From: an uncultured Lachnospiraceae bacterium
GTDB lineage: Bacteria > Bacillota > Clostridia > Lachnospirales > Lachnospiraceae
Direction: 5' to 3'
Length of the DNA stretch: 39,449 nt
Assembly: GCA_902761225.1 (NCBI GenBank)
Contig: CACWJQ010000019.1
Span: 1 to 39,449 of the forward strand
The position numbers were made by a program, and so were the translations under genes. Of the stretch, positions 1 to 39,449 are shown piece by piece (position 1 is the stretch's first letter; every line of letters begins with the position of its first letter). The notes under the pieces were generated by a model, which ran no database searches, was not told the origin of the DNA, and saw only the letters and a program-made list of their open reading frames with translations.

Positions 1-1
1 A

Positions 2-499
2 TATTCGGTTGCTCAGCAGATCACATATTATGAGAGGGTTAGCCTTCTGAGACTTATACGTGGCAAGGGATACTCCGTAGATTTGTATACTAAGAATATT
101 ACCGAATCGGATCTGCAACTATTAAAGGATATTAGGATTCATAAAGAGTTGTCCTATGGAATTGAAATGCCAATTCTTTTTAAATCAAGTAGGATCAATC
201 TTAATGTGACACTGAAGATATTAAGGAGCGGCATTCCGTTGAGGGCTCTCGATATAATGGGCTGTGGCGGATTCCTGCTTACTAATTTACAACCGGAAAT
301 CTCGGAATATTTTAAGGATGGAAAAGACGTTGTAATGTATAAAAGTTTGGAGGAAGCGGTAGATAAAGCATGCTATTATCTTGCTCATGATGATGAACGT
401 AAAAACATTGCCCGAAATGGTTATAAGGTAGTAAGTGACGGGTTTCGCTTTGAGGATCGGATACATAATATGTTCGTGCTAGCTGGAATGGAATGTTAG
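2..499 (+). CDS. CgeB-like glycosyltransferase, C-terminal part (5' end outside window)
   Basis: The frame is open from the first bases of the window to a TAG at 497-499, so only the C-terminal ~165 residues are visible. They match the C-terminal half of the complete CgeB-like protein encoded at 1746-2891: both have SSRIN, then (L/M)TL, GIPLR, a GxGGFxLTN stretch and a YYL(A/S)HD(D/E)ER segment near the end. This is the Glyco_trans_1_2 type of GT-B C-terminal domain, which binds the sugar nucleotide. The gene runs rightward and converges with the leftward pair that ends at 542. Its acceptor is unknown; a role in surface glycan or flagellin decoration is inferred from the LicD and glycosyltransferase neighbours. 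A TTG at 83 is only an internal codon, not a convincing start. Confidence 0.8.
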   Translation, partial: YSVAQQITYYERVSLLRLIRGKGYSVDLYTKNITESDLQLLKDIRIHKELSYGIEMPILFKSSRINLNVTLKILRSGIPLRALDIMGCGGFLLTNLQPEISEYFKDGKDVVMYKSLEEAVDKACYYLAHDDERKNIARNGYKVVSDGFRFEDRIHNMFVLAGMEC

Positions 500-541
500 G
501 ACTGACTCTTGCTGATGCATTAAAAGATGATCATATTTGTA

Positions 542-1729
542 TCATTTTACGAAGCTGTATCTGTTCATTAAATCCTGAAGTGAGTGTATTTCAGTGAAGA
601 CGCTAGATGTGCCACTATTCATCATTTCGCGCCTATATTGATTAAAACATCCCACCAGAATCCTGAAGGTCCTATCATCATAATAGTTCCTGAAAAAAGT
701 ATTGGCTGAAATGAGCCACCAGGCTTTTTTGAAATCTTCATCTATAAAGGATTGTTCAAAAGACTTTATGGTTTCAATGACCGCATTTTGATAGTCTCCA
801 TGTGCAATCATCTCAAGATGGTTTAATGGGATGTTGGTAACAAATGGCCATATACTTTTATATTTTTCAAATACGGATACAGAGTATATTCCGTTACTGT
901 GAAGAGTGATCATACCTTCGACAGAACCAAATAATTCCTTGATGTTGGTTTCTGATTTTATTGCTTCGCTCTTGTATTTGTCATAGATAGATGGGAGAGA
1001 AAAATTAACAGGCACCCATTTATCAATCCATACTTGAAATGTAAGATCTTTCCAATTGGAATCTGCCTTTGATGAAATAAATCTTTCTTCGGAATACCTG
1101 CATATTCTTATGGAGCAATTATCCATTTCTGATAATCTGACAAAAAGGCTTAACGTTTGATTGAAATTGTTGTTTTCTGAAATGTTGTATTTTTCCTTGT
1201 ATCTATCCCAATCAACCGGTTTTAACATGGTGCTTCTTTTTCTTATGACTGATTCCCAGTTAGTGGACATGACAGCATAGAGGCGGTAAAACTCAACAGG
1301 GTCAGTATATATATCCTGAAATACATTTTCTCCTACATCCCATCTGGCATATTCATTAGCTGCGATTATTACATCATGATCTTTGTCTATAGCCTTGCAT
1401 AATTCAACTATAAAAGGCTCATCAAAACAAACTCTGTCTTTACAGGGCCAGATATAATCATAATCCTTTGGAAGACCGTATCCCTGAAGTATCATTAAGT
1501 GTTTGTGATCACCACTTATAGCTGCGTGAGCATCGATATAGTAGAGGTTGGAAGCACCATTACTGATGATGGATGACACCATATTCTTTGTGGAATCATC
1601 ATCACTGTCATCATATATGCATATATCAATGCCGTGAGTGGCATAAGTCGTCAGGCATCTGTCAAGAACCTCACTCATTGCTTCGACATGATTATGTGTT
1701 AAGTAGCAGCAGGCAATGCTGTTTTTCAT
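542..1729 (-). CDS. GT2-like glycosyltransferase
   Basis: 395 residues. The N-terminus reads like a GT-A family 2 transferase: a YLTHN start to the first strand, then IYDDSDDDST at about residues 38-47, in the place where GT2 enzymes carry the nucleotide-binding NDGSxDxT motif. There is no clear QXXRW motif and no transmembrane segment, so it is probably a cytosolic, non-processive transferase. The C-terminal ~200 residues are not recognised. The start at 1729 is supported by a GGAGG Shine-Dalgarno seven bases upstream. It follows the CgeB-like gene (1746-2891) by 16 bp, so the two are co-transcribed. Codon use favours A/T in the third position, unlike most of the window. Donor and acceptor cannot be read from the sequence. 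Confidence 0.75.
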   Translation of the reverse strand: MKNSIACCYLTHNHVEAMSEVLDRCLTTYATHGIDICIYDDSDDDSTKNMVSSIISNGASNLYYIDAHAAISGDHKHLMILQGYGLPKDYDYIWPCKDRVCFDEPFIVELCKAIDKDHDVIIAANEYARWDVGENVFQDIYTDPVEFYRLYAVMSTNWESVIRKRSTMLKPVDWDRYKEKYNISENNNFNQTLSLFVRLSEMDNCSIRICRYSEERFISSKADSNWKDLTFQVWIDKWVPVNFSLPSIYDKYKSEAIKSETNIKELFGSVEGMITLHSNGIYSVSVFEKYKSIWPFVTNIPLNHLEMIAHGDYQNAVIETIKSFEQSFIDEDFKKAWWLISANTFFRNYYDDRTFRILVGCFNQYRREMMNSGTSSVFTEIHSLQDLMNRYSFVK

Positions 1730-1745
1730 TTCCGGCCTCCGTTGA

Positions 1746-2891
1746 TCAGATGATCAGTATTTTGGGTAATAGAACATCATACGAAAAAATCTTCTCAGCA
1801 GCTTTGCGTCCGCATCTTGCTATCTGCTCACGCTCTTCATCATGAGACAGGTAATATTCTGCCTTATCAAGCATGTCATCATGACTTTCAAACCAGACAA
1901 GTTCTCTGCTGTTTTCAAAGTATCCGGACAGCTCGGTCTGATAATTCGTGAGGCAGAATCCTCCTGCTCCGAGAATGTCAATGACACGTAAGGGTATTCC
2001 GGTGTGGATGCTTCTGAGAGTCATGTTTATATTGATCCTGCTTGAAGCAAAAATCTGTGGCATTTCCGTATAGTAATCAGCTGTTCCGAGATAGTTCACC
2101 TTAATATCTGCAGGCGGCTCAGCACCTGAATATAGGTCAACGGAATAATGCTGGCCCAGGAGTGAAAGAAGATTTTTTCTTTCATTCACAGTGACTTTTT
2201 TTCTGAGCATATCGCAGATCACATCTCTTTTGATACTTCTGAATCCTTTTCCAAGATCTGCGTTTACGTATTTTTCTATCTCTCCCATAATCTCAGGAGT
2301 TATCGTACATGATGCAAGGTCCATACCGTAGATCATTTCCTGAGCCTTTATGATCGCATCAAGATACCCTTTTAAATAATCCGGGAGATACGAAATCTGA
2401 TCATAAAAATTATGCTCATCATTATAGAGGGAGCCGATAAATGTAATATCGTGTTCGTAACTTATGTTTTCCTGTGTGATCAGTTTATTTAATCTGTAGG
2501 TGTTCACGGGAAGAGGCATATAATCGACGGTCTCAAATCCCTGCGATCTGTAGATCTCGGATAAGGCATAATCGAATACATATACTTTGTTGCAGGAATT
2601 GCCGAGTGTGTCGGATTGAAGAGTATAATGCGGACAGTCATAGACCCAGGATATATAAGGAATTCCGGTATTCTGTGCCACTATTGAAAGAAGCGGAAAA
2701 TAATCAAAAGAGAAGATGCAATCATATGAAGATTTATGTATTTCGGCTGTGAGTGCTTCTGTGAAAGAAGGATCCTCAGAATATGATCTGGCTGTCTTGG
2801 ACCAGACTTTCACCTTGTGGCCGAGCCTTTCCATGCTCTCCACACAATCATCTTTGCTGTTTTCGTTCCAGTAATAATATAGGATATTCAT
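1746..2891 (-). CDS. CgeB family glycosyltransferase
   Basis: 381 residues, close to the usual length for CgeB-type proteins (DUF3880-like N-terminal domain plus Glyco_trans_1_2 C-terminal domain). The N-terminus MNILYYYWNEN and the segment YISWVYDCPHYTL (about residues 81-93) are typical of the family. The C-terminal half has SSRININMTL, GIPLR and GAGGFCLTN, shared with the partial gene at 2-499, so the two are paralogues lying either side of the GT2-like gene. It is the first gene of a leftward pair. No good Shine-Dalgarno precedes the start. A possible extended -10 (TGC then TATATT, minus strand, 2932-2937) lies in the 5' region. Role: sugar transfer to a surface polymer or protein (inference). 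Confidence 0.8.
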   Translation of the reverse strand: MNILYYYWNENSKDDCVESMERLGHKVKVWSKTARSYSEDPSFTEALTAEIHKSSYDCIFSFDYFPLLSIVAQNTGIPYISWVYDCPHYTLQSDTLGNSCNKVYVFDYALSEIYRSQGFETVDYMPLPVNTYRLNKLITQENISYEHDITFIGSLYNDEHNFYDQISYLPDYLKGYLDAIIKAQEMIYGMDLASCTITPEIMGEIEKYVNADLGKGFRSIKRDVICDMLRKKVTVNERKNLLSLLGQHYSVDLYSGAEPPADIKVNYLGTADYYTEMPQIFASSRININMTLRSIHTGIPLRVIDILGAGGFCLTNYQTELSGYFENSRELVWFESHDDMLDKAEYYLSHDEEREQIARCGRKAAEKIFSYDVLLPKILII

Positions 2892-2982
2892 AATTATTTT
2901 GGGATAGATGGTTGAAGTATGATGTGATTCAAATATAGCACATCCGGGTCAAATAATGTACTTTTGGAGAAGGCAAAGGGTG

Positions 2983-2988
2983 TATAAT
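2983..2988 (+). promoter_or_regulatory. TATAAT -10 element upstream of the LicD/GT-B gene
   Basis: A perfect TATAAT lies 49 bp before the ATG at 3037. No good -35 is seen at 17 bp. If used, transcription would start near 2995, which rules out the upstream ATG at 2956 and supports translation from 3037. Confidence 0.4.
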
Positions 2989-3036
2989 TTAATTGATAGA
3001 TATGAAAACGCTCTTTCAAGGCTGGGAAGGCAAAGT

Positions 3037-5334
3037 ATGAAGTTTGAAAACACTTATTACCAGGATGAAGTCAGGGAGAATTTTTACATACCTGGCATGA
3101 TCAAACGGTCATGGGCATCTCAGATTGAGATTCTGGAAAAAGTCAGTGATATTTGCACAAGACATGATATAAGATGGTTTGCTGATTATGGAACCCTTCT
3201 CGGTGCGGCACGTCATCACGGTTTTATTCCATGGGATGATGATCTTGATATCTGTATGTTGAAGGATGATTATGACAGATTCCTGGAAATAGCCGAAAAA
3301 GAGCTGCCTGAAGGCTATCGCATTTTGAATATCTATAAAGAACCTTCATATGCTAATTTCCTGACACGTATTGTTAATCATAGTGTGATAGATACGAGTG
3401 AGAGCTTTTTGGCTGAGAATCATGGATTTCCTTATGTCTCCGGCATTGACATTTTTCCGATTCATTATCTTTACAATGATGAAGCTATGGAAAACGAAAG
3501 ACAGCAGAAGGCCAAGGAGATCTATAGTCTTCTGAAGAATCTGATCACTTCCGGAAAACATACTTCATCGGAAGAAAAGAAAACAGTAGATAAGATTGAG
3601 CAGATAAGCGGGTTTAAGATAGGTAATTATGTTTCTTTGGAAAACGCGGTATACAGAATACTTGATACCATGTATTCTGTTACTCCTTCCAAGGATGCAG
3701 AATATGTCTCTCTGATAAGATTCTGGATAGAACTGAAAAGCCACAGATTCCCTGTTTCAATATATAAGGATACTGTCAGGTTACCGTTTGAAAATTCATA
3801 TATTAATGTTCCTGCCGGGTATGAGCAACTGCTTAGACTTGTATATGGAAATTGGGAGAGTGCCAATAAGCATGGAGGACTCCATGATTATCCGTTTTAT
3901 CTGGATCAGGAACGTGAATTGGCAGCTCACAGAAACGACAGGGTTCCGTATCTCTATAGTTATGATAAATCGGATACGATCAGACCTGGAATTGTGAATG
4001 ATGATGGGAATTTCGTGATATTGGAAACCATACACAAAGCCCATTCCATGATTGAAATGCTGGTGAAGTCAAACGGGATCGAGCAGTGTTCATCACTCCT
4101 CAGCGGATGCCAGAATCTGGCTATAAAGATCGGAGAGGATATAGAGCATGAATTTGGGAGCTGCGGATATGAAACGGTTCATTTGCTGGAGGGCTACTGT
4201 GAAGCAATCTACAATTTCAGTCAGGCTTTGCAGGATGATGAATCCGGTCAGGATGAGTTTCTTTCCCATTTGAATTCCCTGAATGCTTATCATGTGATGA
4301 TAAGCAGCTCTTATGAGAGCCTCAGGAAGAGTGAGCGGATATTTGTTATTTCAACTGAGCGTGAATATATTGCTGCACTTGAACTTGCCGGAAATTATGA
4401 TGGCGATCAGGTAAAAAGAGTATGTCTGATGCCTGTACCACGATATGCAAAGGATTGGCATGGAAAGCTTACATCAGAATACAGCATATATGAAATGGTC
4501 AGAAGTGAATTCACTGAAAAGGTAAGTGAAAATCAGGCGGCTTTATCCCAGGTTGAACTGATCGATTACAGATCCTTTGATTTTAATAAGCATGAAGCGG
4601 AATTCTGTTTTTTTGATCCATTTGATGAATATGGCGAGGGAACAACCATTCATCCTTTCTTTTATGCATCTAATCTTAGGAAATATACTGAGAAACTGAC
4701 TTATTTCCATATCATACCCTGTAGCCCTCCGGCAAGTGATGATGAAAAGGGGTTGTCAAATGCCGGGCGTTACATAGTGTCTCCCGGAGTTGTTATGGCA
4801 GACAGGGTATATGTTCCCGGCGGGGAAATGAGCAAATTGTATCATAAACAATTATCTGTTGTTGATGAGACTGCTGATGTTGAACTTTGGAAAAAAAAGA
4901 TTTCTGTTTTCGAATGGGATGCAGATGGCAAAACTTACCCACATCGTCTGGCGGGTAAAACTAATGTGACCTCGGAAAAGAAAATGATACTATTCTATGT
5001 TAGTATATCTTCTGTGTATACTTATGGAGAAGGCATCATTGATAAATTACGTAAAGTGATGGATACATTTGCCGAAAGCAGTGATAGGATACTGGTGCGA
5101 TGGGTTGCTGATGCAGGATTTGGTGATGGTATGAGATCAATATGTCCATCGTTAATGGATAGATATATGGGAATCGTTGATGATTTCACTAAGAGGCAAC
5201 TTGGAGAGTATATTGTGGATGATGGATCGGATCTGATAAACGGCTGCGATGCCTATTACGGATCGGGCGGTTACTTCCTGAATCAGTGTGTTATCAGAGG
5301 GATTCCTGCTATGGTCTGGAATATAGAGATGTAA
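3037..5334 (+). CDS. LicD family protein fused to a GT-B (CDP-glycerol transferase-like) domain
   Basis: 765 residues from ATG 3037, preceded by GGAAGG. This start aligns with the N-termini of the two LicD paralogues downstream; an in-frame ATG at 2956 has no Shine-Dalgarno. Residues ~1-330 are a LicD domain with GTLLG (52-56) and WDDDLD (66-71), the nucleotidyltransferase-fold metal-binding signature used to add phosphorylcholine or related phospho-groups to glycans. Residues ~430-765 look like a GT-B domain of the CDP-glycerol:glycerophosphotransferase type: HIIPCSPP near 554, MADRVYVPGGEM near 585, KKMILFYVS near 648, then DGSDLINGCDAYYGSGG near 729. LicD proteins are usually ~270-350 residues, so the fusion more than doubles the length. 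The linker (330-430) is mostly helical. The fusion suggests coupled glycan phospho-modification (inference). Confidence 0.75.
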   Translation: MKFENTYYQDEVRENFYIPGMIKRSWASQIEILEKVSDICTRHDIRWFADYGTLLGAARHHGFIPWDDDLDICMLKDDYDRFLEIAEKELPEGYRILNIYKEPSYANFLTRIVNHSVIDTSESFLAENHGFPYVSGIDIFPIHYLYNDEAMENERQQKAKEIYSLLKNLITSGKHTSSEEKKTVDKIEQISGFKIGNYVSLENAVYRILDTMYSVTPSKDAEYVSLIRFWIELKSHRFPVSIYKDTVRLPFENSYINVPAGYEQLLRLVYGNWESANKHGGLHDYPFYLDQERELAAHRNDRVPYLYSYDKSDTIRPGIVNDDGNFVILETIHKAHSMIEMLVKSNGIEQCSSLLSGCQNLAIKIGEDIEHEFGSCGYETVHLLEGYCEAIYNFSQALQDDESGQDEFLSHLNSLNAYHVMISSSYESLRKSERIFVISTEREYIAALELAGNYDGDQVKRVCLMPVPRYAKDWHGKLTSEYSIYEMVRSEFTEKVSENQAALSQVELIDYRSFDFNKHEAEFCFFDPFDEYGEGTTIHPFFYASNLRKYTEKLTYFHIIPCSPPASDDEKGLSNAGRYIVSPGVVMADRVYVPGGEMSKLYHKQLSVVDETADVELWKKKISVFEWDADGKTYPHRLAGKTNVTSEKKMILFYVSISSVYTYGEGIIDKLRKVMDTFAESSDRILVRWVADAGFGDGMRSICPSLMDRYMGIVDDFTKRQLGEYIVDDGSDLINGCDAYYGSGGYFLNQCVIRGIPAMVWNIEM

Positions 5335-5381
5335 TTAATATGATCATGTTCACTCTAGTCTAAGGTGTGGTCAGAGGGTTT

Positions 5382-6392
5382 ATGGATTTCCCCGTAAAAT
5401 ACAGGTTTACAGATGAATACTTCCGGGATGAGGAACGATGTGGTTTCATGGTGTCTGAATGCATGAAACGGTATTGGGCTGCATCGTTGCATAGTCTCGA
5501 GATATTCGATGACATATGCAGAAGGCATGGGCTTAAATACTGGGCTGCATGTGGAACTATGCTGGGTACAATCAGGCACAAAGGTTTTATCCCGTGGGAT
5601 GATGATCTGGATATCGGTATGCTTAGGGAGGATTTTAATCAATTCCTCAGGATAGCCCCATATGAACTGCCTTCAGATTACACTGTTTCATTTAAAGATG
5701 ATCCCCCCAGACACTCGTACAATGGAATTGCTGTAGTCAATTCTCTGCGTGCTGTATCTTTCGATGAGAAGATATTGAATGATTACTATTATTGTCCGTT
5801 TCCGGTAGGGTTTGATGTGTACCCTTATGATTATGCGCCGGATGACAGAAATGAAAGGGACATCTGGAGAGGGGAGTATTTAAGGGTTCTTCTTGCTTTT
5901 AAATATCTTGACGAACATACAGATGCGGATGATGAAGCTGATGAGGCGTTCAGAAAATTAGGGTTTGAGCCTGCGTATGTATGGGAAAACAAGGATGAGA
6001 TCAGGAACAGGCTCCTCGAGATGGCTGAGAATATTGCGGGCAGAGGCATGCCCGGGTGCGGATCATACGTAACCAGGCTGATATTTCTTGCGATGCATAA
6101 TGCCTATCCTCCTTTAAAGAAGGAGTGGTATGAGGATATTGTCGAGCTTCCTTTTGAAACAGGAACAATCCCTGCTCTTAGAAATATTGAGGATGCTGTG
6201 TTGATGACTTTTGGTGCCGAGTGGGTTATGCCTGTGCAGGGAACTATGTCTCATAATTATCCCTTGTACAGAAGGGATATCAGATATATGATCGGTTTTC
6301 TTGAAAAAGGCGGTCTGAAACTGTCATACCTGCCGAATCAATTGCAATATATTGTAAGAGAGGCAGACAGGCTGGGTATAGAACACAGTTAA
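5382..6392 (+). CDS. LicD family phosphotransferase
   Basis: 336 residues. ATG 5382 is chosen over GTG 5367 because AGAGG lies just upstream and the resulting N-terminus (then DEYFRDEER) aligns with the next LicD gene. GTMLG lies at 59-63 and WDDDLD at 72-77, the LicD catalytic signature. A conserved C-terminal ELPFETG-type motif is shared with both neighbouring LicD proteins. No membrane segment or signal peptide is seen, so it should act in the cytoplasm on a nucleotide-activated or lipid-linked glycan precursor. It starts 47 bp after the LicD/GT-B fusion and ends 17 bp before the third LicD gene, so all three appear to be one transcript. The exact group transferred is not determinable. Confidence 0.85.
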   Translation: MDFPVKYRFTDEYFRDEERCGFMVSECMKRYWAASLHSLEIFDDICRRHGLKYWAACGTMLGTIRHKGFIPWDDDLDIGMLREDFNQFLRIAPYELPSDYTVSFKDDPPRHSYNGIAVVNSLRAVSFDEKILNDYYYCPFPVGFDVYPYDYAPDDRNERDIWRGEYLRVLLAFKYLDEHTDADDEADEAFRKLGFEPAYVWENKDEIRNRLLEMAENIAGRGMPGCGSYVTRLIFLAMHNAYPPLKKEWYEDIVELPFETGTIPALRNIEDAVLMTFGAEWVMPVQGTMSHNYPLYRRDIRYMIGFLEKGGLKLSYLPNQLQYIVREADRLGIEHS

Positions 6393-6409
6393 GTAGGGAT
6401 TGGAGTTAA

Positions 6410-7474
6410 ATGGTCAATTATTCTATAAATGAAGAATATTTTCATGATGAGGAAAGAAGTGGATTCAGGATTTCCTCGTTGATGAAGAGATGCTGGGCTG
6501 CCCAGTTGAAAACACTGGAGGATTTTGACAGGGTCTGCTCAAAGCACAATCTTAAATGGTATGCATTCTGCGGAACTCTCCTTGGTGCTGTCAGACACAA
6601 GGGCTTTATTCCCTGGGATGATGATATCGATATCTGCATGCTGAGGGGCGATTACAATATGTTCCTTCATTATGCGAAAAAAGAAATGTCCGGGTATTTG
6701 TTTGAAAATTACGATTCATATACTCCGGAAGAAAACCGAAACTATGATTTTCAGGGTATTACAAGGATTAACAATACATATACCGCGGATTTTAATACCG
6801 AGTATCTGGATGCACACCATGGTTTCCCGTACACAGTCGGCATAGATCTTTACCCTCTTGATTACGTGCCTCGGGATGAAAAAGAGTATGAAATGGCTCA
6901 AAATATTTTCGGATATACCATACTTGTCGGATATAAGTATAAAAGTCTTAACTGGCCGAGATATGGAAAACCTGATGCTGATTATGAGAATATAAACCTC
7001 GATGAAGCATATGAAGCCATTTATAATGCCACGGGAATGAAGATTGATAAAAGCGGTGACGTACTCAGGCAACTTAATGATATTGCAATCAATGTCGCTT
7101 CGTATACCAAAAGTAAGGATTCTGACAGAGTTGCATGTATGATGCATGCTGCTTTTGGCGAGAAACACATGGTTTTCCCTAAAAATGCCTTTCAAAAACG
7201 TCTTGAGGTTCCATTTGAGACGGGAAGCATCTATATACCTGGAGATGCTGATGCGGTCTTGTCCCGAAATTACGGCTCTGATTACATGACCCCCAACACC
7301 CATGTCCCGCACGATTATCCTTATTACAAGAAGCAGGAGCGCTGGGTCAGGGATTATGTCATAAGAAATCCTGAGATGGCGCCGTACATGCCGGCTTACT
7401 ACATAGCAGACGTATATGACGAAGATCCTGATAAAAAGATTTTGCTGGATAAGATTTATGGAAATAGCAGGTGA
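6410..7474 (+). CDS. LicD family phosphotransferase
   Basis: 354 residues, third LicD paralogue in a row. A GGAG lies just upstream of ATG 6410. Motifs: GTLLG (55-59), RHKGFIPWDDDIDICML with WDDDID at 69-74, and a VPFETGS segment in the C-terminal third. The region between carries HHGFPYTVGIDLYP, also present in the LicD/GT-B fusion (HGFPYVSGIDIFP), suggesting that these two are closer to each other than either is to the middle copy. It is the last gene before a strong terminator. Soluble and cytosolic by sequence. Three tandem copies fit modification of several positions in one repeat unit, but this is inference. Confidence 0.85.
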   Translation: MVNYSINEEYFHDEERSGFRISSLMKRCWAAQLKTLEDFDRVCSKHNLKWYAFCGTLLGAVRHKGFIPWDDDIDICMLRGDYNMFLHYAKKEMSGYLFENYDSYTPEENRNYDFQGITRINNTYTADFNTEYLDAHHGFPYTVGIDLYPLDYVPRDEKEYEMAQNIFGYTILVGYKYKSLNWPRYGKPDADYENINLDEAYEAIYNATGMKIDKSGDVLRQLNDIAINVASYTKSKDSDRVACMMHAAFGEKHMVFPKNAFQKRLEVPFETGSIYIPGDADAVLSRNYGSDYMTPNTHVPHDYPYYKKQERWVRDYVIRNPEMAPYMPAYYIADVYDEDPDKKILLDKIYGNSR

Positions 7475-7482
7475 TAATGATT

Positions 7483-7520
7483 GGAAGGAGAAATCCGAAG
7501 AGGAGCTCCTTCCTTTTTTT
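7483..7520 (+). terminator. Rho-independent terminator of the LicD operon
   Basis: An eight-base stem, GGAAGGAG at 7483-7490 with CTCCTTCC at 7506-7513, is followed directly by seven T (7514-7520). The 15-base loop is long but A/G-rich. It starts nine bases after the stop codon of the third LicD gene. Confidence 0.8.
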
Positions 7521-7639
7521 GCACTCTGTACTCGAACGAGGTCTTCAAAGTTAATTGGGAATCGGTGTGTCCTGAATACGCCGGTAAAAACGTCCTCTCT
7601 TTGCTGAAATTATCATTATATAGAGGTTTCTAAAATGTA

Positions 7640-7827
7640 TGCTACAATATCTATTTTTCTTATCACTATTGTTAAACGTTTGACATCTTTTGTGGTCATT
7701 TTTCACAAAAACACCCCCTAAACTTCTTTAAACTTTATGCACTCAAAAATCCAATAAAAGGTTTACAAGAACCTGCATTATTGGTAAACTGAATCTGCAG
7801 GAATGGTAGTATACAAGTCTGACCATT
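7640..7827 (+). promoter_or_regulatory. Control region of the gntR-sugar importer operon
   Basis: The 381 bases between the LicD and gntR genes hold no gene but several signals. An extended -10 (TGC then TACAAT) is at 7640-7648. A LacI/CcpA-type palindrome, TGTTAAAC/GTTTGACA, is at 7670-7685 with one mismatched pair and a central CG. A better promoter is TTTACA (7762-7767), 17-bp spacer, TAAACT (7785-7790). Inverted repeat GTTTAC (7761-7766)/GTAAAC (7784-7789) overlaps this promoter exactly. A second inverted repeat, AATGGT (7802-7807)/ACCATT (7822-7827), sits just downstream of the predicted start and encloses GTATAC, like operators of GntR/FCD regulators. Promoter and sites are predictions. 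Confidence 0.5.
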
Positions 7828-7855
7828 TTTGATTTTTATCCGGAAAGAGGAAAAG

Positions 7856-8533
7856 ATGGAAGTATATTCCAAGCGGCGTGGGGAAACAGCACGAGATTAT
7901 GCTCTCAGAGTCCTTAAGGGCAACATCATTTCACTCGATCTTATGCCCGGAACAGCAATCTCGGAGAATGAGCTGGCGACCGAACTCGGAATATCCAGAA
8001 CACCGGTGAGAGAGGCTGTTATCGAACTGGCCAAGGCCTATCTCATAGAGATCTATCCTCAGCGTGGAAGCTTTGTATCGCTGATAGATCCCAAGATGGT
8101 TGAAGAGGCCAGGTTCCTTAGGCGGATCACTGATACCGCGGTCATAGAAGCGGCATGTGACGAGATCGATGAGAAGGGTATAGCTGCTCTCGAAGACAAT
8201 GTATCACTTCAGGAATTTTACCTTTCAAAGGGAATGACTGAGAAGATATTTGACCTCGACAATAAGTTCCATAAGGGAATCTACGAGGCGGTTAAGAAGG
8301 ATATAGTATATGAGATCCATTCGACTCTGATGATACATTTCGACAGAGTGCGTACACTTTCTGTGGAGACTGTGAAGGATTTCAAGGTGGTCGGAGACCA
8401 CCGCAAGATGCTCGAGGCCATCAAGGCTGGGGATAAGGTGACAGCGGCTCAGCTTGTAGAAAAGCATTTGAACCGTTATCAGATAGATGAAAAAGAAATA
8501 AGAAGTCAGAGACCTGAATACTTCAAGGCATAA
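7856..8533 (+). CDS. GntR family transcriptional regulator, FCD subfamily
   Basis: 225 residues from ATG 7856, which has AGAGG upstream; an in-frame TTG at 7829 lies inside the operator-like repeat and is rejected. The N-terminal winged helix-turn-helix spans about residues 8-75, with ENELATELGISRTPVREAVIEL (helix-turn-helix and recognition helix) typical of GntR. The C-terminal all-helical FCD ligand-binding domain has the metal-site pattern: D and H in DLDNKFHKG, H in GDHRKML and H in VEKHLNRY. It lies ten bases ahead of a two-permease sugar importer, so it probably regulates that operon, and its own gene as the first cistron. FCD regulators often sense sugar acids such as uronates, which would suit a pectin- or xylan-degrading gut bacterium, but the ligand is inference. 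Confidence 0.9.
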   Translation: MEVYSKRRGETARDYALRVLKGNIISLDLMPGTAISENELATELGISRTPVREAVIELAKAYLIEIYPQRGSFVSLIDPKMVEEARFLRRITDTAVIEAACDEIDEKGIAALEDNVSLQEFYLSKGMTEKIFDLDNKFHKGIYEAVKKDIVYEIHSTLMIHFDRVRTLSVETVKDFKVVGDHRKMLEAIKAGDKVTAAQLVEKHLNRYQIDEKEIRSQRPEYFKA

Positions 8534-8543
8534 GGAGGCTAAA

Positions 8544-9539
8544 GTGGCTAAAGAAAATGAAGAAATGAATTCAAGCGGAGCCGGCAGTTCTGTATTTGAA
8601 AAGCCGGAAAGAGCGAAGGCCGCAAAACAGCCTGTTTCAGTTTACATCAAGAGATACTGGCAGCTGTATTTACTGTTGCTCATTCCCATGGTGTATTTTG
8701 CGGTGTTTAAGTACAGTCCCATGTACTACGTACTGATCGCGTTCAAGAAGTACAGTATCGTGCAGACGGTTGCACAGATGCCCTGGGCTAAGAATCACGG
8801 ATTCCAGTATTTCATCCAGGCATTCAAGAACAAGGATTTCATCTATGCTCTGAGGAATACCATTTTCCTTAACCTGCTGGATATCATTCTTGGTTTCCCT
8901 GTGCCCATCATTTTTGCATTGCTTCTCAATGAGCTCAGATTCAAGTTCTTTAAGAAGTCGGTTCAGACCATAGCATATATGCCCCACTTCCTTTCATGGG
9001 TCATCATCTACGGTCTTGCACTTCAGCTTTTTGCACCTGCAAATGGTCTTATCAATATTCTGATCAAGAACCTTGGCGGACAGACCGTCCATTTCCTTGA
9101 TGATGCCAATACATGGGTAAAGACGTATATCGGCCTCGGAATCTGGCAGTCCTTCGGATGGAACTCCATAATTTATCTGGCAGCTATCTCCGGTATCTCA
9201 CCTGAGCTTTATGAGGCTGCTTCCGTAGACGGCGCCGGAAGATTCCAGAAGATGTGGCATATCACACTTCCCGGAATCAGACCTACCATCGTTGTCCTGC
9301 TTATCCTTGCACTTGGTAATGTCCTTGGATCAGGCTTCGACAGACCCTTCGCACTGCAGAACAATCTCGTTATGAAGAACGCTGAGGTTATCTCAACATT
9401 CGTTTATAAGTATGGTATTAAGGGACTTCAGTTCTCTCTTACCACTGCGGTTGGTCTGTTCCAGTCCGTTGCAAATGTTATTTTCCTGTTATTAGCAAAC
9501 TGGTTCTCCCGTAACATGGGCGAGCGTGGTATTATGTAA
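8544..9539 (+). CDS. Carbohydrate ABC transporter permease, LplB type
   Basis: 331 residues, starting at GTG 8544 behind a strong AAGGAGG. After a hydrophilic N-terminal ~40 residues come about six membrane segments, beginning with YLLLLIPMVYFAVF and the PMYYVLIAFKKY motif typical of LplB/YteP-like permeases. The cytoplasmic EAA loop is YEAASVDGAGRFQKMWHITLPGI, which docks to the ATPase. No ATPase gene is present; such importers usually share a multi-sugar MsmX/UgpC-type ATPase encoded elsewhere. It is co-transcribed with gntR (10-bp gap) and the second permease (10-bp gap). The substrate is probably an oligosaccharide. Confidence 0.92.
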   Translation: MAKENEEMNSSGAGSSVFEKPERAKAAKQPVSVYIKRYWQLYLLLLIPMVYFAVFKYSPMYYVLIAFKKYSIVQTVAQMPWAKNHGFQYFIQAFKNKDFIYALRNTIFLNLLDIILGFPVPIIFALLLNELRFKFFKKSVQTIAYMPHFLSWVIIYGLALQLFAPANGLINILIKNLGGQTVHFLDDANTWVKTYIGLGIWQSFGWNSIIYLAAISGISPELYEAASVDGAGRFQKMWHITLPGIRPTIVVLLILALGNVLGSGFDRPFALQNNLVMKNAEVISTFVYKYGIKGLQFSLTTAVGLFQSVANVIFLLLANWFSRNMGERGIM

Positions 9540-9549
9540 GGAGGCCGTC

Positions 9550-10437
9550 ATGGAAGAGAGCAGTAGAGAGATACATTCACTAAAAACTAAAGTAGGTGAC
9601 TGGGTAATAGTTGTTATCTGCGTACTGATCGCTATTATCTGTCTCCTCCCCATGGTAAACCTTCTTGCAAGATCACTTTCCGGAACGGACTATCTGATCA
9701 AGAACGAGGTTTATCTGTGGCCCAAGGGATTCAACATTAAGGCATATGCAACAGTACTTAGCGATCCCAAATACATAAAGGCTTTCGGATGGACTGCATT
9801 GCTTACGGTTATCTGCACATTCCTCAGCCTTACGATGACAACGCTTTGTGCCTTTCCTCTTATCTTCCCTGCTCTTAAGGGAAGGAAAGTTATAAATCTG
9901 TTCATCACCATTACAATGTTCTTCAATGCAGGTACCATCCCTAACTACCTGCTCATGCAGAAGCTTAACCTCCTGGATAATCCTCTTGTACTTATCATTC
10001 CCGGATGCTTGAGCGTTTATAACATGATCATCTTAAGAAGCTTTTTCTACGGTATTCCTGAGTCACTCAGAGAATCCGCAGAGATTGACGGAGCAAGTTA
10101 TCTGACTGTCCTTATCAAGATCTATCTTCCTCTGTCAAAGCCAGTTCTTGCAACCCTCGCTCTTTTCTATGCAGTAGGAAGATGGAACGGTTACTCAGAT
10201 GCTCTTATGTACATGAAGAACAAGGATTTCTATCCTTTGCAGCTTCTCCTCTATAACATCCTGAACAACATCAATCAGGTAGAGGTTACTACACAGGAAG
10301 GATTCTCCGCACCCGGTCTTGCCGATTCACTGAAGGCTGCGATAGTCATGTTCTCAACTATACCTATCCTGTGCATCTATCCTTTCCTTCAGAAGTACTT
10401 CATTCAGGGTGTTACCCTTGGCGCTGTAAAGGAATGA
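9550..10437 (+). CDS. Carbohydrate ABC transporter permease, YtcP type
   Basis: 295 residues from ATG 9550, with AAGGAGG seven bases upstream; an upstream in-frame start at 9526 lies inside the previous gene and is not needed. There are about six membrane segments. The EAA loop is ESAEIDGASYLTVLIKIYLPLSKP, and the C-terminal ALFYAVGRWNGY stretch is characteristic of YtcP/MalG-like partners of LplB permeases. The C-terminus (YPFLQKYFIQGVTLGAVKE) is the conserved cytoplasmic end of this family. It forms the heterodimeric channel with the preceding permease and receives substrate from the lipoprotein encoded 76 bp downstream. Confidence 0.92.
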   Translation: MEESSREIHSLKTKVGDWVIVVICVLIAIICLLPMVNLLARSLSGTDYLIKNEVYLWPKGFNIKAYATVLSDPKYIKAFGWTALLTVICTFLSLTMTTLCAFPLIFPALKGRKVINLFITITMFFNAGTIPNYLLMQKLNLLDNPLVLIIPGCLSVYNMIILRSFFYGIPESLRESAEIDGASYLTVLIKIYLPLSKPVLATLALFYAVGRWNGYSDALMYMKNKDFYPLQLLLYNILNNINQVEVTTQEGFSAPGLADSLKAAIVMFSTIPILCIYPFLQKYFIQGVTLGAVKE

Positions 10438-10513
10438 TTAAAAACGGGGGCGTATTTTCAAAATGGTTTTAACGGCATTACGCCGCTAAAATAAATGTCA
10501 AAAGGAGGCAAAT

Positions 10514-12223
10514 ATGAAGAAGAAAGTTTTGTCATTACTTCTTGCCGGTTCCATGGTTGTATCCATGGCAGCCTGCGGAACAGAGGGTGACGGCGGACAG
10601 CAGGGTGTCGGTGTTCCTGTTGGCGAAGTCAACCAGCAGACTTACGAAGGCGATCATAATGAGATCGAAGGTGGAAGCAGCTCCGAACTCACTGACGGAA
10701 GATTCGCTGAGACCAGACACATTACCGTAGAGGTCTATGACCGTGGTAATGACGGTGGATCAGATCCCACCGACAACATGTACACCGACTACATCAAGAA
10801 GGGTATGCTTGAGGATCACAACGTAGAAGTTGAGTTCGTAGCAGTTCCCCGTTGGACCGAGGTTGATGAGATCAACAACCTCCTTGCAGCAGGTACCGCA
10901 CCCGACATCTGCCTTACCTATTCATATCCTACCATTCAGACTTATGCTGACATGGGCGGTGTTATCGACCTTCAGAACCTTGTAGTTGATAACAAGAACG
11001 ACATTCCTCACCTTTGGGACTGGCTCGGAACCACCAATATGTATTGGGATAAGAGCGTTCAGGACGGAACCCTTTGGGCACTTGAAGGAAAGAGAGCTAA
11101 CAACAACCGTATCGTAACTTACGTTCGTCAGGATTGGCTCGATGCACTCGGACTTAAGGCTCCTACCACCAGACAGGAGTTCTATGAGATGCTCTGCGCA
11201 TTCAGAGACAATGCTGATACTCTTCTCGGCGCTGATGCAAGCAAGATGATTCCTTTCTCATGCTCAGCAGATATCGGCTGGAGAGCAGCTCTTCTCATCG
11301 AGTCTATGATCGACCCTAACATCACTGACAAAGAGTTCTATGTAAACGGATTCGACGACAGAAAGTACACCCAGAATGGTGTTAAGGAAGCCGGAAGAAT
11401 TCTTAACCAGTGGTACAACGAAGGCCTCATGATGGAAGGTTTCGCACTTGCAGAGTCTTCCGACGAGGACAGCTACATGAAGGCTGGATATGTTGGCGCA
11501 TTCATGCACAACTGGGATTATCCTTTCAGAAATGGTGAGGATTCCATCAATGCTAACCTTGCAAGACTTGTTGGTCCCGATGCTAAGTTCGTAGCAGTTG
11601 ACTGCTTCGAAGCTTCAAACGGACAGTACATCAAGTATTGTGACTCCACCGCTGGTGACAGAAAGATCTTCTTCCCTACCACCAACGATGAGCCTCTTGC
11701 ATCACTCCTTTACCTTGACTGGATCTCTGATCCTGCACACATCGAGTATCTTCAGTGCGGTGATGAGGGCGTTACCCACACAGTTAATGCAGACGGATCT
11801 TACTCATTCATGGCTGCTACCGGTGCTGCTATCATGAACTCCGGACAGAACATCGATATGACCATTACCTGTAACGGACTTTGCCTCTCCACTCCTGAAC
11901 TTACCACCCTTTCACTTGCAAACAACTATCCTCCTTGTGATCCTGCAGACGTTGCACAGGCAAACGCAGTTGCTAACAACGGCAAGAAGCCTACCAAGAA
12001 CGCTAAGATCACTGCAATCGAGGCTGAGACCGGAATGGGCGAAGCTCTCAACGCAAAGAGAGATCAGGCATGGGCACTTTCTGTAACAGCACCTGTTGAC
12101 CAGTTCGACACTGTTTGGGACACCAACATGGAAGAGTACCTTGCAGCAGGCGGACAGGCAATCATCGATGAGAGAACCCAGGCTTGGGAAGCTCTTTACG
12201 GTGACAAGACCATGCTCGACTAA
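10514..12223 (+). CDS. Extracellular sugar-binding lipoprotein (LplA/YtcQ type)
   Basis: 569 residues. AAAAGGAGG lies seven bases before ATG 10514. The N-terminus is a lipoprotein signal peptide: KKK, a hydrophobic stretch, then SMAAC with the lipidated Cys at 21. A Gly/Gln/Glu-rich linker follows and then a large substrate-binding domain. The length (over 500) and order after two LplB/YtcP permeases fit the LplA/YtcQ family of oligosaccharide-binding proteins. Codons are strongly biased toward C-ending choices, more than in neighbouring genes, suggesting high expression. The 76-base gap before it contains a small hairpin (CGGC/GCCG around 10474), which may help raise binding-protein levels over permeases. 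Substrate not determinable from sequence. Confidence 0.92.
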   Translation: MKKKVLSLLLAGSMVVSMAACGTEGDGGQQGVGVPVGEVNQQTYEGDHNEIEGGSSSELTDGRFAETRHITVEVYDRGNDGGSDPTDNMYTDYIKKGMLEDHNVEVEFVAVPRWTEVDEINNLLAAGTAPDICLTYSYPTIQTYADMGGVIDLQNLVVDNKNDIPHLWDWLGTTNMYWDKSVQDGTLWALEGKRANNNRIVTYVRQDWLDALGLKAPTTRQEFYEMLCAFRDNADTLLGADASKMIPFSCSADIGWRAALLIESMIDPNITDKEFYVNGFDDRKYTQNGVKEAGRILNQWYNEGLMMEGFALAESSDEDSYMKAGYVGAFMHNWDYPFRNGEDSINANLARLVGPDAKFVAVDCFEASNGQYIKYCDSTAGDRKIFFPTTNDEPLASLLYLDWISDPAHIEYLQCGDEGVTHTVNADGSYSFMAATGAAIMNSGQNIDMTITCNGLCLSTPELTTLSLANNYPPCDPADVAQANAVANNGKKPTKNAKITAIEAETGMGEALNAKRDQAWALSVTAPVDQFDTVWDTNMEEYLAAGGQAIIDERTQAWEALYGDKTMLD

Positions 12224-12260
12224 TTAAATAGCCGGTGAAAAGTTCAAAAACTTTTTAATG

Positions 12261-12290
12261 AGTGGCGCTCTGCGAAAGCAGGGCGCTGCT
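12261..12290 (+). terminator. Stem-loop after the sugar importer operon
   Basis: A 13-pair stem with a GAAA tetraloop and a few G-U pairs spans 12261-12290, 38 bp after the lipoprotein stop codon. The following TGTTTA is only weakly T-rich, so it may be a terminator or a 3' stabilising structure. A small repeat, TGTTTA/TAAACA, follows at 12291-12307. Confidence 0.55.
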
Positions 12291-12366
12291 TGTTTATGGA
12301 GTAAACAGCGGACAATTCCTGTGTTTTCTCATTGGAAAAATAATGCGATTATATTCATGTTTTTCC

Positions 12367-12395
12367 TTGCAAAAGAGTGCTTAACTTAGTATAAT
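12367..12395 (+). promoter_or_regulatory. Promoter of tRNA-Val
   Basis: TTGCAA (12367-12372), a 17-bp spacer and a perfect TATAAT (12390-12395). Transcription should start near 12402, giving a ~44-base 5' leader. That leader contains a six-pair repeat GGCCTG (12404-12409)/CAGGCC (12427-12432). Confidence 0.8.
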
Positions 12396-12445
12396 ATCCG
12401 AGTGGCCTGAAAGGAGCTTTTATATACAGGCCTGCATTGAAGAAT

Positions 12446-12519
12446 GGGATCATAGCTCAGCTGGGATGAGCGTCCGCTTGACGTGCGGGAGGTCACAGGT
12501 TCGAACCCTGTTGGTCCCA
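12446..12519 (+). tRNA. tRNA-Val (anticodon GAC)
   Basis: A 74-base cloverleaf. The acceptor stem GGGATCA pairs with TGGTCCC (one G-U), and the discriminator is A at 12519. The anticodon arm is TCCGC, loop TTGACGT, GCGGG, placing GAC in the anticodon position, which reads GUC and GUU. The T arm holds the standard TTCGAAC loop. The CCA end is not encoded. It is a single tRNA gene with its own promoter and terminator. It is the cognate ligand of the T-box at 22849-23128. Confidence 0.97.
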
Positions 12520-12527
12520 CTTGTACA

Positions 12528-12573
12528 GCCTGAAGGTTCAGGCAAAAAGAGACACCGGCCGGTGTCTCTTTTT
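12528..12573. terminator. Bidirectional terminator after tRNA-Val
   Basis: A small perfect hairpin, GCCTGAA/TTCAGGC (12528-12543), is followed by a perfect 30-bp palindrome at 12544-12573: five A, GAGACACCGG, CCGGTGTCTC, five T. The A-tract on one side and T-tract on the other let it terminate transcription from both directions. To the right it stops the tRNA transcript. To the left it would stop a leftward gene whose last codons appear to survive at 12572-12658. Confidence 0.9.
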
Positions 12574-12658
12574 AGTATCTGAAAATAACGCCTCCGATGT
12601 GCTGAGCGTCATCATCAACAGAAATTCTCAGTGTTGCATATTCGCCATCCGCAATGGA
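12572..12658 (-). pseudogene. Possible C-terminal remnant of a leftward gene
   Basis: On the minus strand the frame ends in TAA (12572-12574), whose bases overlap the terminator arm. The 28 codons before it read like protein: ADGEYATLRISVDDDAQ, then HIGGVIFRY. Upstream the frame runs into an A/T-rich stretch overlapping the MraY promoter, with no start or ribosome-binding site. I do not recognise the family. A stop codon placed exactly at a symmetrical terminator suggests a deleted or decayed convergent gene. The short length means chance cannot be excluded. Confidence 0.35.
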
Positions 12659-12674
12659 TTTTTTTCGCAAAAAA

Positions 12675-12683
12675 TGGTATAAT
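12675..12683 (+). promoter_or_regulatory. Extended -10 promoter of the mraY-like operon
   Basis: TGG then TATAAT (12675-12683) forms an extended -10. The -35 position is weak. The start codon at 12713 follows after a ~23-base leader containing AGGGGA. Confidence 0.6.
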
Positions 12684-12712
12684 TTTCCATAATTTTGTTT
12701 AGGGGATTGATC

Positions 12713-13678
12713 ATGTTTTTTCAAATAGTTACCGATCTGGAAATGCGGAATACCATAGTGTTGCTGGGAGCACTGCTTGGGTTTATCCTGACCTTTGCAG
12801 GCCTCAGGGTATTTGAGAAAAAGCTCCCCACTGACGGTGGAAGGGAATTTGCCGTAGAGGGCACCAAGTCAGTGGGAAAGCCCAGAGGAGCCGGTATCAT
12901 TTTTATCCTGGTGTTCACCATGATATCCGTTTTTTTCGGAGTGATATCCGTCGAGTATATCCTTTATTTTCTTATAGTGATACTCTGCATGCTTACCGGC
13001 TTTATGGATGATGCATCCTCAAAGCCCTGGGGAGAACTGAAGAAGGGCATCCTTGATCTGGGAGTTTCGGTGCTCACCGCATTCGTATATATCCATTACA
13101 ACGGGACCGATGTTCATTTTGCCATAGCCGGAGCGGATGTTCACTTTCATCCGGTGCTGTTTGCGGTTCTTGCTGTTGCCCTTGTGTGGGGAAGCATCAA
13201 TGTCACCAACTGCTGCGACGGCGTGGACGGACTCTGCGGAACCATCTCGATAGCAAGCGTCGTCTCAATATATGCCATGGCCGTTATGCTGGGCAAGTCC
13301 ATAGAGATGGGAGCCAATGTACTCTATATGATATCAGTGCTTCTTGCATATCTGTGGTATAACTCGACTCCTTCAAGAATGCTCATGGGTGATGCAGGTT
13401 CCCGCGCAATCGGTGCGTTCCTGGCCATAGCAGCGCTTTTGTCCGGTGCACCCTTTATGTATCTGCTGCTTTGTCTGATCATTCTTCTTGACGGAGGTCT
13501 CGGGCTTTTGAAGGTTACGGTGATCAGAGTGACGGGAATCAAGTTCCTTAAGAACATCAGAACCCCTCTGCATGATCATTTCCGCAAGAAAGGCGGATGG
13601 TCCAACACACAGGTCGTTAACAGATTCCTTATACTGCAGGTTCTGATATCACTTATAGCACTTGGGATGGTGAAGTAA
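12713..13678 (+). CDS. MraY-like phospho-N-acetylmuramoyl-pentapeptide transferase, divergent
   Basis: 321 residues from ATG 12713 (AGGGGA upstream; an in-frame TTG at 12695 lacks a site). About nine or ten membrane segments. Family motifs: GFMDD (D99, D100), NVTNCCDGVDGL (D169, D172) and MGDAGS, the Mg-binding catalytic residues of the MraY/WecA superfamily, which transfer a phospho-sugar from UDP to undecaprenyl phosphate. The C-terminal motif PLHDHFRKKGGW (H287, D288, H289) matches the MraY-specific PLHHHFE..GW, but the middle His is Asp. The N-terminal DGP-type segment is also altered (DGGREFAVEGTKS). It lies outside a cell-wall cluster and next to greA. It could be the sole MraY of this organism, or a second transferase with a changed substrate. 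Confidence 0.8.
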   Translation: MFFQIVTDLEMRNTIVLLGALLGFILTFAGLRVFEKKLPTDGGREFAVEGTKSVGKPRGAGIIFILVFTMISVFFGVISVEYILYFLIVILCMLTGFMDDASSKPWGELKKGILDLGVSVLTAFVYIHYNGTDVHFAIAGADVHFHPVLFAVLAVALVWGSINVTNCCDGVDGLCGTISIASVVSIYAMAVMLGKSIEMGANVLYMISVLLAYLWYNSTPSRMLMGDAGSRAIGAFLAIAALLSGAPFMYLLLCLIILLDGGLGLLKVTVIRVTGIKFLKNIRTPLHDHFRKKGGWSNTQVVNRFLILQVLISLIALGMVK

Positions 13679-14179
13679 ATGTACGATAAACTGACTAGAT
13701 CCGATATTAAAAAAATGGAAGAGGAGATCGAGTACCGCAAGCTTGTGGTGCGTCCCAAGGCTGTTGAGGATGTGCGTGAAGCCGCTGCACAGGGTGACCG
13801 CTCCGAGAACTTTGAATACTATGCGGCGAAGAAGTTCAACAGACAGAACAATTCGCGTATCAGTTATCTTGAGAGAATGATCAAGACCGCGACCATTATA
13901 GATGATGAATCCGCCGAGGACGAAGTGGGCCTCAACAATACCGTTACGGTTGAGTTTCTTGAGGATGGCTCCACCAGACAGTTCAAGATAGTAACAACCA
14001 TAAGAGCTGATTCCATAAGCGGCATGATAACCAATGAATCGCCTCTTGGAAAGGCACTCCTCCACCACAAAGTGGGAGATGTGTGCCATGTTAAGGTAAA
14101 CGATTCCGTCAGTTATGACGTCAAGATTATAGCACTGGAGAATACCGATGACAGCGGAGACGAGATCAGCTCTTACTGA
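13679..14179 (+). CDS. greA: Transcription elongation factor GreA
   Basis: 166 residues, starting at the base after the mraY-like stop codon, so translation is coupled. The N-terminal coiled coil carries GDRSENFEYYAA (D40, E43), matching the GreA tip motif GD.(S/K)ENAEYHAA whose acidic pair enters the RNA polymerase secondary channel and stimulates cleavage of backtracked RNA. The C-terminal FKBP-like domain has SPLGKALLHHKVGDVCHVKV, the SP(I/L)G.AL..K.GD signature. The sequence departs from housekeeping GreA in the coiled coil (KKFNRQNNSR), so a second GreA may exist elsewhere. It overlaps the next gene by 32 bases. Confidence 0.88.
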   Translation: MYDKLTRSDIKKMEEEIEYRKLVVRPKAVEDVREAAAQGDRSENFEYYAAKKFNRQNNSRISYLERMIKTATIIDDESAEDEVGLNNTVTVEFLEDGSTRQFKIVTTIRADSISGMITNESPLGKALLHHKVGDVCHVKVNDSVSYDVKIIALENTDDSGDEISSY

Positions 14180-15047
14180 GAATAATACAGTCTCAACCCT
14201 GCCTCCCGAGCGCCCTACTGCAAAGGCGATGTGGAGGCTGTTACTCTTTTTCATATTCTACATCATCTTCAGACTGCTGGTAGAGGTGACTCTTTCGGTA
14301 AGCTGTTATTCCATAGGACCTACGCTTCCCAAGGCTTTGAGGGATTTCCTGATACTTGGTGAGAGCGCCGAGGAGATCCTTCTTACCGGCGACTGCAAAG
14401 TGCTTATATCCGGTGTCGGATTCCTGGTGGCAGGTCTTATGATCCGTGCCAAGGCTTTTGAATACGATAAGAAATACACGTTAAAGAAGCAGGCCTCAAA
14501 GGCTGTATATGTATTTATCGCCCTTGCAGCCATGGCCATGGCGCTCTTTCTCAACATCTTTATCCTAAAGAGCGGCATCACCGAGATCTCCGAGGATTAT
14601 GCTGAAGTTGCCAAGGCACAGTATGACTGCAGTTTTCTGGTTGGCTTCATAGTCTACGGATTCATAAGCCCCTTGTCCGAAGAGCTTATGTTTAGAGGGA
14701 TCCTTTACAACGGATTCAAGAGATATTTTAAAATGATGGCGGCTCTTTTAATGAGCAGCGCGTTCTTCTCGCTGTACCATGGCAACGGAGTTCAGGGAAT
14801 GTACAGCTTTGCCATCTCCGTATTCATCGTATATTCCTATGAAAAGACCGGCAACTTCCTTGCAACCGTTCTGATCCATATGATGTGCAACCTGACTGCG
14901 TATATCTTCACCTATGCATACGATGTGATGTCGCAGGGGCTTGTAAATGCATTGTTCGGCATATCCTTTGTGATAGCCGCAGCATGTATTTACATTCTGT
15001 TTTTCATGAAAAAGAAAGTAGCATCCGATAAAGCCGAGAATGAGTGA
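14148..15047 (+). CDS. CPBP family intramembrane metalloprotease
   Basis: 299 residues; GGAG lies eight bases before ATG 14148, so the 32-base overlap with greA is probably real. There are about eight membrane segments. Conserved CPBP (Abi/CAAX protease-like) motifs: SEELMFRGILYN (E178, E179, R183), a second motif with F and H (FFSLYHGN) and a third HMMCN (H and N), which together form the metal site. Family members process prenylated proteins, peptides or bacteriocins, or act in immunity; this one's substrate is unknown. It overlaps the following membrane protein by eight bases (ATGAGTGA), so it is part of a co-translated set. Confidence 0.9.
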   Translation: MTAETRSALTENNTVSTLPPERPTAKAMWRLLLFFIFYIIFRLLVEVTLSVSCYSIGPTLPKALRDFLILGESAEEILLTGDCKVLISGVGFLVAGLMIRAKAFEYDKKYTLKKQASKAVYVFIALAAMAMALFLNIFILKSGITEISEDYAEVAKAQYDCSFLVGFIVYGFISPLSEELMFRGILYNGFKRYFKMMAALLMSSAFFSLYHGNGVQGMYSFAISVFIVYSYEKTGNFLATVLIHMMCNLTAYIFTYAYDVMSQGLVNALFGISFVIAAACIYILFFMKKKVASDKAENE

Positions 15048-16974
15048 TACTGCAGTAAAAAAAGTTGATAAGAAAAATATCTTCAGCTCAGTCAGGGATT
15101 ATTGCAAAGAGCAGGAGATGCTGATAAGGGATCTTTTCGATTCCTTTGCTCTTATCGTGCTCTCACTCTATCCCTTCAGGAATATCCACAACGGACTTGA
15201 TCTGTGGGATACCGGCTATAATTATGCCAATTTCGAATACATGGGATTGACATCAATGGATTCCATGTGGCTTTTCTCGACATATCTGTCCAATGCCATT
15301 GGACATCTGATGACGCTTCTTCCATACGGACACACCCTTCGCGGGCTCAATTTCTATACGGCTTTTGTGCCGGCACTGATGGCTGTCGGAATGTATCTCT
15401 TTTTTACCAGACACCTGAAGTTCCCGGGATGGATAGTATTTTTCGCAGAATATGCATCTCTTTCCCTTTGCTGGGCACCAACAGCCGTGCTGTATCAGTA
15501 CCTTACATATTTTGTGATCACCTTCTCGTGCTTTCTTCTGTACCGCGGCATAGTGGAGGATGAACCCCTTACCATTGCGCTGTCCGGCGGACTGTGCGGA
15601 CTGGGCGTCTTCGTCAGATTCTCGAATCTGCCCCATGCATCGCTTATCCTTGCCATATGGATGTACGGCTTCTTTGAGTTCAGGGAGGCCTTCATAAAGA
15701 GCGAGGGTATGAAGCACCCTTCGAGAGTTGAGATCATGAAAAAGACAATGCTCCGCAGCATGTGCTTTTTCCTCGGATATGTATTGGCGTTTCTGGTCTT
15801 CTTTATCTATCTTTCAATCAGATACGGAGCGCCTCTGTATATCTCCGCCATAACGGAGCTCTTTGCCATACCCGAGACGGCATCCGGTTACAGTGCGGTG
15901 AGTATGGTCGTGGATGTGATGGGAGCTTACATTGCCCAGATCTACTGGGTTTCAAGGCTTCTGATCTTCGGCCTCGGCGGCGGCGCGGTCTATACACTTG
16001 CCGTCTGGCTTGACGAGCGTATAGGAAAGCCGGAGTTCAAAAAGCTTGGTTCCGAAAAGACCGTGAGCTTGCTTGTGATACTGACCAGAGTGCTTGGTGC
16101 TGTTCTTGCCGTTGATGCCATACTGTTCCTGATGATCAGGGAGCATCCCTTTGTGACCTTTAATTACAGGTCGTATTACTGTGTTTTTGCCCTTGTCGGC
16201 ACCATGTGTTTTATGGCACTGATCTTTAACTGCATCCCTGTTTTTATGCAGAAGATGACGGCCGGAGAAAGGCTCCTTGCGGTACTTGCGGTTTATTCAC
16301 TTCTGATCTCCTCACTTGGCGGCAATAACGGAATATTATATTCCTTCAACAATATGTTCTTCTGGTTTCCGCTTACACTGAAGGCCATTTATGATCTTGT
16401 TGTTAAAAATAAAAATACCTGGCTCTACGGTATCAAGTGCGTTCTCATTGCGGTGGTGCTTTTCTTCTATGTGCAGCAGTTTATGTTTGGCATGAACTTC
16501 GCGTTTGCGGAGGCGGAAAAAGGCGCAGCTGCTCCCAGGGATTATATTGTGGAATATAACGAAACCCTCCATGGCATAAGAATGAGCTATGAGAAGGCAT
16601 ACAGCCTGGAGCGCTTATCCGGGTATATACAGGAAAACGGTCTTTCCGACAGAGAGCTTATCACATTCGGCTGGATCCCTTCGCTTCACTATTACCTGCA
16701 GATGGCGCCTGCCTTTAATCCCTGGCCGGATCTTAGGAGCTACAGGATCGAAAAGCTTGCGGACAGGCTCGATGAGATCTCAGCAAGGACAGCGGAATCG
16801 CCGGATGATACAGAGGTGGGTATGTATTACGAGAAGCCTGTGATCATCCTTTGCGTAAGCGATAATGCAGATAACAGTAACGATGAGGATAAGTGGTCCC
16901 TTATATACGATTTCATCGAAAAAGAAGGATATGAGCTCACCTATACCGATGACATGTTCATAGTATATGAATGA
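15040..16974 (+). CDS. Polytopic membrane protein, probably GT-C type glycosyltransferase
   Basis: 644 residues with about eleven membrane segments between residues ~35 and ~495 and a soluble C-terminal ~150 residues outside the membrane. An acidic motif, GLDLWDTGYNYANFEY, sits just after the first membrane segment (around residue 60), where GT-C lipid-phosphosugar transferases carry catalytic acidic residues. This is suggestive rather than proof. The C-terminal domain includes a tyrosine/tryptophan-rich stretch (GWIPSLHYYLQM). It overlaps the CPBP gene by eight bases. A role in glycan transfer at the outer face of the membrane would fit the MraY-like gene upstream and the acyltransferase downstream. 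Otherwise a membrane protein of unknown function. Confidence 0.6.
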   Translation: MSDTAVKKVDKKNIFSSVRDYCKEQEMLIRDLFDSFALIVLSLYPFRNIHNGLDLWDTGYNYANFEYMGLTSMDSMWLFSTYLSNAIGHLMTLLPYGHTLRGLNFYTAFVPALMAVGMYLFFTRHLKFPGWIVFFAEYASLSLCWAPTAVLYQYLTYFVITFSCFLLYRGIVEDEPLTIALSGGLCGLGVFVRFSNLPHASLILAIWMYGFFEFREAFIKSEGMKHPSRVEIMKKTMLRSMCFFLGYVLAFLVFFIYLSIRYGAPLYISAITELFAIPETASGYSAVSMVVDVMGAYIAQIYWVSRLLIFGLGGGAVYTLAVWLDERIGKPEFKKLGSEKTVSLLVILTRVLGAVLAVDAILFLMIREHPFVTFNYRSYYCVFALVGTMCFMALIFNCIPVFMQKMTAGERLLAVLAVYSLLISSLGGNNGILYSFNNMFFWFPLTLKAIYDLVVKNKNTWLYGIKCVLIAVVLFFYVQQFMFGMNFAFAEAEKGAAAPRDYIVEYNETLHGIRMSYEKAYSLERLSGYIQENGLSDRELITFGWIPSLHYYLQMAPAFNPWPDLRSYRIEKLADRLDEISARTAESPDDTEVGMYYEKPVIILCVSDNADNSNDEDKWSLIYDFIEKEGYELTYTDDMFIVYE

Positions 16975-17057
16975 TGCAGACTTCCCGTACAGGAATCGCC
17001 TGCAGGTGAAAGATCAAATGCAGGATCCGGATGGGGATAGAAGATATTTAAGCACAT

Positions 17058-18251
17058 GTGGATAAAATGAAAAAAACAGCACCGGTAACCGACAACAGCA
17101 CAAGGAATTACGGACTGGATGTCCTTAGATGCACTGCCATGATAATGGTGGTAATACTCCATTTTCTCGACAAAGGCGGCATTCTGAGGTCACTTCCTCT
17201 GATGTCACTTTCCGATAAGGGGACCTTCAGTGCGGCTGATACCGCTGCGTGGCTCCTTGAGGCCCTCTGCATTGTTGCGGTCAATCTCTATATGCTTATG
17301 AGCGGTTATCTTCTCTATAGCACAAAATTCAGGCTCAGCAGACTTCTTAAGCTGGTTGCAAAAGTATGGCTCTATTCGGTCATCATAGGCTTTGCCGGGA
17401 TAGCCCTCGGAACCTGCAGTGAACCTGTGAATACATATTTCCTGCTGAGACTTCTGCTTCCTGTTTCCATGAACACCTACTGGTTCATGACCGCATATAT
17501 ATTCTTCTACCTGCTTGTGCCGGTTCTGGGGATGGCGGCAAAGGCCATGAACAGGTCTCAGATGAAGCTTCTGCTTGCAGGACTGCTGTTTTTTCATGTG
17601 ATCATCAAGACCGTTGTTCCCGCGCAGCTCACCACCGATGCGTCCGGAATGGATGCCATGTGGTACATCGTCCTGTACTTTGTTGCCGTGTATATCAGGC
17701 GCTTTCCCGGGAAGGGGAGAAGGGCGGCAGTTTACTTTATCCTGTACGTGGTCGGAGCGCTTCTTATAGCCAATGAAGCCTTCATTCTCAGGGAAGTGTA
17801 TCTTAAGACGGGAAGACTGTCCTATATCCTCAATATCAGCTATTCCTACAACCACCTTCTGGTGCTCTTTGCTTCTGTGTCACTTTTCCTTGCATTCCTC
17901 AGGCTGAAGATCTCTGAAAGGGCCGGGAAGGTGTTCGCATTCCTTGGAAAATACTCCCTGGGAGTTTACCTTCTCCACGAGAATCTTTCCATCAGATATG
18001 CATGGCAGCCCCTGCTTGGATGCGACAAAGCAACAACTGTTATCTCAATAATCGGAATTTCGGTTTTTGCAGGGATCATCGTGTTTGTAACAGGCGTTAT
18101 CGTTGACTGGGCCGGAAGTAACATCTTCGGCTTCGCCCTCGGCATCCTTAAAAAAGCACCTGTTTTTAAAAGCCTGTCAGCGGGTATCTTAAAGGCTGAT
18201 AAGATATTTTCCGGAGCAGACACTTCTTCAGACGGAGATTCAAATGGCTGA
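17058..18251 (+). CDS. Acyltransferase 3 family membrane protein
   Basis: 397 residues with about ten membrane segments. The first reads RNYGLDVLRCTAMIMVVILH: the R-G-D-LR-A...H pattern that defines acyltransferase 3 (OafA/WecH) enzymes, including the catalytic His. These proteins O-acetylate or O-acylate cell-surface polysaccharides or peptidoglycan. The start is uncertain: GTG 17058 and ATG 17067 are nine bases apart and neither has a strong Shine-Dalgarno. It lies 83 bases after the membrane glycosyltransferase-like gene and overlaps the helicase gene by eight bases. Context suggests modification of the glycan built by the upstream genes. Confidence 0.88.
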   Translation: MDKMKKTAPVTDNSTRNYGLDVLRCTAMIMVVILHFLDKGGILRSLPLMSLSDKGTFSAADTAAWLLEALCIVAVNLYMLMSGYLLYSTKFRLSRLLKLVAKVWLYSVIIGFAGIALGTCSEPVNTYFLLRLLLPVSMNTYWFMTAYIFFYLLVPVLGMAAKAMNRSQMKLLLAGLLFFHVIIKTVVPAQLTTDASGMDAMWYIVLYFVAVYIRRFPGKGRRAAVYFILYVVGALLIANEAFILREVYLKTGRLSYILNISYSYNHLLVLFASVSLFLAFLRLKISERAGKVFAFLGKYSLGVYLLHENLSIRYAWQPLLGCDKATTVISIIGISVFAGIIVFVTGVIVDWAGSNIFGFALGILKKAPVFKSLSAGILKADKIFSGADTSSDGDSNG

Positions 18252-20757
18252 TAAGGATACCAGGGATGTTATAACCGTATCGGTCAGGGAGATCGTCGAG
18301 TTCATACTCAGAAGCGGGGATATAGACAACAGCGGAGCGGGACCGGCAGGCGTTGACGTGATGCTTCAGGGCGGGAGAGTTCACCGCATGATCCAGCAGT
18401 CGAGAGGTACCGGCTACAGTGCCGAGGTTCCCCTCAGGATACGCATTCCCGGTGATAAATACGATATTGTGATCGAAGGCCGCGCTGACGGCATTCTTAC
18501 GGACTCAGGGAGTGATCCCGGAGTTACTGTCGAAGAGATCAAGGGTACATACAGAAATATCGAGAAAATGAAGGAACCTGTGCCGGTGCATCTGGCTCAG
18601 GCCCTTTGTTATGCCCATATGTACATGTCCCTTCCGGAAAATAAAGACCTTCCGGAAATAGGCATCAGGATGACATACGTCAACATGGACGATGAGACCG
18701 TAAGATGCTTTGAATCCGTACACCTGAGGGACGAAGTCGGTAAATGGTTTGATGACCTTGTGGGAAAATACCGCAAATGGGCGGACCTTCGAAGGGAATG
18801 GAATGAGATACGTACCCGTTCCGTGAAGGAGACGGTCTTTCCCTATGATTACAGGCCGGGCCAGAGAAATCTTGCGGTGAGCGTGTATCAGACCGTATAT
18901 GAGAAGAAGAAGCTCTACCTCGAGGCGCCCACGGGCTGCGGGAAGACTCTGTCCGTGCTGTTCCCCGCGGTAAAGGCGATGGGTGAAGGACTCTGTGACC
19001 GCATCTTCTACCTTACCGCCAAGACCATAACAAGGACCGCTCCCGAAGAGGCTTTTGAGATACTCCGCGCCGGGGGGCTCAGGTTCAAGACCGTGACCCT
19101 TACTGCGAAGGAGAAGATCTGTTTCCTTGAAAAAACAGACTGTAATCCCATAGGCTGCAGATATGCCAGGGGTCACTTTGACAGGATCAACGACGCCCTC
19201 TATGCCCTTGTATCCGAAGGTACATCCTTTACCAGGGAAAGGATCCTTGAATACGCCGAAAAATACAGGGTCTGTCCCTTTGAACTATCCCTGGATGCCG
19301 CACTTTTTGCAGACGGCATCATATGCGATTACAACTACCTCTTTGACCCCCATGCAAGGCTGAAGAGATTCTTTGAAAGCGGTACTTCCGAGGAATATAT
19401 ATTCCTTGTCGACGAAGCCCATAACCTGCCCTCCAGGGCAAGAGAGATGTACAGTGCCTGTTCATGCGAGTCGGAACTGAAGGAACTGAAGAAGCTGATC
19501 ACCCTTTCATCTGAAGGCGCTGTAGACAGTATTTTTGTGAAAAAAGAATATTCCCGCAAGATCGTATCCCGTATAGGCAATACTCTTTCAAAGCTGAAGG
19601 CGGTCAGGGATGATTACGGCACGGATACGGTGATAGCCGGCTTTGAGAAGGACTGGTATAAGTATGAGACAGGGATCGAGGATCTGGTAAAGAGCCTTGA
19701 AAGACTGCATCAGACCATGTCCGATTATATGGAGGAGCGCGAAAAGCCCGGAATGATCCAGAGCAAGCTGAAGGATAAGCTCCTTGACCTGTACTTTGGC
19801 ATATCCGATTTTCTGGAAGTATTTGAAGACATGGGCGACGACTATGTCATATATGATACATACTCCCGCGAGACCGGGCTTATAGTAAAGCTGTTCTGTA
19901 CCGATCCGAGAAGGAAGATAGGAGAGTGCCTTGCAATGGGCCGCTCTTCGGTGCTGTTTTCGGCTACAATGCTTCCGATACAGTACTATAAAGGGCTTCT
20001 TGGAGGCAACCCGGAGGATTATGAGGTCTATGCGGAATCTGTCTTTGATCCGGCCAACAGGGGCATATTCATAGCATCCGATGTAACTACCAGGTATAAG
20101 GACAGATCGGAGGATGAATTCCTAAGGACAGCGGATCATATCTCCAGGATTGTAAGGCCCAAAAAGGGCAATTACATGGTATTCTTCCCATCCTATGCCT
20201 ATATGTACAGGGTCTATGAGATATACCGGGCTGCATTCCTTACACCGGGTGACGAGCTGCTCCTGCAGCAGGAAAATATGACGGAATCGGAGAAGGAAGA
20301 CTTCCTTGCGTGCTTTGAGACAGGACCGGAGGAGGGTGGATACAGTGACTCCCTGATAGGCTTCTGTGTTATGGGCGGTATGTTCTCGGAGGGTATAGAT
20401 CTTAAGGGAGATTCCCTGATCGGCGTGATCTGTGTCGGGCCCGGAATACCGGGAGTTGACCTGGAGCATGATATTTTGAGGGAATTCTATGACGGATATG
20501 AGACTCCGGGCCACGAATCCGGGTCCGGATATGAGTATTCCTACATGTATCCCGGGATGAACAAGGTTCTCCAGGCTGCGGGAAGAGTTATCAGGACGGA
20601 GGATGACAGAGGGATAGTGGTGCTGCTCGATAAGAGATTCCTCAGCACCGGATATAAGAGACTGTTTCCCAGAGAGTGGACTTCGGTAAAGATTACCGAT
20701 CTGGAACATGTCAGAGATGACGTCACCGGATTCTGGGAAAGTCGGAAGGATTACTGA
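18244..20757 (+). CDS. Fe-S XPD/DinG-like helicase with N-terminal PD-(D/E)XK nuclease domain
   Basis: 837 residues; GGAG lies upstream of ATG 18244. Residues ~1-180 form a RecB/Cas4-type nuclease fold: H47, GRAD with D82, EIK (98-100), Q119 and Y123 fall in the expected order. Residues ~200-835 are a superfamily 2 XPD/DinG helicase: RPGQ (204-207), Walker A APTGCGKT (228-235), four cysteines C293, C300, C305 and C344 spaced like the XPD 4Fe-4S cluster, DEAH (390-393), and motif VI QAAGRVIRTEDDRG near residue 775. It probably unwinds 5'-3' and cleaves DNA, acting in repair or recombination. It overlaps the acyltransferase gene by eight bases and is the last gene before a strong terminator, but has no functional link to its neighbours that I can see. 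Confidence 0.9.
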   Translation: MADKDTRDVITVSVREIVEFILRSGDIDNSGAGPAGVDVMLQGGRVHRMIQQSRGTGYSAEVPLRIRIPGDKYDIVIEGRADGILTDSGSDPGVTVEEIKGTYRNIEKMKEPVPVHLAQALCYAHMYMSLPENKDLPEIGIRMTYVNMDDETVRCFESVHLRDEVGKWFDDLVGKYRKWADLRREWNEIRTRSVKETVFPYDYRPGQRNLAVSVYQTVYEKKKLYLEAPTGCGKTLSVLFPAVKAMGEGLCDRIFYLTAKTITRTAPEEAFEILRAGGLRFKTVTLTAKEKICFLEKTDCNPIGCRYARGHFDRINDALYALVSEGTSFTRERILEYAEKYRVCPFELSLDAALFADGIICDYNYLFDPHARLKRFFESGTSEEYIFLVDEAHNLPSRAREMYSACSCESELKELKKLITLSSEGAVDSIFVKKEYSRKIVSRIGNTLSKLKAVRDDYGTDTVIAGFEKDWYKYETGIEDLVKSLERLHQTMSDYMEEREKPGMIQSKLKDKLLDLYFGISDFLEVFEDMGDDYVIYDTYSRETGLIVKLFCTDPRRKIGECLAMGRSSVLFSATMLPIQYYKGLLGGNPEDYEVYAESVFDPANRGIFIASDVTTRYKDRSEDEFLRTADHISRIVRPKKGNYMVFFPSYAYMYRVYEIYRAAFLTPGDELLLQQENMTESEKEDFLACFETGPEEGGYSDSLIGFCVMGGMFSEGIDLKGDSLIGVICVGPGIPGVDLEHDILREFYDGYETPGHESGSGYEYSYMYPGMNKVLQAAGRVIRTEDDRGIVVLLDKRFLSTGYKRLFPREWTSVKITDLEHVRDDVTGFWESRKDY

Positions 20758-20785
20758 GCTCCGGGAACCGGGAGCGATCTGTTAT

Positions 20786-20831
20786 AAGCCGGCTTCGGAA
20801 GGGTAAAATGCCCTCCGAAGCCGGCTTTTTT
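20786..20831 (+). terminator. Rho-independent terminator after the helicase
   Basis: AAGCCGGCTTCGG pairs with CCGAAGCCGGCTT, extended by GGG/CCC past a one-base bulge, with a seven-base loop, and ends in six T (20826-20831). It closes the operon starting at 12713. Confidence 0.93.
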
Positions 20832-21044
20832 GTATATGACGACAGTGTCGCCATGTGACATTACTGTCATTTTTGAAATCGGCATTCAACCTGCTTTTGG
20901 GCTAATTTTTAACATTCAGGTAGACATAATATAATATAACAAACAATATCCTAAAATTTCCGCCCCGGATCAGGTGCACAGTTATGTTGCCTTGGCATGA
21001 TTTTATGCCAGTCATAATTTAATGATATTACATATGTTTTTAAA

Positions 21045-21064
21045 AGGAATTGACGTCAATTCCT
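21045..21064. repeat. Perfect 20-bp palindrome next to the DnaA-box-like sites
   Basis: AGGAATTGAC/GTCAATTCCT is perfectly symmetrical with no spacer, centred at 21054.5 on GACGTC. It ends two bases before the first DnaA-box-like nonamer. It looks like a binding site for a symmetrical dimer. The protein is unknown. Confidence 0.75.
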
Positions 21065-21066
21065 GA

Positions 21067-21096
21067 TGTGGATAAGCCTGTGGATAAGGTGGATAA
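21067..21096 (-). promoter_or_regulatory. Cluster of three DnaA-box-like nonamers
   Basis: TGTGGATAA (reverse complement of the DnaA box TTATCCACA) occurs perfectly at 21067-21075 and 21079-21087, and with one mismatch (GGTGGATAA) at 21088-21096. A weaker 7/9 copy in the opposite direction is at 21115-21123. All three strong copies point the same way, spaced 12 and 9 bases apart. A/T-rich DNA follows. No dnaA or dnaN gene is in the window. Confidence 0.65.
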
Positions 21097-21311
21097 TCAA
21101 GAAAACCACGATGTTTATTCACTTTGTGACACGTTGTTTAAAAACACTCATGTCATATTTCACATGATATTTTGCATCATTTATTTCGTCACATTAGTAA
21201 CTGTATGTAACAAAGCGAAGATAGGTTTGGCCATTATGTAAATAAAAATACACAGTGTTATTATAAGAAAAGTGTCAACCATCGTGTTTACATAATCACA
21301 TAAAAATCGCT

Positions 21312-21345
21312 AAAAAATAGAGCAGTCCATAGTGAACTGCTCTAT
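21312..21345 (-). terminator. Terminator of the amylase gene
   Basis: On the minus strand, a perfect 10-bp stem (ATAGAGCAGT/ACTGCTCTAT, 21317-21345) with a nine-base loop is followed by a T-tract (21312-21316). It lies 53 bases after the GH13 stop codon. Confidence 0.85.
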
Positions 21346-21397
21346 AAAATAACAAATGTATGTTGCTGCTCAGCTTACTATGTGGCTCATCAGCTCA

Positions 21398-22708
21398 TCA
21401 ACGTTCGCACTTAAGGAACTTAACGCTGTAGGGCTGCATCCTGGTCCCCCCACCGAAGTCAAAATCCTCCCCTGTGATCAGATCAACGGCCTTTCCGCAA
21501 CCTGCATCAAAATGGGCGGTATATTCGTTCTCATCTATATTGATGGCAACCAGGACTCTTTCATGCTCGGAGCATCTTTGGAATATACACTGCCTGTTGG
21601 TGAGAACAAGGGATCTGAAATCTCCGTAATTAAGTGCCTCGGATGACTTTTTGGCCTCTGCCATTGCTTTTATGGTATCGGTAAGGCTGTTCCACTGTGG
21701 AGCATCGAAGCATTTCCTAAGTGCGGGATCCCCCTCTGACTTGTTGGCCTTCTCACCCCACTCGCTGCCGTAGTAGATCATGGGTATGCCCGGCATGCCG
21801 AAGATGAATCCGTACATGAGAGGGAGATGCTTCTCATTGTTGACCACACTTGCAGCTCTTGTGACATCGTGGTTGTCCACGAATGACCAGAGGTGACGTC
21901 CCTTGTAGAGCGTCCAGTTCTCGGGGCCGAACTGCCTGAGCAGGGAATGGACTATCTCGAAGCAGTTATAGCTGTTCATGCTTGAGAAGATTCCCTTATA
22001 GCACTCATAGTTTGTCGCACTGTCAAGACCGGCGTTCAGCCATTTGTTGTAATCACCGTGGAGAAGCTCGCCTCCGAGGAAGAAATCCTTCTTGATCCCG
22101 TCGACATGGGATCTTAATCTTCTTATGAAGTCTTCGGGAAGACAGTAGGCCACATCCAGCCTTAGTCCGTCGATATCATAGTCCCTGATCCAGCCTGATA
22201 CGGCATCCATAAGGTGGTTCACCACATCGGGATTCCACAGATTGAGCTTTACAAGGTCGTAATTGCCTTCCCATCCCTCGTACCAGAGGCCGTCGTTATA
22301 ATTGGAATTCCCGTCAAATGCTATCCTTGAAAACCACGATACATAGGGAGAACCTTCTCTCTTTTCCAGGACATCCTTAAATGCCCAGAAGCCGCGGCCC
22401 ACATGGTTGAACACCCCGTCCAGCACAACCTTTATACCTTCAGCATGCAGAGCCCGGCATACATCTGCAAAATCCTCGTTGGTGCCAAGTCTTGTATCGA
22501 TCAGGTTGTAGTCCCTGGTGTTATATCCGTGGGTGTCCGATTCGAATACAGGTGAAAAATACACAGCCGTGATCCCCAACTTCTTAAGATGAGGTATCCA
22601 TTCCTTTACCTTGAGTATCCTGTGCTCCAAAACACCGTCATTTTCGAAGGGAGCCCCGCAGAATCCAAGGGGATAGATCTGATAAAATACGCTTTCAAAT
22701 GCCCACAT
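21398..22708 (-). CDS. GH13 family alpha-amylase/neopullulanase-like glycosidase
   Basis: 436 residues from ATG 22708, preceded by AAAGGAG; an in-frame upstream start at 22780 would add 24 residues overlapping the promoter and is rejected. All four GH13 regions are present: DGVFNH (97-102), GLRLDVA with nucleophile D185, GGELLHG with acid/base E214, and FVDNHD with D281. The (beta/alpha)8 barrel fills most of the length, and a short C-terminal beta domain follows. No signal peptide, so it acts in the cytoplasm, probably on imported maltodextrin or cyclomaltodextrin, or on glycogen. The spacing of GVFNHVG and the small size fit intracellular neopullulanase or cyclomaltodextrinase relatives without the N-terminal dimerisation domain. 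It is transcribed alone, divergent from valS. Confidence 0.9.
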   Translation of the reverse strand: MWAFESVFYQIYPLGFCGAPFENDGVLEHRILKVKEWIPHLKKLGITAVYFSPVFESDTHGYNTRDYNLIDTRLGTNEDFADVCRALHAEGIKVVLDGVFNHVGRGFWAFKDVLEKREGSPYVSWFSRIAFDGNSNYNDGLWYEGWEGNYDLVKLNLWNPDVVNHLMDAVSGWIRDYDIDGLRLDVAYCLPEDFIRRLRSHVDGIKKDFFLGGELLHGDYNKWLNAGLDSATNYECYKGIFSSMNSYNCFEIVHSLLRQFGPENWTLYKGRHLWSFVDNHDVTRAASVVNNEKHLPLMYGFIFGMPGIPMIYYGSEWGEKANKSEGDPALRKCFDAPQWNSLTDTIKAMAEAKKSSEALNYGDFRSLVLTNRQCIFQRCSEHERVLVAINIDENEYTAHFDAGCGKAVDLITGEDFDFGGGTRMQPYSVKFLKCER

Positions 22709-22763
22709 AAAAGTCTCCTTTTGACCGGGCCGATTCCCGCGAAGGTTTGCCCGGGACGATAAT

Positions 22764-22769
22764 ACTATA
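22764..22769 (-). promoter_or_regulatory. Extended -10 of the amylase gene
   Basis: On the minus strand TGG then TATAGT gives an extended -10 (hexamer 22764-22769). The -35 position is weak. Between it and the start codon lies a repeat CCGGGC (22725-22730)/GCCCGG (22749-22754) that would form a leader hairpin. Confidence 0.5.
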
Positions 22770-22795
22770 CCACATTTCACCGTTCCCTGTTTTTC

Positions 22796-22824
22796 TTGAC
22801 AAAACAGTTACTATCACCTATCAT
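22796..22824 (+). promoter_or_regulatory. Promoter of valS
   Basis: TTGACA (22796-22801), a 17-bp spacer and TATCAT (22819-22824; 5 of 6 consensus). The start near 22831 gives a ~345-base leader holding the T-box. Confidence 0.85.
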
Positions 22825-22848
22825 TAGTCACAATTATTGCAATAAACT

Positions 22849-23128
22849 GCGCACATAATATATATGGCTGTGACGAAGAAGAGTACGTGATAACCACCCG
22901 ACAGAGAAGGAAGCATTACAGGCTGAGAGCTTCCGCAGGCAGGATCCCGGAAAGTCGCTTCCGAGCCGGATGGTGAAGGTTTTAACTGTGTAGTCATCCC
23001 GTCGATCCACGAAACGGTGTAATGAGGCAGAAAGCATCAGCAGTAAGAAAGAGTGTTTTCTGTAAACAAAGGTGGTACAGCGTAATTTACGCCCTTTGCA
23101 TTCCTGACAGGAGTGCAAGGGGCTTTTT
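22849..23128 (+). promoter_or_regulatory. T-box riboswitch of valS (tRNA-Val sensing)
   Basis: The T-box core GGTGGTACAGCG lies at 23071-23082 inside an antiterminator (AAAGG and GCG on the 5' side, CGCCCTTTG on the 3' side). The competing terminator is a 15-bp stem at 23091-23123 followed by TTTTT (23124-23128). Stem I lies upstream, with an AGTA-type specifier-loop motif near 22882. The probable specifier is GUC at 22993-22995, followed by A as usual; GUA at 22990-22992 is a less likely alternative. The UGGU bulge (23073-23076) would pair with the uncharged tRNA end, U23076 matching a discriminator A. Uncharged tRNA-Val would stabilise the antiterminator and turn valS on. Confidence 0.95.
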
Positions 23129-23175
23129 ATTTCGCAGAGATTGCATTTTCTTTAAGAAGCGAAAGGAGAAAAATC

Positions 23176-25854
23176 ATGGCAAGGGAGCTTGCAAAAACTT
23201 ACGATCCCAAAGGAATAGAGGACCGTATTTATCAGAAATGGCTGGATAAAAAGTATTTTCATGCTGAAGTGGATCATTCCAGGACCCCCTTCACCATAGT
23301 CATTCCGCCTCCAAATATCACAGGACAGCTTCACATGGGACATGCCCTGGATAATACCATGCAGGATATCCTCATCAGATGGAAGAGAATGCAGGGATAT
23401 AATGCGCTCTGGCAGCCCGGAACCGACCATGCCTCTATCGCAACAGAGGTAAGGATCATCAAGACTCTTAAGGAAGAGGGCACCAGCAAGGAAGAGCTGG
23501 GAAGAGAGAAGTTCCTTGAGCGTGCATGGGACTGGAAGAAGGAGTACGGCGGACGTATCATCAGCCAGCTTAAGAAGCTCGGTTCATCATGCGACTGGGA
23601 CAGAGAGCGCTTCACCATGGATGAAGGCTGCAATAAGGCAGTTAAGGAAGTCTTCATCAAGATGTACAACAAGGGCTACATCTATCAGGGATCCAGGATC
23701 ATCAACTGGTGCCCTGTATGTAATACTTCCATTTCCGATGCGGAGGTTGAGTACGAGGAGCAGGCAGGACATCTCTGGCACATCAAGTATCCTCTGATGG
23801 ACAAAGAGACCGGAAAGCCTTCCGACACAGAGTTCCTTGAGTTTGCAACAACCCGTCCCGAGACCATGCTCGGTGATACCGCAGTTGCCATCAACCCCGA
23901 TGATGAGAGATATACCCACCTCAAGGGCCGCAGCGTATGGCTTCCCCTTGTTAACAAGGAGATCCCAATTGTTGAGGATTCCTATGTTGATGTGGAGTTC
24001 GGAACCGGTGTTGTTAAGATCACACCTGCACATGACCCCAACGACTTCGAGGTTGGAAAGCGTCATAACCTTGATGTCATCAATATAATGAACGACGATG
24101 CCACCATTAATGAAAATGGCGGCGAATATGCAGGCCTTGAGAGGTATGAAGCAAGAAAGCGCATCGTGGAAGACCTTGATAAGCTTGGATTGCTGGTTCG
24201 CATCGAGGATTACACTCACAATGTCGGAACCCACGACAGATGCGGCACCACTGTCGAGCCCCTCGTTAAGAAGCAGTGGTTCGTCAAGATGGACGAGCTC
24301 ATTAAGCCTGCAAGAAAGGCTGTTGAATCCGGCGAGATCAGACTTGTCCCCGACAGAATGGACAAGGTTTATTACAACTGGGTTGACAATATCCGTGACT
24401 GGTGTATCTCCAGACAGCTCTGGTGGGGACACAGGATCCCTGCATACACCTGCGATGAGTGCGGTGAGATGGTTGTAGACTACGATGCGCCTGCAAAGTG
24501 TCCCAAGTGCGGATGCACCCATATGACCCAGGATCCCGATACTCTCGATACCTGGTTCTCCTCGGCTCTCTGGCCCTTTGAGACTCTCGGATGGCCCGAG
24601 AACACCGAAGACCTCAAGTATTTCTATCCCACGGATGTCCTTGTTACCGGATATGACATCATATTCTTCTGGGTCATCAGGATGATCTTCTCGGGATATG
24701 AGCATATGGGAGAAAAGCCCTTCAAGACCGTTCTTTTCCACGGCCTCGTAAGAGACTCCCAGGGCCGCAAGATGAGTAAGTCCCTCGGAAACGGTATCGA
24801 TCCTCTCGAGGTCATCGACCAGTACGGAGCAGACGCTCTCAGACTTACACTCATCACCGGTAACGCACCCGGCAACGACATGCGTTTCTACTATGAGCGT
24901 GTTGAAAACAGCAGGAACTTCGCCAACAAGATCTGGAACGCATCAAGGTTCATTATGATGAATGTGGACCAGTTCCTTGAAAAAACAGGTAAGACCATTA
25001 CTGAGCCTGCAGAAAGCGACCTGCTTCCCGTAGACAGGTGGATCCTCTCAAGACTCAATACACTTGTTAAGGATATGACCGACAATATGGACCGTTTTGA
25101 ACTCGGTATCGCTGTTCAGAAGGTTTACGATTTCCTCTGGGAAGAGTTCTGCGACTGGTACATTGAAATGGTCAAGCCCAGACTCTATTCCACCGACGAT
25201 GAAAAGGGTCAGAATGCAGCTCTCTGGACGCTCAAGACCGTCCTTATCAATGCACTCAAGCTCCTTCATCCTTATATGCCCTTCATTACAGAGGAGATAT
25301 TCTGCAATATCCAGGACGAGGAAGAGTCCATCATGGTAAGCAGATGGCCCGAGTATAAGAACGAATGGTCATTTGAGAAGGAAGAAAAGGCTGTAGAGCT
25401 CATCAAGACAGCGGTCAAGGGCATCAGGAATATCCGTTCGGAGATGAACGTGGCTCCTTCAAGAAAGGCTGAAGTATACGTAGTTTCAGAGGATAAGAAC
25501 GTTCTCGATGTATTTGAGGAGGGCAGGCTCTTCTTTGCAAGCCTTTCATATGCATCCGAGGTCAGGACCCAGACAGACAAGAGCGGTATCGCCGACGATG
25601 CTGTTTCGGTTGTCATCCCCGGTGCCACCCTCTATATCCCCTTTGCAGAGCTTGTTGATATCGCTGCAGAGAAGGAGCGTCTTGAGAAGGAGAAGAAGCG
25701 CCTCGAAGGCGAGCTGAAGAGATCCGAGAGCATGCTCACCAACGAGAAGTTCCTTTCCAAGGCTCCCCAGGCCAAGATCGATGAGGAAAAGGCTAAGCAG
25801 GAAAAATACAGACAGATGATGGAGCAGGTTGAAAGCCGTCTCAAGACCCTGTAA
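23176..25854 (+). CDS. valS: Valyl-tRNA synthetase
   Basis: 892 residues from ATG 23176 with AAGGAG upstream. An in-frame ATG at 23113 lies inside the T-box terminator and is rejected. Class I motifs: HMGH (53-56, the HIGH signature, in PPPNITGQLHMGH) and KMSKS (532-536). The editing domain lies between ~200 and ~340. A four-Cys zinc ribbon, CDECG then CPKCGC, starts near residue 426. The C-terminal ~65 residues form the arginine- and lysine-rich coiled coil that binds tRNA. It charges tRNA-Val in the cytosol and is regulated by the T-box. Full length and intact. Confidence 0.98.
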   Translation: MARELAKTYDPKGIEDRIYQKWLDKKYFHAEVDHSRTPFTIVIPPPNITGQLHMGHALDNTMQDILIRWKRMQGYNALWQPGTDHASIATEVRIIKTLKEEGTSKEELGREKFLERAWDWKKEYGGRIISQLKKLGSSCDWDRERFTMDEGCNKAVKEVFIKMYNKGYIYQGSRIINWCPVCNTSISDAEVEYEEQAGHLWHIKYPLMDKETGKPSDTEFLEFATTRPETMLGDTAVAINPDDERYTHLKGRSVWLPLVNKEIPIVEDSYVDVEFGTGVVKITPAHDPNDFEVGKRHNLDVINIMNDDATINENGGEYAGLERYEARKRIVEDLDKLGLLVRIEDYTHNVGTHDRCGTTVEPLVKKQWFVKMDELIKPARKAVESGEIRLVPDRMDKVYYNWVDNIRDWCISRQLWWGHRIPAYTCDECGEMVVDYDAPAKCPKCGCTHMTQDPDTLDTWFSSALWPFETLGWPENTEDLKYFYPTDVLVTGYDIIFFWVIRMIFSGYEHMGEKPFKTVLFHGLVRDSQGRKMSKSLGNGIDPLEVIDQYGADALRLTLITGNAPGNDMRFYYERVENSRNFANKIWNASRFIMMNVDQFLEKTGKTITEPAESDLLPVDRWILSRLNTLVKDMTDNMDRFELGIAVQKVYDFLWEEFCDWYIEMVKPRLYSTDDEKGQNAALWTLKTVLINALKLLHPYMPFITEEIFCNIQDEEESIMVSRWPEYKNEWSFEKEEKAVELIKTAVKGIRNIRSEMNVAPSRKAEVYVVSEDKNVLDVFEEGRLFFASLSYASEVRTQTDKSGIADDAVSVVIPGATLYIPFAELVDIAAEKERLEKEKKRLEGELKRSESMLTNEKFLSKAPQAKIDEEKAKQEKYRQMMEQVESRLKTL

Positions 25855-25906
25855 TGGTATAATGGTGCCTGACACCTTAAAGATTGTCTTAAGATTTGTC
25901 AGTTAA

Positions 25907-25936
25907 TTGATTTTTACAGGGCTTATAGTTTATAGT
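25907..25936 (+). promoter_or_regulatory. Promoter upstream of the small protein/TPR operon
   Basis: TTGATT (25907-25912), an 18-bp spacer and TATAGT (25931-25936). The start would be near 25943, just at the foot of the stem-loop at 25944-25975. Another extended -10 (TGG then TATAAT, 25855-25863) overlaps the valS stop but has no -35. Confidence 0.5.
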
Positions 25937-25943
25937 AATTGCG

Positions 25944-25975
25944 TATGCCATGCATGCGATGGCGTGCATGGCATA
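25944..25975 (+). promoter_or_regulatory. 14-bp stem-loop at the predicted 5' end of the TPR operon mRNA
   Basis: TATGCCATGCATGC (25944-25957) pairs with 25962-25975 (one G-U) around a four-base GATG loop. No T-tract follows, so it is not a typical terminator. It coincides with the predicted transcription start, as 5'-end mRNA-stabilising hairpins do. Confidence 0.55.
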
Positions 25976-26026
25976 TATATGAAAAATCCTGCATAGTGCG
26001 GGATACCTGTTTACAGAGTACGGATC

Positions 26027-26218
26027 ATGATTGATTTTGATGAAGAACTGAAAAAATTTTATCCCAGCCTTGAGGTGGACCAGCTTGAGGAAGCCGTTAA
26101 CCACGCTGAACTCGTCGATGCTGTTGATATTTATGTGAGGATGGGAAAGGATGCTGCTGCGGCACAGGCTGCTGCGGCTCAGCCTGTGCGCGATATGCGT
26201 CCCGGCAGAAGATATTGA
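26027..26218 (+). CDS. Small conserved-looking protein of unknown function
   Basis: 63 residues, MIDFDEELKKFYPSLEVDQ at the start, then an acidic amphipathic helix and an Ala/Gln-rich tail ending PGRRY. Nine bases separate it from the zinc-ribbon/TPR gene, so the two are co-transcribed. The pattern of an (I/F)-x-(D/E)-E-L-x-x-(F/Y)-x-PSLE-type N-terminus is one I associate with small proteins next to TPR genes in Lachnospiraceae, from memory only. No cysteine and no membrane segment. The Shine-Dalgarno is poor, so translation may be weak or the start mis-set. Function unknown. Confidence 0.65.
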   Translation: MIDFDEELKKFYPSLEVDQLEEAVNHAELVDAVDIYVRMGKDAAAAQAAAAQPVRDMRPGRRY

Positions 26219-26227
26219 TCATAAGAT

Positions 26228-27640
26228 ATGAAATGCTACAACTGCGGGGCAGAACTGTCTGAAGTTTCGTTTTGCACCAACTGCAAGACGGACGTTACGC
26301 TTTACAAGAAGATCATCTACATGTCCAACAGACTCTACAACGAAGGTCTTGAAAAGGCCAGGGTAAGGGATCTGTCAGGCGCTGTAAAGTGTCTCAGACA
26401 AAGCCTCAAGCTTAACAAAGAAAATATAGATGCTCGCAATCTCCTGGGCCTTGTCTTTTTCGAAATGGGCGAGACCGCACGGGCTCTCGGTGAGTGGGTA
26501 ATAAGCTCCAATTACAGAGAAGCCGGAAATATGGCTGGCGAGTACATCGGCATGATACAGGAGAATCAAGCCGAATTTGACGTGCTCAAAAGGACGGTCA
26601 GGGATTACAACGGTGCCCTCGAGATGTGCAGGCAGGGTAACAAGGATCTTGCCATTATACGCCTTAAGAAGATCACATCCGCCAACAGCAGATACATTAA
26701 GGCTTACCAGCTCCTTGCACTCCTTTATATGGATGCATCACAGTATGAGAGGGCGGAGAGGGTTATATCCCATGCCCTTGCCATAGATAAGACCAATACC
26801 GTGAGCCTCAGGTTCATGCAGATGATCCAGGAATATGCCGAAGCGTCCGAAAGCGACAGAAAGGGCATATTCGGCAAGGATGATGAGCCGGTAAGGTTCG
26901 TACGTGACAATGAACTGATAATCCAGCCCTCGGGTGTACATGAGCCCAGGAGCGGAAGCTTCGGTACCATTTTCAATATACTCATAGGACTCATACTCGG
27001 ACTTGCCGTGATGTATTTCCTTGTGCTTCCCGCACGCATCAATGCGGTCCGCGAAGACACCAGGACCGATATAGAAGAGCTCCAGGCTAATCTTGACAAG
27101 AGAAACGCTGACTATGATGCGCTCCAGCAGGATCTTAATGAAGTGAACGCAGAGAGGATCCGCCTTGAGGAGTCTCTTAACCAGTACATCGGCGATTCCG
27201 GAACACTGGCTGATATCGACAAGCTGATCGATGCGGCGGAGGAGTATCTTTCCGGCGGAGATGTGGCACTTGTGGGAGAGGCGCTCTGGGAGATCCATAC
27301 ATCGGTTGACACAGAAGGTATGTCCGAAAGCTGCCGTGCGCTGTTCGATTCGCTGCTTGCAAACGTAAGCCCTTATCTTGCCGATGTTACCTACGGATAT
27401 GCCAACGGCTCCTACAACATGGGAGATTATGAGAAGAGCTCGCTTCTTTTCGAAAAGGCATATTTTTACAATAACAATAACAGTGATGCCATATACTTCG
27501 CGGCTGTTTCGTACCAGAATGCCGGGGATAACATAAAGGCCAAGGATCTGTATCAGTTCATAGTTGATACATACCCTGATACCTACATCGGCTCCATGAG
27601 CACCCAGGCTCTTAACCAACTTGCAGGAGTAAACGGATGA
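26228..27640 (+). CDS. Zinc-ribbon, TPR and coiled-coil membrane protein
   Basis: 470 residues. An N-terminal zinc ribbon has C3, C6, C16 and C19. Tetratricopeptide-like helices run over about 30-215, then one membrane segment at ~246-266 (GTIFNILIGLILGLAVMYFLV), a coiled coil at ~275-325, and a second TPR block at ~370-465, with YNMGDYEKSSLLFEKAYFY and YFAAVSYQNAGDNIKAKDLY. With the N-terminal half cytoplasmic, the C-terminal repeats would lie outside the membrane, where TPR proteins often organise cell-wall enzymes. It overlaps the next gene, a membrane-anchored GH25 lysozyme, by four bases (ATGA), so the two probably work together. I do not recognise a named family. Confidence 0.75.
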   Translation: MKCYNCGAELSEVSFCTNCKTDVTLYKKIIYMSNRLYNEGLEKARVRDLSGAVKCLRQSLKLNKENIDARNLLGLVFFEMGETARALGEWVISSNYREAGNMAGEYIGMIQENQAEFDVLKRTVRDYNGALEMCRQGNKDLAIIRLKKITSANSRYIKAYQLLALLYMDASQYERAERVISHALAIDKTNTVSLRFMQMIQEYAEASESDRKGIFGKDDEPVRFVRDNELIIQPSGVHEPRSGSFGTIFNILIGLILGLAVMYFLVLPARINAVREDTRTDIEELQANLDKRNADYDALQQDLNEVNAERIRLEESLNQYIGDSGTLADIDKLIDAAEEYLSGGDVALVGEALWEIHTSVDTEGMSESCRALFDSLLANVSPYLADVTYGYANGSYNMGDYEKSSLLFEKAYFYNNNNSDAIYFAAVSYQNAGDNIKAKDLYQFIVDTYPDTYIGSMSTQALNQLAGVNG

Positions 27641-28800
27641 ATCTGAAAGATTACGATGATATAGACTTTTACGAGGAAGAGGAAGAACTTGCCGAAGAGG
27701 AGTCCTATTCCGAACCCGTAAAGAGAAGGAAAGAAAAAAAGAAAAAGGGACACGGCGGAATGATCCTGGTGATCGTTCTCATGTCCGTCGCCGTTCTTGC
27801 GGCAGTCGGTGCGGCTATCTACCTGATCTTCTTTACAAGATTTGACCAGAATGTCACCTCGACCGACAAGCCGATATACACCCAGGCGGAACTGGATGAA
27901 GAACTGCACCAGGCCAAGCTTGCTGCAGACCAGCGGGTTAATGATGCATTTGATTCGGGCTTTGAAGAGGGCAGACGCAGTACCCTTACGGGACTGATGG
28001 AGAACCTCATTGCAACAGGCTCAAGCATCACCAGCCTTCGTCCTTTTTATCCGGACAAGGTCATAGTCGTAAGCCAGGGACAGTTCAACTTTGTGGACAT
28101 CAACAAGGATCTCAAGCTGACGGACCTTGATCCTAACGGCTTTTCGACCAATGTTGACGGTATCATGGAATATTCCGTTAACGGTGAGGTGGTATCCCAC
28201 AAGGGTATCGATGTATCCTCCTATCAGGGCGTTATCAACTGGCCCATGGTTGCCGCTGACGGAGTGGAGTTCGCCATAATCAGAGTCACTCTCAGAGGCT
28301 ACGGAACAGGACGTCTTGTTGAGGATGAAACCTTCGATTACAACTTCCAGGGTGCAGCAGCAGCGGGTATCCATCCCGGAGCCTATGTATTTTCACAGGC
28401 TATCACCGAGGAAGAGGTAATAGAGGAAGCGCAGTCTGCGATAGATAAGCTTGCACCGTACGGAACCGGCTATCCCATTATCATTGATGTGGAGAGGATC
28501 TCCGGAGGAGACGGAAGAATGGATGATCTTACTCCTTCAGAGAGAACCGACATGATCCTCAAGTTCTGCGAAGTTGTGTCTGGTGCAGGCTACAAGCCTT
28601 ATATATACTACAACACCGAGATGAGCATACTTTACGTGGACATCGCACGTCTTGAGAATATCCCCAAGTGGTATGCTTCCTATTCATCGGATTTCTTCTA
28701 TCCCTATGACATAGATATCCTCCAGTACTCCGCTACAGGCAGAGTTGCAGGCATCACGGGCGATGTTGATATGGATATCTGCTTTAAGCCCTTCTGGTAA
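27637..28800 (+). CDS. Membrane-anchored GH25 lysozyme-like muramidase
   Basis: 387 residues. The N-terminus is very acidic (FYEEEEELAEEE), then Lys/Arg-rich, then a membrane segment (42-66) with no cleavage site, giving an N-in, C-out protein. An Asp/Glu-rich linker with a short coiled coil follows. The GH25 domain starts near residue 188: GIDVSSYQG with the catalytic Asp at 192, AGIHPGAYVFS in the barrel, IIIDVE near 280 with the catalytic acidic pair, and a terminal DVDMDICF. GH25 enzymes cut the N-acetylmuramic acid to N-acetylglucosamine bond of peptidoglycan. It is coupled to the TPR protein by a four-base overlap, suggesting regulated cell-wall remodelling. Confidence 0.88.
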   Translation: MNLKDYDDIDFYEEEEELAEEESYSEPVKRRKEKKKKGHGGMILVIVLMSVAVLAAVGAAIYLIFFTRFDQNVTSTDKPIYTQAELDEELHQAKLAADQRVNDAFDSGFEEGRRSTLTGLMENLIATGSSITSLRPFYPDKVIVVSQGQFNFVDINKDLKLTDLDPNGFSTNVDGIMEYSVNGEVVSHKGIDVSSYQGVINWPMVAADGVEFAIIRVTLRGYGTGRLVEDETFDYNFQGAAAAGIHPGAYVFSQAITEEEVIEEAQSAIDKLAPYGTGYPIIIDVERISGGDGRMDDLTPSERTDMILKFCEVVSGAGYKPYIYYNTEMSILYVDIARLENIPKWYASYSSDFFYPYDIDILQYSATGRVAGITGDVDMDICFKPFW

Positions 28801-28836
28801 AATATTGGTGCACAGCACCTGAATAAGGAGAATAAA

Positions 28837-29250
28837 ATGTTAAAACAGGTTTCTATCTATGCGGAAAACAGGAAGGGACAGATGGAGCACATCACATCTG
28901 TACTTGCTGATAACGGTATCAATATACTTGGTTCTGTTACCAATGACAGTGCGGAGTTCGGTATCGTAAGAATGGTGACATCCGATCCCGAAAAGACCGC
29001 TGAGGTTCTTGAAAAAGAAGGATATCACATCCGCCTCACACCCGTACTTGCCGTTGAAGTAACTGACGAAGTAGGTAATCTCAATAAGCTCCTCAAGGCA
29101 CTTGATGAGAGCAATATCAACGTTGATTATCTCTATCTTTCATTCAACAGAGAAACAGGAAGACCCATAATGGTATTCCATGCAGAGGGACCTTATGAGG
29201 TGGAGTCCTGCCTTGTGGGAAAAGGATTCATAATGACGGAGAATCTGTGA
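28837..29250 (+). CDS. Two-ACT-domain protein
   Basis: 137 residues; AAGGAG precedes ATG 28837. Two ACT domains in tandem: the first begins KQVSIYAENRKGQMEHITSVLADNGINI, the second TPVLAVEVTDEVGNLNKLLKALDESNINVDY, each with the conserved Gly before the ligand-binding helix. Stand-alone double-ACT proteins in Firmicutes are usually annotated as amino-acid-binding regulators. No catalytic domain is present. It follows the GH25 gene after 36 bases with a small hairpin (GGTGC/GCACC, 28807-28819) and is coupled to the next small gene by a one-base overlap. The ligand is unknown. Confidence 0.88.
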   Translation: MLKQVSIYAENRKGQMEHITSVLADNGINILGSVTNDSAEFGIVRMVTSDPEKTAEVLEKEGYHIRLTPVLAVEVTDEVGNLNKLLKALDESNINVDYLYLSFNRETGRPIMVFHAEGPYEVESCLVGKGFIMTENL

Positions 29251-29504
29251 TGAGGACCATGGATTTTAAGATGGAAAGACCCGGCAAGCTTGTGGAGGGT
29301 CAGAAGGTTTACGTGTGGGAGGGCGAGCTTCCCAGTAACTACTTCTATACCATCGGGATTCCGGAAGATATGTCTCTTGCAATGAGCCCCAACATCCCCT
29401 TCAGAAAGAGGCTTGAATCCAAAGAGGGAACAGTCAGATCCATAACACAGAATGAAAAGGGATTCTACGTTACAGCCGAGTTTGACGAGGAAGAACCTGA
29501 ATGA
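29250..29504 (+). CDS. Small hypothetical protein
   Basis: 84 residues from ATG 29250, overlapping the ACT-domain gene by one base (TGATG); GGAG sits eight bases upstream. An in-frame GTG 29247 and ATG 29259 are alternatives. The sequence is soluble and rich in beta-type segments (GQKVYVWEG, GTVRSITQNEKGFYVTAEF) with an acidic tail (FDEEEPE). The pattern suggests a small barrel such as an SH3- or PilZ-like fold, but I cannot name it. Its coupling to the ACT-domain gene suggests a shared function. Confidence 0.6.
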   Translation: MRTMDFKMERPGKLVEGQKVYVWEGELPSNYFYTIGIPEDMSLAMSPNIPFRKRLESKEGTVRSITQNEKGFYVTAEFDEEEPE

Positions 29505-29593
29505 TCCTGCTTAAGCTTGAGCGGGAAATTATGTGATCGGATATCCGTTATCGTGACATGATCACGGGTTTATTTTCAGAAAGGATAAAAGTC

Positions 29594-29968
29594 ATGAAGT
29601 ACATTTCAACAGATAAAGCACCTGCAGCCATCGGACCTTATTCACAGGCTATCGTAACAGGAAATCTTCTGTTCGCATCCGGACAGATAGCTCTTGATCC
29701 CGCAACGGGAGCCGTTAAGGGAGAGACCATAACCGAGCAGACCACCACTGTATGTGAGAATATCGGAGAGATCCTCAAGGCTGCCGGAACCACATACGAC
29801 AAGGTTGTAAAGACCACCTGCTTCCTTGCAGACATCGCAGACTTTGCTGCGTTCAACGAAGTATATGCAAAATACTTCACCGGAAAGCCTGCAAGAAGCT
29901 GCGTTGCAGTTAAGGATCTTCCCAAGAAGGTTCTCTGCGAGGTAGAGATCATAGCTGAGATCTTGTAA
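29594..29968 (+). CDS. ridA: RidA family enamine/imine deaminase
   Basis: 124 residues from ATG 29594 (AAGGA upstream; a start at 29558 would add 12 residues not found in the family). Signature features: KAPAAIGPYSQAI near the N-terminus, LLFASGQIALDP, and the C-terminal CVAVKDLPKKVLCEVEIIAE with the arginine (PARSC) that grips the substrate carboxylate. RidA hydrolyses reactive enamine/imine intermediates released by PLP enzymes such as threonine dehydratase. It lies 89 bases after the small unknown gene and converges with the leftward DUF5721-like gene only 12 bases away; no shared terminator is obvious. Confidence 0.95.
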   Translation: MKYISTDKAPAAIGPYSQAIVTGNLLFASGQIALDPATGAVKGETITEQTTTVCENIGEILKAAGTTYDKVVKTTCFLADIADFAAFNEVYAKYFTGKPARSCVAVKDLPKKVLCEVEIIAEIL

Positions 29969-29980
29969 ATATCTGCAGCT

Positions 29981-30478
29981 TTACTCATTAATGCTGAAGG
30001 CGATGTCTTTGACTGTAAGGAACTTCATGAATGCGCTGTCCCATACCTTTTCTTCGGATCTGTCCATGATGAAGGAATCGTAGGAGGTCCCCGTCATGAT
30101 CATCACACTGCCGTTTTCAAAACGGATATTTATCACAAGTGCTTTAAGTGCACTGCTGTAACCCTCAGGGATCTCTTTTTGCATGAGAGCATGCATGCTT
30201 TCTGTCTTAAGCGACAGGGTGAACCTGAAGGAGACAGGTGCGTTCTTTCCCTTTATCAGTTCGAAGACTTTGGGACGTATCTCAGACCATGGGATGAATT
30301 CGTCCTTATATTGATCACGTTCTTCTTCGGGATAAAAGTCTGTGTGGAGACGTCCGTTTATATTATATGACACTGATGTCATAACGGAGGCTTCCTGCAT
30401 GCAAAAGTGATCAAAAGCATCCGAAACAAGAAGCTTTGCCATGAAATCTTTGGAACTGTCAGCTGTAAGCAGGATCAA
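29981..30478 (-). CDS. DUF5721-like protein partnered with the LytTR regulator
   Basis: 165 residues, starting at TTG 30478 with AAGGAAA upstream and overlapping the regulator's stop by four bases, so translation is coupled. The sequence is soluble: KDFMAKLLVSDAFDHFCMQEASVMTS, then SVSYNINGRLHTDFYPEEE. This matches my memory of the DUF5721 pattern in Lachnospiraceae, which I could not verify. No catalytic motif is visible. Its permanent pairing with a LytTR regulator suggests it modifies, senses for or co-acts with that regulator (inference). Confidence 0.7.
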   Translation of the reverse strand: MILLTADSSKDFMAKLLVSDAFDHFCMQEASVMTSVSYNINGRLHTDFYPEEERDQYKDEFIPWSEIRPKVFELIKGKNAPVSFRFTLSLKTESMHALMQKEIPEGYSSALKALVINIRFENGSVMIMTGTSYDSFIMDRSEEKVWDSAFMKFLTVKDIAFSINE

Positions 30479-31188
30479 GAATTTTCCTTTCCGAGGATAC
30501 CTTTAAGAGAGCCTTTTGCGGAGCGGGAGAGCATTATGCGCTTTCCGTTGCACATGCGTGCAAATCCCAGCTTTGTCACTTCAGTGACATGATCGCTGTT
30601 TATGAGTACATTGGGATTCGCGTAGATGAACTGCGGGTGTTTTGTTCCGAGAGTTCTTCTGAAAAGCCAGAGCTGTCCGATGCTCTTAAGTGTGCGTCCG
30701 TCCATCAGGGTTACCATGGTGTCTCCGCTTTTTTCACGGGCGTAGACCACCTCCGATACGTTCACATAGATGGTATCGAGCAGTTCTCTGAGTTCAATGG
30801 TATCCGGTGCGGAATCCTTGATGCTCTTTGCTTTTCCCAGAACCTCCTGCAGATCTGCAACCTTGATGGGCTTGTCGATGAACATGGTGTTTTCCGGAAA
30901 GTCCATCTGCCTGTAATCAACATCAGAGCAGCACATTACAAACGGTGCATCTGCGCCGCTTTCCACAAGCTTTTTGACCACTTCACAAGCGTCTACCCCA
31001 TCTGTCTTGCACAGATCGATGATAAAGAGATCGTATGCTCTCGGATGGGACATGATGGTCTCCGGGCTTCCGTAGGAATCAACTATATACATCCCCGCGG
31101 AATCTTCCTGCCTGTCGGATTCTCTCCTGAGGAGTCTTTCTGTCTGGTGTCTGTCACCGAAATTGTCATCACAAAGTGCTATATGCAT
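30475..31188 (-). CDS. LytTR family response regulator
   Basis: 237 residues from ATG 31188 (a GTG at 31206 is possible and would add six residues). A receiver domain has MHIALCDDN with the acidic pair at 7-8, DLFIIDL with the phosphorylatable Asp at 58, and a conserved Lys in MFIDKPIKV. The LytTR DNA-binding domain begins near residue 130 (IYVNVSEVVYAREKSGDTMVTLMDG). No histidine kinase gene lies in the window. LytTR regulators often control peptide, bacteriocin or cell-surface functions. It is separated from argG by a terminator and coupled to the DUF5721-like gene, so it is independent of the arg operon. Confidence 0.9.
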   Translation of the reverse strand: MHIALCDDNFGDRHQTERLLRRESDRQEDSAGMYIVDSYGSPETIMSHPRAYDLFIIDLCKTDGVDACEVVKKLVESGADAPFVMCCSDVDYRQMDFPENTMFIDKPIKVADLQEVLGKAKSIKDSAPDTIELRELLDTIYVNVSEVVYAREKSGDTMVTLMDGRTLKSIGQLWLFRRTLGTKHPQFIYANPNVLINSDHVTEVTKLGFARMCNGKRIMLSRSAKGSLKGILGKENS

Positions 31189-31214
31189 GTCTTGATACCT
31201 GTTCACATAAACTT

Positions 31215-31245
31215 AAAACGGACGGATGTATTTTACACCCGCCCG
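31215..31245 (-). terminator. Terminator of argG
   Basis: On the minus strand a 12-pair stem (two G-U) with a three-base loop (31219-31245) is followed by TTTT (31215-31218). It begins 30 bases after the argG stop codon. Confidence 0.75.
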
Positions 31246-31275
31246 CATGTTTTTTCATCTGTTTATTTGCAGATA

Positions 31276-32511
31276 TTATTTGTTGGCCTCGAGAGGATCG
31301 ATGCCTGCTTCCTGCTGCTTCATTGCACGAACCTTGGTTGAAAGTCCGAAGAGGTTGATGAAGCCTTCTGCATCGTGGTGATCGTAGAGATCTCCGGTGG
31401 TGAAGGAAGCGATGGACTCGTTGTAGAGTGAGTAAGGAGAAGTCTCGCCTGCCTTGATGATGTTGCCCTTGTAGAGCTTGAACTTAACTTCACCGGTCAC
31501 ATACTTCTGGGTGCTCTCGATGAATGCCTGCTCTGCCTCGCGAAGAGGAGTGAACCACTTTCCTTCGTAAACAAGGCTTGCGAACTTGCCGCCCATTTCC
31601 TTCTTGAATGCATATGTATCGCGGTCAAGGATGAGCTCCTCAAGCTGATTGTGTGCCTCCATGAGGATGGTTCCTCCGGGAGTCTCATAAACGCCGCGGC
31701 TCTTCATTCCTACAACACGGTTCTCAACAATATCGATGATGCCGATTCCGTGCTTTCCGCCGAGCTCGTTGAGAGTGCGGATGATATCGGAAACCTTCAT
31801 CTCTTTTCCGTTAACTGACTTGGGAACACCTGCCTCGAATGTCATGGTGACATACTCAGGCTGATCGGGAGCCTTCTCGGGAGTTACGCCAAGGACAAGA
31901 AGGTGATCGTAGTTGGGCTCGTTGGCGGGATCCTCAAGCTCGAGTCCCTCGTGGCTGATGTGCCAGATATTACGGTCACGGCTGTAAGAGGAATCTGCCT
32001 TGAAGGGAAGATGAATGCCGTGCTCTTCACAGTACTTGATCTCTGACTCACGTGAATCGAGAGTCCACTTCTCATTTCTCCATGCAGCGATGATCTTAAG
32101 ATCGGGTGCAAGAGCCTTGATTCCAAGCTCGAAACGGATCTGGTCATTTCCCTTTCCTGTAGCGCCGTGGCAGATGGCGGTAGCCCCTTCCTTACGTGCG
32201 ATCTCTACAAGTCTCTTGGCGATAAGGGGACGTGCCATTGAGGTTCCGAGGAGATATTTATTCTCATAAACTGCACCTGCCTGAACACAGGGAACGATGT
32301 ACTTGTCGCAGAACTCATCGGTAACATCCTCGATGTAAAGCTTGGAAGCTCCGCAGCTGATGGCTCTTTCCTCGAGTCCGTCAAGCTCGTCATCCTGTCC
32401 GCAGTTTACGCAGACACAGATCACTTCATAATCGAAGTTCTCCTTCAGCCAGGGAATGATGGCTGTTGTGTCAAGTCCGCCTGAATAAGCAAGTATTACC
32501 TTTTCCTTCAT
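31276..32511 (-). CDS. argG: Argininosuccinate synthase
   Basis: 411 residues. The ATP-binding P-loop SGGLDT (residues 10-15), CVNCGQ, and the conserved [15 protein letters not shown] identify ArgG. It joins citrulline and aspartate, using ATP, to form argininosuccinate in the cytosol. AAAAAGGAG lies before the start at 32511. It is transcribed leftward alone, from a promoter inside the shared arg control region, and ends at its own terminator, so it is separate from the LytTR gene. argH is not in the window. Confidence 0.97.
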
Positions 32512-32610
32512 AACAATTCTCCTTTTTTATATTCGGGCGGTTTCATTCGCCTGTCCGGACCGGCTCCGGACAATTCACTTTCCGTCCGTTTTTTCAAAAA
32601 CTCTTAAGCG

Positions 32611-32639
32611 ACTATACAACACTGAATTTCATAAATCAA
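32611..32639 (-). promoter_or_regulatory. Promoter of argG
   Basis: On the minus strand: TTGATT (32634-32639), 17-bp spacer, TATAGT (32611-32616). An ARG-box-like TGAAT element overlaps the spacer (see 32622-32640). Confidence 0.7.
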
Positions 32640-32745
32640 TGCTTTTAATGCAAAAATTTATAAATATTATTTCTAAAACCCGAATATTCATGTGCAAATG
32701 CATAAATATGCAAATAACTGAATGAATAATGAATAAAAATGAAAA
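32620..32745. promoter_or_regulatory. ArgR/AhrC-type operator cluster in the divergent arg control region
   Basis: Four A/T-rich sites resemble ARG boxes (18-bp near-palindromes with TGAAT/ATTCA arms). One overlaps the argG promoter (32620-32637). TGCATA-AA-TATGCA is at 32699-32712. TGAATGAATAATGAATAA begins at 32719, and AATGAATAAAAATGAAAA at 32728-32745 fits the Bacillus AhrC box with two to three mismatches and ends just before the rightward promoter. The cluster lies between argG and the GNAT-argJCBD operon, so arginine could repress both. Which sites bind is inference. Confidence 0.6.
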
Positions 32746-32750
32746 TTCTA

Positions 32751-32779
32751 TGGACAAAAACGGATCGCGGTAATACAAT
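32751..32779 (+). promoter_or_regulatory. Promoter of the GNAT-argJCBD operon
   Basis: TGGACA (32751-32756), 17-bp spacer, TACAAT (32774-32779). A second TATAAT (32881-32886) sits within a repeat TTGCGC (32875-32880)/GCGCAA (32899-32904) just before the Shine-Dalgarno and could be either a second promoter or a leader hairpin. Confidence 0.65.
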
Positions 32780-32924
32780 CTCACTTAATTATTCCGTTGC
32801 AGAGGGTGAACAAAGGGATCGTACATACCTTCAACTCCCTCATATTCACATAAACAGATGAAAAAAAACATGATTTGCGCTATAATTTATAAGATTATGC
32901 GCAAGTGGAGAAAAAAGGTATCTT

Positions 32925-33398
32925 ATGAGTCAGAATAATATGAAAAACTACACTATCCGTGCCATGGAGGAAAGCGATTATCCCGGTCTTAAGGCACTGT
33001 GGATGACCATACACGGATTCGGTATAAGAAGCATCGATGATTCCGAGGAAGGCGTTGTCAGGTTCCTCAGGAGAAATCCCGGACAGTCCGTCGTTGCGGT
33101 CAGCGATGCGGGTGAGATCATCGGCGGTATCCTCTGCGGCAATGACGGAAGAAGAGGATGCCTTTATCACGTCTGTGTAAGAGAGGATTACAGAAGACAG
33201 GGTATCGGAAAGAGCATGGTAGTCCACTGCATGAACGCTCTCAAGGAAGAGAAGATCAACAAGGTAAGCCTTATAGCATTTTCCGTGAACGATATCGGTA
33301 ATGCATTCTGGAAGACCATCGGATGGACGAGGAGAGAAGATCTCAACTATTACGACTTTGTACTGAATGAAGAGAACATTACAACCTTCAACAAATAA
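32925..33398 (+). CDS. GNAT family N-acetyltransferase, head of the arg operon
   Basis: 157 residues, ATG 32925 with AAAAAAGG upstream. A single GNAT domain: YTIRAMEESDYPGLKALW start, CLYHVCVREDYRRQGIGKSMV with the acetyl-CoA pyrophosphate-binding RxxGIGK loop, and NVIGNAFWK-type C-terminal strand (NDIGNAFWKTIGW). Sixty-three bases separate it from argJ. The position suggests a role in arginine synthesis, perhaps a short stand-alone N-acetylglutamate synthase (ArgA) supplying the first N-acetylglutamate. Nothing in the sequence proves the substrate, and GNATs are very diverse, so an unrelated protein acetyltransferase is possible. Confidence 0.85.
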   Translation: MSQNNMKNYTIRAMEESDYPGLKALWMTIHGFGIRSIDDSEEGVVRFLRRNPGQSVVAVSDAGEIIGGILCGNDGRRGCLYHVCVREDYRRQGIGKSMVVHCMNALKEEKINKVSLIAFSVNDIGNAFWKTIGWTRREDLNYYDFVLNEENITTFNK

Positions 33399-33461
33399 GC
33401 CCATCAGATACAGATGTAAATAATAAGCGCATCCTGCATGCGCATAAGACAGGAGACAGAT

Positions 33462-34688
33462 ATGGAAAGATTATCACAGGGCGGAGTTACGGCTCCTAAA
33501 GGATTCAAGGCTGCATCTGCGGCAGCAGGCATCAAGTATCAGGGAAGGACCGATATGGCAATGGTAATGTCGGAAGCCCCCTGCGTATGTGCCGGAACAT
33601 ACACCAGCAATGTAGTAAAGGCTGCATGCGTACTCTGGGACAAGGAGATAACCGAGTCCGGAAGACCCATGCAGGCCGTAGTAGTCAACTCCGGTATCGC
33701 AAATGCATGTACCGGTGAAGAGGGCTTTAATGCATGCCGCAAGACAGCAGAGGCTGTCACGGAAGCACTCGGTATCCCTGCAGACACCGTAGCTGTTGCC
33801 TCCACAGGCGTTATAGGAATGCAGCTTCCTGTCGAGAAGCTCTCCGCAGGTGTTAAGATGATGGCGCCTGAACTCAGTGATACCATCGAAGCTGGAACCG
33901 CAGCATCCAAGGCCATCATGACCACCGACACCATCAATAAGGAGATCGCCGTAACCTTCGAAGCAGGCGGCAGGAAGATCACACTCGGAGGAATGAGCAA
34001 GGGCTCCGGAATGATCCATCCCAATATGTGCACCATGCTCGGCTTCCTTACAACGGACCTTGCCATCGACAAGGCTCTCCTGCAGGAAGCTCTCAGCAGC
34101 GTTATAAAGGATACCTTCAACATGATAACGGTTGACGGTGATACCTCAACCAACGATACCCTTCTCATCATGGCAAACGGTCTTGCAGGCAATGAGAAGA
34201 TCACAGGCAAGGGTGAGGACTACGATGCATTCTACTCAGCTCTTGAGTATGTCTGCACCACTCTGGCAAAGACCATGGCAGGCGACGGAGAGGGTGCTAC
34301 CAAGCTGTTTGAATGCAAGGTTGTAAATGCAAAGACCAAGGATGATGCAAGGATCCTTTCCAGGGCAGTTGTGGGCTCTAACCTCAGCAAGGCTGCGATC
34401 TACGGCTGCGATGCCAACTTCGGAAGATTCCTCTGTGCCATGGGATATTCAGGTTCAGGCTTCGACCAGAACGATGTGGAGCTTTTCTTTGAAAGCGCAG
34501 CCGGAAGACTTCAGGTATTCGATCACGGTGTGCCCCTCAACTTCGACGAGGAACTTGCTGTGAAGATCATGAAGGAGCAGGAGGTTACCGTATTCGTCGA
34601 TATGCATGAAGGAACAGAATCTGCAACCGCATGGGGCTGCGACCTTACCTACGATTACGTCAAGATAAACGCTGATTACAGGAGCTGA
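33462..34688 (+). CDS. argJ: Bifunctional ornithine acetyltransferase/N-acetylglutamate synthase
   Basis: 408 residues from ATG 33462 with AGGAG eight bases upstream; an in-frame ATG at 33438 lies within a GCGCAT/ATGCGC hairpin and is rejected. Features: SKGSGMIHPNMCTML, where self-cleavage before Thr191 yields the two subunits and the catalytic nucleophile. The residue before Thr is Cys rather than the usual Ala (NMATML). TGVIG and the C-terminal YDYVKINADYRS end are also typical. ArgJ transfers the acetyl group from N-acetylornithine to glutamate, recycling it; bifunctional forms also use acetyl-CoA. Part of the arg operon, ahead of argC by 73 bases. Confidence 0.97.
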   Translation: MERLSQGGVTAPKGFKAASAAAGIKYQGRTDMAMVMSEAPCVCAGTYTSNVVKAACVLWDKEITESGRPMQAVVVNSGIANACTGEEGFNACRKTAEAVTEALGIPADTVAVASTGVIGMQLPVEKLSAGVKMMAPELSDTIEAGTAASKAIMTTDTINKEIAVTFEAGGRKITLGGMSKGSGMIHPNMCTMLGFLTTDLAIDKALLQEALSSVIKDTFNMITVDGDTSTNDTLLIMANGLAGNEKITGKGEDYDAFYSALEYVCTTLAKTMAGDGEGATKLFECKVVNAKTKDDARILSRAVVGSNLSKAAIYGCDANFGRFLCAMGYSGSGFDQNDVELFFESAAGRLQVFDHGVPLNFDEELAVKIMKEQEVTVFVDMHEGTESATAWGCDLTYDYVKINADYRS

Positions 34689-34761
34689 TCTTTCCCGCAA
34701 AGCGGAAAATCCTGCATAAGTTTTACCGGTATCTTCCCGCAAAGGGAAAAGGAGATCGTAT

Positions 34762-35697
34762 ATGAAAAAAAGAGTATATATAGACGGACAGAGCGGTACC
34801 ACGGGACTTCAGATATTCGACCGCATCGGAGCACGTGAAGATCTCGAGCTCATGAAGATAGCAGAGGACAAGCGCCATGACATAGAAGAGCGCAGGAAAT
34901 TCCTCAATGAAGCCGACATCGTCTTTTTGTGCCTTCCCGATGATGCTGCGAAGGAATCCGTGTCACTCATCGAAAATGAGAACGTCAAGGTGATCGATGC
35001 ATCAACGGCACACCGCACCAATGACGACTGGGTATACGGATATCCCGAGCTTTCAAAGGCACAGCGCGAGAAAATAGCAAATGCGAAGAGAGTAGCCAAT
35101 CCCGGATGCCATGCAACCGGCTCCATCGCTACGATAGCTCCTCTTATCCGCATGGATATCCTTCCTGCAGATTATCCTCTCACCATATATTCCCTCACCG
35201 GATATTCGGGAGGCGGCAAGAAGATGATCGCAGATTACGAGTCTGAGGAGCGTGACATAAAGCTTTCATCTCCCTGCATCTACGGAAGAAGCCTGAAGCA
35301 CAAGCACGTTCCCGAGATCACCAAGGTGTGCGGACTTGATCTTACACCTGCTTTCCTTCCCGTTGTGGATGATTACTACAAGGGAATGGCCACCACCATC
35401 ATGCTTCACTCAAAGCTCATGAAGGGCAGGCCCACAGCCCATGAAGTATGGGAAAGCCTGAAGGGTTATTACCAGGATGAGCATTTTGTAAGAGTCATGG
35501 ATTTCGAGGAAGAAAAGCCTGCGAACATCTATGCAAATAAGCTCGCCGGAACCAACGACCTTGAGATCTATGTATACGGATACGAGGATCTGATCGGCGT
35601 CACCGCACTTTTCGACAACCTCGGAAAGGGAGCATCCGGTGCAGCGGTACAGAACATGAACATAATGCTCGGTCTTGATGAAAAGACCGGACTGTGA
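34762..35697 (+). CDS. argC: N-acetyl-gamma-glutamyl-phosphate reductase, type 2
   Basis: 311 residues, the shorter type 2 ArgC. The N-terminal dinucleotide-binding fold begins KKRVYIDGQSGTTGLQIFDR. The catalytic Cys is in NPGCHATG (C116). The active-site His region GRSLKHKHVPEI (around 175) follows. It reduces N-acetylglutamyl phosphate with NADPH to the semialdehyde. AAAAGGAG is upstream. The 73-base gap after argJ holds two near-identical direct repeats, TTCCCGCAAAG at 34692-34702 and 34734-34744, each with a small hairpin; the second lies next to the Shine-Dalgarno and could affect translation. Confidence 0.95.
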   Translation: MKKRVYIDGQSGTTGLQIFDRIGAREDLELMKIAEDKRHDIEERRKFLNEADIVFLCLPDDAAKESVSLIENENVKVIDASTAHRTNDDWVYGYPELSKAQREKIANAKRVANPGCHATGSIATIAPLIRMDILPADYPLTIYSLTGYSGGGKKMIADYESEERDIKLSSPCIYGRSLKHKHVPEITKVCGLDLTPAFLPVVDDYYKGMATTIMLHSKLMKGRPTAHEVWESLKGYYQDEHFVRVMDFEEEKPANIYANKLAGTNDLEIYVYGYEDLIGVTALFDNLGKGASGAAVQNMNIMLGLDEKTGL

Positions 35698-35762
35698 TGA
35701 AGATTTACACAGAAAAAAGTAAGACGATCAATTAGTTTTATGATTTGAAAAGGAGACCTGAT

Positions 35763-36677
35763 ATGTCCGAGAACAAAGACATGGATATCGCAATGAAAAA
35801 AGCTGAGGTGCTCATTGAGGCCCTCGCGTATATCCAGAGATTCAACCGTAAGATCATAGTTGTTAAATACGGCGGCAGCGCAATGGCTTCACCGGAACTC
35901 CAGAAGAATGTCATCAAGGACGTAACTCTCCTGAAACTTGTAGGCTTCAAGCCCATCATCGTCCACGGCGGCGGCAAGGATATAAGCAGATGGGTCTCCA
36001 AGGTAGGCAAGGAGCCCCAGTTCATCAACGGCCTCAGAGTGACGGATGAAGAGACCATGGAGATCGCAGAGATGGTCCTCGGAAGAGTCAACAAGAAGCT
36101 TGTAACAATGGTCCAGGAACTCGGTGTCAATGCAGCGGGAATAAGCGGCAAGGACGGCGGACTCCTCAAGGTCAAGAAGAAGCTCTCCGGCGGACAGGAC
36201 ATCGGCTTTGTGGGTGATGTAAGACACGTTAATCCCAAGATCCTCTACGATCTTCTCGATGACGATTTCCTTCCCATCGTATCTCCCATAGGTATTGACG
36301 ACGAGTACAACACCTACAACATCAATGCGGACGATGCGGCATGTGCCATAGCATCTGCACTGGGTGCGGACAAGCTGGTATTCCTGACCGATGTGGAGGG
36401 ACTTTACAGAGACTTCAATGACAAGTCCACGTTCATGGGCAGACTCACCGTATCAGAGGCAGACAGCCTTATCGATTCCGGTGTGATCGGAGGCGGAATG
36501 CTTCCCAAGCTCACCAACTGCACCAATGCCATCAAGAGTGGTGTTAACAGAGTACATATCCTCGACGGAAGAGTACCCCACTCACTTCTCCTTGAGATAT
36601 TTACCAAGAACGGTTTCGGAACCGCGATAGTTGCTGACGACGATCAGCTTGCAAAAGAAGGTGGATCAGATGACTGA
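35763..36677 (+). CDS. argB: N-acetylglutamate kinase
   Basis: 304 residues from ATG 35763 with AAAGGAG upstream. The amino-acid kinase fold shows KYGGSAM (substrate phosphate site), HGGGKDI and GDVRHVNP. The long N-terminal helix before the kinase core ([18 protein letters not shown]) is the mark of the hexameric, arginine-inhibited form, so this step is likely the feedback point for arginine. It phosphorylates N-acetylglutamate with ATP. Its stop codon overlaps argD by eight bases. Confidence 0.97.
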
Positions 36678-37875
36678 CATGACAATGAAGGAATACATTG
36701 ACGAGGCCGAGAAGGACCTCCTCCATACATATAACCGTTTCCAGATAGTCCTCGATAAGGGAGAGGGCGTTCATCTCTATGACATAGAGGGAAAAGAATA
36801 CCTTGATTTCGTAGCGGGCATTTCCGTTTTTGCACTCGGCTACGGCAATAAGGAATACAATGACGCGCTCAAGGGACAGATAGACAAGATCATCCACACA
36901 TCCAATTACTATTACAATGTGCCTGCCATCGAGGCTGCAAAGGCTCTTAAGAAGTACTCCGGAATGGACCGCGTGTTCTTCACCAATTCAGGCGCAGAGG
37001 CAATAGAAGGTGCCATCAAGACTGCAAGGAAGTATGGCTTTAACAAGGACGGACGTACAGACCACGAGATAATAGCCATGAACCATTCCTTCCACGGACG
37101 TACCATGGGTGCGCTTTCCGTTACGGGTAATCCCCATTACCGCGATGCATTCGAGCCCGGAATAGGCAATATCCGCTTTGCCGATTACAACGATCTTGAA
37201 AGCGTTAAAAGGCTTGTAAATGACAAAACTGTTGCAATCCTTCTCGAGACTGTACAGGGTGAGGGCGGACTTACTCCCGCAACCGATGAGTTCATTCTCG
37301 GGATCAGAAAGATCTGTGACGACAACGATATACTCATGATCTGCGACGAGATCCAGTGCGGAATGGGCAGGACCGGATATCCCTTCGCATTCATGAAGTA
37401 CGGAATAAAGCCTGATGTCATAACCGTTGCCAAGGCCCTTGGCTGCGGAGTTCCCATCGGCGCATTCTGTATGACCGAGAAGGTTGGTCAGTCATCACTG
37501 GTAGCAGGCGATCACGGAACCACATATGGCGGAAATCCTCTTTGCTGTGCGGCAGCTGCCAAGGTCCTCGAGATCATGGAAAGGGATGACATCCCCGGAA
37601 AGGCTGCAAAGGCAGGAGAGTATCTCTGGAAGAAGCTTGATGAAGTTGCTGCGGCATATCCCGGGATCAAGGAGCACCGCGGACGCGGCCTTATGCAGGG
37701 ACTTGTTTTCGATAAGCCCGTCAATCCCATCATCAACACCGCTCTTTCCAAGGGACTTATCCTCATAAATGCAGGATCGGATATAATCAGGTTCGTTCCT
37801 TCACTTATCATCACGGAAGAAGATATCGATAAGATGACGGAGATACTGAAGGCTGCGATAGAAGAGAACGCATAA
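36670..37875 (+). CDS. argD: Acetylornithine aminotransferase
   Basis: 401 residues from ATG 36670, overlapping argB by eight bases, with AAGGTGG upstream (alternative in-frame ATGs at 36679 and 36685 are possible). A class III PLP aminotransferase: catalytic Lys at about 255 ([10 protein letters not shown]), [15 protein letters not shown], and [19 protein letters not shown] typical of ArgD. It converts N-acetylglutamate semialdehyde to N-acetylornithine using glutamate. With argJ, argC and argB it completes the route from glutamate to acetylornithine. No terminator is evident between it and the next gene, 37 bases on. Confidence 0.97.
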
Positions 37876-37912
37876 GAGGCGGTCTAATAACTGAAAGGTT
37901 TTTAGTTTTTGC

Positions 37913-39337
37913 ATGAATAAGATCTCAAAACTGATAAGCGTGCTGCTGGTCATGCTGCTCCTTGTATTTACCTTCTACGGTTCGGGGCGCGAGATGAAGA
38001 CTCAGACAGAGACTTCTGCCGGTGTGTCATGGCTTAACAGATCCAATAATTTAACCATCTGGTATACGGATGAAAGATTATCCGCATACATAAGCAAAGC
38101 GGCGGTTGAGTTCGGTGAAAGGGAGGACGTCACCGTCATCCCCGTGCTCAAGCCCGCCGACAGCTTTATTGAAGGATGCTATGCAGCTTCCGTTGAAGGC
38201 GAGAACTATCCCGATGTTATCATCACCGGAAGCGAGACCCTTGAGAAGGCATATTACTCGGGAATGGCATGTGAGATAACCGATGAGGATATGCAGATAG
38301 GACCTCTGAACTTTTCCGATGCTGCGGTAAATGCCGTGACCTATAAGGGAATGAAGCTGGGATATCCCTTAAGCTTTGATACCTGCGTTCTTGTATATAA
38401 CAGAACATATCTCGAGCAGTGGGCATCACAGATGGCGATTGCGGACCTTACCGGAAACGTCATCGATATGGAGGGAGGAAGCTCCGAGACCGAGGATACC
38501 GGTGAGACAGGACTTACGGTGGATGATATAGATCCTGCCGAGCTTGAAGCCCTTACCAGCGAATATATCCAGAAGATGGTTCCCTATACACTTGAGGACC
38601 TGCTTACCATAGCTAACAGCTACAGCGTTCCCGACGGTGTCGAAGGAATCCTCAGCTGGGATATGTCATCCATCATGTACAATTACTGGCTCGTGGGCGG
38701 TGCCTTTACCGTCGGCGGAGAGTGCGGGGATGACAGACACAATATCTCCATCAATAACAGTACCGCCGCAGAGTGCCTTAAGAAGTACCAGAACCTTCAT
38801 GACTACTTCTCCATCGAAAGCGATGAGGTTACCTACGACAGCGTTATACAGCAGTTCATAGACGGCAAGACTGTTTTCACCATCGGCGGATACGATCTTG
38901 TCAGTACACTCAAGGAAGCATCCGATGACGGAAGCTTTGCCTATGAGTACGGATTCTCCGAGATGCCCAATGTCACATCCGATATCCGCAGCAGATCTCT
39001 TGCCATTACATCGGTTGTGTGCATCAACAGCTATTCCGCCAAAAAAGATCTTGCAGAAAGGTTCGCTCTCTGCCTTACAAGGGAGGAGACCGATGTGTTC
39101 AGCGACCTTACGGGAATGGCATGCTGTGCCAGAACCTTTGGCTGGGATGGAGGAGCCAACCAGATCTATGCACTTGAATATGCGGATTCCGTCACCCTTC
39201 CCAAGATGATGGAGACCGAGAATTACTGGATGCAGATCGAGGCAATGTTCGCCCGCGTATGGGAAGGCGGGGATATCGACGATGAGCTCGAGATGCTTGA
39301 AGACAGTCTGAACTCGGTGATGAACAACAGTGTATAA
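37913..39337 (+). CDS. Sugar-binding-like extracellular protein, MalE family
   Basis: 474 residues. The N-terminus is a signal peptide (hydrophobic residues 7-22) ending FYGSG with no Cys for lipid attachment, so it would be secreted free or left membrane-anchored. The mature part resembles MalE-type extracellular solute-binding proteins: LTIWYTDERLSAYISKAAVEF near the start, YPLSFDTCVLVYNRTYL near 145, IQQFIDGKTVFTIGGYD near 315 and FSDLTGMACCARTF near the end. An acidic, Thr/Glu-rich insertion at about 180-220 (EGGSSETEDTGETG) is unusual. It is 37 bases after argD but its Shine-Dalgarno is weak and distant, so its expression may be low or separately driven. The ligand is unknown. Confidence 0.75.
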   Translation: MNKISKLISVLLVMLLLVFTFYGSGREMKTQTETSAGVSWLNRSNNLTIWYTDERLSAYISKAAVEFGEREDVTVIPVLKPADSFIEGCYAASVEGENYPDVIITGSETLEKAYYSGMACEITDEDMQIGPLNFSDAAVNAVTYKGMKLGYPLSFDTCVLVYNRTYLEQWASQMAIADLTGNVIDMEGGSSETEDTGETGLTVDDIDPAELEALTSEYIQKMVPYTLEDLLTIANSYSVPDGVEGILSWDMSSIMYNYWLVGGAFTVGGECGDDRHNISINNSTAAECLKKYQNLHDYFSIESDEVTYDSVIQQFIDGKTVFTIGGYDLVSTLKEASDDGSFAYEYGFSEMPNVTSDIRSRSLAITSVVCINSYSAKKDLAERFALCLTREETDVFSDLTGMACCARTFGWDGGANQIYALEYADSVTLPKMMETENYWMQIEAMFARVWEGGDIDDELEMLEDSLNSVMNNSV

Positions 39338-39339
39338 AA

Positions 39340-39361
39340 CAGGCATAACGTGAAATGCCTG
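39340..39361 (+). repeat. Small stem-loop after the MalE-like gene
   Basis: CAGGCAT (39340-39346) pairs with ATGCCTG (39355-39361), eight-base loop. No T-tract follows, so termination is doubtful and read-through into the next gene is likely. Confidence 0.5.
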
Positions 39362-39439
39362 AAGATATATGACCTTTACCCTTTCCGTCTGATGTGCGGT
39401 GGAGCGTAAGCATTATATGTGAACGCCTCATACCATGAC

Positions 39440-39446
39440 AGGAGGG
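39440..39446 (+). promoter_or_regulatory. Strong ribosome-binding site for the next gene, at the window edge
   Basis: AGGAGGG lies three bases before the end of the window, so the next rightward gene should start within about ten bases beyond it. By position after a solute-binding protein, a sugar permease is likely (inference). Confidence 0.6.
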
Positions 39447-39449
39447 TAT

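Follow-up and report, generated by a model that had tools for sequence, protein, structure and literature searches.

The intergenic island described here may well be a conserved chromosomal DnaA-assembly site, outside oriC, that several Lachnospiraceae genera have inherited beside an XPD-type helicase gene and that withdraws or inactivates DnaA. As the same site was found by the same helicase gene in about 20 related genera, away from the origin, it is probably a control point of chromosome replication that has not been described before. The island belongs to a stretch of 39,449 nucleotides (the window), in which a 640-bp gap separates the helicase gene from a GH13 amylase gene. The features of the gap and of the two genes that flank it are as follows, with the basis of each in brackets.

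18244..20757, plus strand: XPD/Rad3/DinG-type DNA helicase gene, the usual neighbour of the element (gene matches and synteny)
20786..20827, plus strand: terminator-like hairpin of the helicase gene (inverted repeat, T run after it)
20840..20869, no strand: CGACAGTGTCG (20840-20850) and TGACATTACTGTCA (20856-20869), TGAC-type palindromes just outside the element (sequence)
20920..21295, plus strand: whole conserved element, about 375 bp, bounded by outer repeats, of GTNNACATAA type on the left and GTTTACATAA on the right (11-sequence alignment)
20920..20929, plus strand: left outer motif, GTAGACATAA in the window and GTTWACATAA or GTTGACATAA in the aligned relatives (alignment, motif counts)
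20997..21006, plus strand: conserved block ATGATTTTAT, at a fixed distance upstream of the core (alignments)
21045..21064, no strand: perfect 20-bp palindrome AGGAATTGACGTCAATTCCT, two bases before box 1 (inverted-repeat search)
21051..21058, no strand: TGACGTCA inside the palindrome, the TGAC-type site that is conserved, 16 bp ahead of box 1 (alignment of relatives)
21067..21075, minus strand: DnaA box 1, TTATCCACA (TGTGGATAA on the plus strand), exact (each position at least 90% conserved in 37 cores)
21079..21087, minus strand: DnaA box 2, TTATCCACA, exact, +12 from box 1 (GTGGA invariant in 37 cores)
21088..21096, minus strand: DnaA box 3, TTATCCACC, one mismatch, +21 from box 1 (37-core alignment)
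21127..21131, plus strand: TGACA site downstream of the boxes (sequence, alignment)
21151..21155, minus strand: TGTCA, which reads TGACA on the minus strand, also downstream of the boxes (sequence, alignment)
21234..21243, plus strand: TTATGTAAAT, right inner copy of TTATGTWAAC type (alignment)
21286..21295, minus strand: TTATGTAAAC (GTTTACATAA on the plus strand), right outer motif (alignment, motif scan)
21317..21345, minus strand: terminator-like hairpin of the amylase gene (terminator prediction)
21398..22780, minus strand: GH13 amylase-family gene, found in either orientation in relatives (gene matches and loci of relatives)

The bounds of the element were set by an alignment of 11 islands of the TGACGTCA type. 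An earlier note on this DNA had described an A/T-rich, gene-free island between two terminators into which both flanking genes end, and this description held: the helicase and amylase genes converge on the gap, terminator-like hairpins lie on both sides, and the GC content of the gap was 36.6%, compared with 43-51% (in one case 42%) in the 1-kb intervals that cover the window beyond 8 kb. No open frame of at least 80 codons was present inside the element. The helicase scored 390 bits against the PADLOC model typeIV_DinG (CRISPR type IV-A associated) and matched a solved 5'-3' DNA helicase (9kqh) over nearly its full length. At the other end of the window, positions 1-8000 had a GC content of 37-42%, against 42-51% elsewhere in the window, and this contig end is possibly of different origin.

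The three DnaA-box-like nonamers of the earlier note, two of them perfect, were confirmed as a tandem array on the minus strand at 21067-21096, as was the 20-bp palindrome two bases away from them. In 5000 dinucleotide shuffles of the gap, neither the triple (three boxes with at most one mismatch each and starts spanning at most 21 bp) nor the exact pair arose once, so that the nonamers exceeded chance; a perfect 20-bp palindrome arose in 9 of the 5000. Over the whole window, boxes with at most one mismatch numbered 17 against 10.5 expected (17 or more in 4 of 100 shuffles). This excess was only mild; what stands out is how the boxes cluster. The genome search for further copies of the palindrome that the earlier note had proposed returned a single copy when up to three mismatches were allowed. 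Pairs of TTATNCACA in direct orientation, 1-26 bases apart, occurred at two places only in the same genome: the element and C16:24316. The latter (C16:24316-24356) is a close pair of exact boxes after a hairpin-like stretch and a T run, with TGTGGATAG nearby.

The core pattern was present in one copy each in 22 of the 31 genomes of the genus, including all 10 that were near-complete (completeness ≥90%, contamination ≤5%). The nine genomes without a match were all at most 84% complete, and a reversed control pattern gave no match in the 31 genomes; many of the genomes analysed are drafts. A DNA search with the island matched its own genome and 8 of the 30 others. The 3' end of the helicase gene lay upstream of the element in all 22 loci. 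The amylase gene, visible in 21 of them, ran away from the element in 12 and was inverted in 9, with the core kept; the element thus survives the inversion of its neighbour. The element is thus not simply an operator of one neighbour, in agreement with the earlier note, which had held that the signals are not operators of the neighbours, and a sole role as amylase promoter was rejected on the same grounds.

The alignment across relatives that had been suggested showed the boxes and the TGAC site at fixed spacing, which was rigid over about 100 bp. The palindrome fared differently in its parts: its TGAC-type core site was conserved and the full 20 bp were not, relatives keeping TGACGTCA or TGACA-type sites within other arms, and the full palindrome was rejected as a unit. 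Several relatives carried a CGACACTGACGT...ACGTNAGTGTCG-like sequence at the place of 20840-20869. Taken as a whole, the island (identity in 63% of aligned columns and 60% of all columns, 8 sequences) did not clearly exceed the amylase-valS gap (77% and 50%, 7 sequences; L097 was dropped because the gap is absent there), so the case for conservation rests on the blocks and their spacing. The amylase-valS gap (22781-23112 in the window) is by these figures also conserved.

Conservation was followed beyond the genus with an alignment of 37 cores, 22 from the genus and 15 from other genera. It showed a TGAC site about 16 bp before box 1, followed by three head-to-tail boxes at 0, +12 and +21. Invariant positions were TGTG-A-AA in box 1, GTGGA in box 2 and, in box 3, a single G, the fourth base when read on the plus strand; the remaining bases of box 1, the neighbours of the invariant G and the upstream TGA reached at least 90%. 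In many genera boxes 2 and 3 were weak (TGTGGAAAT, GGGGATTTC) and only box 1 was a good DnaA box. When the exact core pattern was searched against contigs of 84,980 species, 20 stretches were found, 19 titled Lachnospiraceae and one Acetatifactor, with strains P6A3 and AC2028 among them. Within the family the pattern matched 20 times in 19 genomes; two of the matches were of the window's own genus, and three others (L107, L112, L114) lay within 1.5 kb of the helicase or amylase gene. The element was not universal: among 28 amylase loci from other genera the module was upstream of the amylase in 11 and not found in 17, and some genera with the helicase-amylase pair lack it, the helicase being followed directly by the amylase in L135, L137 and L149.

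A sequence-only profile built from the 37 cores was run on 298 genomes of the family and 196 of the order, and the best 30 and the best 20 loci, respectively, were inspected, so that weaker carriers may be missed. Two of the best 30 family loci were from the genus itself and 28 from others. The 3' end of the helicase gene was directly upstream in 17 of these 28, with frames between in 3 and divergent in 1; the remainder had the amylase only (2), neither gene (4, one at a contig end) or lay at dnaA (1). These 21 helicase-linked loci spanned 20 genera, or 22 with the two amylase-only loci. Since 13 of the 28 had gone into building the profile, matches outside the training set serve as a check: 20 of 24 such same-family matches lay by the helicase gene. 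Among the best 30 these were 11 of 15, of which nine followed the helicase directly, one was divergent from it and one was separated from it by other frames; the order search added 9 of 9 new family loci, in two genera only. At E ≤0.01 the profile matched 253 of the 298 family genomes, a figure that includes oriC-type boxes and is therefore no count of the element. None of nine weaker or other family regions (8 profile matches, 1 pattern match) lay by the helicase gene, and one of them (L188) was at dnaA. Outside the family, six genomes matched the profile at E up to 1e-7 in the order search; the two loci L200 and L203, from this group, were not by the helicase gene. A genome of another family of the order (G046) had a 31-bp match to the island, outside the core.

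The position of the element was compared with that of oriC. In its own genome dnaA was on contig C21, and clusters of DnaA boxes were present upstream of dnaA at most of the 23 dnaA loci of the genus, which places oriC elsewhere than the element. The earlier note had argued against oriC and had proposed placing the site by GC skew. In a 1.04-Mb contig of one relative (G011) all 20 stretches that were sampled had negative skew, although the sign varied among 2-kb pieces close to the element; the element was 428 kb from the origin-side end of the contig (side set by the skew) and 615 kb from the other, inside one arm. In a 4.116-Mb contig of a second relative (G607) the skew changed sign at 0.5-0.75 Mb and at 2.75-3.0 Mb, and the element, at 3.934 Mb, was at about 0.43 of the origin-to-terminus arm (0.37-0.50 given the sampling). 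For this figure the first sign change was taken as the origin by its sign, not from dnaA, and the contig was assumed to close on itself; a second contig of about 0.4 Mb could shift it. The orientation of the element relative to the skew was identical in G011, G607 and the window. The argument against oriC was therefore upheld, and the oriC reading was rejected by position and skew, the element lying mid-arm in two genomes, away from origin and terminus, and not at a dnaA locus. The possibility that the cluster marks the origin of a second replicon was not supported, as no lasting skew switch was seen at the element in the G011 contig or in G607.

Two further motifs were concentrated around the core. 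In the 22 islands of the genus (8,960 bp), there were 106 copies of TGACA/TGTCA, where shuffles gave 30.2 (sd 5.1), and 35 of TTATGTWAAC (both strands counted), where shuffles gave 0.2. Copies of the latter (TTATGG also allowed) stood near -142 to -130, -95 to -78, +163 to +187 and +196 to +267 relative to the core. At 36 loci outside the genus (L180, L183, L200 and L203, which are not of the element, and L159 and L160, which are of the window's own genus, were left out), all 18 copies of TTATGTWAAC stood no more than 300 bp from box 1, with none in the other 83,886 bp; the motif was present in this range at 15 loci and absent at 21. TGACA/TGTCA had a density of 6.2 per kb near box 1 and 2.2 beyond, a comparison in which composition differs, since the outer part of these loci is mostly coding. 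The site that precedes box 1 was TGAC-N6-GTCA or nearly so in g219 and several further genera; in the window it is the TGACGTCA site inside a larger palindrome. TTATGTWAAC resembles what we take to be the XerD arm of dif, and TGAC-N6-GTCA presumably resembles the RacA site ram and matS.

The excess of TGACA and TTATGTWAAC strengthens the idea of a hub for DNA-binding proteins that the earlier note had raised; the symmetrical motifs at 20840-20869, which had contributed to that idea, overlap a terminator-like match at 20844-20862. Genome-wide, TTATGTWAAC showed no general excess over a reversed control (13 v 9, 16 v 14, 17 v 7 and 20 v 46). Inspection by eye of sites in three genomes (20 of 20 in G607, 16 of 16 in G011 and 4 of 13 in G000) revealed no XerC-like arm beside any of the 40, 3 of which were at the element. 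At G000:C58:3344-3375 (L268) two tandem TTATGTAAACC motifs, 22 bp apart, have an operator-like arrangement; a C likewise follows the motif at 10 of the 16 G011 sites.

No base pair was predicted by RNAalifold for the 37 sequences (core only) and Rfam gave no match at the element, and a structured RNA was rejected on these grounds. The rigid spacing, the survival of neighbour inversion, the foldless core and the lack of a frame of at least 80 codons point instead to a protein-DNA complex. DnaA binding, the partner proteins and the sign and mechanism of the effect are what we infer from this pattern. DnaA would bind box 1, the consensus box, and from there spread head-to-tail to boxes 2 and 3, and the TGACA-type sites and TTATGTWAAC motifs would be occupied by one or two other proteins that shape or time the complex. 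Because the site is mid-arm, its copy number would double partway through replication. By withdrawing or inactivating DnaA, like datA or the Bacillus subtilis clusters, it could prevent premature re-initiation.

We read the element as most like datA or the DnaA-box clusters of B. subtilis. The latter, reported by Okumura et al. (2012) and described in PMC5295017, PMC13220808 and PMC5742627, share with it a cluster of several boxes in intergenic DNA away from oriC in a Gram-positive bacterium, and are likewise a candidate DnaA sink. They number six and are called oriC-proximal in the title of that study, whereas the element has one core per genome, additional motifs and a helicase neighbour, and was not oriC-proximal in two genomes (in G011 it is 428 kb away from the contig end on the origin side, in G607 at about 0.43 of the arm). 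In PMC5295017 and PMC13220808, removal of the six clusters is said to cause early initiation, datA and DARS are described as absent from B. subtilis, and the existence of regulators of the DnaA ATP/ADP balance there as unknown. Reviews differ on the clusters, one giving them no significant role and another (PMC5742627) treating them as analogous to datA. The Escherichia coli datA is also non-coding, a few hundred bp long and provided with an accessory protein site (predicted here for the element), and head-to-tail DnaA assembly, as predicted for the element, is described for datA and oriC in PMC5742627. In datA, IHF binds between boxes 2 and 3 and the site is near oriC, whereas the box starts of the element are 12 and 9 bp apart and its position is mid-arm. 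The oriC of the same genus likewise has two DnaA boxes at +12 but differs in its neighbours, its larger number of boxes and its A/T-rich tract; TGACA was not in excess there, and TTATGTWAAC was absent, in 20 genomes (20 of the 23 dnaA loci; L023, L026 and L030 were omitted because the matched start was not the gene start).

The main rival to a DnaA-withdrawing site, on account of the mid-arm position, is a DARS-like reactivation site, at which ADP-DnaA would assemble, lose ADP and be recharged, so promoting initiation. DARS1 and DARS2 of E. coli also have a three-box core at fixed spacing with flanking sites, and the motifs flanking the boxes of the element could stand in for IHF/Fis sites. 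The arm position in G607 is near that of DARS2, at 0.41 of the arm when derived from the E. coli map positions (oriC 84.6, DARS2 64 and terC 34.6 min), and so fits DARS2 better than datA or the B. subtilis clusters. In DARS1 and DARS2, however, box I is opposite to boxes II and III (PMC5742627), whereas the three boxes of the element pointed one way in all 37 sequences. Because head-to-tail boxes are the type on which DnaA forms oligomers at oriC and datA, a withdrawing or inactivating site is favoured, and a reactivation site is considered unlikely. A role of DnaA as transcription factor for the downstream gene, which is the amylase at most loci, appears rather improbable. DnaA is known as such a factor (PMC4447404), and the amylase starts downstream and points away from the element not only at 12 of the 21 loci of the genus but also at many elsewhere. 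The next gene has this orientation in most other genera, where a promoter role is possible. Against this, the core remained at the nine loci with an inverted amylase, the next gene at L195 was valS, and the next long frame at L175 pointed the other way.

The TTATGTWAAC motifs, which stood on both sides of the element in two sets of loci, could also mean a hub of chromosome architecture, for instance an XerD-type or other organiser site with DnaA as one partner; XerD of B. subtilis unloads SMC at the terminus (PMC12322038). The element is not near the terminus, however, none of the 40 inspected sites resembled a full dif, and the motif was not in general excess in the genomes, and we give this reading little credence, keeping it as a lead. 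A backup or second replication origin, or the fossil of one, seems very improbable. Its tandem boxes at +12 are like the two-box module at an A/T-rich stretch upstream of dnaA in the same genome (AGTGGATAACTCGGTGGATAAG), but a third box, instead of an A/T-rich tract, follows them, and the skew did not switch lastingly at the site. A composite version of the favoured DnaA-withdrawing site is put forward more tentatively, on motif evidence: in many Lachnospiraceae genera the locus would assemble DnaA on the three boxes and two proteins on TGAC-N6-GTCA/TGACA and TTATGTWAAC, as a mid-arm, helicase-tied counterpart of datA or DARS without partner sites of IHF/Fis type, and might couple initiation to chromosome organisation.

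In open-licence literature on DnaA-box clusters in B. subtilis, on DARS and datA in Firmicutes, on DnaA in Lachnospiraceae and Roseburia and on DnaA boxes outside oriC, no such element was described in the titles and opening lines of the abstracts listed. A candidate DnaA site at one locus across about 20 genera, with rigid spacing and partner motifs, offers a cis element for testing DnaA control in gut Gram-positives, and a bait for two putative DNA-binding proteins.

Some observations on DnaA and on the rest of the window stand apart from the element. By TIGR00362 score the full-length DnaA proteins of the genus formed two groups, of about 493-517 and 444-466 bits, and the layout of the upstream boxes differed between them (loci L014-L036). 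In five other family genomes of one to few contigs (L184, L185, L186, L189 and L190), a different cluster of DnaA boxes lay about 1.6-2 kb from a gene whose product weakly resembles part of DnaA (23-28%) and is perhaps another AAA+ protein, for instance a helicase loader. Rfam gave no T-box leader anywhere in the window. A second perfect 20-bp palindrome, of other sequence, is present in the window at 12549-12568, just after a tRNA-Val gene (12446-12520).
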